Source: Spartobacteria bacterium (GTDB taxonomy: Bacteria > Verrucomicrobiota > Verrucomicrobiia > Chthoniobacterales > UBA10450). From it: a DNA stretch of 64,000 nucleotides. How positions within the stretch are numbered: the first letter of the stretch is position 1; every line of letters starts with the position of its first letter. The notes beneath the pieces were generated by a model that did no database searches, was not told where the DNA came from, and was given only the letters and a program-made list of their open reading frames with translations. Position numbers and translations under genes: made by a program. Positions 1 through 64,000 of this stretch are shown here, piece by piece. The DNA lies in the NCBI GenBank assembly GCA_003167365.1, contig PMTM01000004.1, positions 124,001 to 188,000 of the forward strand, written 5' to 3'.

Positions 1-484
1 CGGGAGAAAATTATCACCCAGAAGTTAGATAACGAGCCGGCGATTTACCGGTTTTGTCTGGAGCGTGGAATGACGCCGTCGCACGCAAGACCCGTAATCC
101 GAGCGCTCAAACAAGAAAACAAAATTGAGACTGGCTTCGACGTTCCGCGCCGGAAAAATCCACGCATCTTTAAAATTATTCAGTGAGCATAAGGGAGAAG
201 AGATTTGTTCCCACAATCGACGGAAGAGTATTTATGCTCAATGTCACCCCCGCTCGCATCCGTACGGGCGGAAATTCATTTGCAGCACCGGTTATCAACT
301 CGCGCGAGATAAAATGACTGTCACGAGTTCGGCACCTCGGAGCCTACAGGACTCGAACCCATCGGTTAGCCTATTCAGTAACACGGTGTTCTATGTCCGA
401 AGTGACTTTGGTTGAGAGTCACTTGCTCTGCAAACTACAGTCTTGGTGCTTGCTGTGGTTCGGGAGCTTTGAGAGAAAATGTCG
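1..484. other. Element interior, no credible gene
   Basis: No open frame here looks like a real protein. The stretch lies on the far side of the integrase from the tRNA-Arg gene, so it probably belongs to the integrated element, whose other end lies outside the window. On the minus strand about 339-430 there is a tRNA-like tail: a T-arm-like GGTTCGAGTCC and an acceptor-like stretch, preceded by a perfect 7-bp stem (AGTGACT/AGTCACT) with a 9-nt loop. The D-arm and the 5' acceptor half cannot be found and the anticodon loop has the wrong size, so this is at most a broken or phage-type tRNA. Confidence 0.4.
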
Positions 485-1618
485 CTAAGCGCGCGCCATG
501 AGCGGCACGATCTTCTCTTTTGCCGCTGGCCTGATGTTCCAGTACCGCTCCGCCTCCTTCGGCTTAACGAGCTGGCGGTAGTGCTCGAAGATCATGCCGC
601 CGTCGGTGTGTCCCATTTCGAGCGCGAGCGCGGCAACGTCTTTGAAGTGCGCCAAGTGATAGCTCGCGAACGAGTGTCGCAATGCGTTATCCGGCCACTC
701 CGCGATGCCAGCCGCTGTGCGTGCCGCGTTGAACAGTTTGCGGAAATCGCTTGGTGTGACTTTGCCTCTGAGCTTCCGCGTTGGCAGCAGCCAATCGCGC
801 AGATTCGGCTGCATCTTCACGAAACGTCGCCGGGCCGTTTTAGCCTTCTCTGCCGTGACTTCGATCAGATCGCTGTCGAATTGAACGTCTGACCAATCCA
901 GCCGCTCCAGCTCAGCGCGGCGCAGTCCGGCAAACGCGCCGATCGTTACATACGGCAGCAACTCCGGCGAAGCAGCTTCGAGAAGGCGAGCCGTCTGAGT
1001 GATGGTGAGAATGCCCGGAATCTGATCAACAACCTTTGCCTTCGCAGTGTTCTCCGCTGGATTGCTGGTCGCGTAGCTGCACCGCATGGCATGGTTGAAC
1101 ATCACGACGAGCACGCGCCGGAAGTTGTTGCGTGAGATTGGCGAGACTTGGAGCGCACGCAACCAGTTGTCGATTTGCGCGCTTGTGATTGTCGCAACTA
1201 ATTGCCCGTCGAACTCGCGTGCGAAACGGTTGAGACGGGAACGTAAATCTTCCAGGTATCGCTTGCTCGCGCCGTCCGCTTTCTTGGCTGCGATCAGTTC
1301 GCCAACCAGAGTCGTTGTTGTGCAACTTTTCTCGCTCGCTTTCAAATGGGCGACCAAAAAGTCTGTCGCGTCTTTGAGCGTTTTGCCGTAGCCGCTCAGC
1401 CGTTCCGCGCACTCTTGCGCCATCTCCCGCAGCCGCGACGAAAACTCCGCGCCTTCAAGTCCAGACTTGCGTAGCTGCGCGTTCTTGAAAGCGGCAAATG
1501 CGCTGGCTTGCTCTTTTGTCTCGAAAAAACTGCGCTTCCGTTTTCCGGCCTCTCGGTAGTTCACTACGAACTTGAGCCGCGGATGCTTGTATTTTCTCAC
1601 CTGAAACCGTTTTCTCAT
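485..1618 (-). CDS. Tyrosine recombinase (phage-type integrase)
   Basis: This 377-aa site-specific recombinase would catalyse integration and excision of the element it belongs to. The N-terminal ~95 residues are basic and beta-rich (arm-type DNA binding). A core-binding SAM-like domain follows at about 105-190, and the catalytic domain is C-terminal. Visible catalytic elements are the first Arg in GLRRAEL, a Lys in AEKAKTARR, the second Arg in NALRHSF, the His in LGHTD and the nucleophilic Tyr in EHYRQL. The usual His of the HxxR box is Asn here. The gene starts about 140 bp from the 3' end of tRNA-Arg and is transcribed away from it, the standard arrangement for elements that use a tRNA 3' end as attB. 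No excisionase or cargo gene is visible. Confidence 0.9.
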   Translation of the reverse strand: MRKRFQVRKYKHPRLKFVVNYREAGKRKRSFFETKEQASAFAAFKNAQLRKSGLEGAEFSSRLREMAQECAERLSGYGKTLKDATDFLVAHLKASEKSCTTTTLVGELIAAKKADGASKRYLEDLRSRLNRFAREFDGQLVATITSAQIDNWLRALQVSPISRNNFRRVLVVMFNHAMRCSYATSNPAENTAKAKVVDQIPGILTITQTARLLEAASPELLPYVTIGAFAGLRRAELERLDWSDVQFDSDLIEVTAEKAKTARRRFVKMQPNLRDWLLPTRKLRGKVTPSDFRKLFNAARTAAGIAEWPDNALRHSFASYHLAHFKDVAALALEMGHTDGGMIFEHYRQLVKPKEAERYWNIRPAAKEKIVPLMARA

Positions 1619-1756
1619 GACTTATCCATTGCCATTCTATTGCCCTATTTACAAGTAAAATCGCGTTAAAATGGGGTTTTCGTGTCAGAACGAGTCACTC
1701 AAGCGAATGCGTGTTGCTCCTCGTTTTTACCTATGAAAAGGCGATTTTAGAGGGTG

Positions 1757-1830
1757 CGCGCCCGGAGTGACTCGAACACTCGACCTACGGATTAGAAATC
1801 CGTTGCTCTATCCGGCTGAGCTACGGGCGC
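1757..1830 (-). tRNA. tRNA-Arg (anticodon TCT)
   Basis: All four arms can be drawn by eye. The acceptor is GCGCCCG/CGGGCGC. The D-arm is in TAGCTCAGCCGGATAGAGC. The anticodon stem ACGGA/TCCGT carries loop TTTCTAA, and the T-arm contains GTTCGAGTC. The anticodon TCT reads AGA. CCA is not encoded. The 3' end faces the integrase gene, so its last ~20 bases are the likely attachment site. Confidence 0.95.
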
Positions 1831-2394
1831 AATTGGCCGCAACATTCCCGTGTGACGAAGAAAAATCCAGTGCATCGTTGCCGGCACGACGTGAAATGAG
1901 AGATGTCTCGACTTCGCTCGATATGACAGACGATGTCGCCATGTGAGGATTACGTTAACGCTGAAGAGTTAAAGCGATGAAGCGTTAAGGGGTTCAATCC
2001 TCTAATCCGCCAACGCTAGCGAGCGAACTTACTCGCCGACCCGTTGCTTCAACTCCCAGACACGGAGTGCGGCCAGTAGGAGCGATTTTGTCCTTGTGAG
2101 CGTGCCGGCTGCGGCCATTTCGCGCTCGCCGCCGGAATTAGCCGTGGTGGCGCTTTTTGTGCGAGTGCGGCTGCGTCTTTGGCCTTTGGGTTTCCGAACA
2201 CGGCGTGCCGCTGATTCGCTTACTGGGAGACTCCCGCTGCTATTCATGCAAGCTTGAAAAGCAGCTTGCACGCCAGAATATGATGCCCCTAAACCCCCCA
2301 TCCCGGGGATATTATTGGCGAGGATAATTCCCATTACAACTGCTTCGCGAAAACCGCTTGTGCCTTCTCGGGTTCTCCGCCAGCTTTGGCGACC
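1831..2394. other. Intergenic region before sppA
   Basis: This gap of about 560 bases has no confident gene. At 1900-1929 there is a worn half-copy of the dispersed palindromic repeat (ACTTCGCTCGATATGACAG). A minus-strand frame at 2029-2334 could encode 101 aa rich in Arg and Lys, but it has no recognisable domain and lacks a convincing start signal, so it is not called. The promoter of the sppA operon presumably lies here; no strong -35/-10 pair was identified. Confidence 0.4.
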
Positions 2395-3393
2395 ATGGCA
2401 AATCGCAAGCTCGGCTGTCTGAGCATTTTCTTATTTGTCGCCCTTTGCGCCAGCGTTTTTGTTAATTTTCTCCTCGCGGCGACCGCTTTTCGCCGCGTCA
2501 GCGTCGGGTCGTGGGACCAGGAGGCGACTCCGCGTTTCCGTGAAGTACTCGTCCAGCGTGGTGGCCCGGATAAGGTCGTGGTCATTATGATGCGCGGCCT
2601 GATCAGCTCGAGCGTGCCGGGAACTGTTAGCGAATCCATGGTCGAGGACATGCGCCTGGCTTTGCAGCAGGCGAGGGAAGACAACCGTGTCAAAGCCGTG
2701 GTGTTGGAGATTGATTCGCCGGGCGGCGAAGTCACGGCGTCGGATACGATTTACAACGCCGTGGTCAAGACGCGGGCCAAGAAACCGGTCGTGGTTTACA
2801 TGGATACACTTGCTGCCTCCGGCGGCTATTACGTGTCCTGCGGTGGAAACTTTTTGATGGCGAATGAGACGACTATCACGGGCAGCATCGGCGTCATTAT
2901 CGAAACATTTAATTACGAGCAGTTATTCAACAAGATCGGATTGGCTTCAGTCGTATTCAAAAGCGGCAAATTCAAAGACATGCTCAATGGCGCGCGTCCG
3001 ATCACGCCGGAGGAACGCGAGCTCGTCCAAAGTTTCATTATGAAAACTTACGACAAGTTTCTCGGGATCGTCGCGAAGGAACGCAATTTGCCGGCGGACA
3101 ATCTGCGCAACACGGTGGCCGATGGCAGAATTCTCTCCGGGAAAGACGCGCTCGACCACAAATTGATCGACGGTCTCGGCGAGATCGAAGATGCGTTCAG
3201 CAAGGCCAAAGAGTTGGGCGGTGCCCCGGGGGCGACCATCGTAAAGTATGGTGCACCATTCAGCCTGGGCCGATTCTTTCGCGCTTTTGGAGAAACGGGG
3301 AATACCAAGATCTCGCTGGAGCTTCCCAAGCAACTGCTTCCGCAATTGGAAAGCGGACGCACTTATTTCCTGCCGGGCTATTACGCTCCCTAG
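2395..3393 (+). CDS. sppA: Signal peptide peptidase SppA (short form)
   Basis: This membrane-anchored serine protease of the ClpP/crotonase fold degrades cleaved signal peptides (family role). The protein has about 332 residues, which matches the short tetrameric SppA of Gram-positives rather than the ~600-aa fused E. coli form. An N-terminal transmembrane anchor spans roughly residues 7-31. The substrate-groove motif EIDSPGGEV lies near 108, the catalytic Ser in AASGGYYVS near 142, and the general-base Lys in FKSGKFKD near 195. I chose the ATG at 2395; a TTG three codons upstream is in frame but less likely. It heads the sppA-to-alr gene run, with the CPBP gene 12 bp downstream. Confidence 0.93.
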   Translation: MANRKLGCLSIFLFVALCASVFVNFLLAATAFRRVSVGSWDQEATPRFREVLVQRGGPDKVVVIMMRGLISSSVPGTVSESMVEDMRLALQQAREDNRVKAVVLEIDSPGGEVTASDTIYNAVVKTRAKKPVVVYMDTLAASGGYYVSCGGNFLMANETTITGSIGVIIETFNYEQLFNKIGLASVVFKSGKFKDMLNGARPITPEERELVQSFIMKTYDKFLGIVAKERNLPADNLRNTVADGRILSGKDALDHKLIDGLGEIEDAFSKAKELGGAPGATIVKYGAPFSLGRFFRAFGETGNTKISLELPKQLLPQLESGRTYFLPGYYAP

Positions 3394-3405
3394 CTCCGCG
3401 CATCC

Positions 3406-4227
3406 ATGGTGTTCGCCAGCTTTTCCACGGCGTCCGGGGCCGTTATCAACGCGCTCTATGTCGTCGCGTGCGTTTATGTTTACGTTTCGCTGATTCGCCA
3501 AATCGCCGCGCGAATATCGACGAATGCGCTTGAGCCTTCCGGCCCGACTTTTGGTTTTGCCGAAGCCGTGCTCGCGGTTGCCTTGGTCGCCTTTTTTCTC
3601 CTGACTATCACTCTTGCGTTGTCGGTCGAGCCGAAGAAAATCGGCACGCGAGAAATCGTCTCCGAAATTGTTTTCCAAGTCGGATTGCTCCTTTTCATAG
3701 TCGCGTTTTTGAGACTTCGCCGTCTCGACCTCAACCTGCTGGGTGGCTTCTCCAAGATTGGTCTGCGCAGGACATTATTCACGGGAACGGTCTTGCTGAT
3801 CGCTGCCTATCCTTTAATCGCGCTGGCCGATGTGATAGTGCAACACTTTCTGCGTAACGGCGCCGGCTCGAGCAGGCAAATGATTGTCGAGGTCTTTACC
3901 GGTTCCGAGACGATCGGACAGCGCGTCCTAATTATTTTCCTCGCGGTGGTGCTGGCGCCGATCGGCGAGGAATTCCTTTTCCGTTTCTTTCTCTACGGCG
4001 TGTTCAAGAGGTATTGCGGCTGGTTTTTGGCGCTTGCGCTAAATTCTCTGCTTTTCGCCGCCGCCCACGTGCACTTCCCTTCCTTCGCGCCGCTCTTTGC
4101 CCTCGGTTGTTGTTTGACCATTGCCTATGAATGGAGCGGCTCCATCCTCGTCTCGATGACGATGCACGCGCTCTTCAACGCCGTAATGCTCACGCTCCTC
4201 GCATTCCCTGAAATCCTTCCGCAATGA
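3406..4227 (+). CDS. CPBP-family intramembrane metalloprotease
   Basis: A 273-aa multispanning membrane protein of the CPBP/Abi (Rce1-like) family. About seven hydrophobic segments are visible. The family's zinc and catalytic motifs are present: GEEFLFR (EExxxR) near 185-191, a His in FAAAHVHF near 222, and HALFN near 254-258. Relatives cleave prenylated or membrane substrates, but bacterial substrates are largely unknown, so no specific role is assigned. Its stop codon overlaps the thiL start in an ATGA junction, indicating translational coupling. Confidence 0.85.
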   Translation: MVFASFSTASGAVINALYVVACVYVYVSLIRQIAARISTNALEPSGPTFGFAEAVLAVALVAFFLLTITLALSVEPKKIGTREIVSEIVFQVGLLLFIVAFLRLRRLDLNLLGGFSKIGLRRTLFTGTVLLIAAYPLIALADVIVQHFLRNGAGSSRQMIVEVFTGSETIGQRVLIIFLAVVLAPIGEEFLFRFFLYGVFKRYCGWFLALALNSLLFAAAHVHFPSFAPLFALGCCLTIAYEWSGSILVSMTMHALFNAVMLTLLAFPEILPQ

Positions 4228-5111
4228 AACTGAGCGAGCTCGGCGAAGATCGGTTGCTCGCCCGGCTTTTGCCCCGTTTCAAACTGAACAAAACGGTACT
4301 GGCGGGAGCAGGGGATGATTGCGCGGTGCTGCGCTCTTCTCGCGAGAACGAGCTTATTCTTTTCAAGACCGATTGCGTAGTCGAAGGCGTTCACTTTCTT
4401 GCGCGCGACAATGCGGCGGCTGTTGGCTGGAAAGCGATGATGCGTCCGCTGAGCGATTTCGCGGCGATGTCCGGCGTGCCGCAATTCGCTTTGGTCACGT
4501 TGATCAGCCCGAGTCGAACGCCCGTTAATAAGATCGACAATTTCTATCGCGGTTTGCGAAGAGCCGCTGCCTGCTTCGGGGTGAGCATCGTCGGCGGCGA
4601 AACGAGCAGCACGCGCGGACCTATCGTGATTTCGGTTAGCGTTGTCGGATTCGTGGAGAAAAATAGATGGGTCTCGCGCAATGGCGGCAACGCCGGCGAC
4701 GATCTTTTCGTGACCGGCCGACTCGGCCGAGCGACCCGCGGCAAGCATCTACGGTTTGTTCCGCGCATCGAAGAATCGCGCTGGCTGACCAAAAACTTTT
4801 CCGTCCATGCCATGATGGATTTGAGCGATGGACTCGGCGCGGATTTGCCGCGTCTCGCCAAAGCGAGCAAAGTCGGTTTCAAGATCGATAGGAAAAGCTT
4901 GCCGCTTGCCCCCGGCACGACGACCGGCAATGCAATCTCCGACGGCGAAGACTACGAGTTGCTCTTCACGATTGCTCCACGTGATCGCAAACAGTTGGAG
5001 AAAAGTTGGCGCCAGAAATTTCCAAGACTTCTGCTTACTCGCATCGGCTGCATCTCTCAACTCTCAACCCTCAACTCTCAACTCTCCGGTGGCTTCGTTC
5101 ATTTCCAATAG
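4224..5111 (+). CDS. thiL: Thiamine-monophosphate kinase
   Basis: ThiL phosphorylates thiamine monophosphate to thiamine diphosphate, the last step of cofactor synthesis. At 295 aa it has family length. The PurM-like fold motifs are clear: GAGDDCAVL near residue 29, TDCVVEGVHF near 49, GGETSS near 130, the DLSDGLGADL box near 201 and DGEDYELLFT near 239. The last ~20 residues are unusual: they are encoded by a tract of CTCTCAA-type repeats (5053-5086), giving a low-complexity Ser/Leu/Asn/Gln tail that ThiL does not need. The 3' end overlaps the presumed GTG start of tsaE. Other thiamine genes in the window (thiH, thiS) are 57 kb away. Confidence 0.95.
   Translation: MKLSELGEDRLLARLLPRFKLNKTVLAGAGDDCAVLRSSRENELILFKTDCVVEGVHFLARDNAAAVGWKAMMRPLSDFAAMSGVPQFALVTLISPSRTPVNKIDNFYRGLRRAAACFGVSIVGGETSSTRGPIVISVSVVGFVEKNRWVSRNGGNAGDDLFVTGRLGRATRGKHLRFVPRIEESRWLTKNFSVHAMMDLSDGLGADLPRLAKASKVGFKIDRKSLPLAPGTTTGNAISDGEDYELLFTIAPRDRKQLEKSWRQKFPRLLLTRIGCISQLSTLNSQLSGGFVHFQ
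5053..5086. repeat. CTCTCAA-type tandem repeat at the thiL-tsaE junction
   Basis: A run of short degenerate units (variants of CAACTCTCAACCCTCAACTC) spans the thiL 3' end and the bases just before the tsaE start. It encodes the extra thiL tail. Related tracts occur at 12830-12855, 41278-41322 and 52801-52908, so this is a dispersed repeat that here happens to lie in a gene overlap. Confidence 0.75.
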
Positions 5112-5502
5112 CGCGGCCGAAACGGAAGAGCTGGGCCGTCGCCTTGCCCAAGAAATCCAGCCCGGTTCCGTTCTGGCTCTCACCGGCGACCTCGGCGCAG
5201 GCAAGACTCAATTCGTCAAAGGTGTCGTCGCCGGCTTGGGAAGCAGCGCGGCGGTTACCAGCCCAACCTTCACAATTGTGCATGAATATCTCGGTGGCCG
5301 TCTGCCCGTCTATCATTTCGATTTCTTCCGGCTGGAAGATCGGCAATTGATCGCGCCGCTCGGTCTGGACGATTACTTTTTTGGCGACGGGGTTTCTGTG
5401 ATCGAATGGGCGGACAAATTTCCGGAAATCATCCCCGAGCCTGCACGCTGGATTAGTTTCGAGGCAAAATCCGAATCTACGCGCGCGATTATCGCGAAAT
5501 GA
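5089..5502 (+). CDS. tsaE: tRNA t6A-modification ATPase TsaE
   Basis: TsaE is the ATPase that works with TsaB and TsaD to attach threonylcarbamoyl to A37 of ANN-decoding tRNAs. The Walker A motif GDLGAGKTQF lies near residue 36, followed by SPTFTIVHEY, the DFFRLED segment and VIEWADKF, all hallmarks of the family. The upstream frame is open as far as 4828, but homologous sequence begins only near residue 87 of that frame, so the GTG at 5089 is preferred; it gives 137 aa, slightly short of typical. It overlaps thiL by 23 bases and tsaB by 4. Confidence 0.93.
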   Translation: MASFISNSAAETEELGRRLAQEIQPGSVLALTGDLGAGKTQFVKGVVAGLGSSAAVTSPTFTIVHEYLGGRLPVYHFDFFRLEDRQLIAPLGLDDYFFGDGVSVIEWADKFPEIIPEPARWISFEAKSESTRAIIAK

Positions 5503-6113
5503 AAATCCTGGCGCTCGAGATTTCAACCGCGCGCGGCAGCGCGGCGTGGCTGAATGGGGAGGTCGATCTGGTGCGCGAATGGCCGAACGATCGGAAGCAC
5601 TCCGGGTTGTTTTTTGAAAATCTCGCGGAGCTTCAAAAGCAATTTGATTTGCCGAAAACAATCATTGTCGGCTTAGGGCCGGGTTCCTATGCCGGCATTC
5701 GCATTGCCATCTCGACCGCGATTGGTTTGCAATTGGCCGCGAACGCGCGGCTCATGGGGTATCCATCCATTTGCGCTGTGGAAACGGAAGAAAACGAATA
5801 TTGCGTAATCGGTGATGCGCGCCGGAGTACGTTTTTCTTCGCGCGAATTCGGACCAACGATTTGGTCGAAGGTCCGACGTTGCTCAGCGAAGCTGAATTG
5901 AGAGAAAAACTGGATAAGCTCGAAGACAAGATGCCGATCTTTTCTTCAGAACCGCTTCCTCAATTTGAGCGCGCGGCGATTCGTTACCCGTCAGCTCAGG
6001 TTTTGGCTCGGCTTGCTCAAGACCCCGAGCGGAGTTTCTCTTTGCCGCCGCTTGAGCCGATGTATTTACGCGAGCCGCACATCACCATGCCAAGATCGGC
6101 CACCACTACATGA
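5499..6113 (+). CDS. tsaB: tRNA t6A-modification scaffold TsaB
   Basis: TsaB is an ASKHA-fold partner of TsaD in t6A synthesis and has no activity of its own. The 204-aa protein opens with MKILALEIST, matching the family's LAIDTS start. The GLGPGSYAGIRIAIS segment near residues 58-72 is the diagnostic TsaB region. The C-terminal half is weakly conserved, as usual. ATGA overlaps with tsaE upstream and alr downstream show a coupled operon; tsaD is not in the window. Confidence 0.92.
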   Translation: MKILALEISTARGSAAWLNGEVDLVREWPNDRKHSGLFFENLAELQKQFDLPKTIIVGLGPGSYAGIRIAISTAIGLQLAANARLMGYPSICAVETEENEYCVIGDARRSTFFFARIRTNDLVEGPTLLSEAELREKLDKLEDKMPIFSSEPLPQFERAAIRYPSAQVLARLAQDPERSFSLPPLEPMYLREPHITMPRSATTT

Positions 6114-7207
6114 ACGAAACCTATCGATGCTGGGCCGAGATCGATCGAAGCGCGCTACGGCACAACGCGAAGGTTGTGCGTGAGCGGACCGGATCGGTCG
6201 AGCTTCTCGCCATCGTGAAGGCGAATGCTTATGGGCATGGCATGGTCGGCGTCGCGGAGATGCTCGCGAACGACGCGCAATTGTTCGGTGTCGCGAACCT
6301 GGAAGAAGCGAGCACTCTTCGGAAAACGCTGTCTCATCCGATTATCATTCTCGGCCCGGCCATTCCGGAGGAAAGATCGGCAATCGCCAAGCGCGGATTC
6401 ATTGCCTCGGTTTCGACTTTGGAAGAAGCGCAAGCATTCGATCGCGCCGCGGGCGATCAAGCGCTCGCGATCAACTTTGTTGTCGATACCGGAATGGGAC
6501 GGATGGGAACGCCGGAATCGGACGCGCCGGATGTTTTCAAGAAAGTCGCCGCGTTGCCGAATATTCAAATTCATAGCATCTCCACCCATTTGCCGGTTTC
6601 GAATGAGGACGCGGATTACACGCGCGATGAACTTTCGCGGTTCGCGAAACTCGTTAAGCAATTTCGCGCTGAAGTTCCTGGAGATTACAAAGTGCACGTG
6701 CTGCCGAGCGCAGGCGTTCTCGCGTTCAGCGATCCGAGTTTCGATATCGTGCGCGCGGGCATCATGCTCTACGGCATTTCGCCACTTCCCGAGTTTCAGA
6801 AACTGCTGAAACCGGTCATGACATGGAAAACGAGAATCGGTCTCGTGCGCGATTTGCCGAAAGGCAGTTCCGTAAGCTACGGACGGACGTTCATCACGCC
6901 GCGAGAGATGCGGGTCGCGACGCTTTCCGCTGGCTACGCCGATGGTTATCCGCGGCATCTTTCCAATCGCGATACGACTGTTTTGGTCCACGGCAAACGC
7001 TGCTCGTTGCTTGGCCGCGTGACGATGGACCTGATGATGATCGATGTTTCAGAGATTGTTGAGGTCAAACCTGGTGATGAGGTTGTTTTGATGGGTCGAC
7101 AGGACGACGAGGAGATTTCGGCAAGCGAACTGGCGGAGCGCGCCGGCACAATCACTTGGGAAATTATTACGCGCATTGGCAGCCGCGTCCGGCGCGTTTA
7201 CGTTTGA
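6110..7207 (+). CDS. alr: Alanine racemase
   Basis: This PLP enzyme interconverts L- and D-alanine for peptidoglycan. The 365-aa protein carries the PLP lysine at residue 37 in IVKANAYGHG and the catalytic tyrosine in SAGYADGYPRH near 275. The GRVTMDLMMIDV active-site segment is near 304. Length and both domains (TIM barrel, then C-terminal beta domain) are complete. Its start overlaps the tsaB stop by 4 bp. A tsa-alr association occurs in many bacteria; here alr closes the conserved part of the operon. Confidence 0.96.
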   Translation: MNETYRCWAEIDRSALRHNAKVVRERTGSVELLAIVKANAYGHGMVGVAEMLANDAQLFGVANLEEASTLRKTLSHPIIILGPAIPEERSAIAKRGFIASVSTLEEAQAFDRAAGDQALAINFVVDTGMGRMGTPESDAPDVFKKVAALPNIQIHSISTHLPVSNEDADYTRDELSRFAKLVKQFRAEVPGDYKVHVLPSAGVLAFSDPSFDIVRAGIMLYGISPLPEFQKLLKPVMTWKTRIGLVRDLPKGSSVSYGRTFITPREMRVATLSAGYADGYPRHLSNRDTTVLVHGKRCSLLGRVTMDLMMIDVSEIVEVKPGDEVVLMGRQDDEEISASELAERAGTITWEIITRIGSRVRRVYV

Positions 7208-7213
7208 TTCTCG

Positions 7214-7576
7214 ATGTTCCAGATCATCTTCAACGAACTGAGCGCCGCGGAGATGTCGGCGCTGTCGAAGCGGTTGCAGCTCGATCTGCTGGCTGAGTTT
7301 CAGATTCTCCCCGAAGATCTCGATCATCTCGACGCCAAGCGCTTTGGCGTGATCGAGCGGAAAGGGAAAAAGTTATATCGCTATCGCGCGAAAGATTACC
7401 GGATTTATTTTGAGCAGCGCGAGGAAGGCATCACCATTCATCGCGTTTTGCACAAGAACACGTTTCGCGATTTTCTTTTCCGCAGCAAACTGCCGATGTC
7501 GGAAGATGCCCAGCTCGGTAAAGCGCGTGAGTTCTGGAAATTGATCGAGCAGGGGGAGCGGACGCGGAAGGCGTAG
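7214..7576 (+). CDS. Small RelE/ParE-fold-like protein
   Basis: The 120-aa product has a charged helical N-terminus, then a segment KLYRYRAKDYRIYFEQRE...ITIHRVLHK that resembles the beta-sheet core of RelE/ParE-type toxins and cytotoxic repressors. No antitoxin gene is adjacent: it follows alr by 6 bp, and the next gene is rpsR on the other strand. It is therefore unlikely to be a classical toxin-antitoxin pair and may be a domesticated regulator. The function is not assigned. Confidence 0.6.
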   Translation: MFQIIFNELSAAEMSALSKRLQLDLLAEFQILPEDLDHLDAKRFGVIERKGKKLYRYRAKDYRIYFEQREEGITIHRVLHKNTFRDFLFRSKLPMSEDAQLGKAREFWKLIEQGERTRKA

Positions 7577-7611
7577 TGAGAGAGCCGTCGACTTCGCTCG
7601 GACAACAGAAG
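7577..7611. repeat. Degenerate half-copy of repeat family A
   Basis: GTGAGAGAGCCGTCGACTTC followed by GCTCGGACAACAG resembles the right half of the dispersed palindrome. It fills the gap between two convergent genes. Confidence 0.45.
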
Positions 7612-7617
7612 ACGTAG

Positions 7618-7857
7618 TTACTTCATCAGCAACACCGAACGGCTGCGCTTAATCTCGCGCGTGATCTTGCGATGCATGTGCGCAGGCATTCCAGTGACGC
7701 GGCGGGGAAGAATCTTGCCGCTTTCGGTGACGAATTTTTTGAGGAGATCGGGGTTCTTGTAATCGATCGCTTCGACCGCGATGTCGATTCGGCGCCGCGG
7801 CATGGTGCGATTGGCGCGGCGAAAAGCGGAACGGCGTTTAGCGGTTTTTGGTTGCAT
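7618..7857 (-). CDS. rpsR: 30S ribosomal protein S18
   Basis: S18 binds S6 in the platform of the small subunit. The 79-aa product has the conserved block [23 protein letters not shown] and the basic [12 protein letters not shown] region. It has no cysteine, so it is the zinc-free form. The ATG at 7857 fits the family better than one two codons upstream. It is the last gene of the set DksA-like, rpmG, rpsR (6-bp gaps), whereas S18 more often sits with rpsF and rplI. Confidence 0.95.
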
Positions 7858-7863
7858 GGGCAA

Positions 7864-8037
7864 TTACCTGGTTTCGCGGTGAAGGGTATGCCGCCTTAGG
7901 AAAGGATTATACTTTTTCTTTTCGAGCCGGTTTGGCGTTTGCGGACTTTTCTTGTTGCGGGAAGACATGTAACGCGAAACCGGTTTGCCGAGCGCTTTCG
8001 CTTCGGTGCATTCCAGCGTGATAATTTCCTGGGCCAT
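7864..8037 (-). CDS. rpmG: 50S ribosomal protein L33, cysteine-free form
   Basis: The 57-aa product opens with [14 protein letters not shown] and ends with [15 protein letters not shown], matching L33. The two CxxC pairs of the zinc-binding form are lost: CTEAK replaces CTECK and YNPFLR replaces YCPFCR. It is therefore a C-minus L33, which in other bacteria is the paralogue used under zinc limitation. An insert around [13 protein letters not shown] is longer than usual. It starts from the ATG at 8037, 5 bp from the DksA-like stop. Confidence 0.93.
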
Positions 8038-8042
8038 GGTGA

Positions 8043-8732
8043 TTAGTCTCGCTCCTTTGTTTCTTGTTCGGGCTTCTCTTCTTCCTCGCCGTCGCCGCCT
8101 TCCTCGTCGGTCAATCCGAAGAGCGATGTAACTGATTGGCGAACGCGCGACATCTTGTTCTGCTTCTCGAGCTGCGATTGACATTCAACCGTGAAACGCG
8201 CGAACGGGATCGCTTCGAGCCGCATGCGTGGGATTTGTTTACCCGACATTTCGCATTTGCCGTACGTGCCGAGCTCGATGCGTTTGAGCGCCTGATCGAT
8301 CTCGTAGAGCGCGTCTTGTTCCTGCGAAAGCAAACTTAAGGCGAAATCGCGATCGTACGCATCCGAGCCGGCGTCGGCTTGGTGCATTCCGAAAGCGGAG
8401 GCCTCGCTGCCTTCAGCGCGCGAACGCAGCGTGTCTTGCGCGACTCCGGCCATGGAATCCACCATCGCATCGCGAAGTTGCAGAAGCTTATCTTTCTGGC
8501 CACGGGTGAACGAATCGAGCCTGCGCCCTTTATGATTGGACTTAATGAGCGCCAAAGGACTCTGCGAGCGATTAGAATTCTTTTTGCCGGCCGGCTTGGA
8601 AATCTTCGAGCGGTTCCCAGCGTGCGCTGCCTTCTTCGATGTCGGTCTCTTGGCCGAGACCTTGCGCGCCGGCTTCGCTTTGCGAGCGGCGGCCTTCTTT
8701 GCTTTAACCTTTTTCTTTTTCGATTTGGCCAT
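8043..8732 (-). CDS. DksA/TraR-like regulator with a degenerate zinc finger
   Basis: The first ~60 residues of this 229-aa protein are a Lys/Ala-rich basic tail, followed at about 75-200 by a DksA-like coiled-coil and finger. The finger reads [11 protein letters not shown]...FTVECQ, so the normal CxxC-x17-CxxC has lost at least two cysteines and probably does not bind zinc, as in the DksA2-type paralogues. An acidic C-terminal tail ([11 protein letters not shown]) follows. Family members bind the RNA polymerase secondary channel, often with ppGpp. The location just upstream of L33 and S18 suggests control of, or co-expression with, ribosomal genes. Confidence 0.82.
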
Positions 8733-8737
8733 AAGTC

Positions 8738-8766
8738 AAAAGGCGCCCTGGGGGCGGCGCCAAAAA
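8738..8766 (-). terminator. Likely intrinsic terminator
   Basis: A GGCGCC/GGCGCC stem with a C-rich loop is followed on the minus strand by TTTT. It lies between the upstream ABC permease and the DksA-like gene, which it would separate into different transcripts. Confidence 0.55.
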
Positions 8767-8854
8767 TGGAGGCTTAATTAAGAACATTTCAACCAAGGCG
8801 CAAGCGGAGATTTCCCTTTAAAATCAGCCTGTCGTCCAGGGTTTTATGTCGATC

Positions 8855-9649
8855 TCAGGAGCTGGCGCTGGAGTAATGACGCAAGGCAAAACGCCAGAAA
8901 ACACGCGACAACCAGAAGGCGATCGTCGATGCGGCGATGAGGTGAAACATGAGCCAGGCTGGTTGCCCGAGAGGTTTGATGAGGATACGCGCGGGAATGT
9001 TAGCGATGATCACGACCGGAATGATCCAGCCGAAGACGAAGCGGAAGACTCGCGGATAAATCACATCGGGGTAGCGCGCGATGTTGAGAAAATTGAAGTA
9101 GCCGTAAACCAAGCCTTGGGCGCGGACGATCCAGAAACTGACGGCGGCCAGGCTGAGCATGATCGAGTAATGCACCGCGACGCCGAACACGAGCGCGGCG
9201 AGGTAGAGCAAGATCGACATCGCACTCGGCACGAGGCCGAGTTGCGCCAATGAAAAGCAAACGACCACGCCGCCGAGCCCGGCATTGATGACGCTGTCGA
9301 GACCGAATTGTTTGGTCGAGATGGCGAACTGGCTGTCGATCGGCAAGACGAGCAGCGAATCGAGTTTTCCGGTGCGAACAAGCTCGGGAAGGTTGGCCAC
9401 ATTCACGAAGAAGAAGGCCTGGAAAAGTTGTGCGATCATCTGGTGCGTGCCGACGAGGAGGACGACTTCCCATTTTGTCCAATCCCCAATTCGATCGACC
9501 TGACCGAAGATGATGCTGAAAAAAACGATTTGCCCGCAAAACCACAAGACCTCGACCACCATCCAAAGAATGAAGTTCGCCTTGAAACTCAACTCCCTGA
9601 TGAGGGAGTTGCGCAGCATGATCGAATAAATCTCTAGGTAGCGGCGCAT
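8855..9649 (-). CDS. ABC-2 type transporter permease (DUF990-like)
   Basis: A 264-aa inner-membrane protein with about six hydrophobic spans. The N-terminal MRRYLEIYSIMLRNSLIRELSF..FILW and the loop ELVRTGKLDSLLVLPID are typical of ABC-2 permeases whose operons usually hold one ATPase and two permeases. The second permease is at 11080-11895, and no ATPase gene is visible nearby. The substrate is unknown. A run of TM helices continues to the C-terminus RFALRHYSSASS. Gene 20-30 bp spacing typical of an operon is absent on both sides. Confidence 0.82.
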   Translation of the reverse strand: MRRYLEIYSIMLRNSLIRELSFKANFILWMVVEVLWFCGQIVFFSIIFGQVDRIGDWTKWEVVLLVGTHQMIAQLFQAFFFVNVANLPELVRTGKLDSLLVLPIDSQFAISTKQFGLDSVINAGLGGVVVCFSLAQLGLVPSAMSILLYLAALVFGVAVHYSIMLSLAAVSFWIVRAQGLVYGYFNFLNIARYPDVIYPRVFRFVFGWIIPVVIIANIPARILIKPLGQPAWLMFHLIAASTIAFWLSRVFWRFALRHYSSASS

Positions 9650-9871
9650 CGCCTCTTCCTCTCTTAATAATATGCCAAGTCAACCGTGGCCTTCATGAAA
9701 CGCTTTCTCCCGCTGCTGATCTCGATCGACGTGTTGCGCTACGAATAACAAAACATTCTTAACCGCGGATTACGCGGATGACACGGATAATGCCGACAGA
9801 TGAATCTGCGAAATCTGTGGATGCTGCCAAAGCTGCTACTGTAGCGGCGGTCTATAACCGCTGAAATTTCC
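9650..9871. repeat. Intergenic short palindromic repeats
   Basis: This divergent gap holds two short repeat-like stretches. Near 9763-9785 is CCGCGGATTACGCGGATGAC, resembling the arms found at 44384-44682. Near 9838-9860 is GTAGCGGCGGTCTATAACCG, a small palindrome. The rhodanese promoter must also be here but was not identified. Confidence 0.5.
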
Positions 9872-10243
9872 ATGGCAACTCATTACGAAGAGCTGGTCGC
9901 AAACGCGAAAAAGAACATCACTGAGATTTTGCCGACGGACGCGGAATTGAAATCGAAGAGCGGCGACGCGATAATTGTCGATGTCCGGGAAAAAGATGAG
10001 TGGGATGAAGAGCGCATTCCCGGTACCATTCATCTCAGTCGCGGCACCATCGAATGGAAGATAGAAGAAAAAATTCCCGACCTGAACACGACCATCATCT
10101 GTCACTGTGGCGGTGGTGGCCGTTCCGCGCTTGCCGCCGAGAGTTTGCAAAAGATGGGCTATAAGAATGTGCGCTCGATGGCCGGCGGGTTTAAAGCTTG
10201 GAAAGCCGCCGGGTTACCGACGACGAATAACTCCGCGTGCTGA
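9872..10243 (+). CDS. Rhodanese-like sulfurtransferase
   Basis: A single-domain rhodanese of 123 aa. The domain starts near IIVDVREKDEWDEERIPG (residues 34-51) and has the active-site loop CGGGGRS with the likely persulfide cysteine at 79, then MAGGFKAWKAAG at the end. A second cysteine two residues earlier (C77) could form a disulfide with it. An N-terminal ~25-residue helix precedes the domain. It probably moves sulfane sulfur in the cytoplasm; the acceptor is unknown. It sits alone with the M50-like gene on the plus strand, inside a minus-strand ABC transporter region. Confidence 0.9.
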   Translation: MATHYEELVANAKKNITEILPTDAELKSKSGDAIIVDVREKDEWDEERIPGTIHLSRGTIEWKIEEKIPDLNTTIICHCGGGGRSALAAESLQKMGYKNVRSMAGGFKAWKAAGLPTTNNSAC

Positions 10244-10292
10244 ATTGCACTTGTGCAACGATTTGTCATCTAAACCAGTCGTCCGGCATTCC

Positions 10293-11060
10293 ATGAAAAC
10301 CGATCGCAGTTTGCATCGCCATGCAACGATGGCGGCTATCTCGATCATCGCATTCATACTTGCGTGTGCCGCGCACGAAGTCGTTGGGCACGGCGGCATG
10401 TGCATGGTTGCCGGTGGTCATATAACCTTACTGACATCGGTCTATTTTCGTTCCTTAGGTGGCGGTGTGCTGACGGATGCGGCCGGACCGGTGATGAATC
10501 TCATCGTCGGAACCTTCTGCTGGTATTTTTTACGCAAATGGACAGCGCCACCGATTCTCTGGCGCCTCTTTCTTGTTCTGGCGATGGCGTTCAATCTGTT
10601 TTGGGGCGCTGGTTGTTTCATTTTGAGCGCAGTCACAAATACCGGCGATTGGGCATTTGTGCTGCGCCAGTTGGAACTCGAACCGGTATGGGTTTGGCGT
10701 CTGGTGCTCGGAGTGCTCGGTGTGTTTATTTATCGGTGGACGATGCGATTGGTCGTGTCGTATCTGCCATCCGGCGCACCGCTGTTCACGGCATACTTAG
10801 CTGCCGGTATTCTTTCTTGCATCGCGACGCTTTTTTTCTTTGGGCCGGTGACACCAGCACTGCGTGAGGCGGCGCTGGAAGGTTTCGGTCTTGGAGTCGG
10901 CCTGCTCCTGCTCGCGATGAACCGTCGAGAACAAAAAACAAATCCACCGCCTCCTCTCGCGGTAATAGCGGGATATGCGTGGCTATTTGCTGCGGCCGTT
11001 CTGACGGTAATCTTTATCGCGACTCTCGGTCGTGGCTTTGGAAGCGCGGGCGCGGTGTGA
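10293..11060 (+). CDS. M50-like membrane metalloprotease candidate
   Basis: The 255-aa protein is almost wholly hydrophobic, with 7-8 predicted spans. A zinc-site motif HEVVGH (residues 28-33) lies in the first span, and a second motif AGPVMNLIVG near 66-75 matches the N/DxxG-type partner motif of site-2-type (M50) peptidases. The rest does not match RseP and has no PDZ domain. The reading frame is open upstream to 10107 across the rhodanese gene, but the ATG at 10293 is the sensible start. Site-2-like proteolysis is inferred from the motifs only. Confidence 0.6.
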   Translation: MKTDRSLHRHATMAAISIIAFILACAAHEVVGHGGMCMVAGGHITLLTSVYFRSLGGGVLTDAAGPVMNLIVGTFCWYFLRKWTAPPILWRLFLVLAMAFNLFWGAGCFILSAVTNTGDWAFVLRQLELEPVWVWRLVLGVLGVFIYRWTMRLVVSYLPSGAPLFTAYLAAGILSCIATLFFFGPVTPALREAALEGFGLGVGLLLLAMNRREQKTNPPPPLAVIAGYAWLFAAAVLTVIFIATLGRGFGSAGAV

Positions 11061-11079
11061 CAGTCGGTTCAAGCCGAGC

Positions 11080-11895
11080 TTATCCGCCGACGGCTTGGTA
11101 GTGGCCGAGGCCGCGTTTCCACATGAAGCGTGCTGCCATCCACGAAACAACTAACCAACTTGCCTGGATCGACAATGCTTGCGCGAGTTCGGCGCCTTGC
11201 AGTCGCCCCATGAAAATCGCGATCGGGCAAAAGAGTTCGTAATAGAACGGCAACCATTTCATGACCAGCTGGACAGCCGGCGGCATAATGTCGATGGGAA
11301 ACATTTGGCCGCCGAGGAAATATTCGAATGAATAAACGATGAAAACGACGGTCGATATTTCGAGAATCCAGAACGCCATCATGGCCAAACTGTAGGTGAT
11401 GAAAAATTGCATGAACGCTGCCATCAAAAGCGAGATCAAGGTGTAAACGTAAGTCATCGCGTCGCCCGGCAGCGTGATGTAATGGCGAAAGTAGAGAAAG
11501 ATGAGCGCGATCGGCGGCAAGGTGACCGCGGTATAGACGAGACGGGCGCTGAGAAAAATGCTGAAGCGATAGGCGAGATAGCTCATCGGCTTGGTCAGGA
11601 ACGAATTGATCTGGCCCTCGCGAATGTCGGCGGCGATTTGCCATTCATCCTCCGTCGGCGTGACCAGGTTGCTCACGAGCAGCGTGAGCAAGTAATAATA
11701 AATCATCGAGCCGTAGTCGTAACCGTGCAGGCCGCCGCCGCGTTCGTGAAAAATGGCGCGCCAGAGAAAGACGGTGCCGGCGAGCGGTATCAAACCGAAA
11801 ATGGCGCGCAGGAAATAATTCCAGCGGTACACGAACGTGTTCTGCAACCCGATGTTGAAGACCGAAATGTATTTGTAGATCTTGGCGCTGGTCAT
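11080..11895 (-). CDS. ABC-2 type transporter permease (DUF990-like)
   Basis: A 271-aa membrane protein with about six spans. It contains the family loop AADIREGQINSFLTKPMSY (residues ~87-105), comparable to the VRTGKLDSLLVLPID loop of the other permease at 8855-9649. The two would form a heterodimeric export channel driven by an ATPase encoded elsewhere. Its ATG overlaps the pdxA stop region by 4 bp, so it is translationally coupled to pdxA, an unrelated metabolic gene. Confidence 0.82.
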   Translation of the reverse strand: MTSAKIYKYISVFNIGLQNTFVYRWNYFLRAIFGLIPLAGTVFLWRAIFHERGGGLHGYDYGSMIYYYLLTLLVSNLVTPTEDEWQIAADIREGQINSFLTKPMSYLAYRFSIFLSARLVYTAVTLPPIALIFLYFRHYITLPGDAMTYVYTLISLLMAAFMQFFITYSLAMMAFWILEISTVVFIVYSFEYFLGGQMFPIDIMPPAVQLVMKWLPFYYELFCPIAIFMGRLQGAELAQALSIQASWLVVSWMAARFMWKRGLGHYQAVGG

Positions 11896-12779
11896 GATTT
11901 TTGCGCGAGCTCAACCGCGAGCGTGATCGCGGCGATCATGCTGTCGGATCGCGCGATACCTTTGCCTGCAATCTCGAAGGCCGTGCCATGATCGGGGCTG
12001 GTTCGCGGGAAGGGGAGACCGAGCGTGACATTCACGCCTTCGTGAAAGGCGTGGAGCTTGAACGGAATGAGACCTTGATCGTGATACATGCAAAGCACTG
12101 CGTCGAATTCGCCTTCAACCGCACGATGGAAAACTGTATCGGGCGGAAGAGGACCTTCAAAGATTGCGGATTGCGGATTGCGGATTGCGGATTCTAGTTC
12201 GGCGATCGCCGGCGCGATGATTTCGATTTCTTCGCGTCCAATTTTTCCGGATTCGCCTGCGTGCGGATTCAAGCCGGCGACTGCGATGCGCGGTTCCGCG
12301 ATCGCGGGATTAGATCGACAGCGAAGAAAATCGACCAGCAAAAGACCGACTCGAACGATCTCCGATTGTTTCAACGCACGCGAAACTTCGCTCAACGGAA
12401 TGTGGGCGGTCACCAGCGCGACCGTCATTGTCTTGCCGGCCAGCAACATCGCGAAATTTTTCACGCCGCATCGATTCGCAAAAAATTCTGTTTGTCCCGG
12501 AAATTTGAAACCGATCTCGTACATTCGCGCTTTGTGAATTGGCGCGGTGACGACCGCGTCCAGTTCGCCGCGTCGAGTTAGCGTGACGGCTTCTTCAAGC
12601 GCAGCGGCGGCCGCCCGGGCTGTTTCCAGTGAAGGTTGGCCCGGCGCGCATTCGGGATATTTCCCGATCACCCGATATTCGGCCGACGCGGGCAGACGCT
12701 TTGAATCAAGCGCGGCGCGAACGATCTCGGGGCCGATACCGGCGGCATCGCCCAATGTGATGCCGATGCGCGTTAGCAT
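11892..12779 (-). CDS. pdxA: 4-hydroxythreonine-4-phosphate dehydrogenase
   Basis: PdxA oxidises 4-phosphohydroxy-L-threonine in the DXP-dependent pyridoxal-phosphate pathway. Family motifs are present: ITLGDAAGIGPE at the N-terminus, TAPIHKARM near 80, FPGQTEFFA near 95, the metal-site segment LNPHAGESGKIG near 170, and YHDQGLIPFK near 233. At 295 aa it is about 30 residues shorter than E. coli PdxA, mainly in the variable region after residue 40. A heptamer repeat tract (12162-12194) encodes the segment SAIRNPQSAI in frame, apparently in a surface loop before the EGPLPPDT motif. Confidence 0.93.
   Translation of the reverse strand: MLTRIGITLGDAAGIGPEIVRAALDSKRLPASAEYRVIGKYPECAPGQPSLETARAAAAALEEAVTLTRRGELDAVVTAPIHKARMYEIGFKFPGQTEFFANRCGVKNFAMLLAGKTMTVALVTAHIPLSEVSRALKQSEIVRVGLLLVDFLRCRSNPAIAEPRIAVAGLNPHAGESGKIGREEIEIIAPAIAELESAIRNPQSAIFEGPLPPDTVFHRAVEGEFDAVLCMYHDQGLIPFKLHAFHEGVNVTLGLPFPRTSPDHGTAFEIAGKGIARSDSMIAAITLAVELAQKS
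12162..12194. repeat. ATTGCGG heptamer tandem repeat inside pdxA
   Basis: About four and a half copies of the 7-mer (ATTGCGG) lie inside the pdxA frame and are read as SAIRNPQSAI. The same heptamer forms the inverted repeat between mreB and mreC at 54093-54181. Confidence 0.8.
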
Positions 12780-12829
12780 CGCGCATCTTCACCAACTCCG
12801 CCGCTTCTAGCAAGTAGCCGAACGGCGAG

Positions 12830-12855
12830 GCTCAACGTCCAACGCTCGATGTCGA
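12830..12855. repeat. CAACGTCCAACGCTC-type short repeat
   Basis: A short CTCAACGTCCAACGCTCGAT tract between pdxA and the surA-like gene. It resembles the tracts at 41278-41322 and 52801-52908. Confidence 0.55.
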
Positions 12856-12856
12856 G

Positions 12857-13837
12857 CTAAAAAGTTCGGATGAATGCCTTGGAACGCAGACTGGCGATCC
12901 AGCGTTCTTGCAAATCCTGAGCTTGTTTTTGAATCAGCTTCTTCTCGATGTCGTCGTGCGCTTCTGTGAGAGAGCGCGTTGCGCCGCCGCGCGTTTCTTC
13001 CACCTTCAGGATGTAATAGTTGCCACTGAATTCGACGACCTTGCTTACTTTCCCGACCGGGAGCTTAAAGGCGATTTTTTCGAGCGGTTCCGCGAGTGTC
13101 TTGCGCTCGATCCAGCCCCAGTCTCCCCCGAGCTCGCGCGAGCCATCTTCGGAATAGATTTGCGCCATGCGATCGAATTCTGCGCCATTGGCCAGTTTCC
13201 CAACAATTTCATCAGCCATCGCTTTCTGTGCGGCCGCACCGCCCTCATTGGCGTGGCTCGGGATCATGATCAGTCGAAGTTTAATTTCCTCCTTGGCGGT
13301 GAACTCTTCGCGGTGCGTCTTGTAGTATTCTTCAATCTTTATTGGAGAAACCGTCTTGTTCGTTTTGACTTTCTGGCCGCGCATGGCTTGCACAATAATT
13401 CGCTCGGATTCCATCTTCTTGAATTCGCCAAGCGTATAATTTTGCGCCTGAAGCGTTTTGACGAACGTGTTGCGATCGCCACCGAAATCTTCGCGGATGA
13501 TGTCGTGCATCTTTTCCTCAACGAAGTGGTCCGGGATTTGGAAATTTTCCTTCTTGAAGGATTGAAGGATCAATTGCCGATCGATCAAATCTTTGAGCGC
13601 AGCTTGTCGTGCTTCTTTGATTTTACCGATCAGCTCATCGTCCTTGAATTGCGAACGCAGTAACTTTTCCCGCGGCCCGGAAAGATCGCGCACTTGCGAG
13701 TAGGTAACGACCTCACCATTTACAATCGCGGCGATACCATCAACGATTTCCGGTTCGGCGGAAAAAGCCGCCTGAGAAAGCGGGGACGAGGCGAGTGCCA
13801 AAACCGTTAACGATGCAAAAATAGATCTACCAACCAT
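12857..13837 (-). CDS. SurA-like periplasmic chaperone / peptidyl-prolyl isomerase
   Basis: A 326-aa exported protein with an N-terminal signal peptide ending near AFSA (about residue 27). A SurA_N-type domain starts at VDGIAAIVNGEVVTYSQV, and one parvulin (PpiC) domain covers roughly 175-285, with LRLIMIP, FDRMAQIYSEDGSRELGGDWGW and FSGNYYILKVEE segments. E. coli SurA has two parvulin domains; this protein has one, as in the compact SurA/PpiC-type chaperones. Its role in delivering outer-membrane proteins is inferred from the family. It follows mfd by 6 bp in the same direction. Confidence 0.88.
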   Translation of the reverse strand: MVGRSIFASLTVLALASSPLSQAAFSAEPEIVDGIAAIVNGEVVTYSQVRDLSGPREKLLRSQFKDDELIGKIKEARQAALKDLIDRQLILQSFKKENFQIPDHFVEEKMHDIIREDFGGDRNTFVKTLQAQNYTLGEFKKMESERIIVQAMRGQKVKTNKTVSPIKIEEYYKTHREEFTAKEEIKLRLIMIPSHANEGGAAAQKAMADEIVGKLANGAEFDRMAQIYSEDGSRELGGDWGWIERKTLAEPLEKIAFKLPVGKVSKVVEFSGNYYILKVEETRGGATRSLTEAHDDIEKKLIQKQAQDLQERWIASLRSKAFIRTF

Positions 13838-13843
13838 ACGAAT

Positions 13844-16800
13844 TCAAAGTTTCTCTGTTAGCTCCAAAACTTCCCTTAGATGCGCTTCGATTCTATCGGC
13901 AACTAAACGAGGGAATCTTCCACCGACAAGTATAAAATCGCCGCGCCGGGTCAGCATTAACTTGCGTTCACGCACCTCAACCCGAGTAACGTCAGTCCTG
14001 GCGGCAGCGAGCTTGATTTCAGCGAGAAGGAACAAATTGTCAACCGCGGGCGGAAATTTGCCGAAACGGTCGCGCCATTCCCGCTGGAGCCGTTCCAGCT
14101 GCTCATGCGTGGTGATCTCCGCGAAATGGCGATAAGTCTGAATGCGCAAAGTCGTGTCCGCGATGTAGCTCGTTGGGATGAACGCCGGCACACGCTCCTG
14201 CGGCCCAAGCTGCACAAACTCCGCCTCGTTGGTCGCGACAAAATCAAGCCGAACATCGACCTCGAGCCGCAACCGGAGCTTTTCACCTTTGAGTTGGGCG
14301 ACCGCTTGTTTGAGCAACTGACAGTAAAGATCGAATCCGACCGCGACGATGTGCCCGCTCTGGGCCGTGCCGAGAATGCTGCCGGCGCCGCGAATCTCCA
14401 GATCGCGCATCGCAATTCGAAAACCGGCGCCTAACGAACTGTATTGCTTGATCGCATTAATTCGTTTGCGCGCCGCGCCGACCGTCATCATTTCGCGCGG
14501 CAAGAGAAGATAAGCATAAGCCTTGTGCTCGGCGCGCCCGACGCGGCCGCGGAGTTGATAAAGATCAGCCAGACCAAAACGATCGGCGCGATCGATGATG
14601 ATCGTGTTCGCGTTTGGAATATCGAGACCGCTCTCGATGATCGTCGTGCAAACCAGCACGTCGATTTTTCCCGCGACAAAACGTTGCATGACCTCTTCCA
14701 GTTCGTCTGCATCCATCTGGCCGTGGCCAATCTCGACGCGCGCTTCCGGGACAAGATCGACGATCTTATCGCGCATGCGCTGGATCGATTGGACGCGGTT
14801 GTGCAAAAAGAAAACCTGCCCCTGTCGCTCGAGCTCGCGCTTGATTGCGTCGCGAATAATTCGCTCGTCATAACCGCACACCACTGTCTCGACCGGCAGC
14901 CGATTGAGCGGCGGCGTTTCGATCGTCGACATGTCTTTCACGCCGACGAGCGAGAGATAAAGTGTGCGCGGAATCGGCGTCGCGGAAAGGGTGAGGACAT
15001 CGACGAGCTTGAACAGCTCCTTGAATGTTTCTTTGTGCAGAACGCCGAAGCGCTGTTCTTCGTCGATCACGACGAGACCGAGATCTTTGAAAATCACGTC
15101 GCCGGAAATGAGCCGATGCGTCCCGATCACAATGTCCACTCCGCCATCGCGCAGCAGTTTGATGATCTTGCGCTGCTCGCCTTGCGATCGGAATCGGCTC
15201 AGCATTTCGATCCGCACCGGATAGTCGAGCATGCGCTGGCGAAAAACCTCGAAGTGCTGTTGCGCTAGAACGGTTGTCGGCGCGAGGACGGCAACTTGTT
15301 TGCCATTCATCACGGCTTTGAACGCGGCGCGGATAGCGACCTCTGTTTTGCCGAAGCCGACGTCACCACAAATAAGCCGGTCCATCGATCGGGAACGTTC
15401 CATGTCGATCTTGCTTTCGGTAATCGCTCGGGCTTGGTCCGGGGTTTCCCGAAACGGAAACGAATGCTCGAATTCGACCTGCCATTTCGTGTCGGGCCCA
15501 AATGCGTAACCGGGCTGCGTTTCGCGCTCCGCTTGGAGCGCGAGCATTTTCCCGGCGTAATCGAAAACCGAAGCGACGGCATTTCTCTTTGCCCGCGACC
15601 ACTTCGCGTCGCCCAGCGAACTGAGTGGCGGAGATTTTTTGCCGACGCCGACGTAACGCGAAACGAGATACGCTTGTTCGAGCGGGACATAGAGCTTGGC
15701 ATCGTCCGCGAACTCAAGCGCGAGAACTTCCTGGGTTTCCTCCGTAGGCGACACGTCTGCCTCCACCGATCCCGGTTTTTTCGAAAGTTTGATCAGCCCG
15801 AGAAATCGTCCGACGCCATGCTCAAGGTGAACGACGTAATCGCCTTCGGTCAGTTCGCTAAAATCGATCTGCGCGCGATTGCGCTCGGCCCGGCGCAAGC
15901 GCCGACGGGCATGCGCGGCAAATCGGCCGAACAATTCCGCGGCGGAAAGAACAACGAGATTTGCCGCTGGAAAACAAAAGCCGCGAGGCAGTGTGCCTTC
16001 GACAAGATCGACGTCCTCCAATGATTTGTCCGCCGTTCCGATAATCTCGCGGAACCGCTCGATTTCACCCTCGGTCTGAAAATAAATCACGATGCGCGCC
16101 TTATCCTTGCGCCAGTCATTCAGTTGCTGGATGAATTGCGCGCGTTTCACTTCTGCCAGCATGAACTCGCCCACGGCGAATTCCCCGACTTGGCAATCCT
16201 GAAAGGCGCCGTTGAAATCTTCCGGGCCGCTTTCGATCCAGCCTTCGGTGATTTGAATTTGCGCATCGAAATCTTGATCCGATCCGAGGTCGATCTTGAG
16301 ATGATCTTTGCCAATGTAGTCGCGGACTTTCCCGCTTTGCTCTTCCGCGGAGCCAAGCAGGACATCGATTGATCGGAGATCGCGCACGGAAGTTTGCGTG
16401 TCGATGTCGAACTCGCGCATTGACTCGACGTCGTCGCCAAAAAACTCGACGCGCACCGGCAGCGTCGCCTGCCACGAATAAAGATCGACAATCCCGCCGC
16501 GCACCGCGAATTGTCCGCGCGTCGTGACTTGCGCGGCGCGCTCGTAGCCGGCACGGGCCAATCTTTCGAGGAGACTTTCCATGCCGGTACTTTTTCCCTG
16601 CTTCAATTGCATCGACGCCGATTGAAGCATGCCCGGTTTGGGGGCTGCTTGATCGAGACTTGCGCGTGTCGCGACAATCACGTGCGAGCTCGCTTGACGC
16701 TCGACCAGCGATAACAAGGCGAGGCGCTCGGCCGCGATTTCCGGATCGGGCAGAATGTTTTCGACCGCGGCAAATTCGGCTTCGGGGAGAAATTGCGCGT

Positions 16801-17041
16801 CGGGCAGCCAGTTTACCAAACTCTCATAGAGCAATTCCTGTGTGCGAACGCTGGGACAGAGAATCCAAAGTGTCTTGTCGATCTTGCGCGCGATGGCGGC
16901 AACAAGAAACGCTTGGGCCGGTTCGATGACATGGGAAAACGCGACCGGCCAAATTCCCTTATCGATCTTGCCCAGCTTTTCCGCGATCGGTTCAGCGCCC
17001 GCAGCGAGCGCGAGCAACTCATCATGTATCGATCTTCCCAC
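13844..17041 (-). CDS. mfd: Transcription-repair coupling factor Mfd
   Basis: Mfd removes RNA polymerase stalled at DNA lesions and recruits UvrA. The 1065-aa protein starts from GTG at 17041. It has the UvrB-like N-terminal domains (to ~330), the RNA-polymerase interaction domain beginning GDYVVHLEHGVGRFLGL near 405, the translocase with Walker A GDVGFGKTEV near 560 and the DEEQRFGV box near 660, then the helicase C half with QLRGRVGRAEHKAYAYLL near 840, and the C-terminal TRCF domain. It is slightly shorter than E. coli Mfd (1148), mostly in the linkers. It lies between the DAHP synthase gene and the surA-like gene, all read the same way. Confidence 0.96.
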   Translation of the reverse strand: MGRSIHDELLALAAGAEPIAEKLGKIDKGIWPVAFSHVIEPAQAFLVAAIARKIDKTLWILCPSVRTQELLYESLVNWLPDAQFLPEAEFAAVENILPDPEIAAERLALLSLVERQASSHVIVATRASLDQAAPKPGMLQSASMQLKQGKSTGMESLLERLARAGYERAAQVTTRGQFAVRGGIVDLYSWQATLPVRVEFFGDDVESMREFDIDTQTSVRDLRSIDVLLGSAEEQSGKVRDYIGKDHLKIDLGSDQDFDAQIQITEGWIESGPEDFNGAFQDCQVGEFAVGEFMLAEVKRAQFIQQLNDWRKDKARIVIYFQTEGEIERFREIIGTADKSLEDVDLVEGTLPRGFCFPAANLVVLSAAELFGRFAAHARRRLRRAERNRAQIDFSELTEGDYVVHLEHGVGRFLGLIKLSKKPGSVEADVSPTEETQEVLALEFADDAKLYVPLEQAYLVSRYVGVGKKSPPLSSLGDAKWSRAKRNAVASVFDYAGKMLALQAERETQPGYAFGPDTKWQVEFEHSFPFRETPDQARAITESKIDMERSRSMDRLICGDVGFGKTEVAIRAAFKAVMNGKQVAVLAPTTVLAQQHFEVFRQRMLDYPVRIEMLSRFRSQGEQRKIIKLLRDGGVDIVIGTHRLISGDVIFKDLGLVVIDEEQRFGVLHKETFKELFKLVDVLTLSATPIPRTLYLSLVGVKDMSTIETPPLNRLPVETVVCGYDERIIRDAIKRELERQGQVFFLHNRVQSIQRMRDKIVDLVPEARVEIGHGQMDADELEEVMQRFVAGKIDVLVCTTIIESGLDIPNANTIIIDRADRFGLADLYQLRGRVGRAEHKAYAYLLLPREMMTVGAARKRINAIKQYSSLGAGFRIAMRDLEIRGAGSILGTAQSGHIVAVGFDLYCQLLKQAVAQLKGEKLRLRLEVDVRLDFVATNEAEFVQLGPQERVPAFIPTSYIADTTLRIQTYRHFAEITTHEQLERLQREWRDRFGKFPPAVDNLFLLAEIKLAAARTDVTRVEVRERKLMLTRRGDFILVGGRFPRLVADRIEAHLREVLELTEKL

Positions 17042-17097
17042 CGCGAATGTTTCGCCGAAGGCGAGCGAAGTTCAATCCTGGTGGTGTCGGGCCGGTG

Positions 17098-18114
17098 CTA
17101 CAGCGAACGGCCAACCGCTTGGGCGACGGCGCGCAAACGAGGGATGAGTTCCTCAAAAATATCGGGAGTAAGCGCTTGCTCGCCATCGCTCTTGGCGATT
17201 TCCGGTGTGTCATGGACTTCGATCATAAGCGCGTCCGCGCCCGCGGCGACTGCGGCCAGCGCCATTTGCGGAACAAATTCGCGCAGGCCAATCCCGTGGG
17301 TCGGGTCGACCACGACGGGAAGATGCGTTCTCGACTTAAGAATGGGAACAGCGTTCAGGTCCAGGGTGTAGCGCGCCGCATTTTCAAACGTGCGAATGCC
17401 GCGCTCGCACAAAAGCACGTTCATGTTGCCCTCTTTGAGAATGTATTCGGCGCTCATGATTAAATCGTTGAGCGTGGCGCTAAAGCCGCGTTTGAGCAGG
17501 ACGGGAAGGCGGCTGCGGCCCACCTCTTTTAAGAGGGAAAAGTTCTGCATATTGCGCGCGCCGATCTGCAAACAATCCGCGTATTTTTCGATCGTGGGCA
17601 GATCGCGCGGGTCCATGATTTCGGTGATAACCGGCATGCCGGTTTCCTCGCGGGCATGCGCGAGAAATCGTAAGCCATCTTCGCCAAGGCCTTGAAAGCT
17701 GTAAGGCGATGTGCGCGGTTTGAAGGCGCCACCACGCAGGATTGTTGCACCGGCTTTTTTCACCGTCTGCGCGATCGACAGGATTTGCTCCTGGCTCTCG
17801 ACCGAACACGGTCCGGAAATCAATGCGACATGTTCGGTGCGTCCAACCTTTACGTTGCCGATAGGAATGGATGAAGCCCCTCCGCGGAATTCGTAGGCGG
17901 CCAGTTTGTATGGCTTTAATACCGGAATGACGGCCTCGACGCCAGGCATGGCGGCCAGCGGTTTCTCCTTGGCCAACTCGGCCGACCCGATTACGCAGAT
18001 GATGACGCGCGATGCGCCCCGGCTGATTTGGACATCGAGTCCAAATTCACGCACTCGCGCGACGATGCGCTCGATCTGCGCCTCAGTCGCGTGCGGTTGA
18101 GTAATAATGATCAT
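17098..18114 (-). CDS. aroF: 3-deoxy-7-phosphoheptulonate synthase, type I-beta
   Basis: DAHP synthase condenses PEP with erythrose 4-phosphate at the entry to aromatic amino-acid synthesis. The 338-aa protein has an N-terminal ferredoxin-like regulatory domain (about residues 1-70, beginning [15 protein letters not shown]), then the TIM-barrel catalytic domain. Landmarks are SGPCSVES near 100, [15 protein letters not shown] near 127, IGARNMQNF near 182, LLKRGFSAT near 205 and VDPTHG near 267. This architecture is that of Thermotoga-type feedback-inhibited enzymes. The gene precedes mfd by 56 bp. Confidence 0.94.
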
Positions 18115-18194
18115 GTTCGGCGAGCAGGAAGACGAGAATGCCGCCGAGGTAAGACAACTGCAAGCCGGTATGTAAAAAACCAGCGATCGCCAAG

Positions 18195-18794
18195 CTAATT
18201 TGTGATTGTTACCGGGGTGCCGGTCGAGAGCGATTTGAAGAAATTTTCGGCCATGAATTCGGGCATGCGAATGCAGCCGTGCGAAGCCGGATAACCTGGA
18301 AGATAACCGGCGTGCATGCCAACGCCGCCGACAATCCGCATGAAGAAAGGCATGGGGGCGCCCTTGAAATGCGTGCCCGGCGGTTTCGGATCTTTTTCAG
18401 CATCGACATTTGGCTTCACCACGTTGCCGGCCCCGTCGACGTAATCGCCATACTTGGTCGAGACGTGGTTGATGTCCTTTTGGCTAATCGCGAAATGACC
18501 GAGCGGGGTATTGAGTCCTTCACGGCCAGTGGAAAGCTGCGAGACTCCGACAAGCTGTCCGCTCTTGTAAAAATAGGCGCGTTGCTCGCCAAGGCTGATC
18601 TTGACCGAAGGCTTGCCCGAAGTTCCATCGCCGTCCCAATAGGAAACGGTGTCTTGCGGAGGACCAGTGGGAGCGGCTCCGGAAGTGCCGCCAAGATATT
18701 GAACCTGCGGCCCCGTCTCTTCGCATGCGCCTAGAAAAAGAGCCGCAGTCACAACGAGTGATGGAGCAAAAACACGAAGAAATAAGCGCAACAT
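18195..18794 (-). CDS. L,D-transpeptidase (YkuD) lipoprotein
   Basis: A 199-aa putative lipoprotein: the hydrophobic N-terminus ends with the lipobox-like LGAC near residue 24. The YkuD catalytic domain follows, beginning around [16 protein letters not shown], with the active-site signature H-x(n)-SHGCIRMP near 172-180. Family members make 3-3 peptidoglycan cross-links or attach lipoproteins to the wall. A Gly/Pro-rich linker separates the lipid anchor from the domain. Its short 3' spacing to the DAHP synthase gene is not operon-like. Confidence 0.9.
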
Positions 18795-18960
18795 AAGGAT
18801 TTTTTGGAACGAAGTTTCTAGCGCTCTACCGTGGCAAAGTCAAGGGATTGGCCGATATTGAGGACACCCACGACGAGCCTGGTGCACTCGTCCATGCGGC
18901 TTGAATTGTGCTTTGGTTGATGCACACTTGCCACCGTCGTCCGCCGTTACTTTTTCCGCC

Positions 18961-19305
18961 ATGCCCACTTACGAGTATCACTGTGAAAAGTGTGGACAGA
19001 ATTTCGAGACGTTTCAATCCATGCGCGACCAGCCCTTTCGCGAATGCTCCAAGGAACTTTGCCGGCAAAAAAAATGGGGCCATGGCAAAGTGAAACGGCT
19101 GCTCGGCACCGGCGCCGGCTTGATTTTCAAAGGTTCCGGTTTTTACACGACCGATTATCGCAGCAACTCTTACAAGGAGGGAGCGAAGAAAGAGGCGCCC
19201 GTGACCGCCGATAAATCGTCCAGCACGAAAGAACCTGCGACCCAAGGTACCGCAAAATCGGCGTCTACCGCCGAGAGCAAGCCGAAGAAAGAGACAGCCG
19301 CATGA
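18961..19305 (+). CDS. FmdB-type zinc-ribbon protein
   Basis: The first 45 residues form an FmdB-family ribbon: MPTYEYHCEKCGQNFETFQS followed by a Cys pair altered to FRECSKELC. The middle has LLGTGAGLIFKGSGFYTTDY, also typical of the family. The C-terminal ~45 residues are a Lys/Ala/Ser/Thr-rich disordered tail. FmdB-like proteins are small regulators of unclear mechanism. The start is the ATG at 18961. Its stop overlaps the next gene in an ATGA junction. Confidence 0.85.
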   Translation: MPTYEYHCEKCGQNFETFQSMRDQPFRECSKELCRQKKWGHGKVKRLLGTGAGLIFKGSGFYTTDYRSNSYKEGAKKEAPVTADKSSSTKEPATQGTAKSASTAESKPKKETAA

Positions 19306-20045
19306 CCAAGTTGCTTTGTCCGGAATGCCGGCGCGAAAACGAGCCGGAACGTATTTATTGCCACGATTGCGGGGCCAAGCTCGACCGCTCGAAAGTCATT
19401 TCAGCGAAACCCGCGGATGAGCGCGTGAAGGAAAGAAAGCGCGTTCGCAACATGTTCGACGCGCGGCGTGCGAAGATGCGGCTCCTTTTTTTCAAGGTAT
19501 CCAAGCTAATCCTGTACGCGTGCGCCGCGGCAGCGGTGATTCAAATGATTTTGCCGCCCGATGTTCCACCGCCGAACAAGGAGACGCAGTCGCTCTCGCA
19601 GATCGGATTGGAAATTGAGACGGCCGTCACTTATCACCGGCCGAATCAGCTTCAATACACTGAAGATCAGATAAACGAATATTTGACCTCCGCCCTCAAA
19701 GGCAAACGGAAGGTGTTGAACAAGCCATTGCTCGACTTTAACCGGGGCATCGTCCGATTGGAGGAAGGAAAATGCGATATCACCGTGGAGCGCGCTATCT
19801 TTGGATATTCCCTTTACACGAGCACTTCTCTGGCGGTGCAACTGGCCGACGGAAAGCTCAACGTTTCGAGTAGAGGGGGAGCGATCGGGCGGCTGCCCAT
19901 TCATCCTCAAATCATGGATTACCTGAATATTATCTTTGCCGACGTGTGGTCCGCTTTGGATCGGGAGCGAAAATTAATTACCAAGGCAGACGCGATTGAA
20001 TTTCACGACAAAAGCGTCGTGATCGTGACGGCGGCGCCGCAATAA
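19302..20045 (+). CDS. Zinc-ribbon membrane protein of unknown function
   Basis: The 247-aa protein begins with a complete double-CxxC ribbon (CPECRRENEPERIYCHDCGAKL). A basic linker with KERKRVRNMF follows, then one transmembrane segment near residues 63-82, and a C-terminal ~160-residue domain (LQYTEDQINEYLTSALKGKR...) outside the ribbon. The arrangement suggests a membrane protein with its ribbon in the cytoplasm and the second domain in the periplasm. It is coupled to the FmdB-like gene by an overlapping ATGA. No function is assigned. Confidence 0.75.
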   Translation: MTKLLCPECRRENEPERIYCHDCGAKLDRSKVISAKPADERVKERKRVRNMFDARRAKMRLLFFKVSKLILYACAAAAVIQMILPPDVPPPNKETQSLSQIGLEIETAVTYHRPNQLQYTEDQINEYLTSALKGKRKVLNKPLLDFNRGIVRLEEGKCDITVERAIFGYSLYTSTSLAVQLADGKLNVSSRGGAIGRLPIHPQIMDYLNIIFADVWSALDRERKLITKADAIEFHDKSVVIVTAAPQ

Positions 20046-20049
20046 GCGA

Positions 20050-20091
20050 GGCCGGCGAGTCCCCCCTCTCTCCGTTCGAGACCCGCCGGCC
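20050..20091. terminator. Hairpin between convergent genes
   Basis: An 8-bp perfect stem (GGCCGGCG/CGCCGGCC) with a 26-nt C/T-rich loop lies between two convergent stop codons. There is no T-run, so a terminator role is only possible. Confidence 0.35.
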
Positions 20092-20119
20092 AACCAACCG
20101 AAGATCGACAATCGCTGGG

Positions 20120-20653
20120 TTAGCGAATGTCCAATGTATCAAGAAGCCGATCGCTTATCGCGCCATCCACCCGCAGATTGCGCGAGCGTTCGTAGGAGCG
20201 GATCGCATGTCGCGTTTCAGGTCCCATGACTCCATCCACAGATCCGTGGTAGTAACCGGCGCGAGCAAGGCGATGCTGCACTTGCACAATCAGCCCGTCG
20301 TCATAAGCCGCGGCGCCCTCGTAAACGACCGGGCGGTTATAGTCGTAGTAATCGTATGGATAATAATACGGATCGTACCAAGGATAACCGTATCCGTATG
20401 GATATCCGAAACCGCCGCCGAAGAAGACATGGCCGTGATGATGGTGCCAATGGCCGCTGTTTACTCCTGATGTCCGAGCGAATGCTGACCTATTCCCCGC
20501 GAAGCGAGAAGATCCCGAAAAGCGAGCACTCGATCCTGAAAAGTGAGCACCTGATCCCGAACCGCCTGAGGCTCTGGGTGCGGCAATGACCGCCGATGCT
20601 GCCAGGCATGTTGTCGCAACGATTCCCGATAGAAATATTCTTTTCGCATTCAT
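20120..20653 (-). CDS. Secreted peptidoglycan-binding-domain protein
   Basis: A 177-aa exported protein with a signal peptide (about 1-25). It has a Ser/Gly/Ala/Arg/Phe-rich low-complexity stretch, a His/Gly/Tyr/Pro-rich segment (HWHHHHGHVFFGGGFGYPYG, then many Tyr and Asp), and a C-terminal PG_binding_1 domain near 120-177 with VQHRLARAGYYHGSVDGVMG. The His/Tyr block could bind metal or be a spacer. It probably sits in the periplasm attached to the wall. It is monocistronic and convergent with the zinc-ribbon membrane gene. Confidence 0.85.
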   Translation of the reverse strand: MNAKRIFLSGIVATTCLAASAVIAAPRASGGSGSGAHFSGSSARFSGSSRFAGNRSAFARTSGVNSGHWHHHHGHVFFGGGFGYPYGYGYPWYDPYYYPYDYYDYNRPVVYEGAAAYDDGLIVQVQHRLARAGYYHGSVDGVMGPETRHAIRSYERSRNLRVDGAISDRLLDTLDIR

Positions 20654-20790
20654 ATAAGTGGGTTCCTTCTAAAGATTATACACCCGATTAGGGTAAGAGT
20701 TTCAAAATTTTTACGCTAAAGAAACGAAATCTAGATCGCAGTTCGCGCTCGCACCCCCCGGTCCGCAGGAGTATCAATCGAGCCAATCGG

Positions 20791-22092
20791 ATGAAGTTAA
20801 GTCGTTGCGCAACTTGCGCCGCTTCGGCATTCCTGGCGGTCACGCTGGTTTCAGGAGCTGCCCCGGAGCGTACGGTAAGCACTTCACGGCAGTTCATCGT
20901 TTATGGCGCCGACGTTTCGCTACGAGGAGCGATCTCTCGTCGGGCTGAAGAAACGAAAGCTAATTTGCTTTCGCTTCTCCGACGACCCGATTCGTGGAAA
21001 ACGCCGATTGTAATTAATCTGCAATTCCCGCGGGCGAATTTGCCGGAGGTCCCGCCGGCTGCTCTCCACTTCAGTCAGACCGGGTTCGGTTTGAAACTCC
21101 AACTCGATCTTATCATCGCGCCCAACTTCAATAGCGCGGCAACCGAGCGCGAGTGGTTGCGAGCCATTTTGCTGGAAATGATTTACCGCGATCGGGGAGA
21201 CATCGCTGCCGGCACGGCTTATGTCGATCCGCCGGACTGGCTGCTCGACGGCGTGCTCGCTCACGCGGCGGACCGTGACTCGAAACCGTTGGCCGAGGCT
21301 CTGGAACCTCTGGTTGGCATCGATAAAATCATGCCGCTCTCAGAATTTCTTCGGCCCCGAAAGCTTGCGGGGCTCGATTCACCAGCGCGCATTCTTTATC
21401 GCGCCTATTCCGCTGCGTTTGTGAAATGGCTGGTCGATGAGCCGGAAGGTCAATCCCGGCTCGGTTTGTACATCGACAATCTTTCGCGTAATTCCGCCGA
21501 ACCACTGGCGGGCCTGAAAGCGCATTTTGCCGCGCTAAACGACCCCGCGGTTGAGCAAATTTGGAAGACGCGGGTAATGCGCTTCTGCAATTCGCAGAGT
21601 TATCGATTGCTAACGTTCGAGGAAACGCAGCAGCGTCTTGACGAAATACTGGCCATCAAAGTTGCGGCCCGCGGAAACGAAAGCAGCGCGGTTAAACTGG
21701 AGGATTTATCGCGACGCAGGCTTTCTCCCGAGGAGTCTACTGCTCTCGAAGAAATGAGTCGAAGACTCTTGTTTCTTGGTTTGAGTTCCAATCCTGTTCT
21801 CCGTCCGATCATTACGGAATATCAGCAGGTCGCGGCGCTTCTCGCCGCCGGCAAACGCTCGAGAACCGGCGAGCGGCTCGCGCGGCTCCGAGTGTTGCGG
21901 GCGAACCTCGCCATTCGAATGAGCAAGATTGACGATTACCTGAATTGGTTTGAAGCGACCCAGGCGCGCACGAAGAGCGGCGCGTTCGAAAATTATCTGA
22001 ACGCAGTCGAACAACAGAGCGATGCCGCGCCGCGCCGGCACGATGCGATCTCGGTTTATCTGGACGCACTGGCGGAACAGTTCCAAAATTGA
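20791..22092 (+). CDS. Secreted protein of unknown function
   Basis: The 433-aa product has a signal peptide (about 1-23, ...LVSGAAPE). The central part around REWLRAILLEMIYRDRG and PPDWLLDGVLAHAADRD has the look of a metallopeptidase-like scaffold of the gluzincin type, but the HExxH site is absent (LEMIY in its place), so it would be inactive if related. The C-terminal half is helical, with ERLARLRVLRANLAIRMSKIDDYLNWFE. I do not recognise the family. A VOC gene starts 6 bp after its stop. Confidence 0.6.
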   Translation: MKLSRCATCAASAFLAVTLVSGAAPERTVSTSRQFIVYGADVSLRGAISRRAEETKANLLSLLRRPDSWKTPIVINLQFPRANLPEVPPAALHFSQTGFGLKLQLDLIIAPNFNSAATEREWLRAILLEMIYRDRGDIAAGTAYVDPPDWLLDGVLAHAADRDSKPLAEALEPLVGIDKIMPLSEFLRPRKLAGLDSPARILYRAYSAAFVKWLVDEPEGQSRLGLYIDNLSRNSAEPLAGLKAHFAALNDPAVEQIWKTRVMRFCNSQSYRLLTFEETQQRLDEILAIKVAARGNESSAVKLEDLSRRRLSPEESTALEEMSRRLLFLGLSSNPVLRPIITEYQQVAALLAAGKRSRTGERLARLRVLRANLAIRMSKIDDYLNWFEATQARTKSGAFENYLNAVEQQSDAAPRRHDAISVYLDALAEQFQN

Positions 22093-22098
22093 TTTGTC

Positions 22099-22458
22099 AT
22101 GCACAAATCTCTCCCAAACACGATCGACTACGTCGAAATGCCTTCACAGAATCTCGCCGAGACGAAGCGCTTTTTCTCCGCGCTCTTTGGCTGGACCTTT
22201 CAAGATTACGGACCGGACTATGCCGCCTTTGATGATGGGCGCATGACCGGCGGGTTTTTCGCGTCTGAGAAAACCTCCAACGTCGAATCAGGTGCGCCGC
22301 TCGTCGTCTTTTATCATCGCGAGCTAGAGAAGATGCAGAAACAGGCTGCCGAGCTTGGCGGCAAGATCACAAAAGAGATTTTTGAATTTCCCGGCGGCCA
22401 CCGTTTTCATTTTCGCGAACCCGGCGGCGGCGAATTCGCGATCTGGTCGGACGGATAA
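22099..22458 (+). CDS. VOC-family (glyoxalase-like) protein
   Basis: A 119-aa single-domain protein of the vicinal-oxygen-chelate superfamily: IDYVEMPSQNLAETKRFFSALFGWTF is the typical first beta-alpha-beta unit, and the C-terminus FHFREPGGGEFAIWSD carries the usual metal-side EPxGxxFxIW. Such proteins range from lactoylglutathione lyases to antibiotic-binding proteins, so the substrate cannot be stated. It is the last ordinary gene before the attC cluster, in the opposite orientation to the cassettes. Confidence 0.85.
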   Translation: MHKSLPNTIDYVEMPSQNLAETKRFFSALFGWTFQDYGPDYAAFDDGRMTGGFFASEKTSNVESGAPLVVFYHRELEKMQKQAAELGGKITKEIFEFPGGHRFHFREPGGGEFAIWSDG

Positions 22459-22499
22459 TTGAGGAGGCATTCGCTGCGGCGCGCGCGGTTGCGTTTAAG

Positions 22500-22556
22500 G
22501 CCTAAGTAAAGTGAGGCGTGCGCCGGCCAGCGGTTGGCTGCATCGCCTGGTTAGAC
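22500..22556 (-). repeat. attC site 4 (terminal, short, degenerate)
   Basis: The site runs from GTCTAAC (22550-22556) to TTAGGC-like bases near 22500. The inner arms AGGCG/CGCCT pair. The distal core reads CTTAGGC rather than GTTRRRY, so this terminal site may be inactive. It contains the AGCCAACCGCTGGCCGGCGC stretch typical of attC families from environmental integrons. Confidence 0.7.
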
Positions 22557-23018
22557 TTCTTCTTCCGCAGCATGTTGCCTTCCAACGAACCACCAAACCA
22601 CGCCGACGCACGTAAATATCCCCGCTGCGAAGACCCCGATATAGGCACCATAAAGCCATGTGGCGCCAAATCCGCGAAGCGCAAGAATATAAAGCCAATA
22701 AATTGTTCCTGCGCACAAAAGCAGTTCGAGGACTTGAAAGAACCATCGCCATCGAGAGCCGATGCATCTGCGGACGAAAAGAACGAGGACAAGAGGCCAC
22801 GTAAAAGCTAAAGCCGTAACGGCACCGAACCAAGTAAAGCTTAACCACCGATAGGCGTACTGGTAAGTAGTGTCTGCGTTAGTCTGAGGAAACAATTGTT
22901 GTGAGATGGATTTCGAGACTGGCGGAGAATGGGTGCCTCCCTGCGAGCATTCGCTGAGCGGCAAGAAAATCGCACAGGCCAAGACAATCGCCGCAATTAA
23001 TCGTACCTTGTGCAGCAT
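22551..23018 (-). CDS. Cassette ORF: membrane protein of unknown function
   Basis: A 155-aa product with an N-terminal signal or transmembrane segment (MLHKVRLIAAIVLACAIFLP) and about three further spans (WFGAVTALAFTWPLVLVLF, FFQVLELLLCAGTIYWLYIL, LYGAYIGVFAAGIFTCVGVV). The frame stays open upstream through the attC site, but the ATG at 23018 lies just after that site and is the natural cassette start. The TAA stop lies inside the next attC core, as usual in cassettes. Function unknown. Confidence 0.7.
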   Translation of the reverse strand: MLHKVRLIAAIVLACAIFLPLSECSQGGTHSPPVSKSISQQLFPQTNADTTYQYAYRWLSFTWFGAVTALAFTWPLVLVLFVRRCIGSRWRWFFQVLELLLCAGTIYWLYILALRGFGATWLYGAYIGVFAAGIFTCVGVVWWFVGRQHAAEEEV

Positions 23019-23026
23019 CGGGATTA

Positions 23027-23149
23027 GTCTAACGAGAACAAGCTGAGCGACGGCCACCGGGAGCGAGCGTCGCTCGAACTGAAGAGGTTTTAGCCACGCA
23101 AAAGGTGAACGCAAAGCGGGTGGCCGTTCGCTCCAGCGCTTGGTTAGAC
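23027..23149 (-). repeat. attC site 3
   Basis: The 123-bp site is bounded by GTCTAAC and GTTAGAC. The arms GAGCGACGGCCACC and GGTGGCCGTTCGCTC pair with one extra base in the minus-strand 5' arm, which sets the orientation the same as the cassette genes. Confidence 0.88.
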
Positions 23150-23162
23150 GTAAACGGCAACG

Positions 23163-23567
23163 TCATTTTGGCTTGCTGCTGTAATGACCAAAAATGGTGC
23201 AAGGGCCTCGCAGCGGCCTCGGGCCCGAAGCACCTTTTAGCTTTGCCGCGGCACACGCTGCTACCGGTTGATTCGGTGTATAAGCGATTCGCGTAATCTT
23301 GCCATCCGAGGAGACTTTGAACGCCATGTCGAAGTCGTAATTCTTTGAACCAGTGCACGAGTTGATAGCGGCAATCGTTTTCGGACTGACCGCTGCCAAG
23401 AATTTGACCTCGTACATCATGCCCTCCGGAGTTGAACAAAGTTGTTGATCCTCACGAAGGGCTCGAGCGAGTTCGTCTTCCGTAGCACCTGCCGTGTTGA
23501 ACGACAACACCAACGCAATGGCACAGACCGACGCTATTCGGATCGCAGTGAAGTAAATTGGGTTCAT
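23163..23567 (-). CDS. Cassette ORF: secreted protein of unknown function
   Basis: A 134-aa product with a signal peptide (about residues 1-29, ending AGATE). The mature part has five cysteines (LCSTPEG, NSCTGSK, AACAAAK, RGPCTIF) that could form disulfides. It may resemble small periplasmic proteins of proteobacterial cassettes. It starts 49 bp from the preceding attC core and ends 13 bp before the next one. No domain is recognised. Confidence 0.7.
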   Translation of the reverse strand: MNPIYFTAIRIASVCAIALVLSFNTAGATEDELARALREDQQLCSTPEGMMYEVKFLAAVSPKTIAAINSCTGSKNYDFDMAFKVSSDGKITRIAYTPNQPVAACAAAKLKGASGPRPLRGPCTIFGHYSSKPK

Positions 23568-23615
23568 AAATCTACATTCGCATCTTACGGAGTCAGCATC
23601 GGCACAAGCAATTAC

Positions 23616-23739
23616 ATCTAACGAGACGGAGCTGAGCCACCGCTGGCGGGAGCGAGCGTGGCAGACATCGAGAACTGTTTCATAAAATTAAATCTTGTCA
23701 TCACAGCAGCCAGCGGTTGGCTCGAGCGATTGGTTAGAT
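23616..23739 (-). repeat. attC site 2
   Basis: The 124-bp site is bounded by ATCTAAC and GTTAGAT. The arms GAGCCACCGCTGGC and GCCAGCGGTTGGCTC pair with one extra base in the minus-strand 5' arm. Confidence 0.88.
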
Positions 23740-23754
23740 CGCTTTTGCGAGTTG

Positions 23755-24150
23755 TTACTTCTTGTCGTCCTCAAGGCAATGCCACTGACCATCAGAGCGT
23801 TTCTCAAACACGAATCCGTAACCCTGGCTGTGAGTGATCAGGCCACCCCCTTCAGGATGACTAATGCGAATCGCAGCACTCGTCATTTTAGCGCGCTCAA
23901 CTTCTTTCTTAAAAAATGTCGCCCAGATCTCGTCCACTTCTTTCCGCAAATTGACCTTGTCACTCATCGGGATATCCGTTTGGCAATTCATTACCAGCGC
24001 AGCTGGGCCCTTCGGAAAGACCATGGGCATGATGCTCGTGATCTTAATCTGCCTTCCCGATGGGAGTGTCGTGTTGGATGACGCTCTCCGAACACAGCTG
24101 CCGCAGCACAAGGCGAGAACGATCAGAGCGATACGAGTAACCTTCGTCAT
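23755..24150 (-). CDS. Cassette ORF: exported protein of unknown function
   Basis: A 131-aa product. The N-terminus MTKVTRIALIVLALCCGSC looks like a lipoprotein-type signal with a cysteine near 15-19. The rest (TTLPSGRQIKITSIMPMVFP, VNLRKEVDEIWATFFKKEVE, RISHPEGGG) has no known motif. The start is set at the ATG just past the attC; the frame stays open farther upstream only because the site itself lacks stops. Confidence 0.68.
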   Translation of the reverse strand: MTKVTRIALIVLALCCGSCVRRASSNTTLPSGRQIKITSIMPMVFPKGPAALVMNCQTDIPMSDKVNLRKEVDEIWATFFKKEVERAKMTSAAIRISHPEGGGLITHSQGYGFVFEKRSDGQWHCLEDDKK

Positions 24151-24155
24151 AGGCG

Positions 24156-24278
24156 ATCTAACGAGAACAAGATGAGCGACGACCACCAAGAGCGGGCATA
24201 AGTCGCAGCGAAGAGGTTTTAGCGACGCAAAACGTGAACGCACAGCGGGTGGCCGTTCGCTCCATCGCCTGGTTAGGT
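24156..24278 (-). repeat. attC site 1
   Basis: The 123-bp site lies between ATCTAAC and GTTAGGT. The sequence is close to attC site 3 (same GGCCGTTCGCTCC and AGAGGTTTTAGC parts), so both belong to one attC subfamily. Confidence 0.88.
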
Positions 24279-24554
24279 CTGCGGGATCGCATCATCGACA
24301 ACTGTCCATCTAAACTGCTCCTGGAAATCGCGAAAGCAAGGCTCGCAAATCCAGTGATAATCATCGGTCGTAGCATAACCCTCGTGCAACACGTCTGGTC
24401 GATCTTCGACCATGAACTTCGCCCAGCAGAATGCACAATGGTCGTGGTCCCAATCCCGGTTCGCGGTGTAGCGGCGATATGCACGGTGAACGAGAGTCAC
24501 GCCAGCGAGATATTTTTCCTGCCCGCGGAGTCGCCAATCGGAAGCTTCTGTCAT
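24273..24554 (-). CDS. Cassette ORF: small putative zinc protein
   Basis: A 93-aa product beginning MTEASDWRLRGQEKYLAG. The motif HDHCAFCWAKF (Cys-x2-Cys) plus HWICEPCF (Cys-x2-Cys) would make a four-cysteine zinc site. The frame runs 20 codons further upstream, but the ATG at 24554 lies just after the truncated attC core (24569-24575) and is preferred. Its TAA stop is inside attC site 1. Proteins of this kind are common in environmental cassettes; function unknown. Confidence 0.7.
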   Translation of the reverse strand: MTEASDWRLRGQEKYLAGVTLVHRAYRRYTANRDWDHDHCAFCWAKFMVEDRPDVLHEGYATTDDYHWICEPCFRDFQEQFRWTVVDDAIPQT

Positions 24555-24568
24555 GCACGCGTCATAGA

Positions 24569-24575
24569 ACCTAAC
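24569..24575 (-). other. Truncated attC/attI core
   Basis: On the minus strand this reads TTCTCGTTAGGT, identical to the end of the other attC sites. The bases before it (CATCTTGCAGGCCAA) share CATCTTG with attC site 1, so it is best read as the surviving right end of a lost attC or attI site. Confidence 0.5.
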
Positions 24576-24783
24576 GAGAATTGGCCTGCAAGATGCCGTG
24601 AAAAAAGGCGGCATGATGCGGCCTATTTCTTATCGTCGCTGGGGAGAATGCCGTAAAAGACTGCACTGAGATAATGTTACCTCCAGTGTCGGAGGCGACA
24701 CAAGGTCGATCTTGCGGCAGTTGCTCACGCGAAGGTTGGTGCTTATCATAGGCGGCGCAGCGTAGTGCGCGTTTTCGTTTCTC

Positions 24784-25218
24784 ATGCAAAAAATTGGATT
24801 TGCCGAAGCTCTTGATTCGATCGTGGCGAACGATCCGCGTTATCAACGCGATGCTTATGTCTTCCTGCGGGACGCACTCGATTACACGACGAAGCAACAG
24901 AAGAAGGTTCGCGGGACAACAGTGCGCCACGTGGCCGGTCCGGAGTTGCTCGACGGTGTGCGGCAGTACGCGCTCAAGGAATTTGGGCCGTTGGTGGTCA
25001 CCGTTTTTGAATCCTGGGGAATCAAGTGCTGCGAAGATATCGGGCACATGGTGTTCAATTTGATCGAGGCCGGGGTTTTCGGAAAAACGGAGGAAGATTC
25101 GATGGAAGATTTCAAGGCCGTTTACGATTTCCAGGACGCGTTTGTAAAGCCGTTCGCTCCCGATGAACCGATTTCGAAAAAACTTCCAAAAAGTTTGCCG
25201 GCACCGAAATCTATATGA
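24784..25218 (+). CDS. Minf_1886 / TIGR04138 family protein
   Basis: A 144-aa protein matching a family known almost only from Planctomycetes and Verrucomicrobia: IVANDPRYQRDAYVFLRDALDYT, RHVAGPELLDGVRQYALKEFGPL and WGIKCCEDIGHMVFNLIEAG are diagnostic. Its role is unknown. The gene ends 4 bp inside the start of the M16 peptidase, and it is the main taxonomic marker in this window. Confidence 0.88.
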   Translation: MQKIGFAEALDSIVANDPRYQRDAYVFLRDALDYTTKQQKKVRGTTVRHVAGPELLDGVRQYALKEFGPLVVTVFESWGIKCCEDIGHMVFNLIEAGVFGKTEEDSMEDFKAVYDFQDAFVKPFAPDEPISKKLPKSLPAPKSI

Positions 25219-27854
25219 TCGGCCGGGCGCCGCGCCTGGCGCTTTTTTCTGCAATTATGTTGAGCACTGTCAATTTGAACGCCGCGCCTGTTGATGACTC
25301 GGCGGTCATCACTTTTCCACCGAACCAGGCCAAGAAGTGGGTCTTGCCGGACGGCCTCACGGTCATCGTGCAAGAAGATCATGCTGCGCCGGTGGCGAGT
25401 GTGCAGGCCTGGTGCGCTACCGGCAGCGTCGACGAGGATGAAAGGCTCGGCGCGGGATTGTCTCACATCCTCGAGCACATGCTCTTCAAAGGAACCAAGA
25501 CGCAGTCGAGCAACGCGATCGCGCAGAAAATCCAGGACGTCGGCGGTTACATCAACGCTTACACTTCGTTCGATCGCACCGTTTTTTGGATCGACGCGCC
25601 GAAGTACGGCGTCTCCACCGCGCTGACTGTTTTGTCCGATGCGATGATGAACTCGACGCTGCCGCCGGAGGAGTACGGCAAGGAACAGGAAGTGATTCGC
25701 CGCGAGTTCGCCATGAATCTGGACGATCCAGATCGAGTGACGAGCCAGCTTCTTTTCGCGACCGCGTATCAGCGTCACCCTTATCGGCTGCCGGTCATCG
25801 GCGAGATGGGTATTTACAATCAACTGACGCAGGAACAGGTGATGCAGTATTACAAGACGCGCTACGTTCCGAACAATCTCACGTTCGTGGTGGTGGGAGA
25901 CGTCGACGCGGAAAAAGTGCGGCAACAGCTCGCGGATTTCTTCAAAGATTATCCGGAGAAATCGCTCAAACCTGTTTTCATTCCGGACGAACCGCCGCAG
26001 CTCGGACGGCGCGAAGTCCACAACGAGTTCGCGACGGAACTGACGCGGCTTTCGCTGGCATGGCACATTCCGGAAATCACGCATCCGGATGTTCCGGCGC
26101 TTGATTTGCTTTCGACGATTCTGGGCGATGGACGCAGCTCGCGTCTTTATCGCCGTGTCCGCGAAGAAACTGGATTGGCGTTCAGTGTTGGAGCTTTTTC
26201 TTACACGCCGGGCGATCCCGGAATGTTTGGTGTGGATGCGACGGTCGATCCAAAAAAGCGCGAAGCGGCGCAGAAATTGATTTCGCAAATCATCGACGAA
26301 GTGAAACAAGCCGGCGTTACCGCCGAAGAATTGATGAAGGCAAAGAAAATCCAATTGAGCCATCATCTCGATTCGCTCACGACCATGAGAGGCCAGGCTT
26401 CCGACATCGGATCGAACTGGTTGCTTACGCGCAATCTGAATTTCAGCCGGGATTATCTCGTGGCCGTGCAGAAAGTGACGCTGGATGACGTTCACCGCGT
26501 GGCCGTAAAATATCTGGTCGATCAAAACCTGACCGTCGTCTCGCTCAATCCAAAAGGTTCGTTGGCCGCGAAAGGGGAAGAGGCCAAGCCGGTGACGGCG
26601 GGCGAGATTCAAAAATTCGAACTCGCCAATGGATTGCGACTTCTCGTGCGCGAAGACGCCCGATTACCGCTGGTTTCGATTGTCGCTGTTTTCCGCAGCG
26701 GATTACTGGCGGAAACGCCGCCGACTAACGGCATCACTCGCTTGATGGCGAAAACCTTGCTCAAAGGCACGAAGAAGCGGACGGCCGAGCAAATCGCGAA
26801 TCAAATCGAGGCGGTGGGCGGCGCTATCGGCAGCGACGCAGGCAATAACAGTTGCAGCGTATCGGTCCACCTAACCAAACCGGATCTGAAACTGGGCGTC
26901 GATTTGCTTTCCGATGTCTTGCTCAACGCGACCATGCCGGAAAAAGCGATGGCGCGAGAAAAGGAAGTGCAGATCGCCGGGATCAAACAGGAAGAAGAAC
27001 AACTCACGGCCGTCGCGCGCAATATCTTGCGTGAAAAACTTTTCAAGAATCATCCGTACGCGTTGCGCGGAAATGGCTCGGTCGAAGCCGTGCAGCGTTT
27101 GACCCAAAAAGATTTGCTCGAATTTCGCGATCGCTATCTCGTCGCGAAAAATGGGGTGATCTCAGTTTTCGGGAACGTCCGGGCCGCGGAAGTAAAAAAA
27201 CTGTTCGAGCAAGCGCTCGGAACAATGAAGCCGGGCGAGCTTGCTTTGACGAAGGTAGATCCTCCTGACCCGCTGAAGAAGATCGAGAATGTCGAAAGCC
27301 AGAAAGAGAAAGCGCAGAGCGTCCTCATGGTTGGTTACCGCGGGGTGGACATCTTCAGCAAAGATCGATACGCACTCGAGCTGATCGACGAAGCAAGCAG
27401 CGATTTGGGTTCACGCTTTTTCATTCGCATCCGCGAAGAAATGGGCCTGGCCTATTTTGTTGGCGCAACTCAAATGCAAGGCCTTGTGCCCGGGCTCTTC
27501 GCCTTTTATCTCGGGACTGATCCGCAAAAGGTCGAGCCGGTGAAGGCCGCTTTACTCGACGAAATCAGCAAGCTGGCGAACGAAGGCCTTACCAAGGAGG
27601 AACTCGCGCGAGCCAAGAAGAAATTGGTCGGCCAACAACAGATCGCGAATCAAAGCAACGATTCGTTCGGCTACCAGTGCGCGCTCGATGAGCTTTATGG
27701 ACTCGGCTTCGATCATTACAAAGCGCTTGAACGCGACGTCGAGGGAGTGACGCTGGATGAGATCAAACGCGTCGCCGCAAAATATTTTCGCGACCAACCG
27801 TATGTCTTAGCAATTGTGCGGCCGCCACCTCCGGCAGCACCGAAGAATAATTGA
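25215..27854 (+). CDS. M16 (insulinase-family) zinc metallopeptidase, fused pair
   Basis: The 879-aa protein has a signal peptide (to about 24) and two M16 units (about 45-450 and 470-870). The first carries the inverted zinc motif HILEH near residue 84 and the downstream glutamate in EVIRREFAMN near 160, so it is the active half. In the second half the zinc site is not conserved (GITRLMAKTLLKG in place of HxxEH), as in PqqL-type and mitochondrial-type partners. It likely degrades peptides in the periplasm. The preceding gene overlaps by 4 bp and the DUF1844 gene follows by 3 bp. Confidence 0.93.
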   Translation: MIGRAPRLALFSAIMLSTVNLNAAPVDDSAVITFPPNQAKKWVLPDGLTVIVQEDHAAPVASVQAWCATGSVDEDERLGAGLSHILEHMLFKGTKTQSSNAIAQKIQDVGGYINAYTSFDRTVFWIDAPKYGVSTALTVLSDAMMNSTLPPEEYGKEQEVIRREFAMNLDDPDRVTSQLLFATAYQRHPYRLPVIGEMGIYNQLTQEQVMQYYKTRYVPNNLTFVVVGDVDAEKVRQQLADFFKDYPEKSLKPVFIPDEPPQLGRREVHNEFATELTRLSLAWHIPEITHPDVPALDLLSTILGDGRSSRLYRRVREETGLAFSVGAFSYTPGDPGMFGVDATVDPKKREAAQKLISQIIDEVKQAGVTAEELMKAKKIQLSHHLDSLTTMRGQASDIGSNWLLTRNLNFSRDYLVAVQKVTLDDVHRVAVKYLVDQNLTVVSLNPKGSLAAKGEEAKPVTAGEIQKFELANGLRLLVREDARLPLVSIVAVFRSGLLAETPPTNGITRLMAKTLLKGTKKRTAEQIANQIEAVGGAIGSDAGNNSCSVSVHLTKPDLKLGVDLLSDVLLNATMPEKAMAREKEVQIAGIKQEEEQLTAVARNILREKLFKNHPYALRGNGSVEAVQRLTQKDLLEFRDRYLVAKNGVISVFGNVRAAEVKKLFEQALGTMKPGELALTKVDPPDPLKKIENVESQKEKAQSVLMVGYRGVDIFSKDRYALELIDEASSDLGSRFFIRIREEMGLAYFVGATQMQGLVPGLFAFYLGTDPQKVEPVKAALLDEISKLANEGLTKEELARAKKKLVGQQQIANQSNDSFGYQCALDELYGLGFDHYKALERDVEGVTLDEIKRVAAKYFRDQPYVLAIVRPPPPAAPKNN

Positions 27855-27857
27855 CCC

Positions 27858-28298
27858 ATGGCTGAACACCAAACCAGTACCCAAAGCGGCGAGCTTTCCC
27901 AGCGCTTCGTCGAGTTCGTCATGATGCACGCGCAGAACGCTGCGCTCTTTCTTGGGCAAATTCCCAATCCAAAGACCGGCCAAGGCGAAGTGAATCTCGA
28001 GCTGGCCAAAATGTTTATCGATCAGCTGGCCATGATTCAGGAAAAGACGCGTGGAAATTTGACCGGCGAAGAGGCCACCGTTTTGCGGAATGCCCTTTCC
28101 AATTTGCAAATGGCCTACGTCGAAGTTGCGCAACAGGTCGGAAAGGGCGGGGCGCAACCGGCAGCGCCGAGCGTGGATGAATCAAAGCCTGAGGCATCGA
28201 CCTCGGAAGCGCCGGCGAGCGCCGAGCCGCCGCCACCAACTGTTCCGGACGAATCCGAGTCGAAGAAAAAGTTCACCAAGAGTTACGGCTCCGGGTAG
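27858..28298 (+). CDS. DUF1844 protein
   Basis: A 146-aa protein with the DUF1844 block FVEFVMMHAQNAALFLGQIPNP and LAKMFIDQLAMIQEKTRGNL in the first 90 residues, then a Pro/Ala/Ser/Glu-rich tail (about 97-135) and a basic C-terminus (ESKKKFTKSYGSG). The role is unknown; DUF1844 genes often sit with envelope genes. It is the last gene of the TIGR04138-M16-DUF1844 set. Confidence 0.88.
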   Translation: MAEHQTSTQSGELSQRFVEFVMMHAQNAALFLGQIPNPKTGQGEVNLELAKMFIDQLAMIQEKTRGNLTGEEATVLRNALSNLQMAYVEVAQQVGKGGAQPAAPSVDESKPEASTSEAPASAEPPPPTVPDESESKKKFTKSYGSG

Positions 28299-28316
28299 CG
28301 CCGCATAAATCGTCCG

Positions 28317-28432
28317 GTCATCCCGAGCGGAGCGAGGGACCTCTCACAGGGGATGGACCTTCTCGGGAAAGAAAATAACACAAGCTGCGAGTGCGAGATC
28401 CTTCGGTCGCCGCAGCTACCTCAGGATGACAA
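28317..28432. repeat. Repeat family A copy (A3), atypical centre
   Basis: GTCATCCCGAGCGGAGCGAG at the left and TCAGGATGAC at the right are the family ends. The centre (CTCTCACAGGGGATGGACC..) differs from the other copies. It lies between convergent genes. Confidence 0.8.
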
Positions 28433-28455
28433 AGCGCGCGGCTGGCGAACGCGAA

Positions 28456-29478
28456 TTATCGCTCGCCCGCACGCTCGACTGGTGTCGGGCTCGCCTTGGC
28501 TTTGGTTGATTTCCGGACGGTGATGGTTGTTTCCGCGGGCGCAGGCGTCGATGATTTCTCGGGAGATTTCTTCGTGCTCGGCCAAACCAAACGCCACGGC
28601 TGAGATTTTACGTTCTCAGTGAGTTCTTTGATGTTTTCTCCGGCTTCCTTTATCTGAGGCTCGAGGCCGGTCATCATCGATTTCAATTTGTCGGATGAGA
28701 CGCGAAAATTCTGCAAGGTCACTTCGAGATTATGATTTGCCGAAAGATCGTTGCTGATCTCCTCGATGTTCTTAAGCGAATGCGTGAGCGAACCTTCCGG
28801 CGCGGTTAAACTGACAAGATGTTCGCCGAAAGTTTTGAATTGCGCGAGCGCTTGATTGAGCTCCGAATTTTCGTCGGTGATGTGATTTAAATTTTGCGCC
28901 GTTGCCTCGAGTTCTTTCATGGTGGAGGTCGCTTCCGCTGCGACTGGCTTGATTACTTCGAGCATGTTGGATACGGCTTCGCTGAAATCGGGAGTGCGTT
29001 CGCCGGCGAACATCTCGCCGTCGTGCGCGCGGCCGGACTCTTCGGTCCCTTGGGTAATATCCATCGCCATCTCGCCGAGCAACCCGAGCTGCATCAGCCG
29101 GGTCTGCGCATCGCGATAGACCAACGCATTCTTGTCCACTTGCACGTCGATGCGCACCTCGAACTTCGGTTTGCTGTTCGCCGGCATGGGCGTCGCGTTC
29201 GGGTCGGGCGGACGAATGGACGCGGCAGCTTCTTGTGCGCGCGCATCTTCTTCGCGTGAGACGGGCGATGATAATCGGTGGACTTGCCCAATCTGGCGCC
29301 CGGCGAGCATGACCGGGGCGCCGAGTTTAATTCCCGCCGCGTTATCCACGTAAATCTTATAAATGACGAGCGGCCGGAAAAGTCCCGGCGCGCCAAGCAG
29401 GATAAGAACTCCTACAATCACCGCCACGGTCCCCACCACCAGGAGGCCGGTCAGGATTTCATTTCGTTGCAATTGCAT
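28456..29478 (-). CDS. mlaD: MlaD-like MCE-domain lipid-binding protein
   Basis: The 340-aa membrane-anchored protein has an N-terminal helix (residues ~11-32) and an MCE domain (about 35-120, YKIYVDNAAGIKLGAPVMLAGRQIG). A long helical tail with PSTKKSPEKSSTPAPAETT at the end follows. It would form the periplasmic ring of a phospholipid transporter with MlaE and MlaF. The start overlaps mlaF by 20 bp. The long coiled C-terminal region is longer than E. coli MlaD (183 aa), as in other Gram-negatives with tube-like MCE proteins. The mlaB and mlaC genes are not seen. Confidence 0.9.
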   Translation of the reverse strand: MQLQRNEILTGLLVVGTVAVIVGVLILLGAPGLFRPLVIYKIYVDNAAGIKLGAPVMLAGRQIGQVHRLSSPVSREEDARAQEAAASIRPPDPNATPMPANSKPKFEVRIDVQVDKNALVYRDAQTRLMQLGLLGEMAMDITQGTEESGRAHDGEMFAGERTPDFSEAVSNMLEVIKPVAAEATSTMKELEATAQNLNHITDENSELNQALAQFKTFGEHLVSLTAPEGSLTHSLKNIEEISNDLSANHNLEVTLQNFRVSSDKLKSMMTGLEPQIKEAGENIKELTENVKSQPWRLVWPSTKKSPEKSSTPAPAETTITVRKSTKAKASPTPVERAGER

Positions 29479-30250
29479 CTTGGCTTCCTTCCAGAATGGG
29501 GCCTTCTGTGCTTCCGCTCAAGAATTGAGCGACCACGGGATTGTTCGATTGCTTGAACTGCTCAGGCGGGCCGTCTTCAATTATTTTTCCTTGATAAATC
29601 ATAGCCATTCGCGTGCCGATGCGAAAGGCGCTCTCCATCTCATGGGTCACGATGACCGAAGTCACCTGCGATTTTTCCGTCAGGCTGATGATTAATTCGT
29701 CGATCACCGAAGCGATGACCGGGTCGAGACCGGCCACCGGTTCGTCGAAAAGGATCAGTTCCGGTTCCATGACCAACGAGCGCGCCAGGCTCACGCGCTT
29801 TTTCATACCGCCGCTCAACTCCGATGGCATCAATTTTTTCGAGTCTTTCATGCCGACCAGATCGAGTTTGGCATCGACAATTTCGTCGATCTCGTCGCGC
29901 GAATTGTCAGTCAGCTCTTCGAGTGGAAGCGCGACATTGTCGCGAACGTTACGAGAACTGAGCAGCGCTGAGTATTGATAAACCATTCCGATGTGCCGGC
30001 GAACCTGCTGGAGTTTACGGCGTCGTAGCCGCGTGATTTCAAATTGTTTAAAAAAAATTGATCCTGCGTTGGGCTGCAGAATTCCCAGAATCAACCGTAG
30101 AATCGTGCTTTTGCCGCTGCCACTTTGTCCCATGATCACGAGACGATCCAGCGGATTGACTTGGAGCGACACTCCGTCGAGCACTTTTTTTTCGTCGAAC
30201 TGCATTTTCACATCGCGCAGTTCGGCCACGTGGGAGGAGGGTGCGGTCAT
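29459..30250 (-). CDS. mlaF: MlaF-like ABC transporter ATPase
   Basis: The 263-aa ATP-binding subunit energises the MCE lipid transporter. It has Walker A GQSGSGKST (about 41-49), the signature LSGGMKKRVSLARSL (about 146-160), Walker B LILFDEPVAGLDPV (about 165-178), and the H-loop VIVTHEM near 205. The ATG at 30250 gives the expected length; the frame is open farther upstream, but that part shadows mlaE. The start overlaps the mlaE stop by 4 bp. Confidence 0.95.
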   Translation of the reverse strand: MTAPSSHVAELRDVKMQFDEKKVLDGVSLQVNPLDRLVIMGQSGSGKSTILRLILGILQPNAGSIFFKQFEITRLRRRKLQQVRRHIGMVYQYSALLSSRNVRDNVALPLEELTDNSRDEIDEIVDAKLDLVGMKDSKKLMPSELSGGMKKRVSLARSLVMEPELILFDEPVAGLDPVIASVIDELIISLTEKSQVTSVIVTHEMESAFRIGTRMAMIYQGKIIEDGPPEQFKQSNNPVVAQFLSGSTEGPILEGSQDAIATK

Positions 30251-31104
30251 GTCGGAAAGAAAATGGTGTAAATCGTGTTGTAGAGCGTATCGACGCCAAT
30301 CACGACGGTGATGGCGGTGACAACGCTCGAGGTGGTCGCGGCCCCGACGCCGGCGGCGCCGCCGTTCACGGTCAATCCGCGATAACAAGCGATCCCGCCG
30401 ATAATCAAGCCAAACATCAGGCTTTTTAGAATGCCAGTAATAATGTCGCGAATGAGCAACGCGTCGCGGACAAGATCGATAGAATAGACGAAAGCCATAT
30501 TGAAGTAGGCTCGACACACCAGGCTGCTCGCGAAAATCGCCGCGATATTCGAGATGGTGGACAAACAAGGCATCAGGAAAAAGAGGGCGAGCATTCGCGG
30601 CGCGACCAGAAAACGCAGCGGCCCGATTCCCATTGCTTCAATCGCTTCGACTTCCTCGGAAACTTTCATCGTTCCAAGCTCGGCCGTAAACGCCGCGCCG
30701 ATTCGCGCCGCGAGCATGATTCCGGTAAGGAGCGGCCCCAGCTCCCGTGTGAACCCGATCGCGACCAAGCCGGGAACCAAGCGCTCGGTTCCAAATCGTT
30801 CCAGTTGGTAACCGGTTAGCAAAGCCATCGTCAACCCGAGAAAAAATGAAACGAGGCCGACCAGCGGAACCGATTCGACGCCGGCGCGCTCGGTGTGCTG
30901 AAAAAAACTTGCCGCGCGAAACGGGACCCGGCCTTGCCGGACACGGTCAATCGTTTCATCGAGAGTATGTGCGATGAACCAAAACATGGCGCCGACTTCT
31001 CGAAGAAAGCTGCGGCCAAGCTGACCGATTCCTCGTACGACCACGACCGGATTTGTCGACAGGGTCTCGCTTTGCGCCCCGGTGCCTGTATGCGTGTTTG
31101 CCAT
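30247..31104 (-). CDS. mlaE: MlaE-like ABC transporter permease
   Basis: The 285-aa permease of the lipid transporter, with the family signatures GLTMALLTGYQLERFG, LGPLLTGIMLAARIGAAFTAELGTMKVSEEVEAIEAMGI (positions 120-160) and VAPRMLALFFLMPCL. Five to six spans are visible. It starts MANTHTGTGAQ and is preceded at 22 bp by a small unknown ORF. Gene order mlaE-mlaF-mlaD on the minus strand is the usual one. Confidence 0.95.
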   Translation of the reverse strand: MANTHTGTGAQSETLSTNPVVVVRGIGQLGRSFLREVGAMFWFIAHTLDETIDRVRQGRVPFRAASFFQHTERAGVESVPLVGLVSFFLGLTMALLTGYQLERFGTERLVPGLVAIGFTRELGPLLTGIMLAARIGAAFTAELGTMKVSEEVEAIEAMGIGPLRFLVAPRMLALFFLMPCLSTISNIAAIFASSLVCRAYFNMAFVYSIDLVRDALLIRDIITGILKSLMFGLIIGGIACYRGLTVNGGAAGVGAATTSSVVTAITVVIGVDTLYNTIYTIFFPT

Positions 31105-31126
31105 GTCGAGGGGAAGGTGCCTTACT

Positions 31127-31351
31127 TCACCGTGGGGAAAAGCAGAAAGTGAAAAGGGGGAGACGCCGCCGGAGCCGAGCGGTGCCTTCGAGCATTAGGT
31201 CTTTCTCGCCAAGCGTGGTCGAGCCGACATCGAGAATCGCCTGTCGAGGCTTGAGAAATTGCCGCATCAACTCGAGGTTTCTTGCTAACGCGCCGGAACC
31301 GGGCGAAGAACTTTCGCCGATGACGTTTAGCGGTGAAATTAATTTGGCCAT
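31127..31351 (-). CDS. Small unknown ORF upstream of mlaE
   Basis: A 74-aa frame, MAKLISPLNVIGESSSPGSG..., that runs in the mla direction and ends 22 bp before mlaE. It has no recognisable motif. Its start lies inside the first codons of the divergent isoaspartyl peptidase gene (overlap 19 bp), so the two could share a bidirectional control region. MlaB would be expected in an mla operon, but this is too short and unlike a STAS domain. It may be a spurious frame. Confidence 0.35.
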   Translation of the reverse strand: MAKLISPLNVIGESSSPGSGALARNLELMRQFLKPRQAILDVGSTTLGEKDLMLEGTARLRRRLPLFTFCFSPR

Positions 31352-32361
31352 CTAAAACCCTGCTCGCAGTCGCGCTACTGAGTGCGTCCGCATTTGGGCA
31401 GCAAACTATGCAAACAGGTCAGAAGAAGTTTGGGCTCGTGATTCACGGTGGGGCTGGAACGATCGAGCGTAGCAACTTGACTCCGGAACGCGAGCGCGAG
31501 TATCGCGCCGGGCTGGAGCGCGCGCTGGCCGCTGGTTACGAGATTTTGAAACGAGGCGGATCGAGCCTCGACGCGACCGAAGCGGCCGTGCGTGTGCTCG
31601 AAGACGATCCACATTTCAACGCGGGGAAGGGCGCGGTGTTTACCAATGCCGGAACCAACGAGCTCGATGCCGCGATTATGGACGGCAAGACGCTTAAGGC
31701 CGGGGCGGTGGCGAATTTACGCCACATTCAAAATCCAATCGGCCTCGCCCGCATGGTTATGGACAAATCGCCGCACGTTTTGATGACGGGCGACGGGGCC
31801 GAAACATTTGCCAAGGAAAATGGCGTTCCGATTTTGCCGGATCAAAAGTATTTTTTTACGCAGGAGCGCTGGGACGCGCTGCAGAAAATGAAAGCGGCTG
31901 AGAAAAATGGCGGCGTGGGCGAAAAAAAATTCATTATTTCGGATCAAGATCGACACGGCACGGTCGGTGCGGTTGCGCTCGATCAGAATGGAAATCTCGC
32001 TGCGGCCACATCGACCGGCGGAACGACGAACAAAAAAGCCGGCCGCGTTGGCGATTCGCCCATCATCGGTGGCGGAACTTACGCGAACAATCAAACGTGT
32101 GCGATTTCGTGCACTGGAGATGGGGAATACTTCATTCGCGCTGTGGTGGCTCACGAAACCTCCGCTCTCATGGAGCACCGGGGAATGCCGCTGCGCGATG
32201 CTGCTGAGACCGCGCTCGATCGGGCGAAACAACTCGGCGGTAGCGGCGGCCTGATTGCGATCGACAAAAACGGCGAGATGGCTCTCCCTTTCAACACCAA
32301 CGGTATGTACCGGGGTTATGTCGATTCGCGGGGCAAGTTCGTGGTCGAGATTTACAGATAG
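31333..32361 (+). CDS. Isoaspartyl peptidase / L-asparaginase (Ntn hydrolase)
   Basis: The 342-aa precursor is self-cleaving: the threonine of HGTVGAVALD near residue 212 becomes the N-terminal nucleophile of the beta subunit. The alpha-part motif VIHGGAGT near 36, GGSSLDATEAAVRVLEDDPHFNAG near 75 and GDSPIIGGGTYANNQ near 240 are diagnostic. Unlike most cytoplasmic homologues it has an N-terminal signal peptide (about 1-22, ALLSASAFG), so it probably works in the periplasm on isoaspartyl dipeptides or asparagine. It starts divergently from the small ORF upstream of mlaE. Confidence 0.93.
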   Translation: MKLIWPSKTLLAVALLSASAFGQQTMQTGQKKFGLVIHGGAGTIERSNLTPEREREYRAGLERALAAGYEILKRGGSSLDATEAAVRVLEDDPHFNAGKGAVFTNAGTNELDAAIMDGKTLKAGAVANLRHIQNPIGLARMVMDKSPHVLMTGDGAETFAKENGVPILPDQKYFFTQERWDALQKMKAAEKNGGVGEKKFIISDQDRHGTVGAVALDQNGNLAAATSTGGTTNKKAGRVGDSPIIGGGTYANNQTCAISCTGDGEYFIRAVVAHETSALMEHRGMPLRDAAETALDRAKQLGGSGGLIAIDKNGEMALPFNTNGMYRGYVDSRGKFVVEIYR

Positions 32362-32367
32362 AAGTGG

Positions 32368-32390
32368 CGCAAGTTTCCAACTTGCGTTTT
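32368..32390 (+). terminator. Intrinsic terminator of the isoaspartyl peptidase gene
   Basis: A perfect 8-bp stem CGCAAGTT/AACTTGCG with a 3-nt loop (TCC) is followed by TTTT, seven bases after the stop codon. Confidence 0.75.
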
Positions 32391-32396
32391 AACTAA

Positions 32397-32418
32397 GGCG
32401 TTCGCCGCGGCGAACGCC
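32397..32418. repeat. Perfect 9-bp palindrome
   Basis: GGCGTTCGC and GCGAACGCC around CGCG, next to the terminator. It is probably another small extragenic palindrome; there is no T-run. Confidence 0.55.
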
Positions 32419-32436
32419 TCTACAACTCTTGAGCCC

Positions 32437-33207
32437 ATGTTGCCGCCATTTTCTCTCGTCATCCCTGCGTTCAATGAAGCGTCACGCATCGGCAACACGC
32501 TTCGCGCGACTCTCGATTATCTCGGCGCGGCCAGTCCGCAAAGCGAACTGATCGTGGTGAACGACGGATCGACCGATGCAACATCGGCGATTGCACGCGA
32601 CGTTCTGGCGGCGGCGAAAATCGAAACGCGGTTACTCGAAAATTTTCCGAATCACGGCAAAGGCGCGGCGGTGCGCAAAGGATTGCTCGCCGCGCAGAAA
32701 CCGATCGCATTATTTTCGGATGCCGATCTCTCCACGCCGCTCGAAGAAACGCCGAAGCTGATCGAACCAATCGCGAATAGCGACGTTGATATCGCCTTTG
32801 GTTCGCGCGCGCTCGATCGCAGTTTAATCGGTCATCATCAACCATGGCGGCGCGAACAAGGCGGTCGCGTTTTTAATTTACTGGTGCGGCTCGCTACCGG
32901 CCTGCCGTTTTGGGACACGCAGTGCGGCTTCAAAGCGTTTCGTCTCGATGTTTCTCGCCCAATTATCGAAGCTGCGCGCATCGTCGGGTTCGCATTCGAT
33001 GTCGAGTTGCTCTATCTCGCGCATCAGTCTGGATTGCGTCTGCGCGAAGTTCCCGTTCGCTGGGACCATCACGAAGGCAGCAAAGTGCATTTCGTTCACG
33101 ATAGTTTGCGCATGCTGCGCGAAGTGATCGCGCTCCGTTCGCGCGCAAAAACCGCTGTCATCCCGAGCGACGGCGAGGGACCTCGCAAATCATCGAAGGC
33201 GTCGTGA
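32437..33207 (+). CDS. Family-2 glycosyltransferase (dolichyl/polyprenyl-phosphate hexosyltransferase type)
   Basis: The 256-aa GT-A enzyme has the nucleotide-binding start SLVIPAFNEASRIGNTL, VVNDGSTDAT near 49, the DAD metal motif in SDADLSTP near 95 and QCGFKAFR near 170. It resembles ALG5/DPM1-like transferases that load a sugar onto polyprenyl phosphate; no C-terminal TM domain is present. The last ~16 residues (VIPSDGEGPRKSSKAS) are encoded by the left part of a family A repeat and so are not native. The gene is followed directly by two such repeats. Confidence 0.9.
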   Translation: MLPPFSLVIPAFNEASRIGNTLRATLDYLGAASPQSELIVVNDGSTDATSAIARDVLAAAKIETRLLENFPNHGKGAAVRKGLLAAQKPIALFSDADLSTPLEETPKLIEPIANSDVDIAFGSRALDRSLIGHHQPWRREQGGRVFNLLVRLATGLPFWDTQCGFKAFRLDVSRPIIEAARIVGFAFDVELLYLAHQSGLRLREVPVRWDHHEGSKVHFVHDSLRMLREVIALRSRAKTAVIPSDGEGPRKSSKAS

Positions 33208-33233
33208 GGTCCCTCGCTTCGCTCGGGATGACA
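33156..33233. repeat. Repeat family A copy (A4), forming the GT 3' end
   Basis: TGTCATCCCGAGCGACGGCG on the left pairs with GCTTCGCTCGGGATGACA on the right, a near-perfect long hairpin. The left part is translated as the C-terminus of the glycosyltransferase. It is followed by the tail block (see 33247-33266) and then copy A5 in the same direction. Confidence 0.9.
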
Positions 33234-33246
33234 CGAGTTTAGATTA

Positions 33247-33266
33247 GGGTGTTCATTAGAACACCC
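33247..33266. repeat. Tail stem-loop between copies A4 and A5
   Basis: GGGTGTTC/GAACACCC around ATTA is an 8-bp stem. A similar stem sits in the same relative place after other family A copies (e.g. 51955-51973), so it belongs to the repeat unit. Confidence 0.7.
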
Positions 33267-33290
33267 GCGCGCGATCAACATTCTTCGCGT

Positions 33291-33362
33291 TGTCATCCTA
33301 AACGGAGCGAAGGATCTCTCATAGGATGGCAGGGCGTTCTATGTCCGCTGAGAATCCAAGCT
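33291..33362. repeat. Repeat family A copy (A5), left half only
   Basis: TGTCATCCTAAACGGAGCGA, then AAGGATCTCTCATAGGATGG, then the block CGTTCTATGTCCGCTGAGAA that recurs in other copies. The right half is missing. Confidence 0.75.
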
Positions 33363-33444
33363 CGGAGATCGCGCCCTACCTGTACACAAAGCGGCGCGCA
33401 GATCAGTTCGTCGCTGATGTTGCGCGCCTGCTCGAATTACTTCG

Positions 33445-33840
33445 CTATTTCTTTACGATCTCTGCGTTCGCTAACATCAGCACGCCTTCTCTTTCGGTCA
33501 CTTTCCCTTTTAAGGTGATCGTCTTGCCCGCGTACTCCGCGAGCTGATCGTTCATCGGCTTGTGTTCGCCGACCACGAGATAGGTTTTGCCTTCGCTCGA
33601 GATACCGACTGGTCCGCCGCCCTTGATGCACTTGGCCGCGCAAGCCGCATGCTTATCACCGGTCGCGTTATGATCGACGAAACACATCATATCGACGATT
33701 TCGCCGGTAACTGTTTTGGTCGCGTCCGCATCTTTACCGTGCTCTTCCGCGAGAGCCATTGGCGAGAACGCGAGAGCAGTGATGAAACTCGCGGCCACGG
33801 CGACTTTCAAAACTGTGGGTTTGTTTGTTGAATTGAACAT
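33445..33840 (-). CDS. Secreted protein of unknown function
   Basis: A 131-aa exported protein with a signal peptide (about 1-31, ...SPMALAEEH). The mature part has TGEIVDMMCFVDHNATGDKHAACAAKCIKGGGPVGI, with cysteines and histidines spaced as in a family of small periplasmic proteins often seen beside metal or copper genes. Metal or heme binding is only a guess. It stands alone between repeats and carA. Confidence 0.7.
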   Translation of the reverse strand: MFNSTNKPTVLKVAVAASFITALAFSPMALAEEHGKDADATKTVTGEIVDMMCFVDHNATGDKHAACAAKCIKGGGPVGISSEGKTYLVVGEHKPMNDQLAEYAGKTITLKGKVTEREGVLMLANAEIVKK

Positions 33841-33879
33841 GGGGGAATATCAGCCGGCTCGCGCCGCGGTCAATATCAG

Positions 33880-33949
33880 GTAGGGACGCACCTCCGCGGC
33901 GTCCGACTAACGGTTCTGCGGATTCGACGGACGTCTCGGCGAGACATCA
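33880..33949. repeat. Repeat family B copy (B1), abutting the carA stop
   Basis: GTAGGGACGCACCTCCGCGG at the left with GACGTCTCGGCGAGACATCA at the right. The right end is worn and carries the TGA stop of carA (33947-33949). Confidence 0.75.
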
Positions 33950-35098
33950 CGGCCTTTGTTTCTCGATCAAATCGGCAAACTGCGAAAAGAAATAGGACGC
34001 ATCGTGCGGACCAGGCGCCGCTTCGGGATGATATTGCACACTAAAGATGGGAAGTTCCTTATGCCGCATTCCTTCCACGGTGCCGTCATTCAAATTTACG
34101 TGCGTCACTTCGACTTCTGGCGGCAACGATTTCGGATCGACCGCGAATCCGTGGTTTTGCGAGGTGATCGCGACCTTGCCGCTGCGCAAATCTTGGACTG
34201 GCTGATTCCCGCCGCGGTGTCCGAATTTCAGTTTGAATGTCGATCCACCAAACGCGAACCCGAGAACCTGATGTCCGAGACAGATGCCGAAGATCGGTTT
34301 CTTGCCGATTAATCCACGAATTGATTCGTGCGCGTAAGGGAGCGCCTCCGGATCGCCCGGACCGTTGGAAAGAAAAACGCCATCGGGATTGAGCGCGAGT
34401 GTTTCTTCCGCGGTTGTGGTTGCTGGAACGACGGTCACGCGAAAGCCGTTCTGCCGGAGCCGGCGCAAAATGTTTTCCTTTATTCCGTAATCGTAAGCAA
34501 CGATCCGGGAACGCACCGGCGGCAACGGCTGCTTCGCCGATGAGGTCGCGTTGCCATTGGCCACAGACCAGAATTTGCTCAACCGATCGTCGGGATCCCA
34601 TTCGTAAACGTTCGGCGCCGTAACCTCTTTCACGTAATCCATCCCGATTACGCCCTCGCCTTTAATCGCGCGTTGCGCTGCCTCTTCCGGCGACATGTTC
34701 TCCGTCGTCAGACACGCTTTCATCGCGCCGCGCGTGCGCAGGTGACGTGTGAGTGCGCGCGTGTCGATGCCCTGGACGCCGGGGATGTCCCACTGGCGCA
34801 AATATTCGTCGAGCGACATTTCCGAGCGCCAGTTGCTTGAAATTTTACTCAACTCTTCGATGACGAAACCGCGCACGTGCGGCGAGCGGCTTTCTTGATC
34901 GAGCGAATTGATTCCGTAATTGCCGATCAACGGATAAGTCATCGCGACGATCTGGCCGTGATACGAAGGGTCGGTCAGCACCTCCTGATAACCGGTCATC
35001 GAGGTGTTGAAGCAGATTTCCCCGACCCTCGTGCCGGTGGCGCCAAATGACTCGCCCTCAAAGAATCGGCCGTCTTCGAGGGCGAGAATTGCGCGCAT
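33947..35098 (-). CDS. carA: Carbamoyl-phosphate synthase small subunit
   Basis: CarA is the glutaminase subunit that feeds ammonia to CarB for carbamoyl phosphate. The 383-aa protein has the N-terminal dimer part ([30 protein letters not shown]) and the class I amidotransferase triad: Cys in FGICLGHQ near 270 and the His/Glu pair in YHPEAAPGP near 352. I chose the ATG at 35098; a GTG six codons upstream is possible. carB is not adjacent in this window. Its last codons lie in a family B repeat. Confidence 0.95.
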
Positions 35099-35187
35099 CG
35101 GCAAGATGGTTACCACAGGATCTTATTCGCGAAAGCGGAATCGCGCGCAAGATCGACCAGGGGTGATGCGGCGCCTTGCGCGCGCGT

Positions 35188-36306
35188 TCACTTCGTCTTT
35201 TTCAAGCCTTTTTCTAGCAAAGCCACCCGCGCGCTCAATTCCTCGAAGGAACTGGCCCTCGAGGCCGAGGACCAGTTTCTTCCCATCATATTGTCCGTCA
35301 TCTTGATCAGCGGAACGATGTGACGAAGATAGCGTGATATTGCCAGACTTTCCCCGCGGGGATTCGGTGGCCGCGTCCGATGTTGCTCGATTGCGTATTG
35401 GTAGATATCCAACAGCCTGGAGACCGATTTGCTAAAATCCGCTTCCTCCCGCAGGCGTGCGGTAACCAACGCGGAACGTTGTGGCGAATAACGGCGCAAT
35501 TCAGCTTCGATCTTCTCGACCGACGGCGGAGGTGAATTGGCTGCGATCGAAAAATTCGCCCCCCGAAGGGAGTCAAAGTTTTCCGGTTGTACCATCTCGC
35601 CGCAGCTTGTTCGCCCAAGCACGACGACGGTGCAACCGCTGGCCAGCGCCTCGATCGCCGAAAGGCCCGAAGCGAAAACGATATCATAAGTTGGCAGGAC
35701 CTTTTCCGGCTCGTTGGTTAGCTGTCCAAAAGGCAGGCCAATGCAATCCAACTCCAAACCATTCCGCGACGTCGCTTCCCGGATGGCAGACAAGGTATCG
35801 CTCTCGGCATCGTGACGGCTGTTAAAGAAAAGAGCGCGCTTGGACTGTGCAGGAAGATTTCGTATTTGGGTGAAGCGCGTTAGTTCCACGCCGTTGAGAA
35901 ATACCTCGATATCGTCCGGTGAAATATTGGACTCTACTTCGAGGCGCTGCGCGAAGGTTCGCGACATGGCCAGATACCGGTAGATGCGCGGATGTTGCAC
36001 CACACAACCTCGCCAGACCGCGCCGTGGGAGTGATGAACTGCCGGCACGCCCGGAAGCGCCGTCAATGCCGTCATCGTATCGAGATGATGCTGCGCATGA
36101 ATCACGTCGGGCAAAAAGGGAAGATTCTCCAGGTCCGTCGCCACCGGTACGACATCATTTTCGAGCAGCCGTTCGCCCTGGCCGGGATCGCTGCTGTAAG
36201 CCATGACCGAGTGCCCCACGCTTTCCAGTCCCCGCGCCAAAGTCCGCACAAAGGATTCCGTGCCTCCGCGGCCTTCGAGATTGTTGCTAGTGATGAGAAT
36301 TTTCAT
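35188..36306 (-). CDS. GT4-type glycosyltransferase (copy 1)
   Basis: A 372-aa GT-B transferase: the start MKILITSNNLEGRGGTESFVRTLARGLESVGH has the GGTE donor motif of family 4. A His-rich substrate loop (VIHAQHHLDTMTAL, VHHSHGAVWRG) follows, and the acceptor half has FASGLSAIEALASGCTVVVLG near residue 230. The sugar and acceptor are unknown. It is a tandem paralogue of the gene at 36333 (strong identity across the whole length, including VQPENFDSLRG), spaced 26 bp apart. Confidence 0.85.
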   Translation of the reverse strand: MKILITSNNLEGRGGTESFVRTLARGLESVGHSVMAYSSDPGQGERLLENDVVPVATDLENLPFLPDVIHAQHHLDTMTALTALPGVPAVHHSHGAVWRGCVVQHPRIYRYLAMSRTFAQRLEVESNISPDDIEVFLNGVELTRFTQIRNLPAQSKRALFFNSRHDAESDTLSAIREATSRNGLELDCIGLPFGQLTNEPEKVLPTYDIVFASGLSAIEALASGCTVVVLGRTSCGEMVQPENFDSLRGANFSIAANSPPPSVEKIEAELRRYSPQRSALVTARLREEADFSKSVSRLLDIYQYAIEQHRTRPPNPRGESLAISRYLRHIVPLIKMTDNMMGRNWSSASRASSFEELSARVALLEKGLKKTK

Positions 36307-36332
36307 GCCTGATTCTTTGCCGCGCAAATAAC

Positions 36333-37361
36333 TCAGTTCCTTGCCAGCCTATTGTCGGTTACTCCGACGACTGGAACAATTCGCCGCAAATATTTTGACA
36401 TAGCCAAACTTTCAGCGCGGGGATCCGGTGACCGCGTCCGATGCTGCTCGATGACGCGTTGGTAGATTTCGACAAGTCTGGCCACCGATTTGCGAAAATC
36501 CGCCTCGCACCGAAGTCGTTCGGTAACCAAAGCGCAACTTTGTGGCGAGTAACGGCGCAGCTGCATTTCGATCTTCTCAACCGAGGGTGGCGGGGAATTG
36601 GTCGCAATGGAAAAATTCGTTCCCCGAAAGGCGTCAAAGTTTTCCGGCTGCACCATCTCGCCGCAGCTTGTTCGCCCGAGCACGACCACGGCGCATCCGC
36701 TGGCCAGCGCCTCGATCGCGGAAATGCCTGAGGCGAAAACAATGTCGTAGGACGGCAAGACATTCTCCGGCTCATCGGTCACTCGCCCAAAATAGTAGCC
36801 GATGCAGTCCAGTTCGAGGCCCCGCTTCCATGTCGCTTCGCGGATGGCAGAGATGGTCGCGCTGTCCGCGGCGTGATGACGATTGAAAAAGAGAACGCGC
36901 GCGGGTTGCGTCGGAAGGCGGCGCACTTTGGTGAAGCGCTTTAGATTCACACCGTTCGGAAATACCTCGATGTCTTCCGGCGAGATGTTGGATTCGACCG
37001 CGATGCGGTACGCGGAGGTTCGCGACATCGCCAAATAGCGATAGATCCGCGGATGTTTCACCACACAATCCTTCCAGACGGCGCCGTGGGAATGGTAAAT
37101 GGCGGGCACGCCCGGGAGCGCGGCCAATGCCGGCATGGCGTCGAGATGATGTTGCGCATGGATCACGTCCGGCAAGAAGGGAAGATCTTCGATATCCGTT
37201 GCCAACGGCAGTGGATCATCTTCGAGTGACCGTTGGCTCGGATCGTTCGTGTAAACAAGCACCGAGTGTCCCAAGTTTTCCAATCCGTTTGCCAGACATC
37301 GAACAAATGCCTGGGAGCCTCCGCGCGTTTCGAAATTATTGTTAGTGATGAGAACTTTCAT
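36333..37361 (-). CDS. GT4-type glycosyltransferase (copy 2)
   Basis: A 342-aa paralogue of the preceding enzyme: MKVLITNNNFETRGGSQAFVRCLANGLENLGH has GGSQ where copy 1 has GGTE. Substrate loop VIHAQHHLDAMPAL and FASGISAIEALASGCAVVVLG are conserved. The C-terminus stops about 30 residues before that of copy 1 (LARN at the end). The reading frame is open for 49 more codons upstream, but the ATG at 37361 matches copy 1. Gene duplication followed by divergence is the simplest reading; a polymer glycosylation role is unproven. Confidence 0.84.
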   Translation of the reverse strand: MKVLITNNNFETRGGSQAFVRCLANGLENLGHSVLVYTNDPSQRSLEDDPLPLATDIEDLPFLPDVIHAQHHLDAMPALAALPGVPAIYHSHGAVWKDCVVKHPRIYRYLAMSRTSAYRIAVESNISPEDIEVFPNGVNLKRFTKVRRLPTQPARVLFFNRHHAADSATISAIREATWKRGLELDCIGYYFGRVTDEPENVLPSYDIVFASGISAIEALASGCAVVVLGRTSCGEMVQPENFDAFRGTNFSIATNSPPPSVEKIEMQLRRYSPQSCALVTERLRCEADFRKSVARLVEIYQRVIEQHRTRSPDPRAESLAMSKYLRRIVPVVGVTDNRLARN

Positions 37362-37382
37362 GGCGCGACTGCTTCGTCTGAA

Positions 37383-37414
37383 AAAACGCCCGAACCTTTC
37401 GATTCGGGCGTTTT
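37383..37414 (-). terminator. Strong intrinsic terminator
   Basis: A perfect 12-bp stem AAAACGCCCGAA/TTCGGGCGTTTT with an 8-nt loop and T-runs on both sides. It lies between the small ORF at 37442 and GT4 copy 2, and would end the pheT transcript. It could act in both directions. Confidence 0.85.
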
Positions 37415-37441
37415 GTAAAAATTTTACCCCGCTAGTGCCGT

Positions 37442-37666
37442 TTAGGCAGATATCCCGTTCCCTTTCGGTAACGGGCGGATGACCGTCGCAAGAGCGTCTG
37501 ACTTCCAATTAAGGCACGTCATTTTCTCAGGCAACCAAGCCTCCTGGTTATGAAATATCGGTTCGGGAATCTCACCTGTAATCTCGAACACCGCAGGGTA
37601 AATTTTGAAAGCCGTCGGTGGAGAGTTGAGAGAAAAACACTGGTTTCCTGCCCAACCCTCAATCAA
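37442..37666 (-). CDS. Small ORF of unknown origin
   Basis: A 74-aa frame (MIEGWAGNQCFSLNSPPTAF...) in the 280-bp gap downstream of pheT. The middle, HNQEAWLPEKMTCLNWKSDALATVI, looks protein-like, but no family is recognised. The 5' third is made of repeat-like CTCTCAA variants (37610-37680). It could be the remnant of a larger gene. Confidence 0.3.
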   Translation of the reverse strand: MIEGWAGNQCFSLNSPPTAFKIYPAVFEITGEIPEPIFHNQEAWLPEKMTCLNWKSDALATVIRPLPKGNGISA

Positions 37667-37685
37667 CGGCTCTCAATTCAAAGAA

Positions 37686-40079
37686 CTACTCGCGCAATTC
37701 TGCGCTGATTTCGTGCCGCAAACGCTCGCGAATCTTCGCGTGTGCCGCGGTCACTTCCTCACTCGTCAGTGTGCGACTCGGGTCGCGGTATGTCAATGTA
37801 TATGCCAGCGACTTTCGTGCCGCGCCCAGCTCGTTGTTTTCTCCGGTAAACAAATCGAACAACTGCACGCTTTCGAGCAATGGCTCCTTCGGATTTTCGA
37901 TCACGCGTAAAACCTCCGCGTGACTGATTTTGTCGGGCACAATCATCGCGATGTCGCGCGTGACCGCAGGAAACCGTTCGAGTTCGCGAAATGCTTTCAC
38001 GGATCGTCGCGCGTCCAACACCAGATCGACATGCACCTCGGCGATGAACACCGCTCCGGGTGCGTCGATTGTAGCTGCGCGTGATGCCGCGAGCTGTCCG
38101 GCCACTCCAACAACTTGATTACCGGACAAAATTTCTGTCGCCAGTGCAAGATCGCGATGTTCGCTGCGTCGAAGTGACAACGCTGAAATCGCCAGCGATT
38201 CGAGCGCGCCTTTGAGATCGAAGAAATCGAGGCGGCGTTTTGTTTGCGCTTTCCAGTTCGACGCGCTTGCGGAATTTCCCCAAACTAGAATTCCGAGTTT
38301 TCTCTCTTCTTTTCCATCGGATTCAAGAAAGACCCGGCCGAGTTCAAAAATCGCTACGCGTTCCACGCCCGCGCGCACGTTTCGTCCGAGCACTCCGAGC
38401 AATCCCGGAATTAAACTGGGCCGCAGCGTGACATGATCTTCGCTCAACGGATTGCGCAATTCGATCGCGTTTTCACCGAAAGCGATTGCGCCGCGCGGCA
38501 GTAACTTCGAAGTTCGCGTTTCGTCGAAACCGCGCGCCGCCATTGTCATGCGCAAATCTGTCTCGAGATAGTGAGCGTTGTCCGCCGCGCTCGAAGGCGT
38601 GAAGCGGCTGCGGTCCGTCCCCGTCACTTTATCTATGCCATAGGCGCGGATGACTTCCTCGATCAGATCGACATCTCGCCGGAGGTCGCGGCGATAACTC
38701 GGAATTGTCCAGGCCGTTCCCGTCTCTCCTTTCTTACTCTTACTCAGTCCGAACCGCTCCAGGGTTTGATCGATCGTTTTCGATTTAATCGTCACACCAA
38801 GAAGCTGTTCGCACTTTTCGTAGCGCAGCGAAACGTCTTCGGGCTTCGACGGAATTTTTCCGGCCACGCTGATTCCTTTCGCCGGAGTTGCGGTGGCGAT
38901 TTCGCGCATCAACTCCGCGGCACGATTCGACGCAGCCAAAATCATTTCCGGATCGACACCGCGCTCGAACCGGTAACTCGCATCGCTCGGCAAGTTGAGC
39001 GTGCGCGCAGTTCGACGAACGCTGGATGGCAGAAAATACGCGGCCTCGAGCAAAATATTTCGCGTCGCTTCCGTGACGCCCGTCTCTTCGCCGCCCATCA
39101 CGCCGCCAAGACCGACAGCGTGTTCCTGATCTGCGATGACCAAGTCACTTGGTGTGAGCGAGTAAGTCTTGCCATCGAGCGCGAGAAACTTTTCACCATC
39201 GCGCGCGAGGCGCACGTTGATCCCGCCTTTTAGTTTGTCGGCATCGAATGCATGCGTGGGTTGGCCCAGCTCGAGCATCACAAAATTCGAGATATCCACG
39301 ATGTTGTTGATCGAACGAATTCCAGCGGCTTCGATCTTTGCGCGCAACCAATCGGGGCTGGGTCCGACTTTCACATTGTCGATCTTGTGCGCGGAATAGA
39401 ATGGACACTCGTGCGGCGCACTGATCTCGATTCCTTTCTTAATAAGAGGTAGGGATGTTTCTCCGAAACGTCCGACTTCACGGACGCCTCGGAGAGGCGT
39501 CCCTACCAATGCAGAAATTTCGCGCGCAAGTCCGAAGTGGCTGAGCAAATCCCCGCGGTTCGGCGTGATCTCGATGTCGAGGATCGTGTCGCTCGGAAAA
39601 AGATCGGCCACGCGCGCACCAATCTTCGCGTTTGGCGATAGAATCAAAAGGCCGGCCGCATCTTCGGAAAATCCGAGCTCTTTTCCGCTGCAAAGCATTC
39701 CTTCCGATTCGACGCCACGGAGTTTGCTTTTCTTGATCTCCAAACCATTCGGTAACTTTGCGCCAGGCAACGCGAGCAGCACTTTGTCGCCCACGTTGTA
39801 ATTGGTCGCGCCGCAAACGATTTGGCGCGTCTGACCGCTTCCATCATCAACCACGCAAACGCTGAGACGATCGGCGTTTGGATGGCGCGATGATTCTTTG
39901 ATCTGCGCGACGATCACTTGGTCGATCTTTGCGCCGCGTTTCTCAATCGCTTCGATCTCGATGCCGGCGAGGGTGAGCAATTCGGCGAGCTCGTCGATCT
40001 TGTTCGCCCCGGCGAATCCGTCCTGTGGCGGATCGGGAAGATCGACAAATTCGCGCAACCAGTTAACGGAAAATTTCAT
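37686..40079 (-). CDS. pheT: Phenylalanyl-tRNA synthetase beta subunit
   Basis: PheT pairs with PheS to charge tRNA-Phe. The 797-aa protein has the OB-fold tRNA-binding domain (about 40-150, VIVAQIKESSRHPNADRLSVCVVD), the B3/B4 editing region (200-390), the B5 domain (about 400-480), the class II-like core and the C-terminal anticodon-binding FDX-ACB domain (700-797, FPAVTRDIAMIVPD). A 60-bp family B repeat at 39448-39507 is inserted in frame in the region after REISAL (residues ~191-211) and encodes VGTPLRGVREVGRFGETSLP. It lies in a linker where PheT length varies, so the enzyme is probably active. Confidence 0.95.
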   Translation of the reverse strand: MKFSVNWLREFVDLPDPPQDGFAGANKIDELAELLTLAGIEIEAIEKRGAKIDQVIVAQIKESSRHPNADRLSVCVVDDGSGQTRQIVCGATNYNVGDKVLLALPGAKLPNGLEIKKSKLRGVESEGMLCSGKELGFSEDAAGLLILSPNAKIGARVADLFPSDTILDIEITPNRGDLLSHFGLAREISALVGTPLRGVREVGRFGETSLPLIKKGIEISAPHECPFYSAHKIDNVKVGPSPDWLRAKIEAAGIRSINNIVDISNFVMLELGQPTHAFDADKLKGGINVRLARDGEKFLALDGKTYSLTPSDLVIADQEHAVGLGGVMGGEETGVTEATRNILLEAAYFLPSSVRRTARTLNLPSDASYRFERGVDPEMILAASNRAAELMREIATATPAKGISVAGKIPSKPEDVSLRYEKCEQLLGVTIKSKTIDQTLERFGLSKSKKGETGTAWTIPSYRRDLRRDVDLIEEVIRAYGIDKVTGTDRSRFTPSSAADNAHYLETDLRMTMAARGFDETRTSKLLPRGAIAFGENAIELRNPLSEDHVTLRPSLIPGLLGVLGRNVRAGVERVAIFELGRVFLESDGKEERKLGILVWGNSASASNWKAQTKRRLDFFDLKGALESLAISALSLRRSEHRDLALATEILSGNQVVGVAGQLAASRAATIDAPGAVFIAEVHVDLVLDARRSVKAFRELERFPAVTRDIAMIVPDKISHAEVLRVIENPKEPLLESVQLFDLFTGENNELGAARKSLAYTLTYRDPSRTLTSEEVTAAHAKIRERLRHEISAELRE
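39448..39507. repeat. Repeat family B copy (B2), inside the pheT reading frame
   Basis: GGTAGGGATGTTTCTCCGAA to GGAGAGGCGTCCCTACC, 60 bp and thus 20 codons. The ends are inverted copies of each other (GGTAGGG/CCCTACC). This is the only family B copy inside a gene. Confidence 0.88.
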
Positions 40080-40103
40080 GAAGATTAGTGCGCGTGATCA
40101 GCT

Positions 40104-40229
40104 TGTCATCCCGAGCGGAGCGAGGGATCTCGCAAAAGCGTTCCAGTTTTCAGAAAACACTTTGCGTGATTTGCGTAATGAAGTGCCCAGGTGTGAGGTT
40201 CCTCGCCGTCTGCGCGACTCGGGATGACA
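40104..40229. repeat. Repeat family A copy (A6), between pheS and pheT
   Basis: TGTCATCCCGAGCGGAGCGA on the left and GACTCGGGATGACA on the right, in the 176-bp gap inside the pheST operon. The middle is not like other copies (TTTCAGAAAACACTTTGCGT). A transcript read-through would carry a long hairpin here. Confidence 0.88.
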
Positions 40230-40255
40230 CGCGGTTGTATTTTGGATGACGAGAA

Positions 40256-41272
40256 TCATGCGAACTGTTTGAGGAACCGCAGATCGTTCTGCGCGAAAAG
40301 GCGGATGTCCGGAATGTCGAACAGGATCATGGCGAGACGGTCCATGCCGAGACCGAAGGCGAAGCCGGTCCACTTTTCCGGGTCGTAGGCGTCGTCGCCG
40401 CGCGCTTTGTTCACTTCTTCGAACACGGCCGGATGCACCATGCCGGAGCCGGCGACTTCAATCCAGCGTTCGCCGCCTTTGAGCGCTTTCGATTTCACAT
40501 CGATTTCAAAGCTCGGTTCGGTGAACGGAAAATAGTGGGGACGAAAACGAACGGCGGTGTCGGCGCCGAAGAGTTCGCGCATGAAAAACTCGAGCGTGCC
40601 TTTCAAGTCGGCGACGCTGACGCTTTGATCGACATAGAGACCTTCGATCTGATGGAACTGCGCGCTATGCGTCGCATCCACTTCGTCGCGGCGATACGCG
40701 GCGCCAGGCGCGATCACGCGAATGGGCGGGGCAGCGGACTGCATGGTGCGGATTTGCACGGTCGAAGTGTGGGTGCGGAGCAAGCGGCCGTCGGGCAGAT
40801 AAAATGTGTCCTGCTCGTTGCGCGCGGGATGATCGGCCGGCGTGTTGAGTGCGTCGAAGCAATGCCATTCGGTCTCGATGTCGGGGCCATCGGCGAGCGC
40901 GAAACCCATGCGCCGGAAAATCTGGATGCCGCGCTCGAGCATTTGGGTGAGGGGATGCAACGATCCGCGCTCGGCCGGTGTGCCCGGCAATGAGATGTCG
41001 ATGTGAGCGAGCGTTTCCGATTCTTTCTGGGCGCGGAATTTTTCGGACGCTTGATCGAGGGCTGACGTTAGCGCGTTACGGACTTGGTTGAGCAATTTGC
41101 CGACGATCGGCTTTTCCTCTTGGCCGAGCGTTTTCATCTGCTCGCCCCACGCGGAAATGGTGCCGTTGCGTCCGAGATAGCGCACGCGGACGGCTTCGAG
41201 CGCTTTCTCGTCGGATGCGCCAGCGATTTCGCGCTGCGCATCGTCGCGGAGCTGTTCGAGTGGGTGAGACAT
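40256..41272 (-). CDS. pheS: Phenylalanyl-tRNA synthetase alpha subunit
   Basis: PheS is the catalytic class II subunit. The 338-aa protein has an N-terminal coiled coil (MSHPLEQLRDDAQREIAGAS..) and the class II motifs: GSLHPLTQMLERGIQIFRRMGF (motif 1), RTHTSTVQIRTM and the FHQIEGLYVD segment (motif 2), and GFAFGLGMDRLAMI (motif 3) near 315. The ATG at 41272 is chosen over one 4 codons upstream. It is separated from pheT by 176 bp containing repeat A6, so the operon is loosened. Confidence 0.95.
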   Translation of the reverse strand: MSHPLEQLRDDAQREIAGASDEKALEAVRVRYLGRNGTISAWGEQMKTLGQEEKPIVGKLLNQVRNALTSALDQASEKFRAQKESETLAHIDISLPGTPAERGSLHPLTQMLERGIQIFRRMGFALADGPDIETEWHCFDALNTPADHPARNEQDTFYLPDGRLLRTHTSTVQIRTMQSAAPPIRVIAPGAAYRRDEVDATHSAQFHQIEGLYVDQSVSVADLKGTLEFFMRELFGADTAVRFRPHYFPFTEPSFEIDVKSKALKGGERWIEVAGSGMVHPAVFEEVNKARGDDAYDPEKWTGFAFGLGMDRLAMILFDIPDIRLFAQNDLRFLKQFA

Positions 41273-41277
41273 GGTCG

Positions 41278-41322
41278 CAATCAACGTTGAACGCTCAACG
41301 TCTAACGCTCAACGTCCAATTT
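41278..41322. repeat. AACGCTCAACGTCTAACG-type tandem repeat
   Basis: Units of about 10 bp (AACGTTGAACGCTCAACGTC, then AACGCTCAACGTCC) lie just upstream of pheS. The same type occurs at 12830-12855 and 52801-52908. Confidence 0.75.
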
Positions 41323-41334
41323 CAGATGTGTCAG

Positions 41335-41352
41335 CCCCGAAAGCTTTCGGGG
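41335..41352. repeat. Perfect 18-bp palindrome between rplT and pheS
   Basis: CCCCGAAAGCTTTCGGGG is a perfect palindrome just after the rplT stop. With no T-run it is not a clear terminator; a cruciform, RNA-processing or attenuator role is open. Confidence 0.7.
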
Positions 41353-41373
41353 TTCACGGAAACGCCCTACAGT

Positions 41374-41763
41374 TTACGCCGCCTTCTTAGCCTTCGATTT
41401 CGATTTGCCTTCCAGCGCGCTCCTGGCTTGATCGACAATCGATTTGAAAGTTGCTTCGTCGGTGACGGCAAGATCGGCCAGAATTTTTCGATCGAGACCG
41501 ATGCCGGCTGCTTTCAAGCCTTCGGCGAAACGGCTATAAGTCATTCCGTTGGCGCGCGCGGCGGCGTTAAGCCGCTGGATCCAAAGATAACGGAAATTGC
41601 GTTTGCGCGTTTTGCGATCCCGATAGGCCCAATATTTGCCTTTCATGGTCGCGTCTTTGGCGTAACGAAAAAGTTTCGAACGGCGACCGCGAAAACCTTT
41701 GGCCGATTTGATGACGCGTTTGCGTCGGGCCCGGCTAGCCGGGGCATTAGTTGCTCTTGGCAT
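41374..41763 (-). CDS. rplT: 50S ribosomal protein L20
   Basis: L20 is an early-assembly protein of the large subunit. The 129-aa product has the basic N-terminus (RRKRVIKSAKGFRGRRSKLFRYAKDA) and the WIQRLNAAARANGMTYSRF block at 62-80. The usual partners infC and rpmI are not upstream; the gap to the cyclase gene holds a repeat. The last ~11 residues are Lys-rich. Confidence 0.96.
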   Translation of the reverse strand: MPRATNAPASRARRKRVIKSAKGFRGRRSKLFRYAKDATMKGKYWAYRDRKTRKRNFRYLWIQRLNAAARANGMTYSRFAEGLKAAGIGLDRKILADLAVTDEATFKSIVDQARSALEGKSKSKAKKAA

Positions 41764-42198
41764 TTTGTTTTGCCCCGAAATTACTCCGGAGCTCCTGGTT
41801 CAGCGTGCTGTTATTATATTATCGATCTTTCCGACCTCGCTCGCTGAATTAGTCCCGCACGGCGGGACAGGTGGATAGATGACCGGCAACTTTGCCGGGC
41901 GGGAAACGTAGGTGGAACTGGGAAGATGACAACCGATTTTCGACATCCGCCGCCTCTTCTGGCCTTGTCATCCCGAACGAATGTGAGGGACCCCACGCTA
42001 GTATGGCGGCGTTCTAGCGACAGTGGCTGTTCCAAACACCGTGTGCGTACTGTCCGCGCCGCGGGATGTGTGATGTGACTTGCGTGATCGTTTGCGCATT
42101 TGAGAGGTCCCTCACTTCGCTCGGGATGACAGGCAAGGAAAACGCCGCGACAGAAGATTGCCATTGGCCGGTCGTGTGAAAATTCATAAACTCACGCC
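41764..42198. other. Intergenic region with repeat A7
   Basis: This gap of 435 bases separates rplT from the divergent cyclase gene. Positions 41966-42131 hold a family A copy. The rest includes a GTCCCGCACGGCGGGAC palindrome near 41848-41868. The promoters of rplT and the cyclase are expected here but were not located. Confidence 0.5.
41966..42131. repeat. Repeat family A copy (A7)
   Basis: TGTCATCCCGAACGAATGTG on the left and TTCGCTCGGGATGACA on the right. The centre includes GCGGCGTTCTAGCGACAGTG, a variant of the family's CGTTCTATGTCC block, and a GTGATGTGACTTGCGTGATC stretch unlike the other copies. Confidence 0.85.
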
Positions 42199-44325
42199 AT
42201 GCATTGGTTATACCGCCATCGCGTCATCATCCTGGCGGGAATCTGCGTGGTCTGCACTGCATGCGTTGTGCTCGTTCGCGAAATTCCGTCAGTGCCGTTT
42301 TTTTCCACGGTCTGGTCGAGCGAGCAGGCCTTCCAGGATTTGATGATCCGCGAAGGACGCAAGACTGCGACCAGACCCGACTTCCTATTTGTCGGCATCG
42401 ACCAAAGCACCTTGCAATTGCCGCCGCTGACACCGGACGAATTGGCCAACAGTCGCGCGATGCAATTGATGACCGAGCGGCCATTCCCCTGGTCGCGCGA
42501 AGTTTGGGCGCTCTTGCTCGACCGGCTATTTCAGGCGGGTGCGCGCGTGGTCATGTTCGATCTGGTTTGCAATCCGCCCAACGACGGCGACCTCGCATTT
42601 CACGCCGCGCTCGATCGCTATCGCGATAAGGTAGTTCTGGGCGCGAACTTCGATTTCTCGGAAGCGTCGCAAGGCGGCGGGGGATTTGCGCAGGCAGTCG
42701 TGCCCGACTCAATCCTTATTCCCCCGCCACAAATACAAGACGATCGCGTCGGCTATGTAACCTTTTTTGCCGATCGGCTCGATCAAAAAATCCGCGCGGC
42801 GCGTTACACAGTGACGGACATGCAGTTAGGTCAAATGCCACCTCAACCGGGCGAGTTTGCCAATGAATCGCTTTCGGCGCGCGGTCTTGAAAAAATGGGG
42901 CGAGGCGCGGATGTGCCGCGTGATCTAAATGCACACTTGATCAGATTCAGCGCGCTGGACGCTTATCGTCCGCTGCCGCTTTACGAACTCTTCGATGCGA
43001 AATTCTGGCACCAGAATTATGCGGACGGCGCTTTCTTCAAGGACAAGATCATCGTCATAGGTCCCTCCGCGCAGGTGACACACGACGTCGAAGACACGCC
43101 GCTCAGTCCGGAAACGCCGGGGCCGACCTTGCATCTGCACGCCATGGCGGCGGCGCTGGACCACGAGTTCCTGAGCAACACGACACTGACCACAGATTAC
43201 GCGCTCGTTTGCATCGCAGGTATTCTGGCGTGGGTTGTGGTCGCCTTTGTCCGACGGCCGCTGCTCTCCATTCTGATCATGGTTGTAATCGGCGCAGCGT
43301 ATTTGGAAGCGGTGCGACTGTTTTACGATCGGGCCGGACTTTTCGTGCTCACCGTTCCGGTCCTGGCCACGTTTCTGATCAGTGGCGCGTTCTCGTTGGG
43401 CTTCGAGTATGCCCTGGAAAGAATCGAGAAACTGCGCACTCGCCGGACGCTCGAACGCTACGTGTCGAAGAATCTGGTTAAGGAGATTCTGGAGAATCCG
43501 GACAGCTACTACCACTCGCTCCTCGGCGTGCGTGTTCCAGCCACGGTCTTGTTCTCCGATCTCGTCGGTTTCACGACCTTATCTGAGAAAGCCGACCCAG
43601 AGGCGTTGGTGAAACAACTGAACGAGTATCTCACCCAGATGACTGCGGTCGTTTTCGAGAACGGCGGCACGCTCGATAAATTTATTGGCGACGCCATCAT
43701 GTGCGTGTGGGGAAATGTAAAGAGCTTCGGTGTCGCGGAGGACGCGAGGCACGCGGCGCGAACTGCACTTGGGATGCGGCGCGCGCTGGAGAAGTTGAAC
43801 CAAGGATGGCGTGCGGAAGGCCGGATGGGACTCGGCATGGGCATCGGCATCAACCAGGGCGAAGTCATTGTCGGCAATATCGGTTCGCACGAACGCATGG
43901 ATCCCACCGTGATCGGGGACTCGGTCAATCTTGCTTCACGGCTGGAAGGTCTTACTCGCATTTATGGCGTCGATATCCTGATCGGACCGACGGCAACTGA
44001 GTTTGTTCGCGACGAGTTCCATCTCAAGAGCATCGCGCGGGTGCAGGTGAAAGGAAAAAGTGAGCCGGTGGATGTCTCCACGCTGATCGGTTCGCGAAAT
44101 GAGGATGTCGATCCGGAGTTGCTGAAGTGGCTCGAAGCTTACGAAGAAGGCATTCTGAAATTCCGGCAGCGCGATTTCAACCAGGCGAAAATTCTTTTCT
44201 CACGCTTCCTCGAATTTTATCCGGACGATTTTCTTGCCAAAACGTACCTCGAACGCGCTCTCGAGTACGAGCAACAGCCGCCGGACGAAGCCTGGAACGC
44301 AGTCGAGGTGTTCAAGAAAAAATAG
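42199..44325 (+). CDS. CHASE2-domain adenylate cyclase with C-terminal repeats
   Basis: A 708-aa membrane cyclase. After a signal-anchor helix, a CHASE2 extracellular sensor covers about 30-330 (FVGIDQSTL, PFPWSREVWALLLDRLFQAGARVVMFDL). Three transmembrane segments follow (about 332-410), then a class III cyclase domain (about 440-640) with metal Asp residues in VLFSDLVGF near 450 and FIGDAIMCVWG near 495, and NLASRLEG near 578. The base-specifying Lys in LDKFIGD favours ATP. A C-terminal tail near 660-700 looks TPR-like. It is monocistronic. Confidence 0.92.
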   Translation: MHWLYRHRVIILAGICVVCTACVVLVREIPSVPFFSTVWSSEQAFQDLMIREGRKTATRPDFLFVGIDQSTLQLPPLTPDELANSRAMQLMTERPFPWSREVWALLLDRLFQAGARVVMFDLVCNPPNDGDLAFHAALDRYRDKVVLGANFDFSEASQGGGGFAQAVVPDSILIPPPQIQDDRVGYVTFFADRLDQKIRAARYTVTDMQLGQMPPQPGEFANESLSARGLEKMGRGADVPRDLNAHLIRFSALDAYRPLPLYELFDAKFWHQNYADGAFFKDKIIVIGPSAQVTHDVEDTPLSPETPGPTLHLHAMAAALDHEFLSNTTLTTDYALVCIAGILAWVVVAFVRRPLLSILIMVVIGAAYLEAVRLFYDRAGLFVLTVPVLATFLISGAFSLGFEYALERIEKLRTRRTLERYVSKNLVKEILENPDSYYHSLLGVRVPATVLFSDLVGFTTLSEKADPEALVKQLNEYLTQMTAVVFENGGTLDKFIGDAIMCVWGNVKSFGVAEDARHAARTALGMRRALEKLNQGWRAEGRMGLGMGIGINQGEVIVGNIGSHERMDPTVIGDSVNLASRLEGLTRIYGVDILIGPTATEFVRDEFHLKSIARVQVKGKSEPVDVSTLIGSRNEDVDPELLKWLEAYEEGILKFRQRDFNQAKILFSRFLEFYPDDFLAKTYLERALEYEQQPPDEAWNAVEVFKKK

Positions 44326-44383
44326 AACCAAGCGGCTTCGCACAAAGTCCACAAAGGACACAAAGAAGTATTTGAACGAAATA

Positions 44384-44682
44384 GAACCGCGGATTGCGCG
44401 CCACGGCGGGCAGGCAGCGGATTGCGCGGATAAAGAGCGTTTTGCTCCTCGCGTTGTCATCCTGAATCCGCCTTAGGCGGATGAAGGATCTCTCACAAGG
44501 TTGCAGAGCGTTCTATGTCCGCGAGGGAATCCAAGCTTCGATTGTGAGGTCCCTCGCTCCGCTCGGGATGACACGGGTTTTTAATTAAGGTTGTCATTAG
44601 AACATCCTGCGCACGATCAACACATTTTAGAAAATCCGCGACCATCCGCTGCCTGCCCGCCGTGGCGGGTAATCCGCGGTTC
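44384..44682. repeat. Nested inverted repeat enclosing a family A copy
   Basis: Arms at 44384-44431 and 44634-44682 (GAACCGCGGATTGCGCGCCA and its inverted counterpart, about 48 bp, ~85-90% match) enclose ~200 bp that includes a family A copy at 44455-44573. One palindrome family appears to have landed inside another. A worn piece of the arm occurs near 9763-9785. Confidence 0.82.
44455..44573. repeat. Repeat family A copy (A8), complete
   Basis: TGTCATCCTGAATCCGCCTT at the left and CCGCTCGGGATGACA at the right, with the central block GCGTTCTATGTCCGCGAGGG, followed by the tail GGGTTTTTAATTAAGG, ATTAGAACATCC and CGATCAACA. It is one of the best full-length copies. Confidence 0.9.
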
Positions 44683-44732
44683 AAAAATTCGTTGGGGTAG
44701 CGCAGCGCGCAGTCTCGGCGTAAAGACACGGC

Positions 44733-46124
44733 GTGACAGAGGCGCCGCGAAAATTTCATTTTCTGGGCATTTGCGGAACGGCGATGGGTTCGGTCGCTGC
44801 GGCGCTGCGCGAACGCGGGTTCGCGGTCACTGGCTCGGACGAAAATATTTATCCGCCGATGTCGACCTTTCTGGAAGAGAAAGGCATCGCGCTTTATCAG
44901 GATTATCGCGCGGAAAATATTCCGGCCGACGCCGATGTGGTGGTGATCGGCAACGCGATGAAGCGCGGCAATCCGGAAGTCGAAACCGTCCTCAATCGGA
45001 AACTTTTCTATCTCTCGTTGCCGGAAGTTCTGAAAAATTATTTCCTGCGCGACCGGCATAATCTCGTGGTCAGCGGCACGCATGGCAAAACCACCACGAC
45101 CGCGCTGCTCGCCTGGATGATGGAAACGGCGGGGCTCAACCCGGGTTATCTCATCGGCGGCATTCCGAAAAATCTCGGACAAGGCGCGCGGCTGAACGAT
45201 TCGAAATTTTTCGTGATCGAAGGCGACGAATACGACACCGCGTTTTTCGACAAGCGTTCGAAGTTCATTCATTACCTGCCCGAGCTGCTGATCGTGAACA
45301 ACATCGAATTCGATCACGCCGACATCTTTAACAATCTCGACGAAATCAAACTGAGCTTCCGGCGTTTGCTCAACATCGTGCCGCAAAACGGCATGGTGCT
45401 GTTGAACGGCGACGATCCGAACTGCGTGGAAGTCGGCAAGGATTGCCGCGCGCAAATGGTCGAGGTCGGCTTTTCCAAAAACTGCGCGGAGCGAATTCGC
45501 GACGTCGCTTATTCCGCCGATGGATCGCGGTTCACGCTCGGCGACGATACCTTTGAAGTTCCGCTGATCGGCGAGTTCAATGTGCGCAACGCCGCCATGG
45601 CCGCGAGTGCCGCGCGTTTTTATCGCGTGCCCAAAGCGAAGATCGACCAGGCGCTCGCCAGTTTTTTGGGAATCGCGCGCCGGCAGGAAATCCGCGGCAA
45701 AGCGCGCGGCGTAACGGTGATCGACGACTTTGGGCATCATCCCACCGCGATCGCGCAAACGCTCCAAGCGCTTCGCCATCGTTATCCCGGTCATCGGCTT
45801 TGGGCGATTTTCGAACCACGCTCGAACACGACGCGCCGCGCCGTTTTTCAACAGGAATTGCCGGACGCGCTAAAACTCGCCGACGGTGTTTTCATCTCAC
45901 AGGTAGCGAAGATCGAGCAAATCCCGGAAGACGATCGCTTGAATCCGGAAGCGGTCATCAGTGCAATCGCCGAGGCCGGCCGGCCGGCGTTCTACGAAGA
46001 GAACGCCGACGCGATTGTCGATCGCATCGTGCCGATGTTGCAGCCGAAAGATGTCGTAACGGTGTTCAGCAACGGCGGATTCGATGGGATCCACGAGAAG
46101 CTGCTCGCAAGGTTGAATGAATAG
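44733..46124 (+). CDS. mpl: UDP-MurNAc:L-alanyl-gamma-D-Glu-meso-DAP ligase
   Basis: Mpl reattaches recycled tripeptide to UDP-MurNAc. The 463-aa Mur-ligase-fold protein has the N-terminal FLGICGTAMGSVAAALRERG, the ATP loop SGTHGKTTTTALLAW near 112, IEGDEYDTAFFDKRSKF near 160, NNIEFDHADIF near 189 and DDFGHHPTAI near 331. It uses a GTG start at 44733. The stop codon TAG is shared with the first base of a family B repeat. Confidence 0.93.
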   Translation: MTEAPRKFHFLGICGTAMGSVAAALRERGFAVTGSDENIYPPMSTFLEEKGIALYQDYRAENIPADADVVVIGNAMKRGNPEVETVLNRKLFYLSLPEVLKNYFLRDRHNLVVSGTHGKTTTTALLAWMMETAGLNPGYLIGGIPKNLGQGARLNDSKFFVIEGDEYDTAFFDKRSKFIHYLPELLIVNNIEFDHADIFNNLDEIKLSFRRLLNIVPQNGMVLLNGDDPNCVEVGKDCRAQMVEVGFSKNCAERIRDVAYSADGSRFTLGDDTFEVPLIGEFNVRNAAMAASAARFYRVPKAKIDQALASFLGIARRQEIRGKARGVTVIDDFGHHPTAIAQTLQALRHRYPGHRLWAIFEPRSNTTRRAVFQQELPDALKLADGVFISQVAKIEQIPEDDRLNPEAVISAIAEAGRPAFYEENADAIVDRIVPMLQPKDVVTVFSNGGFDGIHEKLLARLNE

Positions 46125-46198
46125 GTAGGGACAGATCTCCGAGCTGTCCGACTTATTTTCCGGAAATTCGTCGGACGCTTCGGAGAAACGTCCCTACC
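46124..46198. repeat. Repeat family B copy (B3) at two convergent stop codons
   Basis: GGTAGGGACAGATCTCCGAG on the left and CTTCGGAGAAACGTCCCTAC on the right. It holds the last base of the mpl stop at its left end and the stop of the SnoaL-like gene at its right end (46194-46196), so the whole convergent gap is made of the repeat. Confidence 0.9.
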
Positions 46199-46643
46199 TG
46201 GCTGCCGAGGTGTGATCGTGCACGATCCGCCAGCCTTCGGCGTTTCGGCGAAAAATTAATGTGAACCGGCCGTGCGGTTCATCCTTTGAGCGTTTCAGTT
46301 TCCAACGGCCGAGCGCGATAGCGGCGTCGCGGCCGAGAGGCGTAATTTCCAGATCGGAAAAAGTAAGCGCGCCCATTTTCTCGCGATCGGAATATTTTTT
46401 CTTGTAACGATCGCGCACCGTCTGCCAGCCGAGGGTGACGGTGTCTTCGGAAACGAACGTGGTCGATCTGGCGCGAGCGTAACCATTCATGAAGCCGTCG
46501 ATGTCGCCGCGGTTCCACGCTTCCTGTTGTGCTTGGAGGACCGCGCGGATTTGGTCAGTGGTCGAAGGCGCGGCGAATGCGGGAATGTTTACTGCGGCCA
46601 GAAAGATCACGGCCAAAATGAAAACGGGAATCGACCGGACCAT
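46194..46643 (-). CDS. SnoaL/DUF4440-like secreted protein
   Basis: A 149-aa exported protein with a signal peptide (about 1-24, IPAFA) and a SnoaL-like/DUF4440 fold: QIRAVLQAQQEAWNRGDIDGFMNGYARA, TVRDRYKKKYSDREKMG, and RDAAIALGRWKLKR. Proteins of this fold vary widely (isomerase, ligand-binding). The ATG at 46643 precedes the signal peptide; the frame is open upstream through a repeat. The catalytic residues typical of ketosteroid isomerases are not clear. Confidence 0.82.
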   Translation of the reverse strand: MVRSIPVFILAVIFLAAVNIPAFAAPSTTDQIRAVLQAQQEAWNRGDIDGFMNGYARARSTTFVSEDTVTLGWQTVRDRYKKKYSDREKMGALTFSDLEITPLGRDAAIALGRWKLKRSKDEPHGRFTLIFRRNAEGWRIVHDHTSAAR

Positions 46644-46746
46644 CGACAATTCATTTAGCGCACGACAGCCTCTTGTCGAGTTTGCTGAAGATGAAGAGTG
46701 TTGATCGTGCACTGGGGTTCTAATGACCATCCTTAATTAAAACCCG

Positions 46747-46873
46747 TGTCATCCCGAGTTGCGCAGACAGCGAGGGACCTCACAATCGCAGCTTGGATTC
46801 TCTTCCGCCATAAAGGACGCCGACGAAGTTTATGAGAGATCCTTCATCCGCCTAAAGCGGATTCAGGATGACA
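46747..46873. repeat. Repeat family A copy (A9)
   Basis: TGTCATCCCGAGTTGCGCAG on the left, ATTCAGGATGACA on the right. It runs opposite to copy A8, and the tail block (GTTGATCGTGCA..CTAATGACCATCC) lies on its left side at about 46700-46740. Confidence 0.88.
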
Positions 46874-46893
46874 ATCGCGTGATTGAATGAGTA

Positions 46894-46968
46894 GGTAGGG
46901 ACAGATCTCCGAGCTGTCCGACTTATTTTCCGGAGATTCGTCGGACGTTTCGGAGAAACGTCCCTACC
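46894..46968. repeat. Repeat family B copy (B4)
   Basis: This 75-bp copy differs from B3 at only two positions. The flanks (TTGAATGA before, CTGGC and GCCGA after) also match B3, so B4 looks like a recent copy that took part of the mpl 3' end along. A GCAGGCGACACGCCTGC palindrome follows at about 46980. Confidence 0.88.
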
Positions 46969-47063
46969 TGGCCGCCGATGCAGGCGACACGCCTGCCTCT
47001 ACCGTTCGTTTCCCTCTGGGCGAAGCAGGTTGACCATGATATACTGACCACGTAAATACGCAC

Positions 47064-49460
47064 GTGCTGAGACCTTTTTGCGTAGTCATAATCTTGTTCG
47101 CCGGATCGACTGGCGTTTTTGGCCAGGTCGCGCCCGGCGAAGCGCCGCCTTCGTCGGCGATCGCATTAGCCACTCCGCCTCCGGCTGCAAGCGCACTGGC
47201 GGGCGCGCCGCAGATGGTGCGATTGCAATTCCCGAACAGCGACGTCGCCGACATCCTGCATCTCTACGAGCAGCTCACCGGCAAGAAGCTGGTCGTGGAC
47301 AATTTTGTTCAGGGCAAAATCAACATCTTCATCAGCAAAGACGTTCCGCGCGAGGAAGCGGTCAAGATCATCGAGATGAACCTGCTCATGAACGGCTTTT
47401 CGCTTGTGCCTGCGGAAAACGACATCGTCAAAGTCATCGGCACCGGGAGAAATCCGCGCACGACCGGTGTGCCGGTCATTTCCGATGAATCGGAAATTCC
47501 GTCCGGCGATCACGTGATCAGTTTTCTTTTCAAGCTCCGTTATGCAGACGCGACCGAGTTGCAGCAGGTCCTCAACCAATATTTGCAGCCGGCGCAACCG
47601 TACACCTCGATCCTGGCGTTGCCGAAAGCGTCGAGTGTTTTGGTCACGGAGAATTCCAGTGTCATTCGCAGCCTCGTCCACATCGTCGATCAGATCGACG
47701 TGCCGCCGGCCGAAGTGGTGAGCGAGTTCATCAAACTCGAACGCGCCGACGCCAGCAAGGTCGTCGATATGTTGAGCGATATTTTCGAGAAAGGGCAGTC
47801 GCCCAATGCCAAGACGGGGCCGGGCGGCGTTCGTGCCGCGCGAGCGCCGGTGCCGCAACAGATTTCGGCGGCGGAGGGCGAACCGGGCGCGATGACCGCG
47901 TTGACCGCGCTTTCGGAGGACTCGGTTGTGGTCGGCAAAATCAAGATCACGGCGGACGTACGCACGAACCGCATTCATGTCGTCACCCGTCCGATCAACA
48001 TGCCGTTCATCCGGAAATTGATCGGCGAGTTCGACGCCAACGTGGAGTTTGCCAAACCGGTCACGCGTCCGTTGAAATACATTTCGGCCGGCGAGATTTT
48101 GCCGGTGCTCGTGCAAGCTTTGACTGAGCCGGGCAGCGAGCAAAAAGGCGGGGAAGGTGGAGCTGCTCAAAATCTCGCTCCGCAACAACAGCAGCGCCGC
48201 AACACGACGAGCGGCGCCAACGGTCAGAACGGCGGCACGAGCGGCACGGGGAGTACGGGAAGCGATAGCAGCGGCGGCAACCTCAACGTTTCAGAAGAAC
48301 TTTCCACCACTGCCGTCGATACCACGCCCAAGGCGGTCACGGTTGGAAATGCCAAGATCATCGCCGACCAGCGCGCGAACTCGATCATTATGCTTGGCAA
48401 CCGCGAAGTGGTGATGAAGGTCCAGAAGATTCTCGACGAGATGGACGTGAAAGCGCCGCAGGTCGCGATCAGCACCGTGATCGGCGAGTTGACGCTGAAC
48501 AACGACGAAGAATTCGGCGTCGATTATTTTTTGCGACTCAAGAAAGCAGCTCAGTTTACAAACAATGGTCTTACTGCGCCTTTACCGGGAGTGACCACGA
48601 CCACAGGCAATACGGTGACCGACGCAAATGGAGTGGTCAACAGCACAGGCCCGACAACTACTACAAATCCTGCAGGGTTATTTAATCCAGCGAATCTCGG
48701 GACGTTTACTCAGCTTGCTAGCGCGGCAACTACCGGCACAAACGTTTATGCGGCCGCCGGCAGCACCTTATCGGCGGTTGTGCATCTTCTTGATTCGACG
48801 GGGAGGTTTAAGGTGATTTCGCGGCCGATGGTTTTCACGAGCAACAACAAGAAAGCGATCATCGCTTCTGGAACTGAGATTCCTGTGCCTGTCAGCACGC
48901 TCTCTTCCATCGTTAATACCAATGCTACGAATGGCACGAATGTCGGTCAGCAATCGAGCATTGAATTCAAGAAGGTAGCGCTGCAACTCGAAGTGGTTCC
49001 GCTAATCAATTCGGAGAAGGAGGTTTCGCTCGATATTTTGCAAAAGGTCGACAGTCTCGCTGGTACGACCATCGTCGATGGCAATTCCATTCCGAATATT
49101 GCGACGCGTTATATTCGCACCAATGTGGCCGCTGCCAATGGATCGACGATCATCCTTGGTGGTCTAATCACTGAAAGCAAACAGAAGAATACGACGGGAT
49201 TACCGGTCCTCGATCGCATCCCCTGGGTGGGTTCGCTATTTCGCAGTACAACGAACACGACAAGTCGTGCGGAGTTAATTGTGCTAATGCGTCCAGAGGT
49301 GACGTTGACCAATCTCGATCTCTACCGCTTGCGCGTGAAGAATGAGCAAAGGGTGCACATGGGCTCTGATCTCAATGAGGAAGAAAAGCTGACGCCGGAA
49401 AAAACCGGCAAGGAATTGCCGCCGCCCGATTTGCCGCCAGATTTGCCGCCACAGAAATGA
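47064..49460 (+). CDS. gspD: Type II secretion / type IV pilus secretin (GspD-like)
   Basis: A 798-aa outer-membrane secretin with a signal peptide (about 1-21). N0/N1-type domains begin near LQFPNSDVADILHLYEQLTGKKLVV (residue ~53), with repeated N domains (SGDHVISFLFKLRYADATELQQVLNQYL) to about 420. A low-complexity Gly/Ser/Asn/Gln loop lies near 370-410, and the C-terminal pore domain (about 500-770) contains VISRPMVFTSNNKKAIIASGTEIPV and TIILGGLITES. The start is a GTG. It overlaps gspE by 4 bp. Other T2SS genes (gspF, gspG) are not in the window. Confidence 0.93.
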   Translation: MLRPFCVVIILFAGSTGVFGQVAPGEAPPSSAIALATPPPAASALAGAPQMVRLQFPNSDVADILHLYEQLTGKKLVVDNFVQGKINIFISKDVPREEAVKIIEMNLLMNGFSLVPAENDIVKVIGTGRNPRTTGVPVISDESEIPSGDHVISFLFKLRYADATELQQVLNQYLQPAQPYTSILALPKASSVLVTENSSVIRSLVHIVDQIDVPPAEVVSEFIKLERADASKVVDMLSDIFEKGQSPNAKTGPGGVRAARAPVPQQISAAEGEPGAMTALTALSEDSVVVGKIKITADVRTNRIHVVTRPINMPFIRKLIGEFDANVEFAKPVTRPLKYISAGEILPVLVQALTEPGSEQKGGEGGAAQNLAPQQQQRRNTTSGANGQNGGTSGTGSTGSDSSGGNLNVSEELSTTAVDTTPKAVTVGNAKIIADQRANSIIMLGNREVVMKVQKILDEMDVKAPQVAISTVIGELTLNNDEEFGVDYFLRLKKAAQFTNNGLTAPLPGVTTTTGNTVTDANGVVNSTGPTTTTNPAGLFNPANLGTFTQLASAATTGTNVYAAAGSTLSAVVHLLDSTGRFKVISRPMVFTSNNKKAIIASGTEIPVPVSTLSSIVNTNATNGTNVGQQSSIEFKKVALQLEVVPLINSEKEVSLDILQKVDSLAGTTIVDGNSIPNIATRYIRTNVAAANGSTIILGGLITESKQKNTTGLPVLDRIPWVGSLFRSTTNTTSRAELIVLMRPEVTLTNLDLYRLRVKNEQRVHMGSDLNEEEKLTPEKTGKELPPPDLPPDLPPQK

Positions 49461-51196
49461 GGTCGCCGGCCAACCAGTCGATTATCGATCTGTTGCTCGC
49501 GGGTGGTGTACCTACGCAGGAAGAAGCGATCGAACTCGCGCAGAATCTCAATGGCGGTTCGTGGGTCGCGCAGGTGATCGATTCCGGCAAAGTGAACGAG
49601 GAACGTTTCCTCGGAGCGATCGGAGATTTCTTCCGCGTGCCCCTGGTCTCGCTCGATCCCAAGGCCATCGATCGCCAGACGTTGTCGCTCTTGCCGAGCC
49701 GTTTCGTTTTTCAACATCACATTTTGCCGGTTGAAGTGAGGGAGAACTCGGTCGTGCTCGCGACCTACGATCTTTTCAACTCGACCGGCCGCCAGCTCGC
49801 GTCGCAGCTCTTGAAGAAGCCGGCGGAATGGGTGCTGGTGCCGCGCCCGCAAATTCTGCGCGCGATGAAAATGCTTTACGGCGTGGGCGCGGAAACGTTC
49901 GACGAAATCCTGAAGACGAACCGCGCGTTCGAAGCGTTGCAGGACATTGAGATAAGCACCGACCTGAACGCAGACGATCCGGAGGCGTCGGTGGTCAAGT
50001 TTGTGAACCAGATTATTCGCGAAGCGATCATCGAGCGCGCGACCGACATTCACGTGGAGCCGCTGGAAAACGATTTGCGGATTCGTTATCGAATCGACGG
50101 CATCCTGCACGAAGTGGCGGTGCCGCCGCAGTTGCGCGTGCTGCAATCGGCCATCATCTCGCGTTTGAAAGTGATGGCGCACATGGACATCGCCGAGCGG
50201 CGTTTGCCGCAGGATGGACGCATCAATTTGCAATCGACCAATCAGAACATCGACGTGCGCGTCTCGACCATCCCGACCGTGAACGGCGAGTCGATCAGTT
50301 TGCGTTTACTCACCCGCACCGAGCAGCAATTCGGATTCGATCGGCTGGATATGAGCGATAAGCAAGAGCGCGTCGTTCGCAATCTGCTCGCGCTGTCGAA
50401 CGGAATCATTTTGCTCACCGGCCCGACCGGTTGCGGCAAGTCGACCTCGCTTTATTGCTTCCTCACCAGCATCAACTCAGTGCAGCGCCGCATCATCACG
50501 ATCGAAGAACCGGTCGAGTACCGGTTGCCCGGCGTGTCGCAGATCGATGTGAAACCGGAGATCGACCTGACGTTTGCAAAAGGTCTGCGCCACATTCTGC
50601 GTCAGGACCCGAACGTCGTCATGGTCGGCGAGATTCGCGACGTGGAGACGGCGGACATCTCGATCCGCGCCGCCATGACCGGTCACCTTGTCTTCAGCAC
50701 GTTGCACACGAACGATGCGGTCGGCGGCATCACGCGCTTGCTCGACATGGACGTGGAGCCGTTCTTGCTCGCGTCTGTCGTGAAAGCGTTTATCGCGCAA
50801 CGGCTCGTCCGTACGATCTGCTCGGAATGCTCGCAGATGGTCGACTATCCGAGAGAGTATTTGGCCGAGATCGCTTTTCCGCTGAGAGACCTCGGCACGC
50901 AATTTCTGCGCGGCGCGGGCTGCGATCATTGCCGGCAGACCGGTTATCAAGGGCGCGCGGCTATCTATGAAATTTGTGTTATTACGGAGCCGCTTCGGAA
51001 AATGATCATGCAGAAGCGCGACGGCGGCGAGCTCAAGCAGTGCGCGGTCGCCGAAGGCATGGAAACTTTGCGGCAAGACGGCTGGCGTCGCGTCGCCCAA
51101 GGCATGACCACGATTGAAGAAGTTGTCCGCGTCACCCAAACCGATGAAGTGATGGCCGAGACGACCGAAGAAGCCCAGCCGGTCGTGGCCGGGTAG
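49457..51196 (+). CDS. gspE: Type II secretion / pilus assembly ATPase (GspE/PilB-like)
   Basis: The 579-aa ATPase has an N-terminal GspE-N/PilB-type domain (about 20-150, VIDSGKVNEERFLGAIGDFFRVPLV) and the AAA-like motor with Walker A TGPTGCGKSTSLY near 321, the Asp box EEPVEYRLPG, Walker B MVGEIRDVETADI near 395 and the His box AMTGHLVFSTLHTND. A C-terminal tetracysteine zinc motif (CSECSQ..GCDHCRQTGYQGR) lies near 454-493. It couples by an ATGA overlap to gspD. It could drive secretion or pilus assembly. Confidence 0.94.
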   Translation: MRSPANQSIIDLLLAGGVPTQEEAIELAQNLNGGSWVAQVIDSGKVNEERFLGAIGDFFRVPLVSLDPKAIDRQTLSLLPSRFVFQHHILPVEVRENSVVLATYDLFNSTGRQLASQLLKKPAEWVLVPRPQILRAMKMLYGVGAETFDEILKTNRAFEALQDIEISTDLNADDPEASVVKFVNQIIREAIIERATDIHVEPLENDLRIRYRIDGILHEVAVPPQLRVLQSAIISRLKVMAHMDIAERRLPQDGRINLQSTNQNIDVRVSTIPTVNGESISLRLLTRTEQQFGFDRLDMSDKQERVVRNLLALSNGIILLTGPTGCGKSTSLYCFLTSINSVQRRIITIEEPVEYRLPGVSQIDVKPEIDLTFAKGLRHILRQDPNVVMVGEIRDVETADISIRAAMTGHLVFSTLHTNDAVGGITRLLDMDVEPFLLASVVKAFIAQRLVRTICSECSQMVDYPREYLAEIAFPLRDLGTQFLRGAGCDHCRQTGYQGRAAIYEICVITEPLRKMIMQKRDGGELKQCAVAEGMETLRQDGWRRVAQGMTTIEEVVRVTQTDEVMAETTEEAQPVVAG

Positions 51197-51265
51197 TCGG
51201 CGCGTAATCGACGCACGACGATCAGTTTCCTTAGTTCCCAAACAAGCTGACAATCACCAACGCGT

Positions 51266-51373
51266 TGTCATCCCGAGCGGAGCGAGGGACCTCGCAATCG
51301 AAGTTTGGACGCGCTTGTTAGTTAGTGTGATCGATGAGCTTAAGGGGGGGCCTTCACTCCGTTCAGGATGACA
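51266..51373. repeat. Repeat family A copy (A10)
   Basis: TGTCATCCCGAGCGGAGCGA on the left, then GACCTCGCAATCGAAGTTTG, with GTTCAGGATGACA on the right. It follows gspE by about 70 bp. Confidence 0.88.
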
Positions 51374-51401
51374 GCGCACGCGGGGAACGACGATCGTGGG
51401 T

Positions 51402-51468
51402 AGGTGCTCCAATGACCATCCAAGGCTAAAACGCGTTGTCATCCCGAGCGGATAGCGAGGGACCTCGC
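51402..51468. repeat. Left inverted repeat of the GIY-YIG unit (family A half-copy)
   Basis: AGGTGCTCCAATGACCATCC is followed by TGTCATCCCGAGCGGATAGC and then GAGGGACCTCGC. It is the inverted match (~85%) of 51910-51973. The repeat ends one base before the GIY-YIG stop codon. Confidence 0.88.
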
Positions 51469-51765
51469 CTAAGGCCGAAGAATATACTTCTTACCCAAAT
51501 CTTCCCATTTCGGATTCAGCTTTCTAACTAGTTCATTCTTCTTTTCTCGTCGCCATCTTTTGATCTCTTTTTCTCGAGAGATGGCATCACGAACGTCATC
51601 GAAACTTTCGTAGTAAACGATCCGATCAATTTTGTATCGCTTGGTAAAGCTTTGCTTCGGAGTGTTGCCGTGAAACCAAAGGCGACGCTCAAGACTATTT
51701 GTCACGCCGGTATAAAGAACGACCCGACTCCGATTGGTCATCATGTAGACATAGAATGTCTTCAC
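51469..51765 (-). CDS. GIY-YIG endonuclease-domain protein (YhbQ/UPF0213-like)
   Basis: A 98-aa single-domain GIY-YIG protein: FYVYMMTNRSRVVLYTGVTNSLERRL carries the paired VYM..YTG variant of GIY-YIG, then the Arg and Tyr positions, KIDRIVYYE and the metal-site Glu in DAISREKEIKRWRREKK, ending NPKWEDLGKKYI. Small proteins of this kind are nucleases or dispersed repair-like factors of uncertain role. Here the gene lies inside ~65-bp inverted copies of repeat family A, and its stop codon abuts one of them, so it may belong to a mobile unit. Confidence 0.9.
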   Translation of the reverse strand: MKTFYVYMMTNRSRVVLYTGVTNSLERRLWFHGNTPKQSFTKRYKIDRIVYYESFDDVRDAISREKEIKRWRREKKNELVRKLNPKWEDLGKKYILRP

Positions 51766-51830
51766 TGCTGTCTGGGGTTACTCAAATGACACGCGATTGG
51801 CAGGCGTTGATGCAAGGATATTCCTCGCAT

Positions 51831-51973
51831 TGTCATCCTGAACGGAGTGAAGGATCTCGCACAGGGTGCAAGAGCGTTCTATGTCGGCTGAAAATCCAAG
51901 CTGCGCTGGTGAGGTCCCTCGCTTCGCTCGGGATGACACGCGTTTTAATTTTGGGGTGATCATTTGAGCACCT
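51831..51973. repeat. Repeat family A copy (A12), with tail; right end of the GIY-YIG unit
   Basis: TGTCATCCTGAACGGAGTGA, centre GCGTTCTATGTCGGCTGAAA, right half GGTCCCTCGCTTCGCTCGGG, tail TTTTAATTTTGGGGTGATCA. The part 51910-51973 mirrors 51402-51468 across the nuclease gene. Copy A13 follows head-to-tail about 166 bp after the A12 start. Confidence 0.9.
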
Positions 51974-51996
51974 CGTGCGAGATCAACCCTCTTCGT

Positions 51997-52111
51997 TGTC
52001 ATCCTGAACGGAGTGAAGGATCTCTCACAGGGTGCAAGAGCGTTCTATGTCGGCTGAAAATCCAAGCTGCGATTGTGAGGTCCCTCGCCGTCTGCGCGGC
52101 TCGGGATGACA
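51997..52111. repeat. Repeat family A copy (A13)
   Basis: Near-identical to A12 up to the right half, where GCCGTCTGCGCGGCTCGGGA replaces the TTCGCTCGGG version. It ends 19 bp before the rpe stop codon. Confidence 0.9.
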
Positions 52112-52130
52112 ACACTGGGTGTTGGTCGCG

Positions 52131-52796
52131 TTATTCCCCGCGCAATTCGCGGATCGCTTCGGAATAATCTTTCGCGTGAAAGATGGAGGTGCCGGCGACG
52201 AGAACGTTGGCGCCGTTGTGGATGGACAAGTGCGCGGTCTCGGCGTTAATGCCGCCGTCGACTTCGATGTCGATCTTCTGCTCGCGAGATTTATTCCACT
52301 CGGCGGCGCGTTTCACTTTTTCCATCATCTCAGGCCGGAACGGTTGTCCGCCGAAACCGGGGTGGACGGTCATGACGAGCAAGAGGTCGATCTTATCGAG
52401 GAACGGTTCGACTGCTTCGAACGGCGTGGCGGGATTTAGCGACAGTCCAACGCGGCAACCGGCATCGCGAATTTGCTTCAAGGTTTTCACGACATCGTGT
52501 TTCGCTTCGGGCTCAACGTGAACTGTGATTGAGTTTGCGCCGGCTTTGACAAATCGCGGCAGATAATGATCGGCGTGCTCGATCATCAAATGGACATCGA
52601 GTGGAAGCTTGGTCTGCTGACGTGCGACATCGACAACCATCGGGCCGAAAGAAATGTTGTCGACGAAGTGGCCGTCCATGACGTCGCAATGAATCCAATC
52701 GGCGCCGGCTTTTTCGATGGCGTGGACTTCGCCGGCCAGGTTGGAGAAATCGGCGGCGAGGATGGAAGGAGCGACGATGATCTTATTCGAAGCCAT
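52131..52796 (-). CDS. rpe: Ribulose-phosphate 3-epimerase
   Basis: Rpe interconverts ribulose 5-phosphate and xylulose 5-phosphate in the pentose-phosphate pathway. The 221-aa TIM-barrel protein has IVAPSILAADFSNLAGEV, the metal-site HCDVMDGHFVDNISFGP near 36, DVHLMIEHADHYL near 67, VMTVHPGFGGQPF near 140 and DGGINAET near 178. The ATG at 52796 is chosen; the open frame extends upstream through repeat-derived codons that are not part of the enzyme. Confidence 0.96.
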   Translation of the reverse strand: MASNKIIVAPSILAADFSNLAGEVHAIEKAGADWIHCDVMDGHFVDNISFGPMVVDVARQQTKLPLDVHLMIEHADHYLPRFVKAGANSITVHVEPEAKHDVVKTLKQIRDAGCRVGLSLNPATPFEAVEPFLDKIDLLLVMTVHPGFGGQPFRPEMMEKVKRAAEWNKSREQKIDIEVDGGINAETAHLSIHNGANVLVAGTSIFHAKDYSEAIRELRGE

Positions 52797-52800
52797 TGGC

Positions 52801-52908
52801 AGAGAACGTCGAACGCCCAACGCGGAACGTCCAATCTCGAATTCAGAGGATCGCATTCATATCTAATTGGGCGTTCGACGTTGGGCGTTCGGCGTTTGCG
52901 GCCTTCTC
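52801..52908. repeat. AACGCCCAACG / GGGCGTTCGACG-type inverted repeat
   Basis: CGTCGAACGCCCAACGCGGA near 52808 and GGGCGTTCGACGTTGGGCGT near 52869 are inverted, giving a long imperfect hairpin between rpe and mreB. The units resemble those at 41278-41322. Confidence 0.75.
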
Positions 52909-53054
52909 CGTATATATTATGAGCTTGACGCCGCGAGGCTCTGTTTCATGTTACGGCGTTTCAGCCGGTGGAAACGCGGGGCGCAGCGCACGGTAGCTGC
53001 TATGATCGAGGGGCCGGGACGCGCTTCCGAACAGGCTGATCAATTAATTAATTC

Positions 53055-54092
53055 ATGTTCAACGGACTTTTCGGCTGGCTCTCGAGCGACATCGGAATCG
53101 ATCTCGGCACGGCCAACACTCTCGTTTACGTAAAGGATCAGGGGATCGTTTTGCGCGAACCATCGGTCGTGGCGGTGCAGGCCGGCACGAACAAGGTCCT
53201 CGCGGTGGGCGACGAAGCCAAGCGCATGCTCGGTCGCACGCCGGCAAACATCGTGGCGGTGCGTCCATTGAAAGACGGCGTCATCGCGGACTTCGAAGTG
53301 ACGGAAGCGATGCTGCGTCATTTCATTTCCAAGGTGCACAATCGCCGGGTGCGTGCGCGGCCACGCGTGGTCATCGCGGTTCCTTCCGGAATCACCGAAG
53401 TAGAGAAGCGCGCGGTGCGCGAATCCGCCACCCACGCGGGGGCGCGTGAAGTTTATTTGATCGAAGAACCGATGGCGGCGGCGATCGGCGTTGGTCTTCC
53501 GGTGCAAGATCCGGCCGGCAACATGATCATCGACATCGGCGGCGGCACGACGGAAGTCGCGCTCATCTCGCTCTCCGGAATTGTTTTCAGCCGCAGCGTG
53601 CGCGTGGCCGGCGACGAGCTCGACGAAGCGATCGTGCAATACATGAAGCGCGCTTACAATTTGATGGTCGGCGAACGGACGGCCGAAGAAATCAAAATCA
53701 AGATTGGCTCGGCCTATCCGAGCGAAAAGGAAACGAGTGTGGAAGTGAAAGGCCGCGATCTCGTGGCTGGTTTGCCGAAGACGCTCATGATCACTTCACA
53801 GGAAGTGCGCGAAGCTTTGCTCGAGCCGATTTCGACGATCGTCGATTCGGTCCGGATCACGCTGGAGCGTTGTCCGCCGGAGCTTTCGGCCGACCTGGTC
53901 GATCGCGGGCTGGTGCTGGCGGGCGGGGGCGCGTTGTTACGCGGGTTCGACAAACTTTTGAGCGAAGAAACCGGTTTGCCTGTCCATGTTGCGGAAGATC
54001 CGCTCAGCGCGGTGGCGGAAGGAACCGGCAAATGCCTCAATGAACTTAAATTTTTGCGTCAAGTCGCCTCAGCCGATCGCCAGTGGCGCTAA
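53055..54092 (+). CDS. mreB: Rod-shape protein MreB
   Basis: MreB is the actin-like filament protein that guides cell-wall elongation. The 345-aa protein shows the phosphate-1 loop [16 protein letters not shown] near residues 12-25, the phosphate-2 box [15 protein letters not shown] near 158 and the adenosine box [16 protein letters not shown] near 287. It heads a five-gene run mreB-mreC-mreD-mrdA-rng. An inverted repeat fills the gap to mreC. Confidence 0.97.
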
Positions 54093-54181
54093 TGATTGCG
54101 GATTGCGGATTTTCGATTGCGGACTGAAAGCAACGATTAGCCGGCCTTTTCCGCAATCCGCAATCGAAAATCCGCAATCGA
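54093..54181. repeat. Heptamer-based inverted repeat between mreB and mreC
   Basis: ATTGCGGATTGCGGATTTTC on the left and GAAAATCCGCAATCG on the right share 22 bp of inverted identity, enough for a strong hairpin. It takes up the whole mreB-mreC gap: the mreC ATG is at 54183. The ATTGCGG heptamer is the one in pdxA. Confidence 0.85.
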
Positions 54182-54182
54182 A

Positions 54183-54986
54183 ATGAGCCGCACCAGCATC
54201 ATCGCGTTGCTGGTCTTCGGCGCCGTGCTCGGATACTTCCTGAGTTTCGGAACAGAGACAACGCGCAAGTTTCAAGCGGGCGTTTATCAACTGCTCTCGC
54301 CTTTTTTTACGAGCGGATCCGGGTTGCAAAAGCAGATCACGTCGGTGCGAAGCGGATTGAAGTCGCTCGAAGAACTGGAGAAAGACAATACGTCGTTACG
54401 GGTGGAGAACCGCTCGTTGAAAGCGACGAACCAGGCGTTGCGCGACGTCGAGCACGAGGTCAACCGCTTGCGGCACGCGCTCAATTATCGGGAGCGCTCG
54501 GTTTTTCGATTGGTGCCGGCAGAGATTGTGACGCGCGATTCTTCGACCTGGTGGCGAACGGTCACGATCAATCGCGGCAAGGACGATGGACTCGAAAGCG
54601 ATATGCCGGTGGTGACGGATGAAGGACTCGTTGGCAAAACCACGACGGTGAGCAAGACCATCTCGATCGTGCTCCTGGTGGCGGACGAAAATTGCAAGGT
54701 GGCGGCGACGGTGGAAGGGACGCGCGAGCAAGGCATCGTCTCGGGCGAACGCGTGACCGGAGGAGTAACGCCGATGTTGAATCTTAATTTCCTTTCGAAG
54801 CAGGCGAATCTTCAGCCGGGTCAGAAAAGTTACACGTCCGGCGTGGGCGGAGTTTTTCCGTCCGGTTTGTTGATTGGAACGGTCAAGAGTTTTCACGCGC
54901 GCGAGCTTGACGGCCAGGCGCAACTCACTCCCGCGGTCGACATGTCGCATCTGGAAGATGTTTTCGTGGTGATCGGACGAAAATGA
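54183..54986 (+). CDS. mreC: Rod-shape protein MreC
   Basis: MreC is a bitopic protein that links MreB to the periplasmic cell-wall enzymes. The 267-aa protein has a membrane anchor (about 5-22, IIALLVFGAVLGYFLSFG), a coiled coil (about 45-95) and the two beta-barrel periplasmic domains (100-265), with RDSSTWWRTVTINRGKDDGL and GLVGKTTTVSKTISIVLL. Its start overlaps nothing upstream but follows the hairpin directly. It overlaps mreD by 4 bp. Confidence 0.95.
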   Translation: MSRTSIIALLVFGAVLGYFLSFGTETTRKFQAGVYQLLSPFFTSGSGLQKQITSVRSGLKSLEELEKDNTSLRVENRSLKATNQALRDVEHEVNRLRHALNYRERSVFRLVPAEIVTRDSSTWWRTVTINRGKDDGLESDMPVVTDEGLVGKTTTVSKTISIVLLVADENCKVAATVEGTREQGIVSGERVTGGVTPMLNLNFLSKQANLQPGQKSYTSGVGGVFPSGLLIGTVKSFHARELDGQAQLTPAVDMSHLEDVFVVIGRK

Positions 54987-55525
54987 TTTTCTTTTTTGTA
55001 TTGCTGGTGCTCGTGCTGCTGGCGCAAATCGTCGAGTACTTCATTCCGCCGCTCGCGTGGATGTACAACGCACACATTTACATCGTTCCAGTGATCGTTT
55101 TTTACGGCGCGATGGCGTTGCCCTTTCCGTTAATGCTGGCCCTGGCATTCTTTGCCGGCATTCTGCTCGACGCGCTAACGGTGCAAGTGATCGGGTCGCG
55201 AGTTGAAATTTCGCTTGGCTGGTCAATACTGCTCTACGCTGTGCTTGCGGGAATCATGCATGGGCTTAGGCCACTGTTCGTTCGCGGCCGCTGGGAAGTG
55301 CATTGCATTCTAAGCGGTGTTTGCACATCGCTAATTATTCTAGCGCAATATCTCATGATCACATTCCGGCGCGGCACCCTCTTTTTTTCACCGGATGTGT
55401 GGTGGCAAATCGGCGGACCGGGTTTGATCGCGATGTTGATGGCGCCTCCCGTTTTTTGGGGTCTGCATTGGATCGGGCGCGTGACCGGTTATGATTATCT
55501 TCCGGAAGGGGAAAGTTACGAATGA
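54983..55525 (+). CDS. mreD: Rod-shape protein MreD
   Basis: A 180-aa polytopic membrane protein of the elongasome. Five to six spans are visible (MIFFFVLLVLVLLAQIVEYFI.., ALPFPLMLALAFFAGILLDALT, WSILLYAVLAGIMHGL). Sequence similarity in MreD is always weak; position between mreC and mrdA supports the call. ATGA overlaps occur at both ends. Confidence 0.88.
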   Translation: MIFFFVLLVLVLLAQIVEYFIPPLAWMYNAHIYIVPVIVFYGAMALPFPLMLALAFFAGILLDALTVQVIGSRVEISLGWSILLYAVLAGIMHGLRPLFVRGRWEVHCILSGVCTSLIILAQYLMITFRRGTLFFSPDVWWQIGGPGLIAMLMAPPVFWGLHWIGRVTGYDYLPEGESYE

Positions 55526-57774
55526 ACCGGCGCCGTCTCAATCCGCGTTTGCGAATTCAATTTCTGGGATTGCTGATGTTGCTCGGGATGAGCGCGCTCG
55601 GATTTCGGCTCTGGTGGGTGCAAGTGGCGCGCGGTTCGGATTACACCAAACAAATTCGCGGCAGCTCGGAAGCGACCGTGCGAATCCCATCGGTGCGCGG
55701 CGAGATTCGCGACCGCAACGGCCTGGCGCTGGTGCAGAATCGCGCGAGCTACGAAGTCGATTTTTATTTGCCGGAAATGGTGAAAGGCTATCGCGATCGA
55801 TTCGGCTCGCCGCCGCGGGTGGAATATCGGGCGACCATTAACGGCATGCCGAAGGACTTGAAGGAACCCGACATCATCAAGATCGTGAACGACGGCGTGG
55901 TGCCGCGGCTGGACGATCTCGATCTGGCGCGCGATTACAACGCCGGCCAACTGCAGCGGCATTACCGGAACAACACCGAAGTTCCTTTTTCCTACATCAA
56001 GGACATCGATTTCCAGACGATGGCGAAATTCTCCGAGCATGATGTCGGCCTGCCCGGCGTGGACATCGCGATCAAACCGGTGCGCTCGTATGTCTACGGC
56101 GCGCTGGCCTCGCACATTCTTGGTTACGTCGGCCCGCCCGACGACACAAACAAGGAGGAAGCGAAGAAGTACACGTTCTATCAGGGTGACGTGGAGGGGA
56201 AATCGAATATCGAGAAAACGATGGACGAATATCTCCGCGGCAAGCCCGGCGTCCGCTATTTGCGGCGAAACGCGAAGGGCGTGATCGATGGTGTTTTGCG
56301 CGAGGAGCCGCCAATGCAGGGCGCGAATGTTTTTCTAACGATCGACGCGCGGATTCAGGCGATCGCGGAGGAAGCGTTGCGCGCGGTCAGTCGCGCCGCG
56401 GTCGTGGTGGTCGATCCAAACAACGGCGATATCCTGGCGATGGTTTCGGTGCCGTCGTTCGACCCGAATACTTTTATACCGAGCATCAAAGCGAAGGATT
56501 GGCAGGCGCTGCGAAAAGATGAAGCCACACCGATGGTCAATCGCGCGATCAGCGCGTTTCCGCCGGGATCGACATTCAAGATCGTCACGGCGCTGGCCGG
56601 TTTGCGTAAAAATCTCGCGACCGCCCGTTTCAATTGCAGCGGCGGCGTCAGTTACGGCGATCATTATTTTCGCTGCTGGATTTCCGAAAAAGGCGGCGCT
56701 CACGGGACGCTCGGTTTGACCGACGCGATCAAGGTTTCGTGCGATTCGTTTTTCTATCAATACGGAAACGCGGCCGGGATCGAATCGATTGATATAACGG
56801 GGAAAATGTTGGGGATGGGGGAAGAGTCCGGCGTTAATTTGACTTCCGAGCAAGCGGGCATCATGCCGGGTCCGGAATGGATGCAGATCCACCATCCGCA
56901 GGAAAGATGGTCTCAAGCCCAGACCGCGAACGTTTCGATCGGGCAAGGCTACGATCTCGTATCGCCGCTGCAATTGGCGATGGCGTATGTGACCGTCGCG
57001 AATGGCGGGGTCTGTTATTATCCGCGCTTGATCGACAAGATTGTGAACCAGGATGGCTCGCCGGTTTTGGACGAACAGGGAAAACCGGCCATGCCGACAA
57101 CTCCGCGCATCCGCTCGGATTTGCGAAAAGATTTTACCCGCGATCAAATCGAACTGGTGCGGAAAGGATTGTGGAAAGTTGTCAACGAAGACGGTGGAAC
57201 GGGCGGCCGAGCGCGATTGAAAGGCGTGCAGGTAGCAGGAAAAACTGGAACCGCGCAGGCAGCCGATCGTGGCCACAAAGACACGATCGCCTGGTTCGCC
57301 TGCTTCGCCCCTTTTGATAATCCGAAGTATGTCATCGCCGTGATGGTGCAAGGCGGCGAACATGGCGGTGGGGTTGCGGCGCCGATCGCGGACCGTATTT
57401 TGGAGCGCACGCTCGCCTTGGATGAAGGACGCTTCGATATGCAGGTGGCGTGGCTCGCGCCGGCGCACAAACCGAATCCATTTCAGATGATCGCGGCGGT
57501 CGATTACAAAAAGGAAGGCCCCAATATCGGCGGCGATGACGAAGAAAACGCAGATGCTTCGACCGCCGACACCCAAATGGCCAGCGGGGGCGGCGATCCT
57601 GATGTGGAGCCCGAAGCCGACGCCCAAGGCCAAGTCGCCAAACGTGCGAAGGTCGCACGCGCTGCTCCGGCACCAACGCCTCCCCAGCGCGCCCCTAACT
57701 TTTTTGAAAGGCTTTTCGGAGGGCGGCGGCCTACGCCCACTCCGCCCCCGGTGCGTCGTCCATCTTCACGATAA
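55522..57774 (+). CDS. mrdA: Penicillin-binding protein 2 (elongasome transpeptidase)
   Basis: A 750-aa class B PBP with a membrane anchor (about 10-30) and a dimerisation/pedestal domain from about 50 (VRGEIRDRNGLALV). The transpeptidase has SxxK in PGSTFK near 349, an SxD-type motif in SCDSFFYQ near 412 (S-C-D, accepted in PBP2), and KTG in VAGKTGTAQ near 573. The C-terminal ~100 residues are a Pro/Ala-rich disordered extension with PTPTPPPVRRPSSR at the end, not seen in E. coli PBP2. rodA is not next to it. Confidence 0.95.
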   Translation: MNRRRLNPRLRIQFLGLLMLLGMSALGFRLWWVQVARGSDYTKQIRGSSEATVRIPSVRGEIRDRNGLALVQNRASYEVDFYLPEMVKGYRDRFGSPPRVEYRATINGMPKDLKEPDIIKIVNDGVVPRLDDLDLARDYNAGQLQRHYRNNTEVPFSYIKDIDFQTMAKFSEHDVGLPGVDIAIKPVRSYVYGALASHILGYVGPPDDTNKEEAKKYTFYQGDVEGKSNIEKTMDEYLRGKPGVRYLRRNAKGVIDGVLREEPPMQGANVFLTIDARIQAIAEEALRAVSRAAVVVVDPNNGDILAMVSVPSFDPNTFIPSIKAKDWQALRKDEATPMVNRAISAFPPGSTFKIVTALAGLRKNLATARFNCSGGVSYGDHYFRCWISEKGGAHGTLGLTDAIKVSCDSFFYQYGNAAGIESIDITGKMLGMGEESGVNLTSEQAGIMPGPEWMQIHHPQERWSQAQTANVSIGQGYDLVSPLQLAMAYVTVANGGVCYYPRLIDKIVNQDGSPVLDEQGKPAMPTTPRIRSDLRKDFTRDQIELVRKGLWKVVNEDGGTGGRARLKGVQVAGKTGTAQAADRGHKDTIAWFACFAPFDNPKYVIAVMVQGGEHGGGVAAPIADRILERTLALDEGRFDMQVAWLAPAHKPNPFQMIAAVDYKKEGPNIGGDDEENADASTADTQMASGGGDPDVEPEADAQGQVAKRAKVARAAPAPTPPQRAPNFFERLFGGRRPTPTPPPVRRPSSR

Positions 57775-57848
57775 ATTATCGATCCAGCGAGCGATGAACA
57801 ACATTTGCGCACCGCCCCCGTTTTCGATCACAGAACCAATCCAGATTT

Positions 57849-59420
57849 ATGTTAGAAAAGGTAAAAAAAATTTTAGGTCTTTCTTCGCGCAAGACCGGCA
57901 ACAAACTTATTGTCAGCGTGGAAAAACTCGAACGGCGAGTAGCGTTGCTCGAGAACGGCCGGCTGGAAGAATATAGCGTCGAGCGCGAGAGCTCGCGCAA
58001 CATCGTCGGCAGCGTTTACAAAGGCAGAGTCAAGAACATCGAGATGGGTTTGAAGGCGATGTTCGTCGACATCGGTTTCGAAAAAAACGCATTCCTTCAT
58101 TTCTGGGACGCAATCCCGGCCGCGCTCGACAGTGGGATCGAAGAAATCGATCGGCCCGGCAAGAAGCAGAGAAAAAAGATCACGGCCAGGGACATTCCAA
58201 ATATCTATCCGATCGGCTCGGAAGTAATCGTGCAAGTCACAAAAGGGCCGATTGGGACAAAAGGGCCCCGCGTTACCACCAATCTCAGTTTCGCCGGGCG
58301 TTATCTGGTCTTGATGCCGTTCAGCGACCGCAGCGGTATTTCGCGCAAGATTGAAAATCCAAAGGAACGCGATCGGCTCCGCAAAATTTTGCGCGAGCTC
58401 GAGATTCCCGAAGGCATCGGCGTGATCATTCGCACGGTGGGCGAGGGCCAGCGTGCGCGATATTTCGTGCGCGACCTTCGGTTCCTGCTCGATCAATGGG
58501 CGAAGGTGGAGCAGTTGATCAAAGACGAACCGACGCCGGCTCGAGTGTTTGAAGAACCCGATCTGGTCGAGCGCACGGTGCGCGATTTTCTCACCGAAGA
58601 AATCGACGAAGTGCTGTGTGACGATCAGCAGTCAGCTACGCGCATGATCGACATCGTCGGCCAGATTTCGCGGCGCTCGAGCAACCGCATTCACTTTTAC
58701 GACGGAGCGACTCCGATCTTCGAGACCCACGGCGTGCAAAAGCAAATCGATGACGCGTTTCACCGGCAGGTCTGGCTCAAATGCGGCGGATACATCGTGA
58801 TTGACGAAACCGAGGCTCTGGTGGCCGTCGATGTGAACACCGGACGCAACAAAGGCGGACGCGATGTCGAGAAAACCATTCTCCAAACCAATCTGGAAGC
58901 GGCGGACGAAATCGCGCGGCAATTGCGTTTGCGCAACGTGGGCGGCCTCATCATCGGCGATTTCATCGACATGAAGAGCCGCAAAGATCAGCAACTGGTT
59001 TACGCTTTGATGAAGGAACGGTTGAAGCGGGACAAGGCCAGGACTCACGTGCTGCCGATCTCGCAACTTGGCCTGATGGAAATGACGCGCCAGCGCGCGC
59101 AGGAAAGCCTCAGCGATACGATTTACGAAAACTGCCCGTACTGCGGCGGCCGCGGCGTGGTCAAGACCTCGATGACAACCAGCGTGGAGCTTCATCGCAC
59201 TCTCAATACTGTCATGCGCAAATACCAGGACACCGTCCATGAAATCCGCGTCATCCTAAATCCGGATGTGCTGAAGAGATTGAAAGAAGAAGATGAGGAA
59301 CTGTTAGTCGAGCTGGAAAGACGTTACGCCGGCCGGCTCCTGTTCCGCGGCGACCCAACTTTTCATCACGAGAAATTCACGGTCACCGATGCAAGTAATG
59401 GCGCCGAGCTAAAAGCTTAG
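57849..59420 (+). CDS. rng: Ribonuclease E/G
   Basis: This endoribonuclease trims rRNA and mRNA. The 523-aa protein has an S1 RNA-binding domain (about 40-130, YKGRVKNIEMGLKAMFVDIGFEKNAFLH), the catalytic core with Asp in VAVDVNTGR near 326 and GDFIDM near 370, and a zinc-link CPYC near 428. It lacks the long degradosome tail of RNase E, so it is the RNase G-like size. A 74-bp gap follows mrdA, and coupling with mreBCD matches that seen in several phyla. Confidence 0.95.
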   Translation: MLEKVKKILGLSSRKTGNKLIVSVEKLERRVALLENGRLEEYSVERESSRNIVGSVYKGRVKNIEMGLKAMFVDIGFEKNAFLHFWDAIPAALDSGIEEIDRPGKKQRKKITARDIPNIYPIGSEVIVQVTKGPIGTKGPRVTTNLSFAGRYLVLMPFSDRSGISRKIENPKERDRLRKILRELEIPEGIGVIIRTVGEGQRARYFVRDLRFLLDQWAKVEQLIKDEPTPARVFEEPDLVERTVRDFLTEEIDEVLCDDQQSATRMIDIVGQISRRSSNRIHFYDGATPIFETHGVQKQIDDAFHRQVWLKCGGYIVIDETEALVAVDVNTGRNKGGRDVEKTILQTNLEAADEIARQLRLRNVGGLIIGDFIDMKSRKDQQLVYALMKERLKRDKARTHVLPISQLGLMEMTRQRAQESLSDTIYENCPYCGGRGVVKTSMTTSVELHRTLNTVMRKYQDTVHEIRVILNPDVLKRLKEEDEELLVELERRYAGRLLFRGDPTFHHEKFTVTDASNGAELKA

Positions 59421-59496
59421 GTTTCCGTGTTGAAGCGCGCTCAGTCTCGCGGTTCGACACCTGGAGCTTTTCCAGAAAAATCGGATGCATTCGGGG

Positions 59497-59525
59497 TTGA
59501 CCGGATACCGCCCTTCTGTTAATAA
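59497..59525 (+). promoter_or_regulatory. Sigma-70-type promoter of the first outer-membrane gene
   Basis: TTGACC, 17 bp, TAATAA: a near-consensus -35/-10 pair. The same pair with the same spacing stands before the second copy at 60258-60286. The -10 box ends 8 bp before the ATG, so transcription should begin at or within one or two bases of the start codon (leaderless mRNA). Confidence 0.65.
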
Positions 59526-59533
59526 CCCCGCTT

Positions 59534-60220
59534 ATGAAGAAGTTCGCCTTAACTTTTTTGGTTCTTATGTCGCTTGGCTTGGCTGCTCAAGCCGGGCCGG
59601 AAGTTTACTCCGGCAAAGATATGAAACAGGTGGCTCCCCCGCCGTGTCCGGAATGGTACGCGGACAACGAATGGAATGTTAGCGTTTGGGGCACGTACGC
59701 ATTTACCGGAAACGATTGGAGAGATGACAGGTACATTGACGCCGATCACGCCTGGGGTGGCGGCCTTGACGCCAAGTATTTTTTCCATCGCTACTTTGGC
59801 GTGGGCATTGAGGGTTGGGCCGTGGATTCCAACCGACAGACCTTCGACCTCAACGGCAACATTAGAAGTTTCACTTTCTCCGAGGGTCAGGAACATAACC
59901 TGATCGGATCGGTGCTGGGAACGTTTACCTTGCGGTATCCCTTCCAGTGTTCGCGTTTCGCGCCTTACGTGTGGGTGGGCGGCGGCGGCATATTCGGAGG
60001 CGGTCAAAGAGACGAGCTCGTTATAACGAATACAGATCCGACTACCTTCGCGACCGAACATCACGGGGCGAGAACTGAACTGGTCGGCCAATTGGGTGGC
60101 GGCATGGAAGTTCGCTTTACCCGGCATATTGGCTGGGTGAACGATTTCAGTTGGAACGTCGTGGACGGCATAAACAATAATTTCGGCATGGTCCGCAGCG
60201 GGATTAACTTCGCCTTTTAG
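59534..60220 (+). CDS. Outer-membrane beta-barrel protein (copy 1)
   Basis: A 228-aa exported protein: signal peptide (1-20, MKKFALTFLVLMSLGLAAQA) and an eight-stranded-type OmpX/OmpW-like barrel. It has PPPCPEWYADNEWNVSVWGTYAFTG near 36, GGGLDAKYFFHRYFGVGIEG near 79 and the final strand SGINFAF with a terminal Phe. Its paralogue follows 73 bp downstream. Function not assignable; similar proteins are porin-like or adhesion-like. Confidence 0.83.
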   Translation: MKKFALTFLVLMSLGLAAQAGPEVYSGKDMKQVAPPPCPEWYADNEWNVSVWGTYAFTGNDWRDDRYIDADHAWGGGLDAKYFFHRYFGVGIEGWAVDSNRQTFDLNGNIRSFTFSEGQEHNLIGSVLGTFTLRYPFQCSRFAPYVWVGGGGIFGGGQRDELVITNTDPTTFATEHHGARTELVGQLGGGMEVRFTRHIGWVNDFSWNVVDGINNNFGMVRSGINFAF

Positions 60221-60257
60221 GGCTCTCTAATCGCATTTTCGAGGGGCGGTATTCGGG

Positions 60258-60286
60258 TTGACCGGATACCGCGCTTCTGTTAATAA
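60258..60286 (+). promoter_or_regulatory. Sigma-70-type promoter of the second outer-membrane gene
   Basis: TTGACC-N17-TAATAA, identical in the boxes to the copy 1 promoter, with only one changed base in the spacer. The -10 box ends 7 bp before the ATG at 60294. Confidence 0.65.
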
Positions 60287-60293
60287 CCCATTT

Positions 60294-60983
60294 ATGAAGA
60301 AATTCGCCCTAGCCTTTTTGGTTCTTTTGTCGGTTGGCTTAGTCGCTCGAGCCGGAGAAGATAAAGAAATGAAGCAGGTGGCGCCTCCGCCGTGTCCGGA
60401 GTGGTACGCGGACAACGAGTGGAATATCAACCTGTGGGGAACTTACCTTTTTACGGGAAACGATTGGAGAGATGACGAGTACATCGAGGCCGATCACGCT
60501 TTTGGGGGCGGTCTTGACGTCAAGTATTTCTTCCACCGTTACTTCGGAATTGGAATCGAAGGTTTTGCGGCGGAGGCCCGGCGGCAGACATTCGATTTCG
60601 CAAACCATCCTGTATTCATCGATGAGACTGGCTCCGAGACGCGTCCCATCGGCGCCGTTTTAGGCACGTTCACTCTGCGTTATCCGCTTCAATGTTCACG
60701 CTTCGCTCCCTATATCTGGGGCGGCTTCGGTGGAATTTTTGACGGAGGAGAGCGCGACGAAATCGTACAGGACGGCCTTGGCGGCATAGGTAACATTCCA
60801 ATACCCCTTTTTCACACTGAGCATCACGGTGCGGAAGTCGAAGGAATCGGTCAGATTGGCGCTGGTTTTGAAGTCCGCTTCACCCGCCACATCGGCTGGA
60901 CCAACGATTTTAGCTGGAACTTCGTCACCCGTGACAACAGTGACTTCGGGATGGTCCGCAGCGGAATTAACTTCGCGTTCTAA
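60294..60983 (+). CDS. Outer-membrane beta-barrel protein (copy 2)
   Basis: A 229-aa paralogue of copy 1 with the same signal peptide type (MKKFALAFLVLLSVGLVARA), the same MKQVAPPPCPEWYADNEWN motif and the same C-terminal SGINFAF. The central loops differ (NHPVFIDETGSETRP, GGIGNIPIPLFHTEHHG). The upstream ORF start at 60258 is inside the promoter, so the ATG at 60294 is used. The duplication includes the promoter. Confidence 0.83.
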   Translation: MKKFALAFLVLLSVGLVARAGEDKEMKQVAPPPCPEWYADNEWNINLWGTYLFTGNDWRDDEYIEADHAFGGGLDVKYFFHRYFGIGIEGFAAEARRQTFDFANHPVFIDETGSETRPIGAVLGTFTLRYPLQCSRFAPYIWGGFGGIFDGGERDEIVQDGLGGIGNIPIPLFHTEHHGAEVEGIGQIGAGFEVRFTRHIGWTNDFSWNFVTRDNSDFGMVRSGINFAF

Positions 60984-61001
60984 GGGCGGCAAATCGATTT
61001 A

Positions 61002-61035
61002 AAAACGCCGGAGCGCATCGCGTCTCCGGCGTTTT
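61002..61035 (+). terminator. Strong intrinsic terminator
   Basis: A perfect 12-bp stem AAAACGCCGGAG/CTCCGGCGTTTT with a 10-nt loop and following GTTTTG. It lies 18 bp after copy 2's stop and separates it from thiH. Confidence 0.88.
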
Positions 61036-61080
61036 GTTTTGTATATTTGCGAACTGTCCGCCACGCGTGAAGTTATTGGG

Positions 61081-62205
61081 ATGTCATTTGCGAAAACGCT
61101 CGACAACCTCCTGCTCGAAAAATCGGCGCTGGCGCGCCGGTTTGAAAATCTTATCGCGTCCAAATCTGATGCCGAGCTGGAAGCAATGGCGCAAAGGTCG
61201 AGAGCGCTCACTTTGCAAAATTTCGGACGCACCATGCGACTCTTCGCGCCGCTCTATCTTTCCAATGAGTGCATCAACAATTGCAGTTACTGCGGGTTTT
61301 CGCGCGATAACCCGATTTTGCGCGTCACGCTTACGGCCGATCAGGTGACCGCCGAAGCGCGGCATCTCGCTCAACAAGGTTTCCGGCAAGTCCTGCTCGT
61401 GGCTGGCGAGCATCCGAAGTTCGTAAACAAAAACTATCTCGCCGATTGCGTCCGCGTCTTAACGGCCGATTTCTCATCGATCGCGATCGAAGTCGGCCCG
61501 ATGGTGACCGACGATTACGTCTCGGTCGTTGATGCCGGCGCGGAAGCGTTGGTAGTCTATCAGGAAACTTATAACCGCGCGGTTTATTCGGAAATGCATA
61601 CCGCCGGACCCAAACGCGATTTCAATTTTCGCCTTGATTGCGTGGAACGCGGTTACGATGCCGGATTCCGCCGGCTCGGCATCGGCGTGCTTTTCGGATT
61701 ATCGCGCTGGCAGGAGGAAGCGGTCGCGCTGGCGGCTCATCTCGAGTACCTCTTCAAACGCTGCTGGCAGTCGCAAATCAGCGTCAGCCTTCCTCGTTTG
61801 CGACCGGCGGCCGGCGGATTTCGTCCGCTTTTTTCGATAGCGGACCGGGAATTGGCGCAACTGGTTTGCGCGTTGCGCATCACCTTTCCTCAATTGGGCA
61901 TTGTGCTCAGCACACGCGAGCGAGCTTCTCTGCGCGATTCGCTCGTGTCACTTGGTGTAACGATGATGAGCGCCGGCAGTCACACCGAGCCCGGTGGTTA
62001 CACGCATCAGGGCGCAAAAGATCTTCACCTCACGGTTCGAGGAAAAATTGTCGCGCCCGATTTCCAGGACGGTGAAGATCAACTCGCCACCGGTCAGTTT
62101 GAGATTAGTGATGAGCGTTCACCTTCCGAAATCGCCAACGTTTTGCGCCGGCGCGGACTCGAACCGGTTTGGAAAGATTGGGACCAGGCGATTTCTCGGA
62201 GATGA
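61081..62205 (+). CDS. thiH: 2-iminoacetate synthase (ThiH)
   Basis: ThiH is a radical-SAM enzyme that splits tyrosine into dehydroglycine for the thiazole ring. The 374-aa protein has the cluster motif CxxxCxYC (Cys 64, 68, 71 in NECINNCSYCGF), and a BATS-type C-terminal region. FLxP-type GVLFGLSRWQEEAVALAAHL and SLPRLRPAAGGF are family features. The ATG at 61081 fits better than the upstream one at 61039. It overlaps thiS by 4 bp. Confidence 0.92.
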   Translation: MSFAKTLDNLLLEKSALARRFENLIASKSDAELEAMAQRSRALTLQNFGRTMRLFAPLYLSNECINNCSYCGFSRDNPILRVTLTADQVTAEARHLAQQGFRQVLLVAGEHPKFVNKNYLADCVRVLTADFSSIAIEVGPMVTDDYVSVVDAGAEALVVYQETYNRAVYSEMHTAGPKRDFNFRLDCVERGYDAGFRRLGIGVLFGLSRWQEEAVALAAHLEYLFKRCWQSQISVSLPRLRPAAGGFRPLFSIADRELAQLVCALRITFPQLGIVLSTRERASLRDSLVSLGVTMMSAGSHTEPGGYTHQGAKDLHLTVRGKIVAPDFQDGEDQLATGQFEISDERSPSEIANVLRRRGLEPVWKDWDQAISRR

Positions 62206-62402
62206 CCGTTTCGCTCAATGGCGAGAACGCCGAGACGCGTGGCGCGCAAACAATCGCCGAACTGGTCGAGCGTTATCAACTCCCTCCGCAATCCATTTTG
62301 ATTGAGCACAACGGTGTCGCGCTGCACCAGCGTGAATGGCCGGAAAGGAAATTGGCCGATGGCGACCGGATCGAATTTATCCGCGTCGTGGCCGGCGGAT
62401 GA
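62202..62402 (+). CDS. thiS: Sulfur-carrier protein ThiS
   Basis: A 66-aa ubiquitin-like sulfur carrier that delivers sulfur for thiazole synthesis. It ends with the essential VVAGG, whose C-terminal glycine is thiocarboxylated. The TRGAQTIAELVERYQLPPQSILIEHNGV segment is a typical ThiS core. The ATG at 62202 overlaps the thiH stop; a longer frame from 62169 is not needed. thiG and thiF are not in the window. Confidence 0.9.
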   Translation: MTVSLNGENAETRGAQTIAELVERYQLPPQSILIEHNGVALHQREWPERKLADGDRIEFIRVVAGG

Positions 62403-62456
62403 TTCGGTGCAAGGATATTTGTCAGAATTCCCTGACGAAACGCAGCCATCGTAGTC

Positions 62457-62552
62457 GCTGCGACCCACGATGTAAGCCGTGTCCGGTCCAGGTGCGAGAT
62501 TGAGCAGAATTCCCGTCGTCAGGAACAGGCCGAAATCATGAATGCCGAACAT
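62457..62552 (-). pseudogene. LysE/RhtB-family transporter remnant (N-terminal ~32 codons)
   Basis: MFGIHDFGLFLTTGILLNLA followed by PGPDTAYIVGRS matches the first helix and the conserved PGPDT of LysE-type amino-acid exporters. After residue 32 the frame runs into unrelated sequence and then across thiS antisense, so only the 5' end of the gene survives. Confidence 0.7.
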
Positions 62553-62563
62553 GTCGATTTTGA

Positions 62564-63952
62564 TTAAGCCGTTATACTTTTGACGACAACGCGCATTCCA
62601 TCCGTCTGAATTATTTTGACTGGCGTTTCTGAGGCGATGAATTCGCCTTCCGTGATGACATCGACCACGTGATCGGCAAATCGTGCTTTGCCGCTGGGTC
62701 GTAAAATCGAAACCGAAATTCCTTCCATGCCCGGCGAAAGCGCCAGCGCGGTCGTGAATTCGCGCGGCGCGCCCGCCAGCGATGGGCCGGGCGGATTTGA
62801 AGTCATTAGTGCAAAACGCCGATAAAAACTCGTGCGCGGGAGATACCGCGCAAGGATGACGATGACGATGGCGGCGGCGGTGATCGCGATAAAAAGATTA
62901 AGCAGCGGAAGAGCAAGCGTTCGCCCGGTCGGGAAAAAAGTTTCTCCGGGATAACGATCGATCATGGCCCAGAGCAGCGACGCGAGCATGAGCAACACTC
63001 CGACGACTCCGAATACAATGGTGGAGTGCGCGAAAAACAAGATTTCGATAATCACGAGGGCGAACCCGACAACAAAAAGGATGACAACTTCCCAGCCGGC
63101 GAGACCGGCGAGATAGTGACCAAGGAAAAAAAGCGCGAAGCAGATCGCGGCGATAATTCCCGGCAGGGTCGCCCCTGGAATCTTGAATTCGAGATAAGCG
63201 CCGATAATTCCGCCGAGGAGAAGCAACGGCGCGAGCGCTGTGATCCAAAGCGCGAGTTGTTCGAAACCGCTGGGATTGAGTGAGACAACATTGCCTTTAA
63301 GCGCGGCCTTTTGCGCAAGATCGGCAATCGAATCGGCAATTCCATCCGCGAGCAGCGGCTTGCCGTTGATTTTTTCCGTCGCCTCCTGCGCGTTCAGAGT
63401 CAGCAGTGTGCCTTTGGGATGAATCATGCGATCGCCGATTTTGATTTCCTTTTCCTTGCTGATGAATGCTTCGCCGATGTCCGGATTGTGGCCATTTTTG
63501 ATCGCTGAGCTGCGGATAAGAGCGGACCAGTAGGAGACTGTTTTCTCGCGTTCGGTCAGGGGAAGATCTTCACCAGTGGATAAAACGGGCGCGGCTGCGC
63601 CAATCGCGCTGACCGGCGCCATGTAGATATGCTGGGTGGCGAGTGCAATGAGCGCACCGGCCGAGCCCGCGTTAGAGTTGATAAACGTGTACGTCGGAAT
63701 GGTGGCGTGATTGAGGACGCTGGTCATCTCTTCAGCGCTGTCGAGCCGTCCGCCGTAAGTGTTCATTTCCAGAATAATCGCGGCGGCACCGCTGCTCTCC
63801 GCCGCCTTTACCTCACGCCGCAAAAACATGAGGAGCGACGGCGAGACTTCGCCGCTCAGGGGAACCACGACGATGTCGCCCTTATGGATGATGTCGCGGG
63901 CATTGGTTGTGACGGATGCGATCAACAAAAAAACTGTGGCTAAGACCGACAA
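62564..63952 (-). CDS. NfeD-family membrane serine protease (full-length form)
   Basis: The 462-aa protein has a signal peptide (to about 19), a ClpP-like protease domain (about 25-210) with the catalytic Ser in SNAGSAGALIALA near 91 and a Lys in EKTVSYW near 138, then about four to six membrane spans (230-370) and a C-terminal NfeD/OB domain (about 395-462, GMEGISVSILRPSGKARFADHVVDVITEG). Relatives (PH1510, YqeZ) cleave stomatin-like partners; no stomatin gene is next to it here. The start is ATG 63952. Confidence 0.9.
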   Translation of the reverse strand: MSVLATVFLLIASVTTNARDIIHKGDIVVVPLSGEVSPSLLMFLRREVKAAESSGAAAIILEMNTYGGRLDSAEEMTSVLNHATIPTYTFINSNAGSAGALIALATQHIYMAPVSAIGAAAPVLSTGEDLPLTEREKTVSYWSALIRSSAIKNGHNPDIGEAFISKEKEIKIGDRMIHPKGTLLTLNAQEATEKINGKPLLADGIADSIADLAQKAALKGNVVSLNPSGFEQLALWITALAPLLLLGGIIGAYLEFKIPGATLPGIIAAICFALFFLGHYLAGLAGWEVVILFVVGFALVIIEILFFAHSTIVFGVVGVLLMLASLLWAMIDRYPGETFFPTGRTLALPLLNLFIAITAAAIVIVILARYLPRTSFYRRFALMTSNPPGPSLAGAPREFTTALALSPGMEGISVSILRPSGKARFADHVVDVITEGEFIASETPVKIIQTDGMRVVVKSITA

Positions 63953-64000
63953 TCGAGCCGCCGGGCGGCGAGTGAGATAGACGGGCGGGCCGCCAGGCTG
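63953..64000. other. Right edge, no gene
   Basis: The last 48 bases lie upstream of nfeD and are too short to judge. Confidence 0.6.

Follow-up and report, generated by a model that had tools for sequence, protein, structure and literature searches.

Clusters of attC sites lacking an integron integrase (CALINs) usually come to notice only as leftovers, and whether they arose by loss of the integrase gene (intI), insertion in trans or rearrangement has had to be guessed. CALINs are a standard class, comprising at least two attC and no IntI (PMC9024848). A review has already covered integrons in Verrucomicrobiota and named the loss of intI as one origin of CALINs (PMC8618304). The array described here lies in a 64 kb stretch of DNA (the window, the whole of which was analyzed) and, like the CALINs of IntegronFinder (PMC9024848), it has at least two attC with one ORF each, a single orientation, and no IntI nearby or detected elsewhere in the assembly. 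By this published definition it is a CALIN, its sites being called with a covariance model made from the genome's own attC. Unlike CALINs in general, the array still has a relic of attI, which reveals its class of origin. We put the probability at roughly 80% that it derives from a once complete integron which lost intI by deletion and which was chromosomal in a soil bacterium of the Chthoniobacterales (Candidatus Udaeobacter type).

Homologues of the window's M16 peptidase, mostly from soil MAGs, put the lineage in Chthoniobacterales near Candidatus Udaeobacter, and the contigs of these relatives are titled Candidatus Udaeobacter, Spartobacteria, or Chthoniobacterales. The initial annotation, made from the sequence alone, had proposed a CALIN in a verrucomicrobial chromosome, and both parts of that proposal hold. 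The attC of the window's type were found in 64 of 78 related genomes (the window's included) and in all 49 members of the same bacterial family. IntI was detected at E ≤ 1e-30 in 53 of 117 related genomes (45 above the curated cut-off), and in 27 of the 49 family members. The divergent order of intI, attI, and cassettes occurs in several relatives. Complete sedentary chromosomal integrons of the same family (e.g., G044:C10, locus L170, and G006:C18, locus L171) share with the window the attC family, a related attI, and the divergent layout; in contrast to them, the window has no intI and only a short array that closes with a damaged attC. An uncommon layout was seen in one relative (L177, G038:C24), where intI (5922-6887, plus strand) and the attC (from 7335, plus strand) are on the same strand and not divergent. 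Integron integrases related to the family's IntI are also encoded on 44 contigs classed as viral (L219-L262).

An independent scan for R''/R' cores with an inner stem found exactly three complete attC in the 64 kb window, all on the minus strand and at the place given by the initial annotation. In the order of the cassettes that they end, these are attC A (24156..24278, ACCTAAC ... GTTAGAT, 123 bp, cassette 1), attC C (23616..23739, ATCTAAC ... GTTAGAT, 124 bp, cassette 2), and attC B (23027..23149, GTCTAAC ... GTTAGAC, 123 bp, cassette 3). All three carry RYYYAAC/GTTRRRY cores at their ends, confirming the three sites of ~123 bp with such ends that had been described. The same scan returned no site in four dinucleotide shuffles, and 60 simulated sequences of 64 kb yielded a single attC-like site. 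The proposed check with an attC covariance model matched all three sites (model R1; 122.2, 116, and 133.9 bits for A, C, and B), although they are among the eight of the genome's own attC from which the model was built and so match by construction; the model also finds arrays beside intI in other genera. The three complete attC lie within 1.3 kb; a CALIN requires two or more attC separated by less than 4 kb. An Rfam scan of the window region gave no match, which counts neither for nor against attC, and searches of phage and plasmid collections with the attC sequence were negative.

One spacer of each complete site measures 5 nt, the opposite one about 8-9 nt. In each site, two extra bases of the inner stem remain unpaired, and both belong to the 5' arm of the minus (coding) strand; the initial annotation had placed the asymmetry in the correct arm but had counted a single extra base. 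This imperfect palindrome, with unpaired bases confined to one arm and a structure better conserved than its sequence, has the asymmetry of attC, and the bottom strand of attC B folds with a z of -3.30. In eight attC of the window's genome, 94.3% of the cells pair and two-sided changes affect 8 of the 24 pairs, and pairing drops to at most 45% once the partner is slid by 1-3 columns. Among 39 attC from intI-linked contigs of other genera, 94.8% of the cells pair and 13 of 24 pairs change on both sides, in an alignment fitted to the structure, which raises the figure. The attC A, B, and C therefore share one fold kept by strong compensatory change. The array ends with a half or short attC (22499..22556, minus strand), recognized from its alignment with the three complete sites and its fold, and scoring only 14.4 bits with R1. 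The short terminal site reported earlier keeps only the 5' half (arm) of the family type, with a short hairpin and a damaged R' (CTTAGGC).

The minus strand encodes four ORFs, one per attC, whose realistic start positions are 24554, 24150, 23567, and 23018. Cassette ORF 1 (24273..24554) encodes a Cys-rich protein of 93 aa with two CxxC motifs, and its stop codon lies within attC A. ORF 2 (23755..24150, 131 aa) has a hydrophobic N-terminus with a Cys and is predicted to be probably an exported lipoprotein. ORF 3 (23163..23567, 134 aa) has a signal-peptide-like N-terminus, and ORF 4 (22551..23018, 155 aa) encodes a predicted membrane protein and stops within the core of the terminal attC. The stops of ORF 1 and ORF 4 are the TAA inside RYYTAAC, which bears out the earlier description of four co-oriented ORFs, two of them stopping inside an attC core; several ORFs in the other arrays of the genome end likewise. 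No function was assigned to the four ORFs by Pfam, NCBIfam, PHROGs, or PADLOC. ORF 1 is 39.6% identical to a protein on a Miltoncostaea plasmid, a distant relative, whereas a search of 116 other related genomes gave no homologue. For ORF 3, a distant homologue in the family member G006 sits between attC sites, a placement that fits cassette traffic within the family. Among 20 ORFs of the genome's arrays, the notable domains were limited to SnoaL/DUF4440-like and TonB_C, and there was no convincing defence match.

The array reads away from an attI at its 5' end, with the ORFs and attC all on the minus strand. This attI relic (24569..24632, plus strand), read in the direction of intI, consists of the core (A)CCTAAC, GAGAA, a hairpin, and GGCCTA. 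Its GTTAGGT on the minus strand (24569-24575) is what the initial annotation had listed as a truncated core; a profile match assigns it to attI and not to an attC fragment. The profile was built from the attI-to-intI starts of 12 relatives, with the window left out, and matched window positions 24570-24687 with 29.3 bits (nhmmer, E = 4.8e-8), against a best score of 8.5 bits in 60 simulated windows. When the whole genome was searched with the attI model R2, the relic had an E of 1.8e-7. The hairpin (z = -3.98) was more stable than those of 200 out of 200 shuffles. From these sequence matches, we identify 24569-24632 as a degenerate relic of attI, which is the docking site usually found next to intI, and 24569-24575 as its crossover end. 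Following it at the same position as in relatives is a possible intI stub (24674..24704, plus strand), an ATG and about 10 codons (MLPPVSEATQ) that then join the conserved GTCGATCTTGCG in the promoter region of the next gene. That this stretch of about 11 codons was the intI start is speculative.

The chromosomal context was compared with that of relatives. To the left of the array, a gene for a 433-aa protein (20791..22092, plus strand; conserved and syntenic in relatives by tblastn) is followed by one for a VOC/glyoxalase-fold protein (22099..22458, plus strand; Pfam PF00903), and to the right lies a gene of TIGR04138, a Planctomycetes/Verrucomicrobia family in NCBIfam (24784..25218, plus strand). 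The gene order of the 433-aa gene, VOC, TIGR04138, and M16 is kept in many relatives, with VOC frequently absent. Most relatives have a short empty junction, with a gap of about 70-400 bp ahead of TIGR04138, so the cluster is not fixed by descent; fixation in all relatives would have spoken against integron cassettes. Because homology to the empty sites breaks off at ~22457, at the end of the VOC gene, and resumes at ~24703, the cassette cluster is an insertion.

One relative carries an integron at the same junction (L154; JAJPGZ010000006.1, Centralia_MAG_126). Like the window, L154 has an attI, attC of the family (two), the same orientation, and a defective integrase gene. It differs from the window in that its cassettes are different, its attI is better preserved, and its intI has lost the middle, whereas the window's intI has lost nearly everything. 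Codons 1-38 of the L154 intI are joined to codons 299-319 (about codons 39-298 are deleted), and the gene ends 8 bases from the same conserved flank stretch (GTCGATCTTGCG). Counting against the reading as a simple loss of intI, genomes nearer to the window than L154 by M16 identity have empty sites, so that this junction must have seen either repeated gains or frequent losses of the integron. Other genes were also observed between VOC and TIGR04138: a methyltransferase gene and others resembling a restriction-modification island in L149 (5460-9472), and other genes again in L127. The gap therefore also tolerates unrelated insertions, and the junction may be an insertion hotspot. Elsewhere in the window, a gene for a 377-aa phage-type tyrosine recombinase (485-1618, minus strand) adjoins a tRNA-Arg gene (1756-1830, minus strand), a pair that may mark one end of an integrated element.

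The genome of the window (3.13 Mb in 24 contigs) was searched for intI and further attC, as the initial annotation had advised. No match to the integron integrase family TIGR02249 exceeded the cut-off in the whole assembly, and no IntI match was found near the array in the window. A search with the IntI of a relative recovered only other tyrosine recombinases in the genome, whose alignments to the IntI profile skip the IntI-specific region. The attC covariance model detected 25 sites genome-wide at E < 0.001, its eight training sites included by construction, on contigs 1, 5, 7, 11, 16, 18, 21, 23, and 24. There are two further strong attI heads, at C5:40980 (this attI being among the training sites of the genome-wide attI model) and at C24:133363. 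In both of them intI continues for only about 20 codons. A weaker head at C1:505764 has no intI. Weaker matches to the attI model on contigs C14 and C12 have the hairpin, with no attC detected, and may be terminators. Similar palindromic repeats of the GTAGCGGCGGTCTATGACCGCCG type lie directly after both truncated intI starts (L035:5080-5260 on C5, and L206 near C24:133363); such repeats may have helped the intI deletions at C5 and C24. Core boxes are intact in 17 of the genome's 25 attC and in 32 of 39 attC of relatives (p = 0.23, not significant), so that decay of the genome's sites is only weakly indicated. The genome's non-training attC score lower (median 82 vs 99 bits, p = 0.003), in samples that are unmatched.

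The initial annotation had left two origins side by side, acquisition of the cassettes in trans or an integrase since lost. The second is favoured because of the attI relic beside the array, the gutted intI of L154 at the same site, and the other beheaded attI/intI starts in the genome, and intI deletion, repeated at several integrons, is the best fit to the data. A complete integron would once have occupied the site between the VOC and TIGR04138 genes, consisting of a plus-strand intI, attI, and minus-strand cassettes. IntI would have recombined the folded bottom strand of attC and so put the cassettes in singly at attI. A subsequent deletion would have removed all of intI beyond roughly its first codons, so that attI, four cassettes, and the damaged last attC remained. 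We infer that intI was lost in place, that the stub after attI was formerly part of it, and that the window's cassettes would be immobile unless IntI were supplied from elsewhere.

A functional intI may instead lie in an assembly gap, in which case the genome would not be integrase-free and the window's cassettes might still move in trans. Draft genomes overestimate CALINs (PMC9024848), and some contigs of this assembly start or stop in arrays or at attI-like sequence, so that arrays, possibly with an intI, may have been lost in gaps: an attI-like match at C7:42-82 (L032; 16 bits, E = 0.023, weak) is cut by the start of its contig at the point expected for the beginning of intI, and on contig C1 only 12 bases separate an attC (L031:9866-9988) from the contig end. 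However, the genome is rated 100% complete in its 24 contigs, and the better-supported heads show intI breaking off within contigs. A hidden integrase is unlikely; even if present, it would leave room for a local intI loss in the window. Off-target insertion of cassettes, one proposed origin of CALINs (PMC8618304), would have been catalyzed in trans by the IntI of another integron in the cell, with no integrase ever at the window locus. The presence of attC at many places in the genome, including lone attC on several contigs without a detected attI, agrees with such events, but off-target insertion would bring no attI, and the attI relic heading the window array therefore counts against it, as do the attI and broken intI of L154 at the same junction; we regard this origin as quite improbable for the window. 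Although REP-like palindromes occur in the genome (e.g., beside the C5 and C24 intI stubs), a dispersed palindromic repeat (REP or MITE-like) in place of attC has a negligible probability and was rejected, since the window's repeats lie one gene apart in a single orientation with gene stops inside R'', have unpaired bases in one arm with compensatory change, and belong to a type whose arrays adjoin intI and attI in relatives.

The cluster is a well-resolved case of an already known kind, in one of the commonest soil lineages. No previous account of integrons in the Candidatus Udaeobacter group came to light in the open-access papers searched. A single junction shows stages across related genomes: an empty site, an integron with a gutted intI, and an array without intI. 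There is about an even chance that the Candidatus Udaeobacter group has an integron system spanning the family, with this strain holding at least four separate integrons, each deprived of intI and keeping attI and cassettes. If that is true, the integrase would have been shed repeatedly in this group and the captured cassettes retained. Udaeobacter is among the commonest soil bacteria. One attC family runs through an entire family of soil bacteria that are abundant and for the most part uncultured; some of the numerous cassettes in soil DNA could therefore plausibly come from them.
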